From positions 1 through 40,536 of IMG/VR virus record IMGVR_UViG_3300033233_000086: DNA of 40,536 nucleotides; one strand, given 5' to 3'. Below, piece after piece: positions 1 through 40,536 of the stretch. The stretch is from a virus. Numbering within the stretch: position 1 is the first letter of the stretch; each line of letters starts with the position of its first letter. The notes below the pieces were generated by a model. That model was not told where the DNA came from. It did no database searches and saw nothing but the letters and a program-made list of their open reading frames with translations. Position numbers and translations under genes: made by a program.

Positions 1-106
1 GATGGTGCAGTATTTCCTTCATATGGTGCATTTACTACTTGCCAATTTGTTCCGTCATATATTTTTAATACTGGCGGTGAAACAGTTGTATCAAACCAAA
101 ATTGAC
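1..106. repeat. Terminal direct repeat (copy 1), circular closure
   Basis: These 106 bases are identical to 40431-40536. Merging the copies gives one in-frame tail-fibre gene (398 nt on the left plus 961 nt on the right, 453 codons), whereas butting the two ends together would break the frame. I therefore read it as assembly overlap of a circular or circularly permuted genome, not as a biological terminal repeat. The repeat lies inside diverged fibre modules of 38-40 codons, so an unseen extra module cannot be excluded. Confidence 0.85.
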
Positions 107-398
107 CTATATATGGAGTTGATGGTGTATCTACACTTGCAGGCTTTACTTCTAACCAATTTGTTCCATTATAAACTTTTATTACTGGTGGAGCAACTGA
201 TGTATCGACCCATAATTGACCTACTTTTGGATTTAATGGTGCTGTAATTCCTACATAACAAGCTCGATATATTGGGCTATTTTCAGGATCGGAATTATAA
301 AATGCATCCGCTAAAATTGAAAAATTAGTATTTATTTGTGCTGTTTGTTCACTTACTTTACCACTCGGGTAAACTATTGGATTTTTAACATATGGCAT
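1..398 (-). CDS. Tail fibre, N-terminal part (continues at 40430 across the junction)
   Basis: This is the N-terminal portion of a receptor-binding tail fibre that runs off the left edge and resumes at 40430. The start codon at 398 follows a GGAGG site and begins MPYVKNPIVYPSGKV. It then carries tandem modules of the type GQLWVDTSVAPPVIKVYNGT and GQFWFDTTVSPPVLKIYDGT, a short beta-rich repeat common in phage fibres, with a third module across the junction. The reconstructed protein is 452 residues. The gene lies 15 bases downstream of the stop of the preceding tail gene, in the leftward tail and lysis unit. The N-terminus probably attaches to the tail, and the C-terminus (39470 end) should carry host recognition. 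Confidence 0.8.
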   Translation of the reverse strand, partial: MPYVKNPIVYPSGKVSEQTAQINTNFSILADAFYNSDPENSPIYRACYVGITAPLNPKVGQLWVDTSVAPPVIKVYNGTNWLEVKPASVDTPSTPYIGQFWFDTTVSPPVLKIYDGTNWQVVNAPYEGNTAP

Positions 399-413
399 TA
401 TTCATTTCCTCCA

Positions 414-773
414 TTAGGTTATCTGTTTAGGTATTTGAAATTCAATCATTCCTGCTAAAAATATTAATTGTTGTCCTGTTCGTACAGTTGCTGGACTTGG
501 TAAAGAAATTAATAAAGCAACTTGATTATTTGAAATCAAACCAATATAATACACATCAGACCAATTTGCAGTTGCTACAGGAAATATTATTGTATTTGAA
601 TTCACATAATAAAAAGTCGTATTATCTTCATTTAAATAAGTAAACCCAGGGAAAGTTTGTCTACTATATCCATTACCAGACAGCTCATTTTGATTTACAT
701 CAAATAAACCAATTTGTGTTCCATTGAAAGCTTGCGTAATTAAATCAGCACCAGTTTTATATGTTATTCTCAT
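414..773 (-). CDS. Tail-associated beta-rich protein, 119 aa
   Basis: This is a small virion protein, probably tail or fibre associated. It contains a pattern I recognise from many phage tail proteins: NGYSRQTFPGF near residues 34-44, then an NSNTIIFPVATANWSDVYY segment and a run of short hydrophobic strands. No catalytic motif is visible. The start at 773 overlaps the stop of the preceding gene by four bases (ATGA) and has a GAGGTGG site upstream, so translation is probably coupled. The tail fibre follows directly. Its place before the fibre suggests a fibre-attachment or baseplate role, which is inference. Confidence 0.6.
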   Translation of the reverse strand: MRITYKTGADLITQAFNGTQIGLFDVNQNELSGNGYSRQTFPGFTYLNEDNTTFYYVNSNTIIFPVATANWSDVYYIGLISNNQVALLISLPSPATVRTGQQLIFLAGMIEFQIPKQIT

Positions 774-1921
774 TTCGCCACCTCGTTAAAGTTTATTTTT
801 GCGATTTTCATCTTGGTTGCAATTGGTAAATACCATATCAAGCTGAACTCCTCTCCATATAAATTACATCTAAAATTATGTTCGTCAAGAGGTAAATTAA
901 ATGCCAAAGACTGCTCATCTCCTCGATAATTTGCAACAACATTAAACATAATATAACGCTCCCTACATTTCTTTACATCATAATAAAACCCCTGAAATCT
1001 CTGCAAATAATCAAAATCAAACAATAGATTGACATAACATTTATCATATTGATAAGTTGTCGGTTCATCTGTAAATTGATACCTATAAAAAACTTTTTCA
1101 GATGCATCAAAAAACCATTCCCTATCTACAAAAATCGCTAAATCTCCAAAATATACATCATCATCAACTAAAAACATAAACTGTCCAGTCTCTTCATGAC
1201 TGAACATAAAAACCTTATGATTATAACACTTCCTAAAATGCCATTTGTCTAATTGCTTATCTTTAAATACTTCTCTAAACGAATTATAGAACACTTCAAT
1301 ATTAAACAAAATCCCCGCATTGCCCACCATCTGCAAACTTAATCCAACCAATCCATTCTGACCCCTTACCCAAATCAACCCGTCCTTAACAAGCAAATTA
1401 TGATAATCATAAAAGCTCGAAGGTATATACACACTCATAAATGTGGTCGGTATCAAATCGCTCAATTCAAGAAACTCTTGTAAACTATAAAATTGAACTG
1501 TTGGAACATCTGTATATTCCAGAAGTAAAATAGAAAATGGATTATACAAAGCTACACCAATGAAATTACGCCCTGCATAACTTTTGCTTACTTTTGTCGC
1601 CCCATTTATCTTATCTATCGCATTATTCCGAATAACTAATAAATTATCTTTATACGCTATCAGCCCAACCACATCATTATATCCTGTATACTCAAATATT
1701 TGCTTACCATTGATATCAATATACACAACTCGTTGCCCTGCTTTATCATAAACACCAATACACTTATCACTTGTTGCACAATCAGTTAATTCAAACACAT
1801 GTCCCGCTACATTAATCGTATCAATAATAATTGGAGTTTCAAATAAAAGCTCATCCTTTCTTATATTTACAGATACACAATTACCATTTATGTTATTGAC
1901 CATATTTGTGGTTGCGAACAT
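770..1921 (-). CDS. Probable tail structural protein, 383 aa
   Basis: The product is rich in aromatic residues and short beta strands throughout, with repeated hydrophobic-Gly-Asp turns such as CIGVYDKAGQRVVYIDINGK near residues 55-74. That resembles beta-propeller-like tail or nozzle proteins of short-tailed phages, but I cannot assign a family. No signal peptide or membrane segment is seen. The start at 1921 lacks a good ribosome site and lies 34 bases inside the previous gene, so coupled translation is likely. An internal Met at 1903 is an alternative start. It overlaps the next gene by ATGA. A tail hub or nozzle is plausible from context only. Confidence 0.5.
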   Translation of the reverse strand: MFATTNMVNNINGNCVSVNIRKDELLFETPIIIDTINVAGHVFELTDCATSDKCIGVYDKAGQRVVYIDINGKQIFEYTGYNDVVGLIAYKDNLLVIRNNAIDKINGATKVSKSYAGRNFIGVALYNPFSILLLEYTDVPTVQFYSLQEFLELSDLIPTTFMSVYIPSSFYDYHNLLVKDGLIWVRGQNGLVGLSLQMVGNAGILFNIEVFYNSFREVFKDKQLDKWHFRKCYNHKVFMFSHEETGQFMFLVDDDVYFGDLAIFVDREWFFDASEKVFYRYQFTDEPTTYQYDKCYVNLLFDFDYLQRFQGFYYDVKKCRERYIMFNVVANYRGDEQSLAFNLPLDEHNFRCNLYGEEFSLIWYLPIATKMKIAKINFNEVAK

Positions 1922-2364
1922 ATTAATTTAGAACTATCACTAGTTGATATAAATATATTAATCTGTATTGCCATTGGTAATAATATCTCAATCAACTCTT
2001 TAAATTTTAAATATGTTGCTAAATTAATCTGTTTAATAATTATTGGTTCAACAAATGAGCCAAATACTACAGCAAAAATTTTCTCCTTAAACATCTCATC
2101 CCACTTAGACCAACCCCATCGCCTATAGAAACTTTCAGGTAATAATTCTCCTAAATACTTCTTTAACCCTTCATAACCTATCCAATCTACTTTTCTTAAT
2201 GCATTTTTAATCTCATACGGAACCTTTAACCAAGCAAATGTATAACTTTGCCATTCATATTCCCATTCACCCCAAGTCTCTCCAAAATCTTCCCATGTAT
2301 CGAAATCCCCCCAAGTTCCAGTTATCTCAGCCTTTCTTATCTTTCGATATTTAGTATAGAGCAT
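1888..2364 (-). CDS. Trp-rich tail protein, 158 aa, first gene of leftward tail/lysis unit
   Basis: The N-terminal third is very rich in Trp, with TWGDFDTWEDFGETWGEWEY near residues 17-36. Similar TWG-repeat stretches occur in tail proteins of other phages. The rest is mixed helix and strand with a hydrophobic C-terminal region. I chose the start at 2364 because a CAGGAG site lies ten bases upstream; a longer start at 2403 would run into the promoter. It is the first gene after the symmetric promoter at 2366-2418, back to back with the portal gene. A tail adaptor role is possible but unproven. Confidence 0.55.
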   Translation of the reverse strand: MLYTKYRKIRKAEITGTWGDFDTWEDFGETWGEWEYEWQSYTFAWLKVPYEIKNALRKVDWIGYEGLKKYLGELLPESFYRRWGWSKWDEMFKEKIFAVVFGSFVEPIIIKQINLATYLKFKELIEILLPMAIQINIFISTSDSSKLICSQPQIWSIT

Positions 2365-2365
2365 A

Positions 2366-2418
2366 TTGCAAATACTCCTGTTTGTATTATAATAAATTAA
2401 CAAACTTTTACAAGGGGT
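2366..2418. promoter_or_regulatory. Bidirectional promoter between portal and tail units
   Basis: The palindrome TATTATAATA supplies overlapping -10 boxes on both strands. Rightward: TTGCAA (2366-2371), 16 bp, TATAAT (2388-2393), feeding the portal. Leftward: TTGTAA, 16 bp, TATAAT (2391-2386), feeding the tail unit. Both spacers match the 16 bp preferred elsewhere in this genome. Confidence 0.6.
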
Positions 2419-2423
2419 TATAT

Positions 2424-4115
2424 ATGATTTTATCAGTCAATAATCAAATTTACAACTACCCTGATATAGAAAGCTATGTGTTAGGTCAATTGTTATCCGT
2501 TGAAAGTGCTTATTCCCGTAGGCTCACATCACTCATCCGATACATGCAAGAATTAAACGGCGAAACTAACATCCCAGATCCACCATACGAATGGCAATCA
2601 AAATTCCTTTCCTCAATGTTCTACCAAAAAATCTTCTTTGCCTACTTCTATCTTCGTTCCTTCCTTGAAAAAGCCTTCGAAAACCTCTTCACCATCGATA
2701 CCGACAACGAACAACTACAAATCCTCCTAACCAAAATCCTTCAGCATTACATCAAAACCCTCAATGTCAAAGATGCTCTATCTAAAGTTCTCTTCTACAG
2801 CCTCTTATCTGGCTACGGATTTATTTATCTCACATATAACGAAGACCTCAAACGTTTAGACCTACAAGTCATTAATCCCTTACATTCCAAAATCACTCCT
2901 GATCTTAATTATGTCTGCATCACTGAATACTTACCTATACCTGAAGCCATACGAAGATATAATCTAACATATGACCAAATTAAACCTTACATAGCACCGC
3001 AAGATGACCCAGAATATTCGGTCCTCACATATTTACAGAAAGTCTACGATGATAAAGTCGTTCGCATTGATAAATTCTATGGTATTGTTTTCTTACCTAA
3101 TGATATCATAGCCCCACATCTTTACACCATTCTTAACAAAACCAAGCTCATCAACGCCGAAATAATGCCCGATAAAATAACCCCCTTTGTCGTCGAATTT
3201 CTATATGGCATTAACACACAAGTATCCTATGCTGACTTAGTTTATCCTTATTATGTTCAAGATACCATTCTAACCCGTGCCATATTAGATAGTGCATTAG
3301 TTAATCTAACGCTTGGTTTCGAAGTTGATACGACAGTTATTGAAGAGGATAGTTTATCTGATGAATTGAAACCTTGGAAAATTTTTTATACCCGTGGCGG
3401 TGGTGAAATTCAAGCAGTCCGTCCAATCAAACTTGCAAACTTTGACCCTAATGCCTTGCCCATCCGCAATCTTATTCAGAATGAAGCTACAAATGTTTCC
3501 GCTATCACAGAATTTATCATGGGTCTTCCATCCTCTCGTTCAAGAGTAACAGCAAAGGAAGTCTCTCTTAAGACACAGCAAACCCAAATGACCCTTGCCA
3601 TCTTCATCGAACGCTTAGAAACTGTATTCATCTCCCAACTTCTTACCAAACTTCTCTACTACATTATCAAATACGAAGCACCCAACTTACAGCAACTTCT
3701 TACACCTGAAGAATTGAACCTACTTGCTACTATTACTCCCGATGATGTTCTCTCACAAATCAAGTTTAAAATCCGTGGCTTTACTAATGTCGTCCAGAAG
3801 AACGAACGCCTTGAGAAAATCATGGCCCTCCTCGAACTCTTCGGTCAACTTAACCTCTTACCCATCCTTAACATCGAGAAACTCATCCACGAAATCCTCT
3901 ACACACTCGACCTACCGCCAGACATAGTAGAAGTCAACAAATTAGCTCAACTACTCCAAGCCATGCAACCAGCACAACTCGAACAGCAACAGAAAATTAA
4001 CGAACTCCTTGCCCTCATCTCTAAACTATCTAAACACCCATCTATGGAGAACATCGACATGCCTAAACTCCTATCCGAACTAACTGGCATACAAATACCC
4101 GAGAAAGCGGAATAA
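2424..4115 (+). CDS. Portal protein, 563 aa
   Basis: This is the dodecameric ring at the capsid vertex through which DNA enters and leaves. The C-terminal half carries the typical portal stretch: an ITEFIMGLPSSRSRVTAKEV segment followed by a long helix (ERLETVFISQLLTKLLYYII), matching the TA-EV...R-ER-E pattern of podovirus head-tail connectors. The end (from about residue 450) is helical and Gln/Leu-rich, like a portal barrel. Start 2424 has AAGGGG upstream; a start at 2382 would overlap the promoter. It is odd that the portal is on the opposite strand from terminase and capsid and about 11 kb away from them on the circle. Confidence 0.75.
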   Translation: MILSVNNQIYNYPDIESYVLGQLLSVESAYSRRLTSLIRYMQELNGETNIPDPPYEWQSKFLSSMFYQKIFFAYFYLRSFLEKAFENLFTIDTDNEQLQILLTKILQHYIKTLNVKDALSKVLFYSLLSGYGFIYLTYNEDLKRLDLQVINPLHSKITPDLNYVCITEYLPIPEAIRRYNLTYDQIKPYIAPQDDPEYSVLTYLQKVYDDKVVRIDKFYGIVFLPNDIIAPHLYTILNKTKLINAEIMPDKITPFVVEFLYGINTQVSYADLVYPYYVQDTILTRAILDSALVNLTLGFEVDTTVIEEDSLSDELKPWKIFYTRGGGEIQAVRPIKLANFDPNALPIRNLIQNEATNVSAITEFIMGLPSSRSRVTAKEVSLKTQQTQMTLAIFIERLETVFISQLLTKLLYYIIKYEAPNLQQLLTPEELNLLATITPDDVLSQIKFKIRGFTNVVQKNERLEKIMALLELFGQLNLLPILNIEKLIHEILYTLDLPPDIVEVNKLAQLLQAMQPAQLEQQQKINELLALISKLSKHPSMENIDMPKLLSELTGIQIPEKAE

Positions 4116-4149
4116 AACTTTTATGAGGAACAACCAAGGAGACTAACCC

Positions 4150-4596
4150 ATGACCAAACAACTCGATAAACAATCAAACCAACTAACCCTCGACAAAATA
4201 AATCCAGAATTACTTAATACCAAAATTCTTCTCGCCTTACTCAAGGCTTGCCAAGACCTCGAACACATCTTCGCCATCCGTGCTAAAGAATTAGCTTATG
4301 ATGACACCGAACTAAATTTAGCCCTACAGAACCTCAACCAAATCATCACATTCAAAGAGAAACTCGTCAACCTAATCGAACGAACTCAAGCCATCCAAAA
4401 CCTCGAACAATCAAAACTCAAACCAATCAACGAAGATACTAAAATAGCACTCGAAATCCTACAATATATCCAGGACACCTACCAAATCAAACCTAAAGAC
4501 CTGCTACTATTCATACTCCATAAACTCGATCTCGAAACTATTAAACACGAAATCCAATCAACATCAACCGAACTGCCAGCCGTATCGATGCAGTAA
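4150..4596 (+). CDS. Helical protein downstream of portal, 148 aa
   Basis: I do not recognise this gene. It is predicted almost wholly helical, with charged Lys/Glu/Gln-rich amphipathic stretches and no Cys. An AAGGAG site sits nine bases before the start, 34 bases after the portal stop, so the two are co-transcribed. Small helical proteins beside portals can be scaffold, small terminase or head-completion proteins. No small terminase was found elsewhere in the genome, which makes that idea worth testing, but there is no recognisable helix-turn-helix. The unit ends here, four bases short of a convergent gene. Confidence 0.5.
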   Translation: MTKQLDKQSNQLTLDKINPELLNTKILLALLKACQDLEHIFAIRAKELAYDDTELNLALQNLNQIITFKEKLVNLIERTQAIQNLEQSKLKPINEDTKIALEILQYIQDTYQIKPKDLLLFILHKLDLETIKHEIQSTSTELPAVSMQ

Positions 4597-4600
4597 AAAA

Positions 4601-5074
4601 TTATTTTGTTTGCTTATCTGAACTATACTTTTCTAAATATTCCAAACCTTTTTGTAAAATTGCAATCAAATCTCTAATATTCCCAGGAGATAAATACATT
4701 TCAAAAGTTTTAGTAGTAGCCCACTTAGCAAAACCAAAAGGATCTGGGAATAAATGCCAAAATTCTAATACAAATAATCGTTTCTTAGGATACACACAGC
4801 CCCACCATACTTCAAAAGGTAAAATTTTATTTTCTTCATCAACTTGCCTATCTGAATTTAAAATATGAGGCAACCCTCCAACATCAATAATTACTTCAGC
4901 TGACGGTAAATCCCAATCTTGAGGTTCTAATTCCACAGGCATATCTTTAAATTTTTTCTTTAATAATTGTGCCAATGAAATAAATTCTACAGATTTTGTA
5001 GCCCTTTCTTCTTTACGCAATGCCCAAACCTTCTTCAATGTTTGCATAAGACTTTCTTTCTTCTTGTTCCCCAT
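4601..5074 (-). CDS. Unknown protein, 157 aa
   Basis: The family is not recognised. The N-terminus is basic (KKKESLMQTLKKVWALRKEE) and the middle is rich in Trp and Pro (LPFEVWWGCVYPKKRLFVLEF), suggesting a compact beta core, followed by a C-terminal helix near residues 128-150. There is no membrane segment. AAGGAG lies upstream of 5074. It is the last of three leftward genes from the promoter at 5581-5608, two bases from its neighbour, and converges on the portal partner. Its place in a small separate unit beside the early intergenic region suggests an early or accessory role, which is inference. Confidence 0.55.
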   Translation of the reverse strand: MGNKKKESLMQTLKKVWALRKEERATKSVEFISLAQLLKKKFKDMPVELEPQDWDLPSAEVIIDVGGLPHILNSDRQVDEENKILPFEVWWGCVYPKKRLFVLEFWHLFPDPFGFAKWATTKTFEMYLSPGNIRDLIAILQKGLEYLEKYSSDKQTK

Positions 5075-5075
5075 C

Positions 5076-5312
5076 TTACATACTCCTTCCCAACTTGTCC
5101 AACAATAACCCTAACCTAATATACAAATCATTGAGCAACCTTTGCACAAACCAAGGCACTATCCATGTCCGCTGATATATCTCTAACTCAGTCAATATGT
5201 CCCGAAGCTCAGCCCGAATATCATCAAATAACGTATCAACAAACTCGTCAACAACCTCCTTAACATCCCCATTATTAGAAAAATCATCAACTTTCTTACT
5301 CCTACGACCCAT
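5076..5312 (-). CDS. Small acidic helical protein, 78 aa
   Basis: The product is short, acidic in its first half (SNNGDVKEVVDEFVDTLFDD) and then an amphipathic helix ending in Leu/Arg-rich sequence. There are no motifs. An AAGGGGGTG site precedes the start. It is the middle gene of the leftward trio and lies two bases before the next gene. Function unknown; size and composition would fit a small host-interaction or DNA-mimic type protein, but nothing shows this directly. Confidence 0.5.
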   Translation of the reverse strand: MGRRSKKVDDFSNNGDVKEVVDEFVDTLFDDIRAELRDILTELEIYQRTWIVPWFVQRLLNDLYIRLGLLLDKLGRSM

Positions 5313-5328
5313 AAATCACCCCCTTACA

Positions 5329-5547
5329 TTATTCAGGCTCCCTTACCAAATCCCACTTCTCTTTATCAAAAGAACATACAACCCACTCTAACCCCTGCCT
5401 CATTACCACAGGAATCTTTATCAAAAAGAATTTCTCTACCTCTCCTACATACTGCACCCGACGCCCCCTAACAACTTCCCCATTCTCCTTATTCACAACA
5501 AAAACCCAATCACCAGGCTTCACTCCTACCACTTCACCTTGGCTCAT
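5329..5547 (-). CDS. Small SH3-like beta protein, 72 aa
   Basis: The sequence reads as five short strands with a GDWVFVVNKENGEVV hairpin near residues 12-26 and a closing WDLVREPE tail. That resembles small SH3-like barrels found in phage and plasmid genes, but no specific family is identified. Start 5547 has GGAAGGTGGGGT just upstream. It is the first gene after a good leftward promoter (5581-5608) and the first of three tightly packed genes. A nucleic-acid- or protein-binding role is a guess from fold type. Confidence 0.5.
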   Translation of the reverse strand: MSQGEVVGVKPGDWVFVVNKENGEVVRGRRVQYVGEVEKFFLIKIPVVMRQGLEWVVCSFDKEKWDLVREPE

Positions 5548-5580
5548 ACCCCACCTTCCATTTATTTATAATATGCTCTA

Positions 5581-5608
5581 ATTATACACCAACTTGCCTA
5601 AAAATCAA
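5581..5608 (-). promoter_or_regulatory. Leftward promoter for the 5547-4601 trio
   Basis: On the minus strand TTGATT (5608-5603), a 16-bp spacer and TATAAT (5586-5581) lie about 35 bases before the start at 5547. The GTG before the -10 resembles the TGG before the -10 of the early rightward promoters. Confidence 0.65.
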
Positions 5609-6173
5609 GCCCCGCACACACCTATAAACAAATCTATAATTTAATCCTCGCATGAACAGACCTACAAATAGACCTGTAAACAAATTCACAAATAAACCTA
5701 TATACCAACCCCCCGCATAAACAACTCCGCAAACAAACCTATCAATAAACAAATCAACAACCAAACCAATAACCCCACCACCTTACCCCCGGCATAAACG
5801 ACATACGAGGGCGACCCACCCCCGCTGGGGCTTTTTACTTCTCCGCCGACCCAAAAATTTGTCCAACCTTATAATCATTCTAATTTCAATCTAATAATTA
5901 TTCCAACCCAACATTTGTTAGCAAATCGAATTGATAATTAGTCTAATCTTATAATAGTTCTTCCAGGTGATAGTTTATTTGTTGATTTATTTATCGAGGA
6001 ATATAAAATTATCTTGATTGGTTCCTAATTTGAATAATTTTAAGGACAAAAAAGTTTTAAATAGAATAGATAGGCAGACAAAAGAATTTTTGAAAAAATA
6101 AGAAAATGAAAGAATGGATAAAAAAATAAAAAAGCAAATAAACTAATGGTTTAAAAATCCGATTTTTGGATAC
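5609..6173. other. AT-rich intergenic region with degenerate repeats
   Basis: No supported gene lies here. On the minus strand 5610-5780 is a degenerate G/T-rich repeat (TTTGTTTACAGGTCT-like units) that keeps a reading frame open but has no ribosome site and only simple-sequence protein, so I rejected it as a gene. At 5820-5836 a short CCCC-GCT-GGGG hairpin followed by CTTTTT could stop rightward transcription. From 5870 on the DNA is very AT-rich, with repeated TCTAAT and TTATAATxxTTC words. An origin or a regulatory region is possible but unproven. Confidence 0.5.
6153..6167. promoter_or_regulatory. Operator-like palindrome upstream of first early promoter
   Basis: AAAAATC-C-GATTTTT is a perfect 7+1+7 inverted repeat ending seven bases before the -35 box at 6174. 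It could be a repressor or activator site, perhaps for the ribbon-helix-helix protein at 12070, but the other early promoters lack an obvious copy. Confidence 0.3.
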
Positions 6174-6202
6174 TTGACATTTTAAAAAATTGTGGTTATA
6201 TT
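6174..6202 (+). promoter_or_regulatory. Early promoter 1
   Basis: TTGACA (6174-6179), a 17-bp spacer containing TTTTAAAAAATTGTGG, and TATATT (6197-6202). It belongs to a five-member family (6174, 7360, 7863, 8572, 12013) that shares the TTTTAAAAA spacer core as well as the -35 and -10 boxes. Confidence 0.8.
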
Positions 6203-6235
6203 GGTAAGTAAAAATCCTAAAAAGGAGGTGCGGTT

Positions 6236-6565
6236 ATGGGTAGAGTAATTAGTTGTCGGAAGAAAGAAGAGAAAAGGCAAAAAGAGCTTAACAACTTTAT
6301 TAACAGGATGAGGTTTTTGGAAGAAACTTATTCTAAGTCAACCGTTGAGAAAGCAGTTTATAAGTTAATTTTACAAGGTGAAGTATCAAAAAAAGTATGT
6401 AATGAGTTAAAAGAGGGGTGTGTTATTCAAGTTCTTGGTGGTAATTATGAAAAAGCATTAGAAAGGGCTCTATCAGTTTATATTTGTGATCGTTTATTGG
6501 AACTTGAACTTGAAATAAGAATCGAAGTAATTAATTGGTTAATAAAAGAATATTGCAAGTTCTAA
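6236..6565 (+). CDS. Early protein, 109 aa, unknown
   Basis: The family is not recognised. It has a very basic start (RKKEEKRQKELNNFINRMRF), then mostly helices, with four Cys that do not form a clear metal site. The start at 6236 has AAGGAGGTG upstream and lies 34 bases after early promoter 1; a strong terminator follows the stop, so this is a single-gene transcript. Early, strongly expressed, monocistronic and unrelated to known families fits a host-takeover or anti-defence protein. That is inference from position only. Confidence 0.65.
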   Translation: MGRVISCRKKEEKRQKELNNFINRMRFLEETYSKSTVEKAVYKLILQGEVSKKVCNELKEGCVIQVLGGNYEKALERALSVYICDRLLELELEIRIEVINWLIKEYCKF

Positions 6566-6576
6566 ATCTATTCCAT

Positions 6577-6605
6577 AGGGGATCCGTTATGGGTCCCCTG
6601 TTTTT
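6577..6605 (+). terminator. Rho-independent terminator after the 6236 gene
   Basis: A nine-pair stem (6577-6585 with 6591-6599, AGGGGATCC against GGGTCCCCT, one G-T pair), a loop of five, then G and TTTTT. Confidence 0.85.
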
Positions 6606-7359
6606 ATTCTTCTATTCTTTTATTCTTTAGTAAACAAATCAACTTTTCAATTCAGCGGTCTTTTAATCACTAAGACACTATAGCAAATTATCAGTCGGTC
6701 ACCAGGCAAATAATCATATTATCAAGTAAAGAATACAACAATTCAGCGGTCGCCTACCCAGGTCTATTATCATATTCTTTAGTCAACAATATAAGATTTT
6801 ACAATTTTGTACACAATTCCCAGATACTTGAGTAAATAAATATACATATAAACTTATAAACAATTAAGTATAAAAATTTATAAACATATAAACAATACAA
6901 TTTGGTCAAGAATTGGGTGCTTTGTAAGTATCTCAAATTATGTAAGATTTGAGCAATAATCATTAGTAATAAAGAATTATTCTTTGTTTAGAATTTTTAT
7001 AAAGTAGAGGAATATATGAGAAGAGAAGTTTCTACTTTATTTTTTAGTATTTTTGTCAATTTTACATAATATTAGGAAAGTGTATAGAAAAAATTTTTGA
7101 GCGAAAATCTCTTCTCATATATTCCTATAAATTAGAATAATTCTAAATTAGCATATTAGGGTAGAGGTCAAGGTATGGGTAGGGGTATATGTTAGGTTAT
7201 GGGTATAGTTGATTACGGGCTTGTTTACGGGTAAGGGCAGGCAGTTTTAGGTTGGTTACGGGTTTGGTTGTATATTTGAAAAAATTGAAAAATTAAAGGA
7301 TTGATTAGGAAATGCGAGGGTAAATTTGATAATTGGTTATAAGTTGGATTTTAGGGGAC
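6606..7359. other. Long intergenic region between early promoters
   Basis: I see no gene in about 750 bases. The region holds a repeated CAATTCAGCGGTC word (about 6650 and 6742), several copies of a GTCAAGAATAAGATTTT-like motif, the large inverted repeat at 6974-7143, and a rightward G-rich tract at about 7157-7270 with many GGGTA runs. Such dense non-coding structure in a compact phage suggests an origin, an RNA element or both. Confidence 0.55.
6974..7143. repeat. Large inverted repeat with two competing hairpins
   Basis: The arm AGGAATATATGAGAAGAGA (7008-7026) is perfectly complementary to 7108-7126. An outer pair, GAATTATTCT (6974-6983) with AGAATAATTC (7134-7143), adds ten more base pairs. 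A third pair, ATAAAGTAGA (6999-7008) with TCTACTTTAT (7031-7040), encloses the left 19-base arm and shares base 7008 with it, so the long stem and the short hairpin are alternatives. It could be an origin cruciform or a folded RNA. Confidence 0.7.
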
Positions 7360-7387
7360 TTGACATTTTAAAAAATGATGTTATATT
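7360..7387 (+). promoter_or_regulatory. Early promoter 2
   Basis: TTGACA (7360-7365), a 16-bp spacer TTTTAAAAAATGATGT and TATATT (7382-7387), 29 bases before the gene at 7417. It shares the spacer core of the early family. Confidence 0.8.
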
Positions 7388-7416
7388 AGAGTAAAAAACA
7401 CTTAGGAGGTGTGGTT

Positions 7417-7677
7417 ATGGGTATGGTGATAGGATTTAAACATTATGAAGAATATTTGAAAAGGGTTTGTTATTTGTGTGGAGCAAAGATTAATATGTTT
7501 AAAGGAGAATTTGATGATATTCATGGTATTTGGTTTTGTGATGATTGTAGGAAAAAGATCAAAGAGTTTTGTGACAATTGTGGGCGACCGGTTCTTGATC
7601 AATATTTTATTTTGAAGAATGAAGAAGGCTTGACTAAACAAATCTATTGTAAAGATTGTATATCAATCATAGATTAA
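7417..7677 (+). CDS. Four-CxxC zinc-binding protein, 86 aa
   Basis: Four Cys-x-x-Cys knuckles run through the protein: CYLC near residue 18, CDDC near 41, CDNC near 52 and CKDC near 78. This is the pattern of a double zinc ribbon or LIM-like pair binding two Zn ions. There are no other domains. The start at 7417 is six bases after AGGAGGT; an upstream GTG lies inside that site and was rejected. It is monocistronic, between early promoter 2 and a terminator. Such proteins usually bind nucleic acid or a host protein; the target is unknown. Confidence 0.75.
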   Translation: MGMVIGFKHYEEYLKRVCYLCGAKINMFKGEFDDIHGIWFCDDCRKKIKEFCDNCGRPVLDQYFILKNEEGLTKQIYCKDCISIID

Positions 7678-7685
7678 TCCTCATG

Positions 7686-7715
7686 CCCAGGTTTCGATTT
7701 GAGGCCTGGGTTTTT
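7686..7715 (+). terminator. Terminator after the zinc-ribbon gene
   Basis: CCCAGG (7686-7691) pairs with CCTGGG (7705-7710) and is followed by TTTTT. Confidence 0.8.
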
Positions 7716-7862
7716 ATTTGTTCAATTATTTATTTATCTGGTCAAGAATAAGATTTTAGGTCGGTTTATCGGTCGGGTTGGTTCGGGTTTGTTTAGTTGT
7801 CAAAGTTAATTTATCAGGTAAAGAATATTTATTTATAAGTTTATTAATTCTGACATTCTGTC

Positions 7863-7890
7863 TTGACATTTTTAAAAAATATGGTATATT
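7863..7890 (+). promoter_or_regulatory. Early promoter 3
   Basis: TTGACA (7863-7868), 16 bp with TTTTTAAAAAATATGG, TATATT (7885-7890). The TGG before the -10 is shared with promoters 4 and 5. Confidence 0.8.
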
Positions 7891-7918
7891 AAAAAGAAAA
7901 AGGTTAGGGGGTTGAGCG

Positions 7919-8128
7919 ATGTTAGAGAGGGTTCATGAGTTATTAAAAGGGTCATTTTGGATGTTAGATTTATCAAGGGTCAAGTTGTCGAGGTTGGAAT
8001 TGGATTTTTTAAAGGTGTTTTTTGATGTGGCGGTCGATCGGTTGGTTGATGATTTGAATTATCAAGAGCGGTCGTTCATTGTTTTAAAAAAGAAATCCAA
8101 GTTCATTAGTAATCCTTACATTAATTAA
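7919..8128 (+). CDS. Small early protein, 69 aa
   Basis: The family is not recognised. It is helical with alternating hydrophobic and charged residues (KLSRLELDFLKVFFDVAVDR near residues 22-41) and a basic C-terminus (VLKKKSKF). AGGGGGTTG lies upstream of the start at 7919, which is 28 bases after promoter 3. It probably shares a transcript with the 50-residue gene at 8197, ended by the terminator at 8357. No membrane segment is evident. Role unknown. Confidence 0.6.
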   Translation: MLERVHELLKGSFWMLDLSRVKLSRLELDFLKVFFDVAVDRLVDDLNYQERSFIVLKKKSKFISNPYIN

Positions 8129-8196
8129 GGGGGTGCGATCATTTGTAAAAATTGTATAGAGTATGTAGAATAAATAAACTCTTAAGGAGGTGGGTT

Positions 8197-8349
8197 ATGG
8201 TTAAAATTAAAACTCAAGAGGTTGTAAAGACTAATGAAGAGCTTAAAAATCAAGTTAAAGAAAAGCTTAACAAGACAATTGAGCAAACTAAGAAACAAAC
8301 TTTCTGTGCGATCATTATTGACCCTTTTTCTAAAAAGAAATCTTCCTAA
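8197..8349 (+). CDS. Small Lys-rich early protein, 50 aa
   Basis: A short basic helix (TNEELKNQVKEKLNKTIEQT near residues 12-31) is followed by a hydrophobic CAIIIDPF segment and a KKKSS tail. The start at 8197 has AAGGAGGTG directly upstream; an in-frame ATG at 8152 has no ribosome site and was rejected. It ends just before a terminator. Function unknown. The codons and strong ribosome site match its neighbours, so I take it as real. Confidence 0.6.
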   Translation: MVKIKTQEVVKTNEELKNQVKEKLNKTIEQTKKQTFCAIIIDPFSKKKSS

Positions 8350-8356
8350 ATAATCC

Positions 8357-8384
8357 AAACCTGGGGCGGTCAAGCCCTGGGTTT
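8357..8384 (+). terminator. Terminator after the 8197 gene
   Basis: AAACC-TG-GGGC (8357-8367) pairs with GCCC-TG-GGTTT (8374-8384) around a six-base loop, with a small internal mismatch, and is followed by a T-rich CTTTAT. Confidence 0.7.
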
Positions 8385-8571
8385 CTTTATTGTTTAATTA
8401 TTTTATTGTTTAGTCAAGATTATTATTTATTTACGGGGTCACGGGTCCAGTAGGCATGCTATTCGGTGGTCTGTTTAAAAATTCATATCGGAGCTTGCTT
8501 AATCACTCGGGCATTATATTGAGGGGTTGGTTAATTATTTGATTTGATCACTATGGCACTTGCTAAGGGTA

Positions 8572-8599
8572 TTGACATTTTAAAAATTTATGGTATAAT
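8572..8599 (+). promoter_or_regulatory. Early promoter 4
   Basis: TTGACA (8572-8577), 16 bp TTTTAAAAATTTATGG, TATAAT (8594-8599): a full consensus. No terminator-like hairpin was seen between here and 11557, so it probably drives the whole anti-defence run 8631-11557. Confidence 0.85.
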
Positions 8600-8630
8600 A
8601 AAAAACAAAACTAAAGAGGAGGTGGCAAGT

Positions 8631-8897
8631 ATGGTATTAGTCAAAATTGGTCAAAGGATTGTTAATCTACAGAATGTTAAGTTTATTGAGCTTATGGAGA
8701 ATGATAAAGAGCGAGAAATACGATTTTATTTTGTAGATGGGAGTTATAGCTATGTAAATTTAAAGAAAGATGAAGAGGATAGAGATTTTGAGACGGTATG
8801 GGAATATTTGAGCGGTTTGTGGGTCTTTTCTTCGGAAAATTTTTTTAAAGGATACTACATTAAAGGAAACTATGATATAGAGGAGGTAGAGTTATGA
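8631..8897 (+). CDS. Early protein, 88 aa, beta-rich
   Basis: It starts at 8631 after GAGGAGGTGG; earlier in-frame starts lie inside promoter 4. The sequence reads as short strands (MVLVKIGQRIVNL, then EIRFYFVDGSYSYVNL) followed by a helix and an aromatic C-terminus (FFKGYYIKGNYD). No family is recognised. The stop overlaps the next start by ATGA, so this gene opens a tightly coupled operon that includes the ring nuclease at 10091. An anti-defence role is suggested by company only. Confidence 0.6.
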   Translation: MVLVKIGQRIVNLQNVKFIELMENDKEREIRFYFVDGSYSYVNLKKDEEDRDFETVWEYLSGLWVFSSENFFKGYYIKGNYDIEEVEL

Positions 8898-9025
8898 AAG
8901 AGCTTAAGTATATTACTATATGGAAGGATGGTCGTTTGGTGTTTATGAAGCGTGAGGATTTTTTTAAGCGTCGGGGTATTATTTGGCGGATTATTCGAAG
9001 ACTAAAGCGGTTGATTAGGAGGTAA
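8894..9025 (+). CDS. Very basic micro-protein, 43 aa
   Basis: A 43-residue gene starts within the ATGA overlap at 8894 and uses the AGGAGG inside the end of the previous gene. The C-terminal half is strongly basic (RRGIIWRIIRRLKRLIRR near residues 26-43), an amphipathic cationic helix. Coupled translation and a conserved operon position argue that it is real. A membrane- or nucleic-acid-binding peptide is a guess. Confidence 0.55.
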   Translation: MKELKYITIWKDGRLVFMKREDFFKRRGIIWRIIRRLKRLIRR

Positions 9026-9038
9026 AGGAGGTGTAGTT

Positions 9039-9512
9039 ATGAAAAAATTGAAGGTAATATGGAGCATCATTGATGCGTCGAACAGGTATCATCCGTTTCT
9101 TATTATTGAGTTTGCGTATGAAGAGGATTACGAGCAATTCTTACAGTTGAGATTAGATATAGAAAAGGCTGTTTTTTTAGCTAAGCGTTTGCAAGGGGAA
9201 AAGATTGTTCTTTCTACAGAGCAAGGAAAATATGAGTTGGAGTTTCCACAATACTTTAGTGAGAAAAAAGGGGTAGCCCTATTTTGGTTTAGCAATGCAT
9301 TTGAGACTTATGAGGAAGCTTTTAAAAGAATGACAAGAGAAATAGCGAGGGGGCTTTATTACAAAAAGGAGCAAGAAAAAAATTTATGGAAAGACTTAGA
9401 AGAAGCAAACCGAGAAATTTTCGATAAGTGGCAAGTGGCACAAGAAAAAGCACAGCAGATTTTAGACAGTTTACCTATCATAAGAGTGTATGGGGTGAAG
9501 CCATGTCAGTAA
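9039..9512 (+). CDS. Early operon protein, 157 aa, unknown
   Basis: A beta-rich N-terminal half (KKLKVIWSIIDASNRYHPFL, then LIIEFAYEEDYEQFLQL) leads to a long charged helix near residues 95-145 with Glu/Lys/Gln repeats. No known motif is visible. AAAGGAGGTG precedes the start. It overlaps the next gene by ten bases, and the operon runs on to the AcrIII-1 gene. Function unknown. Confidence 0.6.
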   Translation: MKKLKVIWSIIDASNRYHPFLIIEFAYEEDYEQFLQLRLDIEKAVFLAKRLQGEKIVLSTEQGKYELEFPQYFSEKKGVALFWFSNAFETYEEAFKRMTREIARGLYYKKEQEKNLWKDLEEANREIFDKWQVAQEKAQQILDSLPIIRVYGVKPCQ

Positions 9513-9724
9513 GTTTTAGGTTATTTCCTGAGGCTTGCATTGAAAAGATTGTAGAGCGAGCGATTGAGGAGGGCAAGCTATTTGAGTTATTGTTTACCGA
9601 AGAGGGAAGGCGATTATGGGAATGGCGAGGAGAAGATAAAGTAAGAGATTTGGTATTGAAGAAGTTAAAAATTAAAAGGAGGGTAAGCTATGAAAGTAAT
9701 AGAAGCGGTGGAGCAGATGATTAG
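9503..9724 (+). CDS. Small early operon protein, 73 aa
   Basis: The start at 9503 follows GGGTGAAG and overlaps the previous gene by ten bases; longer in-frame starts lie deeper in that gene and were rejected. Residues 10-60 look helical and acidic, with a basic KKLKIKRR tail near 56-63. The end overlaps the next gene by 35 bases. No family is recognised. The heavy overlaps argue for coupled expression. Confidence 0.5.
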   Translation: MSVSFRLFPEACIEKIVERAIEEGKLFELLFTEEGRRLWEWRGEDKVRDLVLKKLKIKRRVSYESNRSGGADD

Positions 9725-10073
9725 AAAAACAAAGAATGCGGTCAAGGAAGAAGAAAGGAAACAAAACCTTATTGAAAAGTTTAAGGAAATATTTGGATTT
9801 AAACCTGATTTGTTGATATGGACTGATAATTTTACATTGAAAGCGAGTTATAGGGTAAGTGATAAATTAAATGATGGTGAGGAAATAGGACCTACTATTG
9901 AAGGGAAACAAGTCATTGAAGTGGCGTTTAGGTTAGTGGAAGAAGAAAATGATGTAGGGTATGATATGGATTGGAAGTTTTCGAAGTCAAAAGGTTTAGC
10001 TGTCAATTGTTACAGTTGGATGCGAAGATATGGACAGTATACAGCGTTGGTTGAAGTAATAACAAAAAATTAA
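9690..10073 (+). CDS. Early operon protein, 127 aa, unknown
   Basis: A basic and acidic N-terminal helix (residues 1-40) is followed by beta-rich sequence (DLLIWTDNFTLKASYRV near 41-57, VIEVAFRLVEEENDV near 76-90). The start has AAAAGGAGGG upstream. It lies immediately before the ring nuclease gene, with 17 bases between. No family assignment. Like its neighbours it is a candidate anti-defence gene on position alone. Confidence 0.6.
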   Translation: MKVIEAVEQMIRKTKNAVKEEERKQNLIEKFKEIFGFKPDLLIWTDNFTLKASYRVSDKLNDGEEIGPTIEGKQVIEVAFRLVEEENDVGYDMDWKFSKSKGLAVNCYSWMRRYGQYTALVEVITKN

Positions 10074-10090
10074 GCGAGGAGGTGTGGACT

Positions 10091-10423
10091 ATGTTTTATG
10101 TGTTAAATTCTCTTATTGTGCCTGTTGATTTTAATGAGAAGGATCGTTATATGGTGTTTTTAAAGAAAATTGATTTAATGAATGCTAAGGAAATTTTATC
10201 CGAAGTTAATTTTACATCGGCGGTGGGTCATGAAGCAACAGCTACGGTTCTTAGTGAACTAATTGGTATAAATATTCCTTACAATCGAATTGCAGTCAAA
10301 CTTAAATCAGGGGATATATGTATACATTTTGCATTGAAGACACGGTTGCCAGAAGGGAAGGTATTGACTGAGGAAGAACTACGACAACTAAATTATGAAT
10401 TTGTGCTAAGTATGATTTGTTAA
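10091..10423 (+). CDS. acrIII-1: AcrIII-1 viral ring nuclease (DUF1874), anti-type-III CRISPR
   Basis: This is a DUF1874/STIV-B116-like protein of 110 residues, the family's usual length. The family cleaves the second messenger cyclic tetra-adenylate (cA4), so that CRISPR ancillary nucleases such as Csx1 are not activated. Visible signatures are NSLIVP near residues 6-11, SAVGHEATATVLSELIGI at 43-60 with the catalytic His at 47, and KTRLPEGKVLTEEEL at 83-97 with Arg85 and Glu88, the numbering I recall for SIRV1 gp29. The start at 10091 follows GAGGAGGTG; an in-frame GTG at 10082 lies inside that site. It sits in a run of small early genes, as expected for an immediate anti-defence protein. 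Confidence 0.92.
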   Translation: MFYVLNSLIVPVDFNEKDRYMVFLKKIDLMNAKEILSEVNFTSAVGHEATATVLSELIGINIPYNRIAVKLKSGDICIHFALKTRLPEGKVLTEEELRQLNYEFVLSMIC

Positions 10424-10447
10424 TAAAAAACCAAGGAGGTGAGAAAG

Positions 10448-10792
10448 ATGAGGAAGAAGTTAGAGAGATTGAAAAAGTTAATTAAGTATAATGATTTTAT
10501 ATCTGTATTGAAAGAGTGGAAGCAGGAATTTGAGAAGCTTTGTCGTTCCTTAGACAGTGAGACGGAGATAGATCATATTTATAGAGCGTGTCAAGTCCTC
10601 GAAGGTGGGTATGGTCAGATATTAGCACAGGAGTGTTTTTATTGTGATGGAAGAGACAAGAGCAAGGTTGAGAAGTGTGCTTTATTGATGTTGATAAGTC
10701 ATGCAGTTATGTCTGAGATTTTAATAAGAGGTAGAAAGAAAGAAGAGATTTTGGAAGAAATAGACAAGTTTATAGAAGAAGTGAAAATATAA
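10448..10792 (+). CDS. Unknown early protein, 114 aa (paralogue of the 12401 gene)
   Basis: This all-helical protein is clearly related to the product of 12401-12751: both share a KxxIKYxDF-like start (here KKLIKYNDFISVLKEWKQEF, residues 10-29), a CR/CQ-x-LE segment and an RKKEEILEEIDKFIEE-type end. No known family is recognised. AAGGAGGTG precedes the start at 10448. It lies 24 bases after the ring nuclease gene, and its partner follows a ribbon-helix-helix regulator, so the pair marks two related early units. It may bind a defence or regulatory complex; this is inference. Confidence 0.65.
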   Translation: MRKKLERLKKLIKYNDFISVLKEWKQEFEKLCRSLDSETEIDHIYRACQVLEGGYGQILAQECFYCDGRDKSKVEKCALLMLISHAVMSEILIRGRKKEEILEEIDKFIEEVKI

Positions 10793-10810
10793 AATTCAAG
10801 GAGGTGAGCT

Positions 10811-11557
10811 ATGCAGATTGACAAGTATTATGTGAAGATTAGTTATTTAACTCCAGTTTTAGCGTTGAACCCAGCTTCAGATTTAGCACAGCAATATATT
10901 ATAAAGAAAGCAGAAAAGGAGCTTGAGAAACTTGAAAAGAGATTAAAGAAAACAAAAAATGAAGAAGAGAAGCAATTGTTAGAGAAAGAAATTGAAAGAA
11001 TTAAGGCTGACCTTGAGGCTAAAGAGGAGCTACGGATAAGTGAAGAGGAGCAAAAAAGTAGATTACAAGTCTTCGCACGCACCCCTGATGGATTTTTAGC
11101 TGATTATCACTACCAAATTAAAGGTTTTATGAAAGAGGTGGCATTGCATTATTTGCAAGGACCATTGAAGAACCAAATTTCCAGATATGTAGATATTTGT
11201 CCTGTTGAAGAAACGGGGGATTATAAACGGGACTTTCTGATACCTTATTTGAGAGATGGACAATTGATTAAAGAGCCTGATAATTTGTTATCGAGGTCAT
11301 TGAGAAGTTGGACTTATGGTCAGTATATTGTGACAATAGTTTGGTCTGAGATGTTGGATTTACCTTTAGAACAGGAATTTGTCGTAAAAGTGTATGGAGG
11401 TAAACTTACGGATAAGCAGATTTTAGATATTTTTACGAAGGGAGAGAATTGGGGTAAGAGTTCTTGGCGTGGAGCAAAGTATGGTCGATTTAAAGTTGTT
11501 GAGTTTGAGAGGTTAAGTGATGTGAAGAAAAAGGTTATATCGGTAAAAAAGAAGTAA
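10811..11557 (+). CDS. Early protein with coiled-coil insert and SWRGxxYGRF motif, 248 aa
   Basis: Residues 1-25 are beta-like, 30-77 form a highly charged coiled coil, and the rest is mixed, ending with ENWGKSSWRGAKYGRFKVV near 213-231. A Gly-rich WR..GRF ending of this type occurs in a family of phage early proteins of unknown role, and it also recalls the Gly-rich loops of RAMP/Cas7-like folds. That likeness is weak and unproven. AAGGAGGTG precedes the start. It is the last gene of the operon holding AcrIII-1. Single-strand nucleic-acid binding would fit, as inference only. Confidence 0.55.
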   Translation: MQIDKYYVKISYLTPVLALNPASDLAQQYIIKKAEKELEKLEKRLKKTKNEEEKQLLEKEIERIKADLEAKEELRISEEEQKSRLQVFARTPDGFLADYHYQIKGFMKEVALHYLQGPLKNQISRYVDICPVEETGDYKRDFLIPYLRDGQLIKEPDNLLSRSLRSWTYGQYIVTIVWSEMLDLPLEQEFVVKVYGGKLTDKQILDIFTKGENWGKSSWRGAKYGRFKVVEFERLSDVKKKVISVKKK

Positions 11558-12012
11558 GCTGAAGGGGTATCGATTTGATAGAACACGAAAAGATTAGAAT
11601 GTGGAGAAGAAAGGAGGTGATGCGAAAAAGGAAACGCTTCGAGAGGCACTGAATAGAAAAAGTTGCGAGAGGAGAGGACCAGAAGTGGAAAGGACTGGAG
11701 GTAATGTGATCAGAAAAGGACTAAAAGAGGAGGAGTGTTGAAAGGAAAGAAGATGGATAAAATAGGGAATGGAGGTGATGTGATTAGAAAAGGACAAAAA
11801 GAAATGGAGATGTTAGGATAGGGAAGGAGACGAGTTGGAATTGAGAGAAGCTGAGTTGATTAGAATTTGATTTGAGATGATTGGAAGGGACTGGAAAAGG
11901 AGAGGAGGAGCGGAGAAGCAAAGCGAATGGACAGGAATAGAAAAAGAACTGACTTAAAATGAGGCGATTGGAGTAGGAAAAGAAATGACTACACACGATA
12001 AGAAGCGGAGTA
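11558..12012. repeat. Purine-rich intergenic tract with three ribosome-site-led micro-ORFs
   Basis: About 450 bases are almost all G and A on the plus strand. A unit beginning GGAGGTGATG or GGAGGTAATG recurs at 11613, 11697 and 11771; the last two match closely over about 30 bases. Each unit has a ribosome site followed by ATG or GTG and a 10-13 codon reading frame (MRKRKRFERH, VIRKGLKEEEC, VIRKGQKEMEMLG). The opposite strand is open only as Ser/Phe-rich simple sequence and is not a gene. The role is unknown; a regulatory RNA or DNA structure is possible. Confidence 0.55.
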
Positions 12013-12040
12013 TTGACTTTTTTAAAAATTATGGTATAAT
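12013..12040 (+). promoter_or_regulatory. Early promoter 5
   Basis: TTGACT (12013-12018), 16 bp TTTTTAAAAATTATGG, TATAAT (12035-12040). It drives the ribbon-helix-helix gene and probably the whole replication operon to 20603. Confidence 0.85.
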
Positions 12041-12069
12041 AAAATAAATTCTTAAAGGAGGTGATTATT

Positions 12070-12399
12070 ATGTTGAAAGACAGAAGGAATTTTGTTTTTA
12101 GATTAAGTGAAGCACTTCAGCAACAGATAAGTCGGTATCTTACTCGAACAAATAAGTCGATAGCTGATTTGATTGATGAGGCAATGGATAAAGCGTTTGA
12201 GAAATATTCAAAGTATTTGACTAATGAAACTGGGGTTAATGCATTATGGCAACGGAAAGCTAAAGTTTTACGGCTTGGTTCATCTGTGGATAAAGAAATG
12301 TATACTCGAATGCTTAAGATTAGTGAACTAACGGGTCGGTCTGTTGCTGATTTGATTAAGGAAGCGATTTGGGAAATAATAAATGAGGGGGAGGGCTAA
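12070..12399 (+). CDS. Tandem ribbon-helix-helix DNA-binding protein, 109 aa
   Basis: Two copies of an Arc/CopG-type ribbon-helix-helix fold lie in one chain: FVFRLSEALQQQISRYL with SIADLIDEAMDKAF (about 8-44), and KVLRLGSSVDKEMYTRML with SVADLIKEAIWEII (about 64-104). RHH proteins normally dimerise so that paired N-terminal strands enter the DNA major groove; here one chain may supply both halves. The start at 12070 is after AAAGGAGGTG. It is the first gene after promoter 5 and is the best candidate regulator of the repeated early promoters, possibly through their shared TTTTAAAAA spacer; the target is inferred. Confidence 0.8.
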   Translation: MLKDRRNFVFRLSEALQQQISRYLTRTNKSIADLIDEAMDKAFEKYSKYLTNETGVNALWQRKAKVLRLGSSVDKEMYTRMLKISELTGRSVADLIKEAIWEIINEGEG

Positions 12400-12400
12400 A

Positions 12401-12751
12401 ATGTTAAAAGAACAATTAATGCAGTTGAAAAATGCCTTGAAATATTATGATTTTGAAGTTTTAGTTAAAGAATGGAAAGAAAGTTTTGAAAATTTTTACA
12501 AACAATTTTATTCAGATTGTTCAACTGAGTATGAATGTATTTGGAAAGTATGTCGTTTGTTAGAAAGTATTAAAGCAGAAAGTTTAGCGAAAGCAGTTTT
12601 ATTTCTTGATGATAATCAGGTTTCAAAGTCTTACAAGGAAGTAAATGCATTTTATATTTTGTTAAGTCAGTTATTTATTGATAGCAGAAAGACTAAAGAA
12701 GAGTTTTTTAGAGAAATAGATAACTTTATAAAGGAGGAAAACAATGACTGA
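12401..12751 (+). CDS. Unknown early protein, 116 aa (paralogue of the 10448 gene)
   Basis: It is helical and related along its whole length to the product of 10448: NALKYYDFEVLVKEWKESFE near residues 9-28, then IWKVCRLLES, a D-x-x-x-SK segment and an RKTKEEFFREIDNFIKEE end. The family is unknown. The start at 12401 has GGGAGGG upstream and is two bases after the previous stop; it overlaps the next gene by eight bases. It stands between a DNA-binding regulator and a possible annealing protein. The duplication shows that the phage benefits from two versions. Confidence 0.65.
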   Translation: MLKEQLMQLKNALKYYDFEVLVKEWKESFENFYKQFYSDCSTEYECIWKVCRLLESIKAESLAKAVLFLDDNQVSKSYKEVNAFYILLSQLFIDSRKTKEEFFREIDNFIKEENND

Positions 12752-13211
12752 TGTTCAAGTTATTGAAGAAAGAAAAGAAATTGCGACAGCTGATAAGATT
12801 GTTCAAGTAGCCAAGCAAGTGCTCAAGCCAACAGATTTTGCAAAGATTAAAACGAAAGTTGGCGAAATTATCGAGATAAAACGGGATGGAATACTTAATT
12901 TATTGAGCAGTTTGCCTGTTGGTTATAATTTTAGAATTATTGAGAGAGAAATAACGGAAGACTATGCTTTAGTAAGGGTAGAGCTTGAAGTTGTATTCCC
13001 AAATGGTATCATAAGACGAGGAGAAGGAGTGGGAGTTTGTGAGCGGGCAGAGCTTAAGGGAATTGATAATTTACATAATTTATTGACTAAAGCCGAGACC
13101 AGAGCAATGAAAAGAGCGACAGAAGTATGTTTAGGTGCAGTGATTAATACAGTGATCAAGGAATTATTTGATAAGCAACCAAATAAGACAATTGAAGAGA
13201 TAATAAAGTAA
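12744..13211 (+). CDS. Possible single-strand annealing protein (Rad52/Erf-like), 155 aa
   Basis: Residues 48-90 give strands (NLLSSLPVGYNFRIIEREI, then YALVRVELEVVFPNGIIRRG), followed by GEGVGVCE and a helix LLTKAETRAMKRATEVCLGA near 119-138. The order strands, G-x-G, then a TKAETRAxKRAxxxxLG helix resembles phage annealing or recombination-mediator proteins of the Rad52/Erf kind. I am not certain. AAGGAGG precedes the start. It stands before a Cas4-like nuclease, the usual partner for an annealing protein, which supports the call. Confidence 0.5.
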   Translation: MTDVQVIEERKEIATADKIVQVAKQVLKPTDFAKIKTKVGEIIEIKRDGILNLLSSLPVGYNFRIIEREITEDYALVRVELEVVFPNGIIRRGEGVGVCERAELKGIDNLHNLLTKAETRAMKRATEVCLGAVINTVIKELFDKQPNKTIEEIIK

Positions 13212-13717
13212 TGTATACTCGAATTGGCTGTAGGTCTTGGATTGATGTAAGAAAGAAAGCATTAGAAATAGGATATTTGCTGGGGTATCAATATTATGGG
13301 TGTGGGTGTTTTATTGCTTTGAAAGTTCCGAAGGCTGAGATGTTAAGGATGAAGGGGATTGTGTATTTGGAATGGGGCGATTGGCGAAAGTATCTAGAAG
13401 ATGAAGTGAGAAACTGGAGTAATGGTGAGTTGTTATGGTGGTATAATATTTGGAAGTATAAGTATTTAAAAGAAAGGTTTTTGTTTATAAAAGACTGGGT
13501 TAAGGAAAGGGCAAGTTTTTTACCAAGGTTGGTTCGTAGGCGTCTTGCAGGGTCATTGATTAGAAGATTAACTTATCGTGGTATTCAAGTTTATTTTACT
13601 CCATTTGGTCCCTATGTTCAAAGGGATGTTGAGCCGTTGTTATATCAATTAGTATATGATTCAAAAATTATAAAGGAGGCTATAGATGAAGGCACAGGAA
13701 TTAAAGCAACTTATTAA
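13211..13717 (+). CDS. Unknown replication-operon protein, 168 aa
   Basis: Rich in Trp, Tyr and Arg, with no recognised family. The N-terminal part (CRSWIDVRKKALEIGYLLGY near 7-26) is followed by a Cys pair (YGCGCFIAL), a long aromatic middle and a basic stretch FLPRLVRRRLAGSLIRRLTY near 104-123. The start overlaps the previous stop by one base (TAATG), and the end overlaps the nuclease gene by 32 bases. The basic patch would suit nucleic-acid binding. The function is unknown. Confidence 0.55.
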   Translation: MYTRIGCRSWIDVRKKALEIGYLLGYQYYGCGCFIALKVPKAEMLRMKGIVYLEWGDWRKYLEDEVRNWSNGELLWWYNIWKYKYLKERFLFIKDWVKERASFLPRLVRRRLAGSLIRRLTYRGIQVYFTPFGPYVQRDVEPLLYQLVYDSKIIKEAIDEGTGIKATY

Positions 13718-14576
13718 TTTACAAGACCAAGAGACTTATTGCCCGAAGCATACACCACCCACAGAATTGTGGCATCCTTGTGAGCGTAGATTAGTTCTTA
13801 TGAGGCAGACACCATTGCCAGTTAAGCAAGCTAAGAAGTTCTTTGATGTGGGGAATGAATTTGAAGAGGTCGCATTGAAGAGATTATTAAAGGTTGTTCC
13901 TGTTAAAGCATATCAATTACCCGTGGTAGACGAAGAGCTTGACATTAAAGGAATAGTGGACATAGTTCTTGAAAATGGGGATTTCATAGAAGTTAAAAGC
14001 ACGGCAAATGAACAAGTTCTTGATAGTTTCGGTCTTTATGATAATCAATTAACAAAAAAATATTATTACCAAATGCAGGCTTATATCTTATTGCTTAAAA
14101 GGGAACATGGGGTATTCTATGTAATTGATAGGCGGACTGGAGAGGATTATTTCTTTGATGTAGAGAAAGATCAAGTGATTATTGAAGAGATAATCGAAAG
14201 AGCTATTCATGTTAAGGAACATCTTCAGAAAGGGACTTTACCCAAGACAATTGAACAATATGATTTATGCCGAGCTTGCCCATTTTATAGTCAATGTTAT
14301 CCTGAAGATGCGAAAGCCACTGTTAAGATAGTAGAAGTAAGCCCTGATTTTATGAAGAAACTTGAAATTTATTATGCAATTAAATCAAAGCTTAAACAAT
14401 ATGAGCAATTGGAAAAGGAATTAAGGGAAGAGCTAAAGGAATGGGATGCAGGGACTTATAAGATTGGTGATAAAATTATTAAAATTACAGAATATCAACG
14501 GGCATTTTATAATATACCTGAAGAAATTAAAAAACAATATGTTGAATATAAGCCTGTAAAGAGAATTTTCTTATAG
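13686..14576 (+). CDS. Cas4-like Fe-S exonuclease (PD-(D/E)XK), 296 aa
   Basis: The PD-(D/E)XK core shows Asp92 (GIVDIV), the Glu102-Val-Lys104 motif (DFIEVKS) and a QMQAY segment near 129. Four Cys at 32, 195, 198 and 204 (PCERR and CRACPFYSQC) match the 4Fe-4S cluster of Cas4 and AddB nucleases. The C-terminal 60 residues are a charged helix. Family members are metal-dependent exonucleases that produce single-stranded ends. The start has AAAGGAGG. With the possible annealing protein upstream it forms a recombination pair. In a phage without a CRISPR array I infer a DNA-repair role and not spacer capture. Confidence 0.85.
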   Translation: MKAQELKQLINLQDQETYCPKHTPPTELWHPCERRLVLMRQTPLPVKQAKKFFDVGNEFEEVALKRLLKVVPVKAYQLPVVDEELDIKGIVDIVLENGDFIEVKSTANEQVLDSFGLYDNQLTKKYYYQMQAYILLLKREHGVFYVIDRRTGEDYFFDVEKDQVIIEEIIERAIHVKEHLQKGTLPKTIEQYDLCRACPFYSQCYPEDAKATVKIVEVSPDFMKKLEIYYAIKSKLKQYEQLEKELREELKEWDAGTYKIGDKIIKITEYQRAFYNIPEEIKKQYVEYKPVKRIFL

Positions 14577-14586
14577 GAGGTGCGGA

Positions 14587-14784
14587 ATGTTTAGTGTAAT
14601 AATAGCTGATTTATTAGACCAAGCGACTGATGATTTGAGCAAGAAAAAATTAAATGAATGGTTAATTAGTGCCTATTGTAAGATATGTGAGCATTTTGAG
14701 GGGTATGAAGAGACGGGAGAGTTAGATTTAGAACAGCTTGCTGAAGAGTTGTATAATTTGCTTGAGGATATGAAAGGTGCTTAG
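14587..14784 (+). CDS. Small acidic protein, 65 aa
   Basis: Helical and acidic, ending LDLEQLAEELYNLLEDMKGA, with no recognised motif. ATAGGAGGTG precedes the start. It lies ten bases after the nuclease gene and two before the helicase gene, so it may be an accessory subunit or regulator of one of them. Composition recalls small DNA-mimic inhibitors, but this is weak. Confidence 0.55.
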   Translation: MFSVIIADLLDQATDDLSKKKLNEWLISAYCKICEHFEGYEETGELDLEQLAEELYNLLEDMKGA

Positions 14785-14786
14785 TA

Positions 14787-15950
14787 ATGCTATTACCGCA
14801 TCAGCAGAAGGCGATAGAAAAGTTTGAAGGGTATTCTTATTTAGCTTGGGAAACGGGAACTGGTAAGACTTTAACGGCGTTAAAGATAGCTGAGAATTTT
14901 CGGAATGTGCTTATTATGTGTCCAGCTTCGGTCAAACAGGTATGGTATCAAGAGATTGAAAAATGGGGTATAAGATTGAATAATTTTGAGATTGTAAGCT
15001 ATGATTGGTTTAGGATACATTATAAGAAAGTGTTGAATAAAGCGTTTTGGAATTTGATTATTTTTGATGAAGCACATAAGCTAAAGAGTATTCGAGCCCA
15101 GATTACGAAGCTTGTTATGAAAGTGTTCACAAAGACATATAAAGTTATGCTAAGCGGGACACCATTTGAGAAACCTGAAGATTATTACAGTCAATTAAGA
15201 ATTTTACGACCAGATCATCCATTTAATCAGTTATCATTTACTCAATATAAGAATTCATTTTTTAGGATTGATGGGATGTTTTATTACATTATTGATTTTC
15301 TACCTGGAATAAAGGACAAATTTATTGAGCGATATGTCTTGCGATATGTTGATTTTGTTAAGCGTGCAGATATTGTAGAATTGCCCAGTTTGATAGAAGA
15401 TGATAAATATTTTTCATCTGAGCGATATTTGATTGAACAAAAGAATAAACAAATTGATGGAGATAATATTTTACAAGCATTTATGTATGAGTATAGAAAG
15501 AATGCTTTGCTAAAGGATAAAATTGATTATGTGATTGATTTTATAACTGATAACCTACAGACTGTAGTGTTTAGTTATTTTATTGAGCCATTGCAACATA
15601 TAGTAAAGAAGCTTGGTAGGAAGAATGTTTATTTTTTAACAGGACAAGACAAGAAGGATTTAGAGTATGCATTGAAGGAAGGGGAGAAACCTATCTTAGC
15701 AACTTATTGTATATCGGAAGGGATTAATTTAACAAAGTATAAGAATATTATTTTTCTTTGTCTTCCTTTAGCATGGAGGACTTATGAGCAGGCATTGAGT
15801 AGGGTTTGGCGGTATGGGCAAGAAGATAAAGTTTATTTACAGAGATTGATAGATAAAAAAGGGATTGACCCTAAAGTTTGGCGGATACTTAAGAGAAAGG
15901 GTGATGTGCTTGAAGAGTTAAAACGGCGGGGGAGTTTGAGCGATGAATGA
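14787..15950 (+). CDS. SNF2-type SF2 helicase, 387 aa
   Basis: The superfamily 2 motifs are in order: Q-like LLPHQQKAI at 2-10, Walker A ETGTGKT at 22-28, DEAH at 94-97, motif III LSGTPFE near 119-125, and motif VI EQALSRVWRYGQEDK near 337-351, typical of SNF2 proteins (R-x-x-R-x-GQ). It is short for the family, with only the two motor lobes. The ribosome site is weak, so translation is probably coupled to the upstream gene; the stop overlaps the primase start by eight bases. It is probably a DNA translocase for replication or recombination. Confidence 0.85.
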   Translation: MLLPHQQKAIEKFEGYSYLAWETGTGKTLTALKIAENFRNVLIMCPASVKQVWYQEIEKWGIRLNNFEIVSYDWFRIHYKKVLNKAFWNLIIFDEAHKLKSIRAQITKLVMKVFTKTYKVMLSGTPFEKPEDYYSQLRILRPDHPFNQLSFTQYKNSFFRIDGMFYYIIDFLPGIKDKFIERYVLRYVDFVKRADIVELPSLIEDDKYFSSERYLIEQKNKQIDGDNILQAFMYEYRKNALLKDKIDYVIDFITDNLQTVVFSYFIEPLQHIVKKLGRKNVYFLTGQDKKDLEYALKEGEKPILATYCISEGINLTKYKNIIFLCLPLAWRTYEQALSRVWRYGQEDKVYLQRLIDKKGIDPKVWRILKRKGDVLEELKRRGSLSDE

Positions 15951-18825
15951 TAAAATTCAAGAAATTACAGATGCATTATTAAGTCAAACAGTAGAATTTT
16001 TTCGAGATACAATTTTTGCGAATGAGAACATTTTATTAGCTAAAATATTTGACCAATACCAGAGATATCAAACAGAGTTTGCAAATGTTTATTTATTTGT
16101 TGAAACAGCAAGCGGTGAGAAAAAAGTTTTCCAAGGTCCTAAGCCGAGTTTATACAATCACTATTTGAATTATTTGTTATCTTTCTTTACCAAACGCAAA
16201 CTTAAACCACGGAACATTAAGCTTAGAATATCAACAGGTTTTTACACAGATTATCCAAGTAGGTCAACACTTGAAGATACTTTCTTTCTAATGGTCATAG
16301 ATATTGATGATATACTTGAACAAGATTGCAATCAAATTATTGAAATATTAAACAAGCGCAATTATACACCAACTTATGTCATAAAAACCACAAAAGGCTA
16401 TCATTTCCTTTGGCTTAGCAAGAAGTATTTGATTAAGGAAGACAATGTTTTATTCTCAACTTTTAATATGTTTTTGTCTACATTTTTTAATCAGATTAAA
16501 CAATTGATAGAGGAAGAGTTACCTCATGTGTATTTAGATAAATTGATACCTTTGGAAGGATTTTATACCAGAGCCGATGGTTTGGTTGTATATGAAGGTT
16601 TATGGTATGAAAGTTTTTGGGATTTGTATTCTAAAGTCATTGCAATAGACGAGAAATCCTCAGATGAAGAACTGACCAATATTCTACATAACAAAGTAGA
16701 TTTTGAAAATGATTATTCAACGAGTTTATACTATGCTTTATATGATGTTAAATCAGTCAAGAAATATACTGAAACATTTTGTTCTGTATTGAATACCATC
16801 TTGAATTCTTGGGATACACATAGCTTTACAGAATGGAAAATTGCCATATGGTATTATTATTTGCTTTATCAATATTTTGCTAAAAATGAAGAGGAGCGAG
16901 GGAAAGTTTTACAGGAGCTTTTAGATAATGCAAGTCTATATAAGAAGGAGCCACCGAACAAGGCAAGGGAGAAGACAAAGAAATTTTTTGATTGGTTTGT
17001 TAGCAGGAATTTTCCGTTAGTATTTTGGTCGTGTCGTAGGTTTAATCGGGAGTTTGGTTGTCCGCAGACTTGTCCGAATTTCAATAAGGCAACTCTTCCG
17101 ATACTTCCTGCGTTCCATTTGCCTGATGGTTTTGAAGTAGTAGATAAGATGTATTTTTGCCGTATTCCTATCAAGAAGAATGAACAAACAGATGGCTTAG
17201 AGTTAAAGTATGTCTGTAGATTTTTTTATCCCGTGTGGTTTGCAATTAATAAAATTGAAGGCGAAAATGTTAGCAAAGCTAAAATAATAGTAGCAGGGTC
17301 AAACCAAATAGATGAGTTTATTGTTCAAATGAGCTTTGAAAAAGGATTTAAAGAAGCCGAGATGCTATCAGTTTCAGATAAAAAAAGATACAAAGATATT
17401 CTTACTTTCTTCTACAGAGAAATTCCTACGATTATTGAGCCTGATATGTTAGGATTTAAGTATTATTCCGAACCTCGTCCCATTATACGATTGAAGAATT
17501 TTATTACTGCTTCTGTAGAAAATCATCCGTTCTCAAATTTTTATACCGAGACAAACGGTAGTTATCAAGTATTTAAGCAAATAATTAATCACATTTTATA
17601 CAAGTTACCCGACGAATATTTTATTTTTAAGCTTGCCTGCTGGATAGCGATATTTTCAATTTTTTATTTGCGTCGGTATGATTGTTTTAGTATGAACCCG
17701 ATTTTTGTTTTGATTGGTTCTACTGGTTGCGGTAAGACATCTGTTTTGCGATTGTATAATCTGTTTTTTAGGAAACCAGACCATTTTTTCACCTTACATG
17801 CTGATGATATATCAGTTGCTTATATGAATAGAAGATTGCCTTATTTTAGGACACCTTTTGTAGGCGATGATTTTATTGTTAACGATGATAGAGATATCAA
17901 ATATATGAGGCAATTAGTTCATGATTTAGCAAATAGAAGGATTAGTAAAGCAAATATTTATTTTTCTCGAGCTACAGAAATGATTATGCCTGCAATGTTT
18001 ACAATGGAGACAAAGTATTATGTGCCCTTCATTACAATTGAAGGAATGTGGCGAAGATTAATTACATTTAATGTTGGCTATCGAGACCCATCTTATATTG
18101 ATAAAATAGAGAAATTTTACAGAGAATATATCATTCATTTAGCTGACAATTGGGGCTGGGGGTTAGAACTTTACCAAGAAATTTTTCAACAATATGAAGA
18201 CGAACTTGCCAAATTAATTCAGCAAGGAACATACAAAGAAGTTGATTATGCTGTCTACGATTATGACCCCTTACTTAAAACTTTATTTTCGCTTGAATTT
18301 ATACTACATAAACTTTACGATAAGGAAAAAGCTGATTTTTATTTCAAACAAATTTTGCATATTTTAGTAGCACCGAAGTTTAAGGAGTATATGTTAATTG
18401 AGCCGTGTATTTTTGACAAAGAAGTAGAGTTCATTACATTTAACGATATGCTTTCCACGATTAAGTATCAAGGCGATAAAAACATAGACAGAGTAATCAT
18501 GTTAGAACATACGACACTTTATAATGGAGAGTTGCATTTATTTTACAATTTTTTGACTAAAGTTTATAGAAAGGATTGGGTATCGCAACCGAACTTAAAT
18601 CCATTCTGGCTTGTTATTGTGAAAGGTAATCCTATAAAATTTATTTTACAAGACCCATACCATAAAGACACAATTAACAATTTTATTACTCAATTTCCGA
18701 AGGAATTTCAGAAGTTCCTACAGTATCTACAATTAAGTGGATATGACTTTAGAGACATCATTAAACAAGAATTTGGAGAGATACATGCACAAGAATTAGA
18801 TGAAATAGCAGACAAATGGCAATAG
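15943..18825 (+). CDS. Primase-helicase (AEP primase plus P-loop helicase), 960 aa
   Basis: The N-terminal part has the archaeo-eukaryotic primase pattern: VIDIDD with Asp120 and Asp122, and KTTKGYHFLW with His154. A possible metal site follows, Cys364, Cys373 and Cys377 (CRRFNREFGCPQTC). The C-terminal ATPase has Walker A GSTGCGKT at 592-599 and an acidic VGDDFIV near 645 as Walker B. The order is that of phage and plasmid replicative primase-helicases, which make primers and unwind the fork. It sits between a helicase and a DNA polymerase, so the phage probably carries most of its own replisome. Confidence 0.82.
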   Translation: MNDKIQEITDALLSQTVEFFRDTIFANENILLAKIFDQYQRYQTEFANVYLFVETASGEKKVFQGPKPSLYNHYLNYLLSFFTKRKLKPRNIKLRISTGFYTDYPSRSTLEDTFFLMVIDIDDILEQDCNQIIEILNKRNYTPTYVIKTTKGYHFLWLSKKYLIKEDNVLFSTFNMFLSTFFNQIKQLIEEELPHVYLDKLIPLEGFYTRADGLVVYEGLWYESFWDLYSKVIAIDEKSSDEELTNILHNKVDFENDYSTSLYYALYDVKSVKKYTETFCSVLNTILNSWDTHSFTEWKIAIWYYYLLYQYFAKNEEERGKVLQELLDNASLYKKEPPNKAREKTKKFFDWFVSRNFPLVFWSCRRFNREFGCPQTCPNFNKATLPILPAFHLPDGFEVVDKMYFCRIPIKKNEQTDGLELKYVCRFFYPVWFAINKIEGENVSKAKIIVAGSNQIDEFIVQMSFEKGFKEAEMLSVSDKKRYKDILTFFYREIPTIIEPDMLGFKYYSEPRPIIRLKNFITASVENHPFSNFYTETNGSYQVFKQIINHILYKLPDEYFIFKLACWIAIFSIFYLRRYDCFSMNPIFVLIGSTGCGKTSVLRLYNLFFRKPDHFFTLHADDISVAYMNRRLPYFRTPFVGDDFIVNDDRDIKYMRQLVHDLANRRISKANIYFSRATEMIMPAMFTMETKYYVPFITIEGMWRRLITFNVGYRDPSYIDKIEKFYREYIIHLADNWGWGLELYQEIFQQYEDELAKLIQQGTYKEVDYAVYDYDPLLKTLFSLEFILHKLYDKEKADFYFKQILHILVAPKFKEYMLIEPCIFDKEVEFITFNDMLSTIKYQGDKNIDRVIMLEHTTLYNGELHLFYNFLTKVYRKDWVSQPNLNPFWLVIVKGNPIKFILQDPYHKDTINNFITQFPKEFQKFLQYLQLSGYDFRDIIKQEFGEIHAQELDEIADKWQ

Positions 18826-18835
18826 GAGGATAGCC

Positions 18836-19030
18836 ATGACTTTACAAGAATTAGCACAATTTTTAGCATCAAAGAAGCAATGTAAGGATTGTAAGTTTGC
18901 TCAGAGAAGAAAAAGTTTTGATTGGCGATGCACATTAGAAGATGCACGAACCGAAATACATCCTTTACTTCCTGCTTGTGAACATTTTCAACCAAAGGAG
19001 AAGACAGATGAGAAAGGTTGCTGTTCTTGA
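18836..19030 (+). CDS. Cys-rich zinc-binding micro-protein, 64 aa
   Basis: A CKDC pair near residues 16-19, Cys at about 32 and 48, and a CC near the C-terminus suggest one bound zinc in a small knuckle. It is otherwise basic and not recognised. ATAGGAGG precedes the start, and it overlaps the polymerase start by 23 bases. Its place between primase and polymerase suggests a replication accessory role, for example clamp or ssDNA binding; there is no direct evidence. Confidence 0.6.
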   Translation: MTLQELAQFLASKKQCKDCKFAQRRKSFDWRCTLEDARTEIHPLLPACEHFQPKEKTDEKGCCS

Positions 19031-20603
19031 TACGGAGACCCAGGGTTTATATGGTAGATTATTACTTGGTGGTGTAAAGGTAGATGGTAAGTTTTTTTAT
19101 TTTGAAGATGCGGATAAGCTTAAAGATTTTTTAAATGATTTGATAAGCAATGGATATGTGATAGTAGGGCATAATTTATTTTATGATTTTTCAATACTTG
19201 ATTTTATCCCACCGAATAGAGATTGTTTTGATGATACATATTTATTCATGAAGGCATATCAAGTTGAGTATAAGATAGAGAAGCCTGAAAGAGGAGTATT
19301 TGGTTTAGAGAATTTGTGTAAGTTTTTTAAGTTATATGAATACAAAACCGATAAGACAAAAATTCGTAAAGACCTTGAAAAAGGCGTTAGATTATTAGAC
19401 AACCGATTGAAAGATTATTTGACTGAAGATTTGAATGCTACAGATTTACTTTACCGACACACAATTGCTAAGCATGAGAAATTTAAGCCCGTATATCTTT
19501 TAGATAAAGCTTTCATGATTAGACTTTTACAGATACAAAAACGAGGTGTTCCAGTTAATGTTGAAGAAATATCTAAATTGCTACAAGAAAAGAAACCTGT
19601 CTTTAATCAAAATCTAATGGCTTTCCAGAGGGCTTATCAATTCAATCCATTTTCACCTGCACAAACTAAAACAAAACTTAACTTACCTGATGCCCAAAAG
19701 CAGACCTTACTCTATTATTTCTTAACTACTAAAGATGAAAAATTGAAACAATGTATACATGATATTCTATCCCTCAAAAAGCAACAAGATGAGATTTCTT
19801 ACTTAGAAGAATGGATAACCAAAGGGTCATCTGGACGACTATATGGTCATTATGATATTTGTGGAGCCATCACGGGTAGACTTTCTTGTTCCAATTCTAA
19901 TTTACTTAATATTCCACGGCATCTGCGGTATCTCTTCTATAAAAGCCCATTCCTTAAATATGATTTTTCCCAAATAGAATTAAGATTAGCTGGACAAGTT
20001 TATTACATATCAACCTTTATTACAGCCTATAGAAATGGAGAAGACCTACATAGCAAGACAGCATCTTTTCTCTTTGATAAACCAATTGACCAAATATCCA
20101 AACAAGAACGACATATTGCTAAACAATTCAACTTCGCTTTAATTTACGGAGCCTCGGTTCAAACATTACAAGAACTTTTATACGAAGCAAATATCCTTTT
20201 GACCTATGAAGAAACCAAATTCCTAAGAGCTAAATGGATGTCCTATCATCGAAGAGTTTCCGAACATATCCAATCAACGATGAATACTCTTAAAAATGGT
20301 CCCATCTCTGTAAGCACAGTCCTACGAAGAAACCGTTATACAGAACATCTGAACATAGCATTAAACTTCCCAATCCAAGGCACAGGAGCCGAACTGCTTA
20401 AGGGAACTGTAGTCTTGTTTACAAAAAAATACCCTGACGCTAAGATAGTTAATCTTATACATGATGAAATACAAATAGAATGCGATAGCCAAGAAGAAGC
20501 AAATGATTATATCAAAGCTTTAGACGAGGCAGGGGCTGAAATGTGGAACTATTTATTTAAGAACCCTGAGATACCGTTTCAGGGCGAGGCGACTGTTTTC
20601 TAA
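19008..20603 (+). CDS. Family A DNA polymerase with 3'-5' exonuclease, 531 aa
   Basis: The proofreading domain shows Asp8 and Glu10 (VLDTETQG) and GHNLFYDF with Asp60. Polymerase motif A is DFSQIELR at 319-326, motif B RHIAKQFNFALIYG at 368-381 and motif C HDE at 485-487. There is no 5' nuclease domain, as in T7-like polymerases, but the protein is shorter than T7's, so the exonuclease or thumb is compact. I chose the start at 19008 (AAAGGAG upstream) over an ATG at 18942. It is the last gene of the operon and its tail overlaps the convergent virion gene by 47 bases. Confidence 0.93.
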   Translation: MRKVAVLDTETQGLYGRLLLGGVKVDGKFFYFEDADKLKDFLNDLISNGYVIVGHNLFYDFSILDFIPPNRDCFDDTYLFMKAYQVEYKIEKPERGVFGLENLCKFFKLYEYKTDKTKIRKDLEKGVRLLDNRLKDYLTEDLNATDLLYRHTIAKHEKFKPVYLLDKAFMIRLLQIQKRGVPVNVEEISKLLQEKKPVFNQNLMAFQRAYQFNPFSPAQTKTKLNLPDAQKQTLLYYFLTTKDEKLKQCIHDILSLKKQQDEISYLEEWITKGSSGRLYGHYDICGAITGRLSCSNSNLLNIPRHLRYLFYKSPFLKYDFSQIELRLAGQVYYISTFITAYRNGEDLHSKTASFLFDKPIDQISKQERHIAKQFNFALIYGASVQTLQELLYEANILLTYEETKFLRAKWMSYHRRVSEHIQSTMNTLKNGPISVSTVLRRNRYTEHLNIALNFPIQGTGAELLKGTVVLFTKKYPDAKIVNLIHDEIQIECDSQEEANDYIKALDEAGAEMWNYLFKNPEIPFQGEATVF

Positions 20604-23600
20604 GTTTTGATCTGATTTTTAATTCATCCAGAGCTTTGGCTAAGAATTCATGTAATTGCTGATCTTCTAATCCATATTTTTCTTTAAAGTAATATCCAGC
20701 TTTATTTGCAACTTCTATCATATATTTAAGGTCAGTCTCATCCAAGATACTCGGATCATAAGTCATAAATGTTAAATAACTCTTGAACATATTAATTTCT
20801 TCTTCTGGTGACCTATCTGTCTTTTTAATATATCGTTCATTAAAATAATTATCCATCACATTAGCAAACCGTAAGAGAATATTTTTCTTTGTATATGGAT
20901 CCTCAATTTGCCGTAAAGATTGCAACACATATTCTTCATTACCTAAAACTTTCAATCTGTAGCTTTTTGCATCGGTAACCTTAGGAAGGAATAAAGTTCG
21001 TTTTTCTTCACCAGTCAATACTCTACCTATAGCCTCCCCAAACCCACCAAGGAACATAGTATCAAATATCTTTGCTACCGTTACAGGATGTTTAACCATT
21101 ACCCCGAGGAAATACCCAAGACCTGTCGCTTTTGCTAAGTCCTCATCATCAAAATATTTCAGCACACTATTATCACTTACCCTACCATATTGAGTTAGCT
21201 CACTTAAGATGCCTGATTTGATGTTCTTAGCAATCGGTATGGTTTGCATTAATGTTTCCAATATAGCTCTTCCTGCTTGCTGTGGTTGCTCTTTTTCATA
21301 AACAGTTAAATTATTAATTAACCGTATTGCCGTTTCCACTACAGGCATCGTTACTTCAAATGATGTGCTAACTGACCCAGCCGAGAATAAATTCTTGTTT
21401 GCTAAATCTAAATGCTTTTCTAAGAAATCAAGTCCTGACTTAACATATTGCCAAGCTACATCATCACCATGTAAAGCTAACATTAAACCTAAATCATGGA
21501 ACAATCTACCTGTCAATTCATCCCTTGGTATACCAGTTAGATTACTAAATAGATTTTTCCATATAGTTGCAAATGCTGGTTCTTGTTTCTCAAGATATGA
21601 TTGTATTGGTTCAGGATTGCCTGTAAGAATTGATGCAATGGTATGATAAACCGTTGATAAACCGTCATATGTATTTTGTATTGTATCTGCAACTCCACTA
21701 AATTGTGTAATAGTAGCTGGAAGAATAGTTGCACCAAGTATCAAATGTTTAAAGAAATTCATAGCATATTTAGGAGAAGTAAAACTTTTAGCAAATGACT
21801 GAACTGCTACTTGGAATGGTGCTACAACATACGGGAACCAACTTTGTATATATGCTAACTTACCAAAATTTGCACCCATAAATGGAGAAATCGCCGCAGG
21901 ACTATCAATTAAATTAGCTAAATGTTCAGCTAATAACTTAGCATCTGTAGAGGTAAATCCCTCTATCGCTATATGACCAAAATCTTTTAATACTTCCTTT
22001 CTGAATTCTGGGTTCTTAAGTAGTTCGTTATAGAAAATTGTCTGTACAAATGGTTCAACCGCTCTAATCCAAAACGATAAGTAATTATTATCATGCAGTT
22101 CTTCTTTAATTTGTTTGAACAAATATTCTCTAAGCTCTGGATTTGATACTACTTCTTTTATTGCATCAATTGGTGCTTGGAAAAATCTAAAACTTGGATA
22201 CCGCTGAGATATAGCACTGAACAACTGAACAGCAGCACCCATTGCAATCCGTGGTAACATCCATGTATACATTCTTGAAAATTTACCAAGTGTCTTAAGC
22301 CATTTACTTCTTGCTGTATCTCTTCCTTGATAGTCACGAATGAGCTCTAAAGTTTTAATGAAGTCTGTTTCTTTTAACAGAGGATCATTTAAAGCTAACT
22401 CATCAAAATTTCTTGCAACACTTACTAACCATCTTTCTTCATGTGTCCATTGCCGTGCAAATGCCCTTGCAAAATAATCCTTAGCTAAATCTCCATCTAA
22501 TTCTTCTAACATCTTTACATCTACAAAACCTTTCCCATATTTTTTAAACTCACTCGGATGCTTCTCTTTGTATACAAGTTCCTTTATTAATTTTTGCCTT
22601 AAGTTTTCAATTGGTTGTCCACCTAATTTTTCTATAATGGTATCAAATTTCTGGAATGACCTTATTAATTGTTCAACAAGTTTAGCTTTTTCTTTATCTG
22701 TATATTTAGCTTTTAAATCTTTTAGCAGTGTTCTATATTCATTGACTTCTTGTGTATATTGATTAATTAAAATTTTTAATTCTTCATCTGTAGATATGGA
22801 GGCATGCTCAAGTGCTTCGTTAAGTAATTTGTCAGTTCGTATTTTATCTTTTGGTTCATATCCTAAGAGTTCTTTTAATGTGCTTCGTATTTCTTTTACT
22901 CTTTTTTCTAATTCGATTTTTGTTGCTCTTAATTGATGTTGATTAAATGCTTTAGTTATGTTATCGCCAAATTCAACTAATTTAGTAGCTCGTTCTTTGG
23001 TTAAACCAAGTTCTTTTAATTCTTCATCAGGAAATATACCTAAAGCTTCATCAATAAGTTTATATTGTGATAAATTAAGTTCCCTAACAAGCGTAGATGG
23101 GAAAATTTGAGTAGCTGGGTCATAAATATATCTAACTTGCTTTACTTGGTCTATATCTAAACCTTTAACTTTTGCCGTATACTCTTTTAAATAATCGTGT
23201 ATCTTTCCAATATCATCTTTAAATTTCTGTGCAACACCACCTAATAATGTGCTCGGAATATCAACATATATTTTCTTTAATCCTTCCTCATCTTCAACAA
23301 TAACTTCCATTACTTTTCTATAATCAGATGTAGGAAGATACACCGAAGGTAACCCAACTACCCGTAATTGCTCCCCCGCCTCATCTAAAAACTCAATACC
23401 AACTCCTATATGCCCATTCTTTATTACTTTTCTTACATAGTCATCAACTAACTTCATAAAGTCATTTGAATATACATGCCCACCATGTAAGGCTACAATT
23501 TCATCTCCTACTTTTATTTTTACTTTGTCTAACTCTATACCATTTTTTTCTAAGTCTTTTACTATTGCCTTTGCTCTATTATATAGAGCTCTACTTGTGT

Positions 23601-24858
23601 TCATACTAAAGAAATCAAATAATTCATCATCTTGATTAACAATTTTAACAGCTTCTTCAGGTAATTTGTCAAATAATTGAATTATCTTATCCCACTTTCT
23701 TTCTATGAAATCTAAATGTGATAGATAAATTTTTTTTATTTTTGCTTTATATTTATTAGGCTCATTAATAACATCTGCAAGGAGTAATGTATTTATTTTC
23801 AGCTTATCTTGTAAGTTACCTACTATTCTTGTCATCCAAACATTAAAATTGGTCAAATATTCAAGCGAGAATTTCTTCCCTGCTTTTTTTTCTATATCAC
23901 TTTGTGCTGTAGAAGCAATTAGTTTAGCAACTTCTCGTGAACTAAAATCTATCTCATCTCCTGTTAATGGAACTTTTTCTTCATGTATTGTCCTTTTAAC
24001 ATCATCTATTGTTGTATATGGTGCCCCCTCAATCTTTTGAATAGCTTCTTTTGCTTTCTTTGTTTTTGCCCCTAAAAATCCAGCTAAAGACCCACCACCA
24101 AATACCAAATGGTCTAATGAATATGATAACGGCAAACCCTTTGCTACCGTATTTAATGCCGCTTTACCCAGCTCACTTCCAGCAAATGCTACATCCCCAG
24201 CCTTAATCCCAAGCGATGCTATTTCATTCGCAACCTTAACAAGTAACGACTTTCCTAATGTCTCTTTAGCTACATCTTTTAATACTCTCTTTCCTAACCA
24301 TAATGCTCCTTTCGTTGCTAGCCCACCTAATCCAAAAACTAATGACAAATCACTTGCTACATCTAATGCTTTATCTATTCGCTCAATTGTTCTATCAACT
24401 TGATATGCCATGCGTATTGTATTCCTTACATTAGCGACAAATTTATCATGCTCTTCTTTTTTTATCTTTTTGCCAACATGGGTCGCATCTAACACACGAA
24501 CAAACCCCATCCCAGGATCTTTTTCACCAAACGCATACCTACCCAATTCATCAATCCCTATGACCATTTCATAATCTTGTAAACGAGGCGTCGTAAGAAT
24601 TTCTGATTTTATTAAATCATTATCCTTTGCTTTTTGTATTATATACTTTGATACTGCTTGTGATACTACATTTGGATTTAAACCTTTCTTTTGAGCTAAT
24701 TGATTGATTGTAGAGAAAAATTGTTCTCTTGACCGCTTGTCCTTTAAAAGTTTATTTAGTTCCGATTTCTTTGGATATGCAATAAAACTTAATACATCAT
24801 TTTCATTATAACCAAAAAACTTAACTCGTAAATCGTGAATTATATCAGTTAGCCCCAT
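20557..24858 (-). CDS. Giant internal virion/ejection protein, 1433 aa
   Basis: This very long, mostly helical protein is the last gene of the leftward head unit, the position of the large internal virion protein in short-tailed phages (compare T7 gp16). Hydrophobic or amphipathic stretches include LVFGLGGLATKGALWLGKRV near 176-195 and WFPYVVAPFQVAVQSFAKSF near 1010-1030, the kind used to cross a membrane during DNA ejection. Coiled-coil segments lie near 640-730. I saw no lysozyme or polymerase motif. The ribosome site is weak (AAGAAG). A role in DNA ejection is inferred from order, size and composition. Confidence 0.65.
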   Translation of the reverse strand: MGLTDIIHDLRVKFFGYNENDVLSFIAYPKKSELNKLLKDKRSREQFFSTINQLAQKKGLNPNVVSQAVSKYIIQKAKDNDLIKSEILTTPRLQDYEMVIGIDELGRYAFGEKDPGMGFVRVLDATHVGKKIKKEEHDKFVANVRNTIRMAYQVDRTIERIDKALDVASDLSLVFGLGGLATKGALWLGKRVLKDVAKETLGKSLLVKVANEIASLGIKAGDVAFAGSELGKAALNTVAKGLPLSYSLDHLVFGGGSLAGFLGAKTKKAKEAIQKIEGAPYTTIDDVKRTIHEEKVPLTGDEIDFSSREVAKLIASTAQSDIEKKAGKKFSLEYLTNFNVWMTRIVGNLQDKLKINTLLLADVINEPNKYKAKIKKIYLSHLDFIERKWDKIIQLFDKLPEEAVKIVNQDDELFDFFSMNTSRALYNRAKAIVKDLEKNGIELDKVKIKVGDEIVALHGGHVYSNDFMKLVDDYVRKVIKNGHIGVGIEFLDEAGEQLRVVGLPSVYLPTSDYRKVMEVIVEDEEGLKKIYVDIPSTLLGGVAQKFKDDIGKIHDYLKEYTAKVKGLDIDQVKQVRYIYDPATQIFPSTLVRELNLSQYKLIDEALGIFPDEELKELGLTKERATKLVEFGDNITKAFNQHQLRATKIELEKRVKEIRSTLKELLGYEPKDKIRTDKLLNEALEHASISTDEELKILINQYTQEVNEYRTLLKDLKAKYTDKEKAKLVEQLIRSFQKFDTIIEKLGGQPIENLRQKLIKELVYKEKHPSEFKKYGKGFVDVKMLEELDGDLAKDYFARAFARQWTHEERWLVSVARNFDELALNDPLLKETDFIKTLELIRDYQGRDTARSKWLKTLGKFSRMYTWMLPRIAMGAAVQLFSAISQRYPSFRFFQAPIDAIKEVVSNPELREYLFKQIKEELHDNNYLSFWIRAVEPFVQTIFYNELLKNPEFRKEVLKDFGHIAIEGFTSTDAKLLAEHLANLIDSPAAISPFMGANFGKLAYIQSWFPYVVAPFQVAVQSFAKSFTSPKYAMNFFKHLILGATILPATITQFSGVADTIQNTYDGLSTVYHTIASILTGNPEPIQSYLEKQEPAFATIWKNLFSNLTGIPRDELTGRLFHDLGLMLALHGDDVAWQYVKSGLDFLEKHLDLANKNLFSAGSVSTSFEVTMPVVETAIRLINNLTVYEKEQPQQAGRAILETLMQTIPIAKNIKSGILSELTQYGRVSDNSVLKYFDDEDLAKATGLGYFLGVMVKHPVTVAKIFDTMFLGGFGEAIGRVLTGEEKRTLFLPKVTDAKSYRLKVLGNEEYVLQSLRQIEDPYTKKNILLRFANVMDNYFNERYIKKTDRSPEEEINMFKSYLTFMTYDPSILDETDLKYMIEVANKAGYYFKEKYGLEDQQLHEFLAKALDELKIRSKLRKQSPRPETVSQGS

Positions 24859-24873
24859 AATCTATAAACTTCT

Positions 24874-25842
24874 TTATTTTCCACCCGCAAGTTTCTTTAT
24901 TGTTTCTATTTCTTGTGGTGTCATTACATTACCTGTTTTTTGTTCTTTCTGTTTTTCTTTTTCTTTGTCTAATGCTAATTTTTCTTTTCTTACCTGTAGT
25001 TGCCCTTCTCTATATTCTAATAACGATAAAATATTTACAAAAGTTGTTAATTTTCCTAATCGCATTTGTTCAAGTTGTAGTAATTTGTTTAATGCATTAT
25101 CTAAATGAGTTTGTCTTTGTTCCAAAATTTTTGCTTCATTCTGTAATTTGTCTAAATATATCTTATACGGTGCTACTTTCATTTGAAAAATTTGTGGCAT
25201 CGCATCTATCAATTGACTTAAAAATTCCATACTTTTTGGAGATAACTTTGATACAAATTCAGGATTTTCTCCCATCATTATTAATTCACCTACACTCATA
25301 CCATCCGTATCTACACCCGCTTGCTTCCCTGCAAAATAACCTGTAATCAAACTTCTCATTGCTAAAGGAACCACATCAACAGGATAATGCAATACTAACT
25401 CCCTCATCTTATCAAATAAATGCTCATTCGTATGCTTTGCTAAATCACTCTTTCCTAACATCAATGCAAACAAACCAATCATCTTACTATGTGCATCATT
25501 AAATTTCTGTGTAAAATCAGCAAGCTCTTTCATTTTATTGTTATATTCTTGTAAGGTGTTTTGTAAATTTTTTTCTACCTGTTCCCGTTCTTTATTTATA
25601 TCCTCGAATAGTTTGCTTTCTTGTGGGCTTTTTTGACCTGTAAGAACAGCCTTGATTTCATTAAATAAGTCTTGTTTTAATTGTTGTTGACTTGTAGTTG
25701 CTTTCTTAGTTGTTTGTTTTGATTTTGGTTTAACTTGTTGTGTAGTTTGTTGTTGTTTTTGTTGCTGATTTTTAGTTTTACCTTGATAAGGTATTGCATT
25801 TTCTATAAAATAATCCCAAGGATCACTTATTAAAGTGCTCAT
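24874..25842 (-). CDS. Coiled-coil internal virion protein, 322 aa
   Basis: After a short start, residues 21-55 are a Gln/Lys/Thr-rich linker, then long charged coiled coils (about 75-120 and 225-310) flank a more hydrophobic middle. There are no catalytic motifs. A GGAG site precedes the start, which overlaps the previous stop by ATGA. It sits between two other helical virion genes in the ejection-protein position of podovirus genomes. Probably an internal core or ejection protein, from context. Confidence 0.55.
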   Translation of the reverse strand: MSTLISDPWDYFIENAIPYQGKTKNQQQKQQQTTQQVKPKSKQTTKKATTSQQQLKQDLFNEIKAVLTGQKSPQESKLFEDINKEREQVEKNLQNTLQEYNNKMKELADFTQKFNDAHSKMIGLFALMLGKSDLAKHTNEHLFDKMRELVLHYPVDVVPLAMRSLITGYFAGKQAGVDTDGMSVGELIMMGENPEFVSKLSPKSMEFLSQLIDAMPQIFQMKVAPYKIYLDKLQNEAKILEQRQTHLDNALNKLLQLEQMRLGKLTTFVNILSLLEYREGQLQVRKEKLALDKEKEKQKEQKTGNVMTPQEIETIKKLAGGK

Positions 25843-26579
25843 TTTTGAGCTCCTGTTTCTGTCTTTATTGTCGGATTAAGATTGCCTACTAAATTCGCAA
25901 TGTTTTTGAAAATAATTGATATTAATAATTGAAAATCTTCCCAATCTAATCCCTCTAAATCTTTTTTGTCTACTCCTAATTTTTCTAACATTTTAGACGT
26001 TATATTCTGCATTGCTTCTTTTTTCTTACCAGCTTTAACGCTTTGCTCAATCTGCCCCGAGACATCAAATAAAGTGCTCGCTATATTCGGATTTTGCATC
26101 ATTATAGATAACAAACCAGGTCTCAAAAAATTCCTCGGATTACTCAATATCCTTTGCCTTGCTTCTTCAATCTCTTTAACTTTATTATAGACCTCTTTTA
26201 CAGCTTGCGGTGCCTCATCTATATTTGTAAACTTATACTGACCTGTCTTTTCATCCTTCTGTAAATATTTCTCTATATCAGGAACATTCTTCTTTAACCT
26301 ATCTATTGTTTTATCATCTAATATAGGCTTCTTCAATTCTCTTGCTGTAAATAAATCCGATACCATCGGCAAAATTACTGCCTGAATAAAATCATTCCAA
26401 GTCATCTTCGGTTGCTTAATTGTTACCTTACCATATGGACTTGCTCTCTGAGCCGATAAAGTTGCTAAATCTCTTGTAGTAGGTCTTTCTGCAGTCGTAT
26501 CCCAAGGGTTCCTTCCAAACATTTGAGCATTAATTAACATGTATAAAGATAAAGGATCTAATGCCTGCATTTCTGCCAT
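25839..26579 (-). CDS. Virion protein of the ejection cluster, 246 aa
   Basis: The family is not recognised. It is mixed helical with a Pro/Thr-rich N-terminal third, charged helices near 95-145 and a hydrophobic C-terminal segment FQLLISIIFKNIANLVGNL (about 217-235) that could be amphipathic. AAGGGGG precedes the start. The stop overlaps the next start by ATGA. The gene lies between the 321- and 322-residue internal proteins, so I take it as a member of the ejection or inner-core set. Confidence 0.5.
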   Translation of the reverse strand: MAEMQALDPLSLYMLINAQMFGRNPWDTTAERPTTRDLATLSAQRASPYGKVTIKQPKMTWNDFIQAVILPMVSDLFTARELKKPILDDKTIDRLKKNVPDIEKYLQKDEKTGQYKFTNIDEAPQAVKEVYNKVKEIEEARQRILSNPRNFLRPGLLSIMMQNPNIASTLFDVSGQIEQSVKAGKKKEAMQNITSKMLEKLGVDKKDLEGLDWEDFQLLISIIFKNIANLVGNLNPTIKTETGAQK

Positions 26580-26590
26580 TACTGACCCCC

Positions 26591-27556
26591 TTAAATAATA
26601 CCAAATAACTTAAATAAACCTAAAGTCCCTGCCGTTCCTAATAACCCACCAAAAACTGGATTAATACCGCCACTTGTTGATTGAGTAGCATTCGCAGGGA
26701 ATAACGATTGTAATGTTCCAGCTGAACCAGTTAATGTTCCAAGGACAGAACGCCTTAATTCAAACGGAGTAAGTGCATATTGTTGTTGTGCTTGCATAAT
26801 TGCTCGATAAATATCTGGTAAAGATAATTGATGTTGTAATTGTTGCCCAGTTATACCTGCTTGTAATGTCATTGCACTTTGTAATGTTTTAGCAATATTA
26901 CTTGCGTAATCACTTAACATTCTTTCTTGGGCACCAGCTTTCTTTTCTCCTATATCAGTTTTATACCCTAAAGCTTGTTCTTGTAATCTTTGTTTTGCAC
27001 CAGTTTCAGCTTCAATTAATCTTTGTAAGGGTTCATATTCATATTGCCTAAATTGTTCAGCCATTGCTTGAGTGCCTGCTGTTTGACTAACAAGTCCTTG
27101 TAATGCTAATTTTCTTATTGTATTCCTTAAAGCATCTTGTAAAACTTCTTGTGTTAATTCTTTAGTTTGTGTTCTTGCTTGTTCATAAATTTGTGGAATT
27201 TTTTCTTCAGCTTCTTGAATGTCTGTTGATAAAGTTTGTCTTGCTTCATCCCAAAATCTACCTGCTTTTTCCACTGAGCCTTCAAATATATCTTGTAATT
27301 GTTGCTTTGTTTGTGCAGTAAGTTCTCCTATTTTCCCCTGTGCCTCTTCAAAAAACTCAGGACTTCGTGCTAACCAATCTCGATATTGCTGTATATATTG
27401 TTGTATAGCACTTTGAACACCAGGAACTGCTTGCTCAGCAAGAGGACTTAAAGCTTGAAGTTCAGCAACAATTTGGTTCGCAAGCTCAGATACTTGAGGC
27501 GGAGTTTCATATGTTACAGTAGTATCACTATCTCCACCACCAAAAATATCACCCAT
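26591..27556 (-). CDS. Ejection/internal virion protein, 321 aa
   Basis: The N-terminal MGDIFGGGDSDTTVTYETPP start, long Gln/Glu-rich helices, an LRNTIRKLALQGLVSQTAGTQA-like central segment and a Gly-rich hydrophobic tail (NPVFGGLLGTAGTLGLFKLFGII) form an architecture common to phage DNA-transfer proteins. The hydrophobic Gly-rich end would suit membrane insertion. AGGAGG precedes the start. It follows the adaptor genes directly and opens the group of four internal proteins. Confidence 0.65.
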   Translation of the reverse strand: MGDIFGGGDSDTTVTYETPPQVSELANQIVAELQALSPLAEQAVPGVQSAIQQYIQQYRDWLARSPEFFEEAQGKIGELTAQTKQQLQDIFEGSVEKAGRFWDEARQTLSTDIQEAEEKIPQIYEQARTQTKELTQEVLQDALRNTIRKLALQGLVSQTAGTQAMAEQFRQYEYEPLQRLIEAETGAKQRLQEQALGYKTDIGEKKAGAQERMLSDYASNIAKTLQSAMTLQAGITGQQLQHQLSLPDIYRAIMQAQQQYALTPFELRRSVLGTLTGSAGTLQSLFPANATQSTSGGINPVFGGLLGTAGTLGLFKLFGII

Positions 27557-27557
27557 A

Positions 27558-27899
27558 TTATTCCTCCTCTACTTTATATTTTAACACATACCCATCTAAA
27601 TATACACCATCAACCAATTTTCTCCAAGCCTTAGGATTTCGCTTCGTTATAAACTTAATATTCTTTAACCCCAGTTGCTTAGCTAACCCTACAAAAAATT
27701 CCTTCCATAACTTAACATCACCATAAAGAGACATCACTATCAAATCCCCTCTCTCATCCACATCCCAACTCGCAAACCCCCAATCCGTCGCTACTAAATT
27801 CGTTATATAAATCCTATCATACCCAGATTTAGCAAAAAATTTATCAAGCTCTTCCTTCGTTATATAATTTCTCAATCTACCACCAGCCTTCATATCCAT
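27558..27899 (-). CDS. Small head-region protein, 113 aa
   Basis: The sequence reads as alternating strands and helices, with GLKNIKFITKRNPKAWRKLV near 76-95 followed by DGYVLKY. That pattern faintly resembles the GNAT-like acetyltransferase fold seen in some podovirus head clusters, but no acetyl-CoA loop is clear. The start overlaps the adaptor gene by 23 bases, so it is probably coupled. A head-completion or host-modifying role is possible. Confidence 0.5.
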   Translation of the reverse strand: MDMKAGGRLRNYITKEELDKFFAKSGYDRIYITNLVATDWGFASWDVDERGDLIVMSLYGDVKLWKEFFVGLAKQLGLKNIKFITKRNPKAWRKLVDGVYLDGYVLKYKVEEE

Positions 27900-28515
27900 G
27901 CTTCAATTTTAGTAATGTCGTCCTTGTCTTCTTTATTTTCTCTAATCCATCCTCTAACTTACATAACGCTATATACTTTTGGTAGGCATTCTCATATTTA
28001 TCATATTCCCCTAAATGCAAATAAAGCTTAGCAAGATATAAATATTTTAACACTTCAGGTGCTTCATTCAATACAGGATGTGGATCACTATCTAAATCAT
28101 ACTCATAATAAATCACCCGATAAACAACATCATTAATTGGCGTAGCATTAAAATAAATAGTCATTGCATTATCATCAAAATAATAAGCCGTAGGATCTCC
28201 TACCAGCATCGTCCCTGCATACTTCGAATACTCAAATCCCTCTAAAATTTTATTGCTACCTTTAGGGAAAATTGCTTGAATAAACTTGATATTTGATAAG
28301 TTAAGATTAATAGATGATTGACCAGCCGATAGAACAAATTCTCCCTCTTTTCGCATAAAAGAAAAATTAATAAACTTCTGTATCTCTAAAAGTGCTTCTT
28401 GAAAAAGTGGTTTGTAAACTGAATTGTAGAAAGTAGAAAGTGAAAGGGGCTCCTCATACGGAACCCCCGCAAATTTTAAGATGTGTTGAATGTATTCATC
28501 ATTCGATGTCCACAT
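27877..28515 (-). CDS. Head-tail adaptor protein, 212 aa
   Basis: It sits directly after the capsid gene. The middle carries GDPTAYYFDDNAMTIYFNAT (about 105-124) followed by VVYRVIYYEYDL, matching the P-x-Y-x-x-D-x-x-I-x-hydrophobic...Y-x-hydrophobic-x-Y-Y pattern I know from phage adaptor proteins at the portal exit. The C-terminal half is helical. It lacks a clear ribosome site although its neighbours have one, and no other in-frame start is available; translational coupling is likely. It should seal the packaged head and connect the tail. Confidence 0.65.
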   Translation of the reverse strand: MWTSNDEYIQHILKFAGVPYEEPLSLSTFYNSVYKPLFQEALLEIQKFINFSFMRKEGEFVLSAGQSSINLNLSNIKFIQAIFPKGSNKILEGFEYSKYAGTMLVGDPTAYYFDDNAMTIYFNATPINDVVYRVIYYEYDLDSDPHPVLNEAPEVLKYLYLAKLYLHLGEYDKYENAYQKYIALCKLEDGLEKIKKTRTTLLKLKHGYEGWW

Positions 28516-28537
28516 TGTTTGCTCATTGGATTAATCA

Positions 28538-29644
28538 TTAAGCAGCCACTAAAATACCACCTACAGGCTGACCCTCTGCACTAAACCAAGTTGGGCTTTC
28601 TCCTCTATAAGTTCTAATAGCCATTCCTTTATACCGACCATAGTCCATAGGTCTCTCTTCATATACAGCCTCAGGTCTAATTACAGCTTCAACCACTGGT
28701 TGCTTACCTAAGAAGATACAAATCGCTTTGCCCTGTAATTCAGGATTTAATGAGCAAACAAACTTGTCAATATATTTACCCTCATCTCTCACAAATTCCT
28801 GTCCATAGAAGGAACCAATATATCCTTTGTAAAGCTTTTCAACATCACCAGAATAAGTAACAGCTTGGAAGAATACTGGGTCAGTTAAAAGCCTATTCTC
28901 AGCTTGCTTATTAATTATTACTAAATAAGTGCCATAACCATCTCCTGTGTAGGAAGGAACATTTAGGTCATGTAAAATCTGAGCAAACCTAAGAATATGA
29001 GACATTGTTAAATTAGAGGCAGATTTACCATCGATAGTATGATTAGTTGTATCATAAGTTACCTGTGTAATTGTTATCGGGGTAAATATTCCATCCACAT
29101 CTCTCATAAATTGTTTAGTAGATGCTAATGTTTTTCCTGTTTCATAGTATACATCACCACCAGATTGAGCAATTCCAAGAACATCTAAATAAACAAACGC
29201 ATTCATTAACAAATCTCTTTCAATCGATGCCACACCAATTTGACTAAACTTCTCCCTTGCAAGTCCATCAATATCTACAAATGAAAATAAATCCGCTCTC
29301 TCAGTATGCTTAAACTGTTTACCTCTTTCAGCTATTTGAATTAAGAACCTACCAAAATTGAGATTAAAATCAGGTAAAGCATCAAACTCTCCTACCTCAT
29401 CCCATAATGCATCTTCAGGTCTAAAGAGGTCTTTCGGAACCATAAATTTATCAGACATCTTCTCAGAAAATCCAGTAATCTTATCAACATATCGCCTGAA
29501 GTTCGAATAAGCAAAAGTAATCTTCCATAAATCCTTGGATAATTCAGTCCGTATAACAGCTCGTGCATCTGTAGTATCATAAAAGTTGGCTGCCGATATA
29601 TTACCTCCTTCAGCTCCTAAATCTCCCCAAAAGAAATCAGCCAT
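28538..29644 (-). CDS. Major capsid protein, 368 aa
   Basis: It follows the probable scaffold and precedes the adaptor. Residues 88-150 (DALPDFNLNFGRFLIQIAER, then a KHTERADLFSFVDID region) look like the extended loop and spine helix of an HK97-type capsid, and the length is usual. The N-terminus is rich in Asn, Asp and Gly and mostly loop-like. A very good AAGGAGG site implies high expression. I infer capsid from gene order, length and pattern; the subfamily is uncertain. Confidence 0.7.
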   Translation of the reverse strand: MADFFWGDLGAEGGNISAANFYDTTDARAVIRTELSKDLWKITFAYSNFRRYVDKITGFSEKMSDKFMVPKDLFRPEDALWDEVGEFDALPDFNLNFGRFLIQIAERGKQFKHTERADLFSFVDIDGLAREKFSQIGVASIERDLLMNAFVYLDVLGIAQSGGDVYYETGKTLASTKQFMRDVDGIFTPITITQVTYDTTNHTIDGKSASNLTMSHILRFAQILHDLNVPSYTGDGYGTYLVIINKQAENRLLTDPVFFQAVTYSGDVEKLYKGYIGSFYGQEFVRDEGKYIDKFVCSLNPELQGKAICIFLGKQPVVEAVIRPEAVYEERPMDYGRYKGMAIRTYRGESPTWFSAEGQPVGGILVAA

Positions 29645-29660
29645 GGTTCATCCCTCCTTA

Positions 29661-30308
29661 TTATTGTTTTTCTATTGGTAGACCGCTTGGAGTAGATAAA
29701 TCTAATCTACCCCGATCAACGGTCTGGTCATCCATATGGTAAATCATGTGATACTTTGTCGTTATATATGGTAATGCTTTCTTATAATCCCTCATCAAAT
29801 CCCTTACTGTATAAGGTCGTTTCCCTTGCTGTTTGTTAGGTATATAATATGGATTATACTGTTGTAGTCTTTTTAATTGGTCTGCTAATGTCTTCGTTGC
29901 TTCAAGTGTTAAATCTTTTGCCTTTTCAAGATATGTATAATAGTCTCCTTGCTTTCTTCCTGCTTGAATATCCAATACATACTGGCGATAAGCAATAGGT
30001 TCAATTGTTTGCAGTAAACTATTTAAATTCTCAAAATTAGCATACTTAGCTACAAATCTTTGCCTTCCGACTGCTATATCATGTAAATCTGCATTAGTCA
30101 AATATTCCGCCCCTGGGAATGGTGTTTGATTTGCTTGCGTGAATTTTTGTTCTGGTTGACTTTGCATTTGTTGCTGTGGTTGCTGTTGTAATTGTTGCTC
30201 CTCTTGTTCTTGTATTGGTTGTTCCGTTTGTTCTTGTATTTCAGTTGCTTCTTGATTGTCAAGTTTAATAGGTTCTTTTAACCATTCAAAAAGTTTGGTC
30301 AGATCCAT
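29661..30308 (-). CDS. Probable scaffold protein, 215 aa
   Basis: It is strongly Gln/Glu-rich from residue 18 to 58 (about half the residues), then helical with charged repeats to the end. This composition and the position directly before the capsid gene are typical of scaffolding proteins, which fill the prohead and leave before DNA packaging. AAGGAGG lies upstream of 30308. No protease gene was found, so the scaffold probably leaves intact. Another internal head protein remains possible. Confidence 0.55.
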   Translation of the reverse strand: MDLTKLFEWLKEPIKLDNQEATEIQEQTEQPIQEQEEQQLQQQPQQQMQSQPEQKFTQANQTPFPGAEYLTNADLHDIAVGRQRFVAKYANFENLNSLLQTIEPIAYRQYVLDIQAGRKQGDYYTYLEKAKDLTLEATKTLADQLKRLQQYNPYYIPNKQQGKRPYTVRDLMRDYKKALPYITTKYHMIYHMDDQTVDRGRLDLSTPSGLPIEKQ

Positions 30309-30318
30309 CTCTCCCTCC

Positions 30319-30636
30319 TTATGTCATATTATACATCAATTCATTTTCTTTGTCAAGAGGTAACCACTCATAAAAATATAAACAATGCTCCTTCTTATTA
30401 TACTGCACCACTACACAATTAAAAGCCATACTCAATACATTTAACATATTAATCTGATACTCACTTAACCGATTATTCCAATTTTTAACTTCATAAAATC
30501 CACTTGGCAAATCATATTTTGCTTTAACAACTAAAAAATCAGGTAACCCCCTTATCACAGGACAATATAATTTAAACGCTTTGATAAAGACAAATTTCTT
30601 CAAAAAGTTATTTATATCTTTCTCAATACGAAACAT
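30319..30636 (-). CDS. VRR-NUC-type nuclease, 105 aa
   Basis: A minimal PD-(D/E)XK nuclease of the VRR-NUC kind: Glu5, RGLPDFL with Asp33, EVK at 49-51 and a downstream Gln61 (SEYQ). Family members act as structure-specific endonucleases on branched DNA. The start at 30636 has AAGGA seven bases upstream; a longer start at 30684 would overlap the terminase gene and has no ribosome site. It is directly downstream of the large terminase, so it probably resolves junctions before or during packaging, as phage resolvases do. Confidence 0.75.
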   Translation of the reverse strand: MFRIEKDINNFLKKFVFIKAFKLYCPVIRGLPDFLVVKAKYDLPSGFYEVKNWNNRLSEYQINMLNVLSMAFNCVVVQYNKKEHCLYFYEWLPLDKENELMYNMT

Positions 30637-30658
30637 TTTATTCCTTGGTAAGCTTAAC

Positions 30659-32116
30659 TTAAATATAACTGGTAGGGAATGCATAAGTCGGTGTCTTCAA
30701 ATATCTACTCTTCTGTGGCTTACTTTGTTTGTATATCTCTACTATAACATATCTTATCGCATCAAGCAAATGTTCATAAAATCCATCCTTTTTATAATTA
30801 CCATGATGGTCAGCTTGAAATTTCCCTAAAAATCCTTCCAATGACCTATGAGCTTGGTCGCTAACTAATAACCTCTTCTTTTCTAATAAGTCTTTTATCA
30901 TAGCTATGCTCTCAACTATTCTTACACGATTTCCACGAAAAACAAGACCATAATCTTTTCTTAACTTAGTAAACAAATCATACCCATCATATATCTCTCT
31001 ATTCTTTCCTGCAATATCCCCTACATAAGTTATCATCTGTGGTCGTTTAATATTAAACTTCTTTTTAAATCGCTCTAACATATACTCAATAAATACCTTC
31101 AACGGTTGGTTATCTGAGATATAATCATCTAAAATCACAATCCTACCTAAATAATCAACCCCTACCAATACATATGCCGAATGCCTAATCCCAAAATCAA
31201 CTCCACAATAAAGTGTATAATCAAATGTTATGTCAATCAATCGGTTATCAATCGTAATAATATTTTGCTCATCAAATACATCATCAAATAAACCACCACC
31301 ATAATCAAACGCTCCCCACTCACCATCAAGCATAATCTTCCTATAACCTAATGGCTTCATCTCCATCTCAGTTATGAAAGAATGAGACACATTAAACCGC
31401 TTAGCAATCACCATATCCCCTATCTCATAAAGCTTCTCATACCTAATGTTATTGCTTACAAAATACTCTTTCCCTCCATAACTATATGGTATCATTTCTT
31501 CCCATTCTTTCTTACTTACCCGAGTTATCAAATAATTGTCATAAGTAGATGACCGAATAATATAAGTATCCTCACGGGTTTTTTCAGCAAATTCTTTATA
31601 CAACCAATGCTCCTGCGAACATGGGTTAAGTATTAACATACCTTTTGAAAAATCATGCACCAACCTATAACGCTCACTCACTTCAACAAACGCTTCCCTA
31701 CTTATTCTATCAACCTCATCAATAATTATCACATTAAATTCATAAGACAGCACGGACTTATATTGAGCATTTTTTTCATTGAGAGATAAATAATAGATTT
31801 CTACATCTGTCGCTTCATTCCTTATTACTTGCAAATTTAAATTCGTTGTGATAAGAGATTTAAGATATAGATTTTCTGCTAACAATCGCTCAAGCCCTGC
31901 AACTAAAGTATTCCTCAAATCTCTCAAGCTTTCACGAGCAATAAGAATACGAGACCCACGATACTTTTCATTGGTCAATAACTCATACAGAATAAAAATA
32001 GCAAGCTGTGTCTTACCAGAACCTTTACCACCAACCGATACAATCCATCGATAATCCGAATTGAAAAATAATTCCCAAATCTTTTCCTGAATTGGTGAAA
32101 GTGCTAATTGTAGCAT
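30659..32116 (-). CDS. terL: Terminase large subunit, 485 aa
   Basis: The ATPase half has Walker A GGKGSGKT at 29-36 and a Walker B VIIIDEVDR near 130-138; the nuclease half shows GVDFGIRHS near 308, TYVGDIAG near 361 and a late Asp/Glu-rich region, as in terminases that cut and pump DNA through the portal. The length is usual. The gene has no ribosome site: the -10 box TATAAT ends ten bases before the ATG, so the transcript is nearly leaderless. It opens the leftward head unit and shares its promoter region with a rightward cassette. Confidence 0.92.
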   Translation of the reverse strand: MLQLALSPIQEKIWELFFNSDYRWIVSVGGKGSGKTQLAIFILYELLTNEKYRGSRILIARESLRDLRNTLVAGLERLLAENLYLKSLITTNLNLQVIRNEATDVEIYYLSLNEKNAQYKSVLSYEFNVIIIDEVDRISREAFVEVSERYRLVHDFSKGMLILNPCSQEHWLYKEFAEKTREDTYIIRSSTYDNYLITRVSKKEWEEMIPYSYGGKEYFVSNNIRYEKLYEIGDMVIAKRFNVSHSFITEMEMKPLGYRKIMLDGEWGAFDYGGGLFDDVFDEQNIITIDNRLIDITFDYTLYCGVDFGIRHSAYVLVGVDYLGRIVILDDYISDNQPLKVFIEYMLERFKKKFNIKRPQMITYVGDIAGKNREIYDGYDLFTKLRKDYGLVFRGNRVRIVESIAMIKDLLEKKRLLVSDQAHRSLEGFLGKFQADHHGNYKKDGFYEHLLDAIRYVIVEIYKQSKPQKSRYLKTPTYAFPTSYI

Positions 32117-32126
32117 TTTGAGTTAA

Positions 32127-32163
32127 ATTATAACTTGACTTCTCGTAAAAACAAGTATATTAT
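32127..32163. promoter_or_regulatory. Overlapping divergent promoters, terminase and ATP-grasp cassette
   Basis: Leftward: TTGTTT (32154-32149), 16 bp, TATAAT (32132-32127). Rightward: TTGACT (32135-32140), 17 bp, TATTAT (32158-32163). They share the same 37 bases back to back, so polymerase cannot use both at once. Neither transcript has room for a ribosome site. Confidence 0.6.
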
Positions 32164-32170
32164 TAAGTTG

Positions 32171-32605
32171 ATGGATAAAAAAATTATTCCTGCTACATCA
32201 ATACCTGAATTAATTGAGACATCCGATTTCCATAATATCAATCAAAAACGAGCCCTTCTTAAGTATAAAAACATGATCATTGGTATAAAGGAAGGCGATG
32301 TAATAGTTCTACGATCCGATAATGAAGATTACCTTTTAGCCATTGCTGAATTCATCCGAGATAACAAACATCGATTAGAAATACTACAGGATCCTCATAA
32401 ACCCTTCTGCCTTTCATTTAAATTACGAGATGGTAATAAAACATATTACCTCGGCTTTGGTCGGTTGAATTATTTTGAGTATAATTATATTATCAATCTC
32501 TTACGCAAATTTGGGGTCATTCAGGATGAGTTAACTCCATATGCAGATTTATTGATTGAAGATTATAAGCAAGGAGTTAAATTCTTTTATGAAGGGGTAG
32601 CATAA
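32171..32605 (+). CDS. Unknown partner of the ATP-grasp protein, 144 aa
   Basis: The sequence has alternating strands and helices: MIIGIKEGDVIVLRSDNEDY near 37-56, a KPFCLSFKLRDGNKTYYLGF near 78-97, and an acidic helical end. The family is not recognised. The start at 32171 lies about eight bases beyond the -10 box and has no ribosome site, so the mRNA should be leaderless; a TTG at 32135 lies inside the promoter. It overlaps the ATP-grasp start by one base (TAATG). It may be the substrate, carrier or regulator of that enzyme. Confidence 0.6.
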   Translation: MDKKIIPATSIPELIETSDFHNINQKRALLKYKNMIIGIKEGDVIVLRSDNEDYLLAIAEFIRDNKHRLEILQDPHKPFCLSFKLRDGNKTYYLGFGRLNYFEYNYIINLLRKFGVIQDELTPYADLLIEDYKQGVKFFYEGVA

Positions 32606-33828
32606 TGGCTGTATTATGGTTAACGACTGGAATGGATTGTGGATACATTGAAGAATTTGCCAAGCATGAAGAGGTTTATTTATTTGCTGATTTTATTAGT
32701 GCATTCCCAGATATGGAAGACCTTGCATTTGGTAGAAATATTCAAAATGTTCAAATACTAACTGATTTACCACCAGAAATTTTTAGTAAAATTGATAAAG
32801 TTATAACGCTTGATTGCTACTTTGGTTTCCTTATCGAATTATTTAAGCAATTAAAAATTGATGTTTTCGGTGCTGGAGTAGAAGCTCGGCTTGAAAATAA
32901 CCGTTTATTCCAAAAACAATTAATGCCTAAAGTTCCAAATTATCGTGTGGTAAGCTTTGATAAACTAAACTATCCAGCAATTACCAAAGTTGACCCAATT
33001 TATAGGAATTCCTTTGAAAGTGCAATTATTAGGAACCAATATGAGCTTGAATTCTATAAACAGAAACTCATCCAAACCGCTGGACAATTTGCTAAAGACA
33101 TCGATTACTACCAAGAAGAAATTTTATCTGACATTGAAATTGAATTTGGAATTGATTGTTTGTGCCTTGGAAATGGTATTGAACCACCCTTTACTATAGG
33201 AATTGAACAAAGCAAAAATTCTTACATTGCTAAGGTTGTCAAAAGAAAAGAAGACATCTTAATGAAACCATGGGCTCTTAATCTTAGAATGTGTGATACC
33301 CTCTTACAACAAATGAAATATATAGGCTTCTTCTCAACCGAAGAAATTAAAGTCAAAGGAGAAACTGAACCTTACTTAATTGATATCTGCATGAGACTTG
33401 CCTTACCTTTAGGCACCGCTTATTTGAAATTCTATTCTAACATCTATCAAGCTATCCGAAACAATATCCCACTTATCCCTAAAGCTGAATATATCTATGT
33501 TATACCAATATCCTTACCATTAGCCGAACAAACCTTTGTGCCAATCACTTTTAAAGATAAATACATCTTCGAACACTTCATTGCTCTACAAACTTATTAT
33601 AAACCTAAGGTGCAAAAGGATCTTACATTCTACGCCATCAAGGGTTATTCCACCGTTGGATGTATTGTTTTATACTCAAATTATTTGGTAGACTATGAAG
33701 AACTTGAAGAACAGGTCAAAAAAATTGAAGAAACAATCATAGCTCCAGACCTAAAAATTGGATACGATACCTTGAAAGAAAACTACGAAAACTTCCAAAA
33801 AATGCTCGAAATCCTTGAATTAGATTGA
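32605..33828 (+). CDS. ATP-grasp ligase-like protein, 407 aa
   Basis: Signatures of the ATP-grasp fold: VFGAGVEARLENNRLFQK at 87-104 (compare GP-GAE-A-LE-SK in PurD), AITKVDPIYRNSFESA at 125-140 for the ATP-binding region, EIEFGIDCL near 178-186 and YLIDICMRLALP near 257-268 at the metal site. In many family members that last motif is E-x-N-x-R; here it is D-x-C-M-R, so the usual Asn is missing. These enzymes join a carboxylate to an amine or thiol through an acyl-phosphate. AAGGGG precedes the start. The substrate is unknown. Confidence 0.7.
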   Translation: MAVLWLTTGMDCGYIEEFAKHEEVYLFADFISAFPDMEDLAFGRNIQNVQILTDLPPEIFSKIDKVITLDCYFGFLIELFKQLKIDVFGAGVEARLENNRLFQKQLMPKVPNYRVVSFDKLNYPAITKVDPIYRNSFESAIIRNQYELEFYKQKLIQTAGQFAKDIDYYQEEILSDIEIEFGIDCLCLGNGIEPPFTIGIEQSKNSYIAKVVKRKEDILMKPWALNLRMCDTLLQQMKYIGFFSTEEIKVKGETEPYLIDICMRLALPLGTAYLKFYSNIYQAIRNNIPLIPKAEYIYVIPISLPLAEQTFVPITFKDKYIFEHFIALQTYYKPKVQKDLTFYAIKGYSTVGCIVLYSNYLVDYEELEEQVKKIEETIIAPDLKIGYDTLKENYENFQKMLEILELD

Positions 33829-34128
33829 TGATCTAACAAACGATACAAAACTTCCTGCACTTACATTAGCATCAATCTCTATCTTAACAAATAAACCTAT
33901 CAATTCTATAGTCTGTGAGCCTGATGTATTACTAATCGTTTGAGAATAAACTTGCAACCAGTTTACATTGTCCGTCGATACTTTAATTGTTATAGTTGCT
34001 GTTCCATTAATATTGTAAATCAAATACCCATACTTATAAACTTGTGTAGGAAGAACTTTACTAATTAGTCCACTATACGCTCCATTGATTAAATTAGTCG
34101 CTTCCTTTAACGGTGCTATAATAAACAT
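33820..34128 (-). CDS. Small beta-sandwich virion protein, 102 aa
   Basis: The sequence is almost all short strands rich in Thr, Val, Ile and Asn (ATITIKVSTDNVNWLQVYSQ near 44-63), like small phage virion or receptor-binding accessory proteins; the STDNVNW-L pattern is common in carbohydrate-binding-like folds. A GGTGG site lies seven bases upstream and the gene abuts the previous stop. It is the last gene of the leftward unit and its end overlaps the ATP-grasp gene by nine bases. Confidence 0.5.
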   Translation of the reverse strand: MFIIAPLKEATNLINGAYSGLISKVLPTQVYKYGYLIYNINGTATITIKVSTDNVNWLQVYSQTISNTSGSQTIELIGLFVKIEIDANVSAGSFVSFVRSSI

Positions 34129-34512
34129 TTACTTAACCACCCAAATTAATATGCCTAACAAAACACCAATCCCTAAATATTTACCCTTCTCAATTAATCC
34201 CACTTTTGATTTCTTTTCGCATTCTTTCAACGCTGTATCATACAACTGTCTCTGATTTTTATAAAGCTCTATTTGTTCTTTCAATAACTGATTTTGCTCC
34301 TTCAAGATTTCATTCTGCTTCTTCAAATTTTCAATCAATCCTTCATATTCTTGAACCTCTTGCTCTAATACTCGCTTTTGCTTCAATTCTACTATTACCT
34401 GCTTAGCTTGCTCTTCAGGTATACAGATATCAACCGCGTACGCTTGGCTTGCTAAAAATAAACATACTAATAAACTACTTAATAACCGCTTCATAATGCA
34501 ATAGTTTACCAT
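34129..34512 (-). CDS. Exported coiled-coil membrane protein, possible spanin part, 127 aa
   Basis: The signal sequence is KRLLSSLLVCLFLASQAYA, with cleavage near residue 26, followed by a long Gln/Leu coiled coil (about 40-100) and a C-terminal hydrophobic segment LGIGVLLGILIWVVK. I chose 34512 since a GGAG site lies seven bases upstream. With the membrane-anchored coiled-coil protein at 35185 it would make a two-component periplasmic bridge, but ordinary outer-membrane spanins carry a lipobox, which is not seen here, so the pairing is tentative. Confidence 0.5.
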   Translation of the reverse strand: MVNYCIMKRLLSSLLVCLFLASQAYAVDICIPEEQAKQVIVELKQKRVLEQEVQEYEGLIENLKKQNEILKEQNQLLKEQIELYKNQRQLYDTALKECEKKSKVGLIEKGKYLGIGVLLGILIWVVK

Positions 34513-35188
34513 TGCGTTTCTCCAATTCAAATTGTTTTTCTATTTCAAAAATACTTAAATCGGGCTTAAACTTTCTCCAAGTTTTGCTCTCCATTTCTTT
34601 TATTTTCTCCCAAAGCTCAGGATAATATGTATAAATAGCTCTCAATTTATCAATCCCCACAAGTGGACAACAATAACATGAAGTCCGTGAAATTTTGCTA
34701 TATATCCCACCAAAATCAAAACCTTTTGAATAACAATACTCAAGTGCTTGCTTTTCTGTTATCTCCCATTCTACAAGAGGATATCTATAATGTTTTTTAG
34801 GCTTTGCTCTCTTCTTTTCATCATAAGCAATTCCAACATAAATAGTATAATCATCTTGTAATGAATTTAAAAATTGTGCCATTAAATCTCTTTTCTTAGA
34901 TGTGCACCACCGCGATTGAATTGACGGAAAACTGTAACCTCTCTTATCAATATTTTTACCTCTACTTTTCTGATGCTCAAAGAAATAATAATCATAATCA
35001 AATTTTAGCCGTGTAATTTTTAAAGGTGCAATGTATCTTTCAAGCTTTTCCAAATGCTCATATATCTCAGGAAACTCTTTAGTCGTATCTACAAAAACAA
35101 CATAATCTATTGGCATACCTCTTTCTAACATCATAAGCAACATTGCCGTGCTGTCTTTCCCGCCTGATAAACTTACTACATGCTTCAT
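34475..35188 (-). CDS. PAPS-reductase-like ATP pyrophosphatase, 237 aa
   Basis: The P-loop SLSGGKDSTAML at residues 6-17 is the PP-motif of adenylyl-transfer enzymes in the PAPS reductase family, with Lys11 and Asp12; SRWCTSKKRD near 91-100 and a Cys cluster SCYCCPLVG near 170-178 complete the family pattern. Phage members may act on sulfur or modify nucleic acids, as DndC does, but the reaction here is unknown. It overlaps its neighbours by ATGA and by 38 bases. It is unusual to find it between spanin-like genes in a lysis cluster. Confidence 0.8.
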   Translation of the reverse strand: MKHVVSLSGGKDSTAMLLMMLERGMPIDYVVFVDTTKEFPEIYEHLEKLERYIAPLKITRLKFDYDYYFFEHQKSRGKNIDKRGYSFPSIQSRWCTSKKRDLMAQFLNSLQDDYTIYVGIAYDEKKRAKPKKHYRYPLVEWEITEKQALEYCYSKGFDFGGIYSKISRTSCYCCPLVGIDKLRAIYTYYPELWEKIKEMESKTWRKFKPDLSIFEIEKQFELEKRNGKLLHYEAVIK

Positions 35189-35502
35189 TTCACCACCACA
35201 TCATAACCTAAATCTTTAAATTCTTTTACCAATTCATCAATAGTCCTTGGTTTCTGTATCTGCCCTCGTTTTTGCTTTAAAATTACAATCCTTTTTTCCC
35301 TCAATACTTGCTCCTTCTGTAAACTTTCTAATTGCTCTTGTAATTGCTGTATCTGTTCTTCTTTCTGCTTAATCATCTGCTTTTGCTGTTGTAAAGCTTG
35401 TTTTAAAATTGTATTTTCTCTATGTCCACGCCAAATGATAAAAATTAAACCAAATATCAAAATTAACCCAAGAAAAAATAAACTAACTTTTTTGTAATTC
35501 AT
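35185..35502 (-). CDS. Membrane-anchored coiled-coil protein (i-spanin-like), 105 aa
   Basis: A basic start and a transmembrane segment VSLFFLGLILIFGLIFIIW (6-24) are followed by a Gln/Glu/Leu coiled coil to about residue 85. This is the layout of an inner-membrane spanin (Rz-like), which helps fuse the membranes at lysis in diderm hosts. There is no ribosome site; TATAAT (35514-35509) ends six bases before the ATG, so a leaderless transcript is possible. It lies in the lysis region downstream of a fibre gene. Call from layout only. Confidence 0.55.
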   Translation of the reverse strand: MNYKKVSLFFLGLILIFGLIFIIWRGHRENTILKQALQQQKQMIKQKEEQIQQLQEQLESLQKEQVLREKRIVILKQKRGQIQKPRTIDELVKEFKDLGYDVVVK

Positions 35503-35508
35503 TGCAAA

Positions 35509-35514
35509 ATTATA
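35509..35514 (-). promoter_or_regulatory. Possible -10 box for leaderless spanin transcript
   Basis: TATAAT on the minus strand ends six bases before the ATG at 35502. The best upstream -35 candidate (TTAATA, 16 bp away) is poor, so this is a weak call. Confidence 0.3.
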
Positions 35515-35761
35515 AAGTTAACTTTGTTCCTATTAATGCAGGCTTCTTCTCCAATTCATTTACTCTATTTTGTATCGTTTCTTTTAAATCTTGTAAAGCT
35601 ATATTCACTGCTTCTTCATCTGTTTTTGCTTTATCAAATCCAATAACAGTATCAATATAAAAACTTCTTCCATTACTACACACTACATTAAACCCTACAG
35701 CCCATCCTGTAGGTTCATCAGGCGGATATTGCTCTAATCTTACAACTGTTATTTCAGCCAT
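35510..35761 (-). CDS. Small unknown protein, 83 aa
   Basis: It has strand-rich sequence near residues 3-45 (TGWAVGFNVVCSNGRSFYID) and a C-terminal helix. No signal or membrane segment and no recognised family. AAGGAGGTGG lies upstream. It lies between a fibre and a spanin-like gene. The small, soluble, single-domain layout resembles small phage proteins of unknown role kept near tail genes. Confidence 0.5.
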   Translation of the reverse strand: MAEITVVRLEQYPPDEPTGWAVGFNVVCSNGRSFYIDTVIGFDKAKTDEEAVNIALQDLKETIQNRVNELEKKPALIGTKLTL

Positions 35762-35781
35762 TCTACCACCTCCTTAAGTTT

Positions 35782-37092
35782 TTAAATAATATACCAATTC
35801 GTACCATTTGATACTATTCTTCTTAAATCATTTTGCGTTGTAATATTTATACCTGTTTGTCCATCTATAGTTTGTCCTGACTGAGGTGCGATAGTAACTG
35901 CATTTGTAGAACTATCAATTTTCTTAATCACATATTGTCTTCCTGAACAAGTAGATGCACTTGGTAATGTGATTGTTATTGCACCATTTGTAGCATTAGC
36001 TAAAACTATATGATAAGTATTATCAAGAGTTGTATTAGCAGTTATCGTAGTTACTTTAGTAGAAAAAGCACCACTTATAATTGTATCACCACTTACATGT
36101 AATTTTGCTGAAGGGGCTGTCGTTCCTATTCCAATATTACCTAAGAAAGAAGCATCACCTGTATTTTTTATTAATGCTTTTGTTGCCCAAGTCGTATCTC
36201 TAAAGGATAACTGAGGTATCCCCACATCAACATTATCAATACTATACTTAGGAATATTTGAAAAAGACATATTAGAACTTTGCCCACTGGGGGCATTTTC
36301 CCTATAAGGGAACCATTCAATTTCAGTTATATATACAGTTGTATTTGGATTACTAAGCGTTATACGGAGCTTTTTTATATAAGTTTTAGAAGGCGTATAG
36401 ATAAGGACAGGATTACTACTATTTGAAGTAGTAGAATAAATAGTCTCCCATATATCACTACCAGAACTTGTATCGTATCTATACCAATCAACTTGAATAT
36501 TCGTAGCATAATTAGTATAATAGAAAGAAATCACTAAAATCCCTTGTCCATAAGAAAAACCACCTACCTGATTTGCTGTCCAATTAAGCTGCGGATTGAA
36601 ATCAATTTCCAAAGTTCCAGTTACTCCAGCTGAAATTGAAGCATATGGATATTCATACAAACCATCAAAAGCACCGCTAACATTTGAAACATTGGTTGTT
36701 GTAATTGTATAACGCCCACAAGTTGCACCTAATAAACGATTTATACTTAATCCTATTCCATTATAACTTCCCAACACACCAATTGCCCATGTATTCTGAG
36801 CAATATATGCATTAGTCAGAAAACCATTAGATACAGTTAACCCATTTAATGTTGCAGAACTACTTGTTCTTAAACTACCGCTTATATCTAAAGTATAACT
36901 CGGCGCACTTGTTCCAATTCCAACTTTACCACTACTTGTAATAACAACTCTATCTGTATTATTCGTCCTTAAACTTAAACTATAATTATCAACCGTTCCG
37001 ATAGAAGCATTACTATCTGCTTGAATATTTATATTGCCTTTTACAGTTAAAGCACCTGTAATAATAGAATATAATTTTCTTAAAAATTTCAT
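35782..37092 (-). CDS. Second fibre/tailspike-like protein, 436 aa
   Basis: It carries two copies of the VGIGTSAPSYTLDISGSLRT-like repeat (about 56-75 and 320-336), which I know from many phage fibres and self-assembling trimeric repeats. The C-terminal 100 residues (TLPSASTCSGRQYVIKKIDS, then a TIDGQTGINI-type end with NGTNWYII) look like a receptor-binding tip. The N-terminus MKFLRKLYSIITGAL has some hydrophobicity but no clear signal peptide. AGGGAGGTG precedes the start. Together with the fibre at the junction it suggests two receptor contacts. Confidence 0.75.
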   Translation of the reverse strand: MKFLRKLYSIITGALTVKGNINIQADSNASIGTVDNYSLSLRTNNTDRVVITSSGKVGIGTSAPSYTLDISGSLRTSSSATLNGLTVSNGFLTNAYIAQNTWAIGVLGSYNGIGLSINRLLGATCGRYTITTTNVSNVSGAFDGLYEYPYASISAGVTGTLEIDFNPQLNWTANQVGGFSYGQGILVISFYYTNYATNIQVDWYRYDTSSGSDIWETIYSTTSNSSNPVLIYTPSKTYIKKLRITLSNPNTTVYITEIEWFPYRENAPSGQSSNMSFSNIPKYSIDNVDVGIPQLSFRDTTWATKALIKNTGDASFLGNIGIGTTAPSAKLHVSGDTIISGAFSTKVTTITANTTLDNTYHIVLANATNGAITITLPSASTCSGRQYVIKKIDSSTNAVTIAPQSGQTIDGQTGINITTQNDLRRIVSNGTNWYII

Positions 37093-37107
37093 AACATTAC
37101 ACCTCCC

Positions 37108-37410
37108 TTATAATAATTCTAAAACTCTTATCTCCTGATTACTACCATACAAATAACATGAAAAAGAACTATCGCAAACAAAAGTTATTGCTTCACTTGG
37201 TAAAATTGGAAATCCATTAGAAGCAGATACTGTTGCATCTGCCCCTAAATAAATAGGATTACTTGAATTATTCATAATAACAATTTGATTAGTTCTTAGA
37301 TCTTGCGGTTGTATCTTTGTTGCATTATTGATTGTTAAAGCATAATGTTTTAAAATCTGTTGAGTAAAAAAACTTTTTAACATTACTTCATACCAACTTT
37401 GTATAGCCAT
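37108..37410 (-). CDS. Small fibre-associated protein, 100 aa
   Basis: Residues 42-64 (QIVIMNNSSNPIYLGADATV) and SNGFPILPSEAITF near 64-77 match a small phage protein pattern (NNSS-x-PIYLG...V...NGFPL...E) seen beside fibre genes. It is strand-rich with a hydrophobic end. AGGAGG lies upstream. It immediately precedes the second fibre and may be its anchor or a capsid decoration protein; the role is inferred from position. Confidence 0.55.
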   Translation of the reverse strand: MAIQSWYEVMLKSFFTQQILKHYALTINNATKIQPQDLRTNQIVIMNNSSNPIYLGADATVSASNGFPILPSEAITFVCDSSFSCYLYGSNQEIRVLELL

Positions 37411-37420
37411 TTTTTACCTC

Positions 37421-38044
37421 CTACCAATATTTATAAGTTCGTTCTGTTATTCCTTCTTTATATTTTAATCCATTTCTCCAAACTTTGTAGCCATATTGAT
37501 AATTAATATCACAACTTGTCCGCCACTGCAAACATTGCCCTGCCCGCTTCCATACACAAATACTCTCCGCAAACTTCTCATTACACAACTCAAATGCCCT
37601 CCCCCATATACAACCAGCTTGCCCTGCTTCCCTATTAATCTTCCAACATGACCGATTATAACACTGATACACACACCAAAGCTTCTTACAACGCACTTGA
37701 CTAATCAACTGTTTGATTAAATATGCCTGAGCCATAAAATGGTCTATATGCCCCTTCACCTTCCAATTCGAGAACATCACATTCAGCCAAGGCAAAAATC
37801 TCTCTGTTAATTGGGCATAACCTACTGAACCCCATCCATCTAAAGAAGTCCGCCATATGCAATTAGTCTCCGTTTCTATCTGTCCCATATTATACCAATA
37901 AGGATAATCTAAACCTAATATAAACTCCGATGCCTGTCTCACTTTAGGCACCAACTTATAACATTCAGAGGCATTAGCCACTTGCCACAATCCAAGCACT
38001 ACCAAGCAAAATAGCAAGATAATATGCCCTCTTAGCCCATTCAT
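37421..38044 (-). CDS. Exported Cys-rich muramidase (SLT-like endolysin), 207 aa
   Basis: A signal sequence (HIILLFCLVVLGLWQVANA, about 7-25) leads to a lysozyme-like domain: GQIETETN with Glu57/Glu59 as acid candidates, then SLDGWGSVGYAQLT at 67-80, matching the ES...S..G..G..Q pattern of soluble lytic transglycosylases. Eleven Cys after the signal suggest several disulfides and export. It cuts peptidoglycan at lysis. The start at 38044 has GGGGG upstream and overlaps the upstream membrane-protein gene by 71 bases. Confidence 0.75.
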   Translation of the reverse strand: MNGLRGHIILLFCLVVLGLWQVANASECYKLVPKVRQASEFILGLDYPYWYNMGQIETETNCIWRTSLDGWGSVGYAQLTERFLPWLNVMFSNWKVKGHIDHFMAQAYLIKQLISQVRCKKLWCVYQCYNRSCWKINREAGQAGCIWGRAFELCNEKFAESICVWKRAGQCLQWRTSCDINYQYGYKVWRNGLKYKEGITERTYKYW

Positions 38045-38243
38045 CGTTCCCCCAATCTATATGCCCTATTCTAATCAATCTTGTTAAATAAGCAAACACA
38101 TACCATAAAGACAATAGAAATACTTTCTTAACTACAAACTGAAATGGTTCAAAAAAGAAACCACTTAGCCCTGTTATAAAAAACACCAAACCCAAAACTA
38201 TTATCACCCAATGCCAACCAAATTGCTGTAAATACTTGTTCAT
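37974..38243 (-). CDS. Holin candidate, three membrane segments, 89 aa
   Basis: Three hydrophobic segments (about 11-32, 37-56 and 70-88) with a short RIGHIDWGNDEWAKR loop give a small membrane protein of holin size. The IR..HIDW motif resembles phage holin-like proteins I have seen, though no firm family is assigned. TAGGAGG precedes the start. It lies next to the endolysin, with which it overlaps. It should open the cell membrane at lysis and let the enzyme out. Confidence 0.6.
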   Translation of the reverse strand: MNKYLQQFGWHWVIIVLGLVFFITGLSGFFFEPFQFVVKKVFLLSLWYVFAYLTRLIRIGHIDWGNDEWAKRAYYLAILLGSAWIVASG

Positions 38244-38253
38244 CTATATCCTC

Positions 38254-38529
38254 CTAAGACCGCTCTTGAGTTAACATTTTAATTAACAGCTCAAATTTCT
38301 CATCTATCTTTCTGTTGATTTTTTCTAATGTTATTTCTAATCTCTCTTCAATTTTTTCTAATCGTTCATACAACCTACCAATTTCATCATCAAACATATC
38401 CATCCGTTGCCGACAAACTTCTTTTATATTATCAGGTTGTTTTAACTCAACCAACCAATCCCAAACTATCTTAAACAATATACCAAGACACCCAGCAATC
38501 AATAAATAAACTATTGTCTCTGGGTTCAC
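38254..38529 (-). CDS. Membrane coiled-coil lysis-cluster protein, 91 aa
   Basis: A single transmembrane segment TIVYLLIAGCLGILFKIVWD (5-24) is followed by a charged coiled coil (about 33-85). It starts with GTG at 38529; the ribosome site AGGGGGAAAA lies inside the upstream recoded gene, whose stop overlaps this start as GTGA. It may be a holin partner, antiholin or spanin-like protein; the layout fits all three. Confidence 0.55.
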   Translation of the reverse strand: MNPETIVYLLIAGCLGILFKIVWDWLVELKQPDNIKEVCRQRMDMFDDEIGRLYERLEKIEERLEITLEKINRKIDEKFELLIKMLTQERS

Positions 38530-38675
38530 TTTTTCCCCCTTTTCTTTTTCTTAACCCACTTACCGCCAGGTCCCCTGACCCAGCCAGTAGACTTAGCTCA
38601 TATCGCATATGCTTCAGATTTTGTATGCCCTTTTCGCATTACCCGCTTCACACAATCATCGAGCTGTTTAGGCAT
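38526..38675 (-). CDS. 49-codon gene with in-frame UGA (candidate selenocysteine recoding)
   Basis: The start at 38675 has GAGGAGG upstream and overlaps the previous gene by eight bases. It encodes MPKQLDDCVKRVMRKGHTKS then EAYAI (codons 1-25), UGA at codon 26 (38600-38598), then AKSTGWVRGPGGKW and a KKKKRGKK end, with stop UGA at 38528-38526 overlapping the next start as GTGA. Small phage proteins I know of this kind have AYAIC here, so UGA replaces Cys. The UGA is followed by a SECIS-like hairpin. The reading frame after the stop stays open and keeps its operon overlap, so it is probably translated. A point mutation, error or plain readthrough is possible. Confidence 0.6.
38565..38584 (-). 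promoter_or_regulatory. SECIS-like hairpin after in-frame UGA
   Basis: GCTGGGTC (38584-38577) pairs with GACCTGGC (38572-38565), eight pairs with two G-U, around a loop AGGG. The loop starts 21 bases after the UGA and has G at its second position, meeting the published geometry for bacterial SECIS elements. Coding constraints could produce it by chance. Confidence 0.4.
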
Positions 38676-39030
38676 CTTTTCTCCTCCTCAACGCAATTCC
38701 AAACATCTGAACCATATCCCCATTATCAAGCGTCTTTGGTCTCCATCCTATATAAAACTCTATCCTCTTTCCTCTATAACTGAAAAACGGCAAAATCAAA
38801 TTCCAACTCCTCTTACTAGACCAAACACGCCATTCAGATGGATAATTAAATGTCCCTATTACCCTTGTATCAAAATTATGAAGCGGGTTCCTAATAAAAA
38901 ACCATATAAACTCTCTCAAGTTTTCATTCCTATTTGGCATAAACCAATCAGGTGGCTCAGGGCTATCATCATTACCAAATATTGCCCAAATCAATCTACT
39001 ACTCTGTAAAATTCTCTTTACTAATGCCAT
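38668..39030 (-). CDS. Phage protein with RNPLHNF motif, 120 aa
   Basis: It carries FIWFFIRNPLHNFDTRVIGT near 41-60 and WRPKTLDNGDMVQMFGIALRRR near 96-117. The W..RNPLHNF..YVIG pattern recurs in small phage proteins of unknown function often placed beside lysis or tail genes (I recall DUF7338-like proteins). The middle is aromatic, basic and strand-rich. AAGGGAA precedes the start. Its end overlaps the recoded gene by eight bases. Role unknown. Confidence 0.6.
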   Translation of the reverse strand: MALVKRILQSSRLIWAIFGNDDSPEPPDWFMPNRNENLREFIWFFIRNPLHNFDTRVIGTFNYPSEWRVWSSKRSWNLILPFFSYRGKRIEFYIGWRPKTLDNGDMVQMFGIALRRRKDA

Positions 39031-39038
39031 ATATTCCC

Positions 39039-39470
39039 TTATCCATTAAACTGAATTACAATACTATTCAACTCATCTAAACTCTGTGCATTATTTATTG
39101 CTTGCTTAGTCTGCTCATTCCATTGCCTAATTGCTTCTCTCCGCTGGAGTTGGACTGAATATTTTTGCTTAAGAGCATTAACTTGATTTGTATCTCCAAT
39201 TGCTTGAGCCTCTGCTATCTTAATGATTATATAATCAGTCGGGGCAAGCAAACCTGCTACATAACTCTTCAACTCAGATAACTTTCTTAGCTTTACTTCT
39301 TGCAACTTCTCTGCATCTGTTCTTAACCTAATCTGTGTCCCATCATAAATTACATCATCAGGACTTTCTACATCAAATTCTATCGCTTGAACCCCCTCAG
39401 GAATTGCCTCAGGTAATAATGCACAACAAAGTATATTTAACTGTGGATGAATATACGCCCATACTTTCAT
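39039..39470 (-). CDS. Possible tail-fibre assembly protein, 143 aa
   Basis: The N-terminal 55 residues are strand-rich, then come two charged helices (EKLQEVKLRKLSELKSYVAG near 67-86, then a Gln/Glu-rich helix to about 130). It directly follows the fibre gene, sharing one base (TAATG), with AGGAGG upstream. Gene order and the domain layout resemble tail-fibre assembly chaperones, which fold fibres. The start at 39470 was chosen over 39542, which lies inside the fibre gene. Confidence 0.5.
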   Translation of the reverse strand: MKVWAYIHPQLNILCCALLPEAIPEGVQAIEFDVESPDDVIYDGTQIRLRTDAEKLQEVKLRKLSELKSYVAGLLAPTDYIIIKIAEAQAIGDTNQVNALKQKYSVQLQRREAIRQWNEQTKQAINNAQSLDELNSIVIQFNG

Positions 39471-40536
39471 TATGCTAACCTCCTGACTAAAATTATTCCA
39501 CTCATCGCTTGTGGAAAAACAAATGTTCCTAAAGATGTCCAAGCTGTTGTTGTATCATTCCACTGACTTACATAACAATTCATTACAGGTGCATTTGATT
39601 GTCCTGTCGCTATATTTATTCCTCTAACAGTTTTATGATTAGTAAAATTTACTAAATAAACTCTCTCATCAGAATATCCCCAACCTATTCTAAAAGAACT
39701 ATAAGTAACCGTGCTATATCCTGGTCCAGAAGCTCCAAAAGTTACATAAACTTCTACATAAGTAAAAGCATTTGAATAAGTAGTATTATTTGGATTTAAA
39801 TAGGTAGGACTTGAAGTAGCTCCAGAAGTTCCTACATTAGCTGATGAAATTACATCCATCTCATACATAGTCCCACTTTGCGTCGCTATCCGCAATGGTA
39901 CACTTGTAGCATTAGTAAAACTTATATAAGCTTCTTCTCCAACTTGCAAATTATAATCACTTGTCGCATTAGTCAAATCTACTCTTCTAAAAGTATAAAC
40001 ATTACTCTTTACATAAGTCGCACTCAAATCCAAAAACCCACTTGCATTCAAAGGAACTATCACATTCGGACCAGGTGTCAAACTTGCATGAAAAGTATCT
40101 AACATATCAGCATTTAATCCACTGCCACTACCTTGAGGGCTTATACTACTTGGTGGTTGCGTTCCCGTATGATTAGCTCTATTTAAATAATAACTTCCTT
40201 CTTGCCCATCTAATTTGTCAGCATTTAATCCACTGCCACTACCTTGAGGGCTTATACTACTTGGTGGTTGCGTTCCCGTATGATTAGCTCTATTCAAATA
40301 ATAACTTCCTTCTTGCCCATCTAATTTATCTGCATTACTTACATTCGATTGCCAATTTGTTCCATCGTATATTTTTAATACTGGTGGATTAACCGATGTA
40401 TCAAACCATAATTGACCTATATATGGAGTTGATGGTGCAGTATTTCCTTCATATGGTGCATTTACTACTTGCCAATTTGTTCCGTCATATATTTTTAATA
40501 CTGGCGGTGAAACAGTTGTATCAAACCAAAATTGAC
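39470..40536 (-). CDS. Tail fibre, C-terminal part (upstream part at 398-1)
   Basis: This is the C-terminal portion of the fibre that starts at 398 and crosses the junction; bases 40431-40536 repeat 106-1. After the last GQLWFDTSVNPPVLKIYDGT module come two NADKLDGQEGSYYLNRANHT-type repeats encoded by a 111-base tandem repeat, then a beta-rich head of about 190 residues (from ADMLDTFHASLTPG on) that should bind the receptor. The repeat type is known from phage tail-fibre collars. The end overlaps the next gene by one base. Recombination between repeats could alter fibre length. Confidence 0.8.
   Translation of the reverse strand, partial: QFWFDTTVSPPVLKIYDGTNWQVVNAPYEGNTAPSTPYIGQLWFDTSVNPPVLKIYDGTNWQSNVSNADKLDGQEGSYYLNRANHTGTQPPSSISPQGSGSGLNADKLDGQEGSYYLNRANHTGTQPPSSISPQGSGSGLNADMLDTFHASLTPGPNVIVPLNASGFLDLSATYVKSNVYTFRRVDLTNATSDYNLQVGEEAYISFTNATSVPLRIATQSGTMYEMDVISSANVGTSGATSSPTYLNPNNTTYSNAFTYVEVYVTFGASGPGYSTVTYSSFRIGWGYSDERVYLVNFTNHKTVRGINIATGQSNAPVMNCYVSQWNDTTTAWTSLGTFVFPQAMSGIILVRRLA
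40107..40328. repeat. 111-bp tandem repeat inside the tail fibre
   Basis: Two copies (40107-40217 and 40218-40328) of 37 codons each are nearly identical, differing at very few bases (T/C at the ATTTAAAT/ATTCAAAT site and at the ends). It encodes the NADKLDG...NRANHTGTQ fibre repeat. Confidence 0.9.
40431..40536. repeat. Terminal direct repeat (copy 2)
   Basis: Identical to 1-106. See the left copy: it marks circular closure at about 40,430 bp within the fibre gene. Confidence 0.85.

Follow-up and report, generated by a model that had tools for sequence, protein, structure and literature searches.

The 40,536-base virus record analyzed here over its whole length (hereafter, the window) carries a gene, acrIII-1 (10091 to 10423, + strand), whose 110-amino-acid product is a member of the DUF1874 (PF08960) family and a predicted ring nuclease. 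Quite probably, this gene encodes a functional AcrIII-1-type enzyme that blunts the cA4 signaling of type III CRISPR. How would it do so? By analogy with characterized family members, the protein would be made early in infection and, as a homodimer, would bind and cleave cyclic tetra-adenylate (cA4), which Cas10 of the type III CRISPR complex produces as a second messenger. The dimer would close around cA4, His47 would cut it to linear di-adenylates, and cA4-activated host effectors, such as CalpL or Csx1/Csm6, would stay off or be switched off. The enzymatic part of this claim is stronger than the immune-evasion part because a 2025 exchange, described below, disputes the anti-CRISPR action of natively expressed AcrIII-1. 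Either way, the enzyme family, known mostly from work on archaeal viruses, gains a clear bacterial-phage member.

The acrIII-1 gene, its family, and its active site

The acrIII-1 reading frame opens with an ATG, a few bases 5' of which sits a Shine-Dalgarno stretch (gaggaggtg, 10076 to 10086, + strand, as read from the sequence; GAGGAGGTG), making for a good ribosome-binding site. A mechanical list of open reading frames gives an alternative start, the GTG at 10082, for a product of 113 amino acids; the homologues agree with the ATG at 10091. The original prediction took the product for a 110-residue DUF1874 member, and a profile search bears this out. The protein matches Pfam PF08960 (STIV_B116-like, that is, DUF1874/AcrIII-1) with an E value of 1.2e-26 and 93.2 bits, the curated cutoff being 26 bits, and the match covers nearly the whole profile (residues 3 to 103 of the protein on positions 2 to 100 of 101). 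PHROG 5063 matches as well (4.9e-34). Judged from sequence, the family match and the conserved residues described below lie far beyond chance.

Could the gene be a cellular-type Crn2/Csx16 CRISPR accessory gene, carried as part of a defense locus rather than for counterdefense? The PADLOC model “Csx16” does match the protein (E value of 4.4e-18, 64 bits), but a Pfam scan returns PF08960 as the single family, and the gene is surrounded by small phage genes along with genes for replication and structure, leaving this origin exceedingly improbable. Scans of the window's larger open reading frames recognized neither cas10 nor a type III effector gene. acrIII-1 sits in a phage operon, outside a CRISPR locus, and the Csx16 label was set aside.

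Between relatives carrying the gene, acrIII-1 has a dN/dS ratio of 0.06 to 0.17. It is thus under purifying selection and, therefore, maintained as a working protein. In a tree of the family, the window groups with its close phage relatives, while the deeper branches are poorly resolved. An alignment of 19 sequences, drawn from the window, from viral contigs, and from a single bacterial genome, with members down to 38% identical to the window protein, has the following residues invariant in all 19: S43, A44, V45, G46, H47, A51, R66, R85, E88, and G89. Among these are His47, Arg85, and Glu88 (codons 10229 to 10231, 10343 to 10345, and 10352 to 10354), at exactly the positions that had been called from the sequence. 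The placement of the catalytic His at residue 47 also stands. In a profile alignment, counted from its printed coordinates, it lines up with the histidine in the SAIGH motif of Marinitoga Csx1-Crn2, H495, and the H495A mutant of that protein no longer cleaves cA4 (PMC7293037). The Crn2 part of the Marinitoga protein is the same domain, though it is fused to Csx1 and lies in a cellular type III locus.

A role in DNA or RNA binding was the first guess from early structures of the DUF1874 family, and several archaeal virus homologues are labeled “DNA binding protein.” That the window protein is a regulator of this kind is nonetheless very unlikely, as the conserved S43-A-V-G-H47, R66, R85, and E88 are residues of the cA4 site, in register with a proven enzyme. 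For the ring nuclease, alignment and predicted fold together would place His47 at the cA4 site.

That fold comes from an AlphaFold2 model built on the 19-row alignment, with a pLDDT of 91.3. Ranked by sequence similarity, the solved structures begin with AFV3-109 (2j6b, E value of 9e-26), followed by STIV B116, SIRV1 ORF114a, SIRV1 gp29 (6scf, E value of 4.5e-7), and Marinitoga Csx1-Crn2. Foldseek, queried with the model, ranks solved family members first. In VIA-align, six solved family entries give Z scores of 14 to 17 over 99 to 109 residues: 16.6 for 2j6b (rmsd of 2.6, 107 residues), 16.2 for 2j85, 15.9 for the Crn2 entry 8y7f, 14.6 for 8y7g, 14.5 for 2x4i, and 14.0 for 6scf (rmsd of 2.7, 107 residues). 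The last of these is the overlay on SIRV1 gp29 that had been proposed as a check, and 6scf is the enzyme whose cA4 cleavage was demonstrated. A seventh entry, 8y6z, also Crn2, has a Z score of 10.9, and the first entry from outside the family reaches only 2.9. The archaeal-virus proteins SIRV1 gp29, AFV3-109, and STIV B116 thus have the Pfam family, the fold, and the catalytic His in common with the window protein. AFV3-109 is about 45% identical to it, SIRV1 gp29 just about 18 to 26%, and their hosts are archaea, whereas the gene described here is in a bacterial phage.

An optional gene in a phage operon

Where in the genome does acrIII-1 lie? It is sixth among the small genes that run from 8631 to 11557 behind a consensus sigma-70 promoter (8572 to 8599, + strand; TTGACA-16-TATAAT with an extended -10, 12/12), the likely start of what is probably an early operon. 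All of these genes are on the + strand. The first (8631 to 8897), for a small protein with a homologue in Hydrogenobaculum phage 1 (HP1; described below), starts at Met30 of the listed open reading frame 8544 to 8897. It is followed by genes for a 43-amino-acid basic protein (8894 to 9025), conserved in relatives and in HP1; a rarely conserved protein of 157 amino acids (9039 to 9512); a 73-amino-acid protein (9503 to 9724), again conserved in relatives and HP1; and a 127-amino-acid protein, p127 (9690 to 10073), directly 5' of acrIII-1. On the 3' side lie the gene for a 117-amino-acid protein (10439 to 10792), in a slot that other small genes occupy in relatives, and p248 (10811 to 11557). 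Gene content beside acrIII-1 differs among the relatives, as it does in accessory early regions.

The proposal that all of 8631 to 11557 is an antidefense region fared less well. Only acrIII-1 convincingly matches a defense or antidefense family; scans of the run's other open reading frames, to the extent that each was covered by Pfam, PHROGs, NCBIfam, or PADLOC, returned no convincing family, and an antidefense role for the whole run is only a guess. Farther along, a gene with its own promoter (12013 to 12040; TTGACT-16-TATAAT) encodes two ribbon-helix-helix (RHH) stretches in one Arc-like chain (12061 to 12399). The 117-amino-acid protein and a 122-amino-acid protein (12383 to 12751) are paralogues, 34% identical, that flank the p248 and RHH genes.

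A near-complete sister phage of 38.8 kb (IMGVR_UViG_3300033233_000091, locus L055) is 96% identical to the window in PolA, 98% in TerL, and 91% in p248, and a PF08960 match is found nowhere in its 38.8-kb genome. At 7853 to 8483 of this locus, the order is p127, a 73-amino-acid gene, and p248, with acrIII-1 cleanly absent and the flanking p127 and p248 genes intact. The metagenome that yielded this phage, 3300033233, is also the source of two acr-bearing relatives (L003 and L004). In yet another relative (L037), a 163-amino-acid protein occupies the acrIII-1 slot. Because the gene is missing from a sister phage with the same flanks, and because the content of the slot varies, acrIII-1 is an optional accessory cassette among sister phages. 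Its optional presence agrees with counterdefense, short of proving it.

DUF1874 genes were also encountered farther afield. A 104-kb viral contig, IMGVR_UViG_3300013099_000018 (L033 and L034), has two of them with the same match and in opposite orientations, an arrangement that could reflect an inverted duplication or an artifact of assembly. In a single scan of genome contigs, matches were limited to Fervidicola and a proteobacterial MAG. The Fervidicola ferrireducens gene (8001 to 8318 of L042; 47% identical) lies beside plasmid- or phage-like genes (ParB-like), and a csm3 gene is present in the same genome.

The phage group and host immunity

The bacterial tailed-phage setting of the original prediction is evident across the 40.5-kb genome, which encodes a Terminase_3 large subunit, an SU10-like portal, and a family-A DNA polymerase (PolA), along with an SNF2-type helicase, a Cas4/PD-(D/E)XK nuclease, and a 960-amino-acid protein with a weak AAA match. 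The record begins and ends with the same 106 bases and is thus terminally redundant, its GC content is 33.8%, and a tRNA search of the window found none. The window is a tailed phage from hot springs, related to HP1, and its hosts are probably Aquificae bacteria. “Pyrovirus” genomes of Aquificae are 37 to 41 kb long with 34 to 37% GC and two divergent gene blocks, and they carry PolA, a helicase, and a Cas4-RecB-like nuclease (PMC7689252); measured against this published description, the window would appear to belong to the same genus. One difference is that the 960-amino-acid protein, a possible primase/helicase (15943 to 18825), and PolA (18942 to 20603) are separate genes in the window, whereas a single PolA polyprotein is described for both Thermocrinis Octopus Spring virus (TOSV) and TGBSV. 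Elsewhere, a PAPS-reductase-like protein (34475 to 35188, - strand), whose best PADLOC match is SspD (E value of 3.8e-25), may act in the chemistry of phosphorothioate DNA or in sulfur metabolism.

Among annotated proteins, the closest relative of the window protein is the DUF1874 protein ALG96929 of HP1 (KP282676), 65.5% identical over all 110 residues. HP1, like the window, has the 43-amino-acid gene, a small gene, and a p248 homologue as neighbors and is a bacterial phage of Aquificae, having been assigned to Hydrogenobaculum through CRISPR spacers (PMC7689252). It differs in its 19-kb genome record, in which the DUF1874 gene is labeled just hypothetical. The Aquificae “Pyrovirus” TOSV encodes an AcrIII-1-like protein of, by description, the same family; this ORF 3 product, 119 amino acids long where the window's has 110, was reported in 2020 to resemble the anti-CRISPR that Athukoralage 2020 described for a Sulfolobus virus (PMC7689252). 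acrIII-1 is solidly placed as a new example in a phage group where an AcrIII-1-like gene had already been reported. TGBSV encodes AcrIII-2, a viral SAVED protein that is likewise a cA4 ring nuclease in an Aquificae Pyrovirus (PMC12751052) but is 230 amino acids long and of an unrelated fold.

Does the host have a type III system that uses cA4, as the presence of acrIII-1 was taken to predict? By analogy, such a host is a reasonable expectation, consistent with published work on Aquificae, since cA4 signaling in this phylum, the Pyrovirus AcrIII-2, and TOSV ORF 3 have all been described. CalpL is a cA4 effector of type III CRISPR in Sulfurihydrogenibium and Thermocrinis, both Aquificae (PMC12751052), and T. 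jamiesonii has a type III-A spacer that matches a Pyrovirus (PMC12751052, PMC7689252).

Whether the enzyme would benefit the phage in its natural host is the disputed matter. A 2025 Nature Matters Arising (Martinez-Alvarez 2025), as it is cited in two later papers (PMC12751052, PMC13131331), holds that natively expressed AcrIII-1 has no anti-CRISPR action. Extended to the window, this would mean a protein that is a cA4 ring nuclease in vitro and, at native expression, fails to overcome type III immunity, serving instead to lower background cOA or in some other role, such as keeping accidental activation, dormancy, or damage in check within infected cells. That acrIII-1 is optional among sister phages, some of which share a metagenome, also fits such a role. 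Against it, a phage of the same kind has acquired a second, unrelated cA4 ring nuclease, AcrIII-2 (PMC12751052), and one survey found the family in 36 phage versus 7 prokaryotic genomes, so that phages carry it more often than cellular type III loci do (PMC12409355). On balance, this account is unlikely, and an AcrIII-1 that would blunt type III immunity in the natural host, as characterized family members suggest, is preferred. The window and its sister phage form a natural pair, one with the gene and the other lacking it at that site. Their hosts apparently belong to a phylum with biochemically known cA4 type III systems, and the disputed in vivo role of AcrIII-1 is therefore testable outside Sulfolobus.

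The neighbor p248 and the periodic spacer

Along with the sister pair, the parts of this locus most worth following are p248 and the periodic spacer behind it. p248 (10811 to 11557, + strand) is a conserved 248-amino-acid protein with a coiled-coil insert and a weak fold resemblance to Cas7/RAMP proteins, which are type III subunits. With a dN/dS ratio of 0.01 to 0.07, it is more conserved than acrIII-1, and it is about 40 to 44% identical in HP1-like phages. Where a relative has both genes, p248 is nearly always on the 3' side of acrIII-1, an association biased by the search, as many of the loci were found via acrIII-1. Each gene also occurs apart from the other: p248 without acrIII-1 in L016/L037 and L055, and acrIII-1 without p248 in L015. 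Among 299 genomes of Fervidicola's phylum, the search for p248 homologues gave one weak partial match and no more.

How far can the RAMP resemblance be taken? The AlphaFold2 model of p248 is mediocre (pLDDT of 66.7). In Foldseek, 14 of the 15 top rows are chains of type III RAMP complexes (the exception is at rank 14), with a best E value of 0.021 and none significant. VIA Z scores reach 8.8, yet unrelated coiled-coil proteins reach 8. In hhalign, p248 scored a probability below 1% against the Csm3, Cmr1, and Cmr6 profiles, where true RAMP pairs run as controls gave 80 to 96%. The modeled RAMP fold may thus be regarded as a lead rather than a finding. One speculation, distinctly a long shot, is that the operon counters type III CRISPR in two ways: AcrIII-1 destroys cA4, while p248, as a solitary Cas7/RAMP-like protein, hinders the effector complex or forms a ribonucleoprotein (RNP) with the purine-rich, 5.2-nt-periodic transcript described next. 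If true, the AcrIII-1 and p248 operon would represent a novel type of module, directed against CRISPR or built as a phage RNP.

In the window and its p248-bearing relatives, some 400 to 700 nt separate p248 from the next recognizable gene. These stretches are without convincing open reading frames and are rich in G and A, with about 4 to 9% C. In the window, the noncoding spacer runs from 11558 to 12010 (+ strand), ending before the RHH-gene promoter. It matches no Rfam family. It shows neither a 3-nt coding period nor RNA structure (z of +0.72) and is neither coding nor a structured RNA.

What the spacer does have is a strong periodicity of G at 5.2 nt, which was found nowhere else in the window. 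Periodic stretches follow p248 in relatives (9128 to 9753 in L003; 2608 to 3104 in L013; 6538 to 7102, - strand, in L055; 3899 to 4610 in L026; and others bearing p248), and L015, which is without p248, has none. The pooled Fourier peak falls at 5.2 nt, often with the 2.6 harmonic; most relatives have this periodicity, L023 and L024 being exceptions. Pooled G autocorrelation peaks at lags of 5, 10, 15/16, 21, 26, 31, 36, 41/42, 46/47, 52, and 57. The repeat element is approximately GANNN, at spacings of 5 and sometimes 6. A simulated random mix of 5- and 6-nt spacings lost coherence somewhat faster than the observed spacer, which is suggestive only. The signal is strongest in the window at 11601 to 12000, with a power of 17.9 against a median of 2.9, and in the sister phage without acrIII-1 the spacer reaches a power of 23.4 at 5.18.

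Follow-up and report, generated by a model that had tools for sequence, protein, structure and literature searches.

A probable selenoprotein gene with an in-frame UGA and a SECIS-like hairpin in a phage genome, and its cysteine counterparts

A short gene in the viral DNA analysed here (IMG/VR record IMGVR_UViG_3300033233_000086, positions 1 to 40,536, referred to as the window) contains an in-frame UGA at codon 26, which raises the question whether translation ends there, after 25 residues, or whether the codon is read as selenocysteine (Sec). Bacterial, archaeal and eukaryotic selenoproteins have been catalogued, and a few viruses of animals also encode one. The gene occupies 38526..38675 on the minus strand, a point left unstated in an earlier, sequence-only reading of this DNA, and starts with ATG at 38675-38673. 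The strong ribosome site claimed in that reading was found as AGGAGG (38683..38688, minus strand), 7 nt before the ATG. The UGA that is the predicted Sec codon lies at 38598..38600 (minus strand) and is followed by 23 more codons before the final stop, the TGA at 38526..38528 (minus strand), which overlaps the GTG start of the next gene (38529-38527); the open frame and the GTGA overlap had both been claimed, and both are present. With Sec at codon 26, the product would have 49 residues (MPKQLDDCVKRVMRKGHTKSEAYAI[U]AKSTGWVRGPGGKWVKKKKRGKK). The overlapping next gene (38254..38529, minus strand) encodes, as read from its sequence, one membrane segment and a coiled coil, and has a weak PHROG match to a family of unknown kind. 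A probable lysis module comes directly after the candidate selenoprotein gene, with two further genes (37421..38243, minus strand) for a small membrane protein, apparently holin-like, and a secreted protein, apparently transglycosylase-like. Neither has a Pfam match above the cut-off; a holin and a lytic transglycosylase have been reported for Pyrovirus (PMC7689252).

Relatives of the gene were gathered from IMG/VR by protein, alignment and DNA-pattern scans, which gave about 65 distinct sequences. Codon 26 is Cys (TGT or TGC) throughout, the exceptions being the window and six independent hot-spring contigs with TGA: L002 and L003 (both from metagenome 3300033233), L005 (3300005860), L007 (3300034696), L009 (3300028675) and L098/L107 (3300005854; both ends of one contig, counted once). 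The position is occupied by TGA or Cys and never by any other residue, and among stop codons only by UGA, never by UAG or UAA. The TGA is shared by seven independent genomes, six of these from five named metagenomes, where a published criterion asks for at least two independent sequences with an in-frame TGA (PMC1088965). Relatives keep the N-terminal portion, the stretch with GW and GGKW that follows the TGA, and the overlap with the next gene. Among the TGA copies only, the differences after the TGA number 22/6/119 on codon positions 1/2/3, and 97 codon changes are synonymous versus 34 replacing. Because the differences fall mostly on the third codon position, the part after the stop appears to be translated, and these counts argue clearly that coding selection continues beyond the TGA. 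Two broader TGA patterns, run on viral contigs for more distant TGA copies, matched only non-homologous chance sequences beyond the known copies. The sequence-only reading had placed the UGA at a Cys position and proposed homologue alignment as a check; Cys stands there in all non-TGA relatives, no homologue stopping at codon 25 for good was seen, and the recurrence of the TGA in independent contigs rules out a read error.

A changed genetic code, which had been judged unlikely on the grounds that TGA is a normal stop elsewhere, is ruled out, since six of the window's 40 clear genes, among them that at 15950, end in TGA as an ordinary stop. Among 144 testable stops of the window outside gene interiors, the codon-26 TGA is the sole one at which most relatives keep both flanks and the non-stop relatives all have one same residue (Cys); this count comes from a filtered scan, unfiltered scans being swamped by matches that overlap real genes in the wrong frame. 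The other gene-terminal TGAs are without a comparable hairpin (0 to -10.8 versus -15.8 kcal/mol). Elsewhere in the window, at 33820-34530 (minus strand), two adjacent open reading frames lie in one frame and are parted by a single TAA (34131-34129), a position where six relatives stop as well, the frame being otherwise continuous; these are probably two genes.

Folding, comparison and published constraints (PMC13188914) point to a predicted bacterial-type SECIS hairpin at 38565..38584 (minus strand) behind the UGA. Its 8 bp stem (GCUGGGUC/GACCUGGC) pairs 38584-38577 with 38572-38565 around the loop AGGG (38576-38573), and the distance from UGA to loop is 21 nt. The bacterial SECIS model has a loop of 3-9 nt, a stem of 4-16 bp, a UGA-to-loop distance of 16-37 nt and an MFE of -7.5 or lower, with G and then G/U among the first loop positions (PMC13188914). 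The hairpin agrees with every one of these constraints (AGGG, 8 bp, 21 nt, -15.8 kcal/mol), which bears out the earlier claim of an 8-bp hairpin with an AGGG loop in the SECIS range after the UGA, and the same hairpin (8 bp, AGGG, 21 nt) is found in all seven TGA copies.

The hairpin region of the TGA copies has an MFE of -15.4 to -20.6 kcal/mol, and such an energy was reached by only 0-12 of 2000 synonymous recodings per TGA copy (same protein, the phage's codon usage, 2000 trials per copy), while seven close Cys copies had no excess folding over the synonymous null. The hairpin could be partly a by-product of the coding sequence, but the synonymous null argues against this. Stem cells are paired in 100% of cases in the eight hairpin-bearing copies versus 48% in the close Cys copies. 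Three stem pairs vary, each on one side only (G-C to G-U and the like), and all still pair; double-sided covariation was absent from these three variable pairs among the eight hairpin-bearing copies. All hairpin-bearing copies use AGG for the loop's Arg codon and the close Cys copies use CGT or CGG; the synonymous sites of the hairpin are likewise frozen in the former and variable in the latter. A covariance model of the hairpin gave one strong match per TGA genome (G016 has a copy at each end) and one in the L001 contig, with nothing of similar score elsewhere in the genomes scanned; no Rfam family matches the hairpin. The copy in L001 (3001-3147) has Cys and keeps the hairpin intact, so that it looks like a recent Sec-to-Cys change, a natural intermediate.

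On this comparative evidence, the gene is very probably a phage selenoprotein gene, the identity of Sec being deduced from the conserved UGA, the Cys homologues and the hairpin. The hairpin behind UGA-26 would act as a bacterial SECIS element. The host's SelA and SelD would make Sec-tRNA-Sec and its SelB would carry it; binding of SelB to the AGGG loop would deliver Sec at UGA-26, and the ribosome would go on past residue 25 to complete the 49-residue protein. The phage would rely on a Sec-decoding host, itself bringing no machinery. Related phages have a Cys allele without the hairpin, and the two alleles would have been exchanged several times.

A stable hairpin after a UGA can also stimulate readthrough, and the conservation of the frame beyond the stop is compatible with a near-cognate tRNA (Trp, Cys or Arg) that reads the UGA at low efficiency, so that a small share of the product is extended. 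We consider this highly improbable: the homologous residue is always Cys and never Trp, Arg or Gly, the 25-residue form would end in the conserved core before GW and GGKW, and the match of loop, stem and distance to the SECIS model comes with a codon that is UGA alone among the stops. Reading of the UGA as Cys, by a tRNA-Cys with a UCA anticodon or by Sec machinery loading sulfur for selenium, would agree with the Cys at position 26 of all other homologues. It is given even less probability, as no tRNA gene is present in the window, TGA is a normal stop elsewhere, and a free UGA-Cys tRNA needs no hairpin, yet the hairpin goes with the TGA copies.

The chance that the codon is a plain stop, through a sequencing error, a pseudogene or a 25-residue protein with relict sequence behind it, appears almost negligible. 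TGA is indeed one base away from TGT and TGC, and the Cys copy in L001 suggests that the states interconvert; what weighs against a plain stop is that seven independent genomes share the TGA, that coding selection goes on downstream with the stop overlap to the next gene kept, and that the synonymous sites of the hairpin are held fixed where the hairpin is present and vary in close Cys copies.

Two positions of the protein, Cys8 and Cys/Sec26, never vary among the 38 members aligned. Structure prediction gives a helical hairpin (helices 3-15 and 19-30) and then a small beta hairpin, at a mean pLDDT of 84.5; residues 8 and 26 lie at symmetric places on the two sides of the helical turn. From this symmetry a selenenylsulfide or redox pair of Cys8 and Sec26 is proposed; the pair, and a role built on it, is a tentative suggestion from the structural model, and on balance somewhat doubtful. 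The window protein matched no Pfam, NCBIfam or PHROG family, a PDB fold search with it gave nothing significant, and a search of a viral library returned one match, an unnamed protein (44 residues, 65% identical). The two-Cys helical-hairpin motif also heads longer phage reading frames, close to the matches in L055, L058, L063, L077 and L085, and one protein in the aligned family has a match to the PHROG of a head maturation protease.

The window carries a 106 bp direct terminal repeat (1-106 and 40431-40536) and is therefore probably a complete genome of 40,536 bp, with polymerase, terminase, portal and head matches. It has 37 of 48 tested genes in common with G016, at a mean identity of 72%. 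The GC content is 35.5% in G016 and 36.8% in G014 (first 40 kb), and published values are 35.5% for ACSV and 36.9% for TGBSV (PMC7689252); we infer that G016 is ACSV (Conch37) and G014 is TGBSV (GBS41), both of the proposed genus Pyrovirus. Through G016, the window phage would belong to the Pyrovirus group as well, and it agrees with the features that mark the group: a family-A polymerase, portal, terminase, capsid, a genome of 37-42 kb and shared gene content. ACSV is a published virus that bears the TGA.

Pyrovirus has been predicted from CRISPR spacers to infect Aquificae, though a CRISPR comparison of ACSV with four Aquificae isolates gave no match (PMC7689252). Several of the source metagenomes are from Yellowstone geothermal sites (PMC9723716). 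In this phylum, tRNA-Sec is found in Aquificaceae except Hydrogenobaculum, and Hydrogenothermaceae are without it (PMC4227106). The host is most likely an Aquificaceae bacterium that decodes Sec, and the patchy distribution of tRNA-Sec among hosts would account for the persistence of both alleles. The window has no tRNA gene, and searches of the window and its relatives yielded no tRNA-Sec above the cut-off in 21 records and no SelB above the cut-off in 17 records. As the phage is probably complete and without tRNA-Sec or SelB, the Sec machinery would have to be the host's.

Weak tRNA-Sec matches in G013 and G015 were rejected as tRNA-Arg. These two Cys-allele contigs have one tRNA-Arg(UCU) each, and the TGA-allele contig G005 has a tRNA-Phe (the three genes are at L130 7972-8047, L132 5731-5806 and L135 2583-2662). 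The window also contains a PAPS-reductase-family gene (34475-35188, minus strand), whose best plasmid match is 48% identical and from Crassaminicella thermophila; no match to it was found in G016 or in the covered part of G008.

Close relatives differ repeatedly in having TGA or Cys, and the hairpin follows the TGA. A tree built from the downstream flank requires six changes of state; only three independent TGA/Cys pairs lie on well-supported branches, a number that cannot reach significance in a sign test. In the contig G008, identity to the window is 97% for the polymerase and 99.7% for the major head protein, yet its allele is the Cys one, with no hairpin. From codon 26 on, G008 is 78% identical to the window, versus 88% before and 86% after that segment. 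The reverse is seen in L007, a more distant contig with TGA, which is 88% identical to the window from codon 26 on versus 72-73% on either side. More generally, distant TGA copies are closer to the window in the hairpin segment than in their flanks, and the close Cys copy L012 is farther. The identity pattern of G008 and L007 suggests that alleles were exchanged by recombination or that switching occurred repeatedly.

The wider proposal is that this is the first selenoprotein family of bacterial viruses: the phages, without Sec machinery of their own, would rely on the host's and, in moving between Sec-decoding and non-decoding Aquificota hosts, would swap a UGA-plus-SECIS allele for a SECIS-free Cys allele. 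We put its probability at not quite an even chance. With a phage gene that requires Sec, the selenium status of the host would be a determinant of infection and the exchange of Sec and Cys alleles would be explained. The family is small, with many natural Cys counterparts. Standard gene calling would stop such genes at codon 25 or overlook them, and further selenoproteins of viruses may therefore have gone unnoticed. No earlier description of a phage selenoprotein turned up in the open-licence literature searched; in a 2026 review of the prokaryotic selenoproteome, no word starts with phage, virus or viral. The main text of the paper on Pyrovirus (TOSV, TGBSV, AJCSV and ACSV), the same virus group as the window, has no word starting with 'seleno' (PMC7689252).

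Compared with known systems, the candidate gene is most readily set beside bacterial selenoproteins of the formate dehydrogenase type, with which it shares a UGA for Sec, a hairpin in the coding region right downstream, a small loop with G, a distance in range and Cys homologues; unlike them, it is encoded by a virus and belongs to an uncharacterised family of 49 residues. The glutathione peroxidases of poxviruses (Molluscum contagiosum and fowlpox) are also virus-encoded selenoproteins that use host machinery, the fowlpox SECIS lying in the coding sequence (PMC8310308), but they belong to eukaryotic viruses, have a eukaryotic SECIS and are unrelated enzymes. Basilisk-like Bacillus phages are likewise tied to Sec decoding. 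Those phages are reported to bring a tRNA-Sec gene (PMC6145125), whereas the window phage would bring a Sec-coding gene and no tRNA-Sec.
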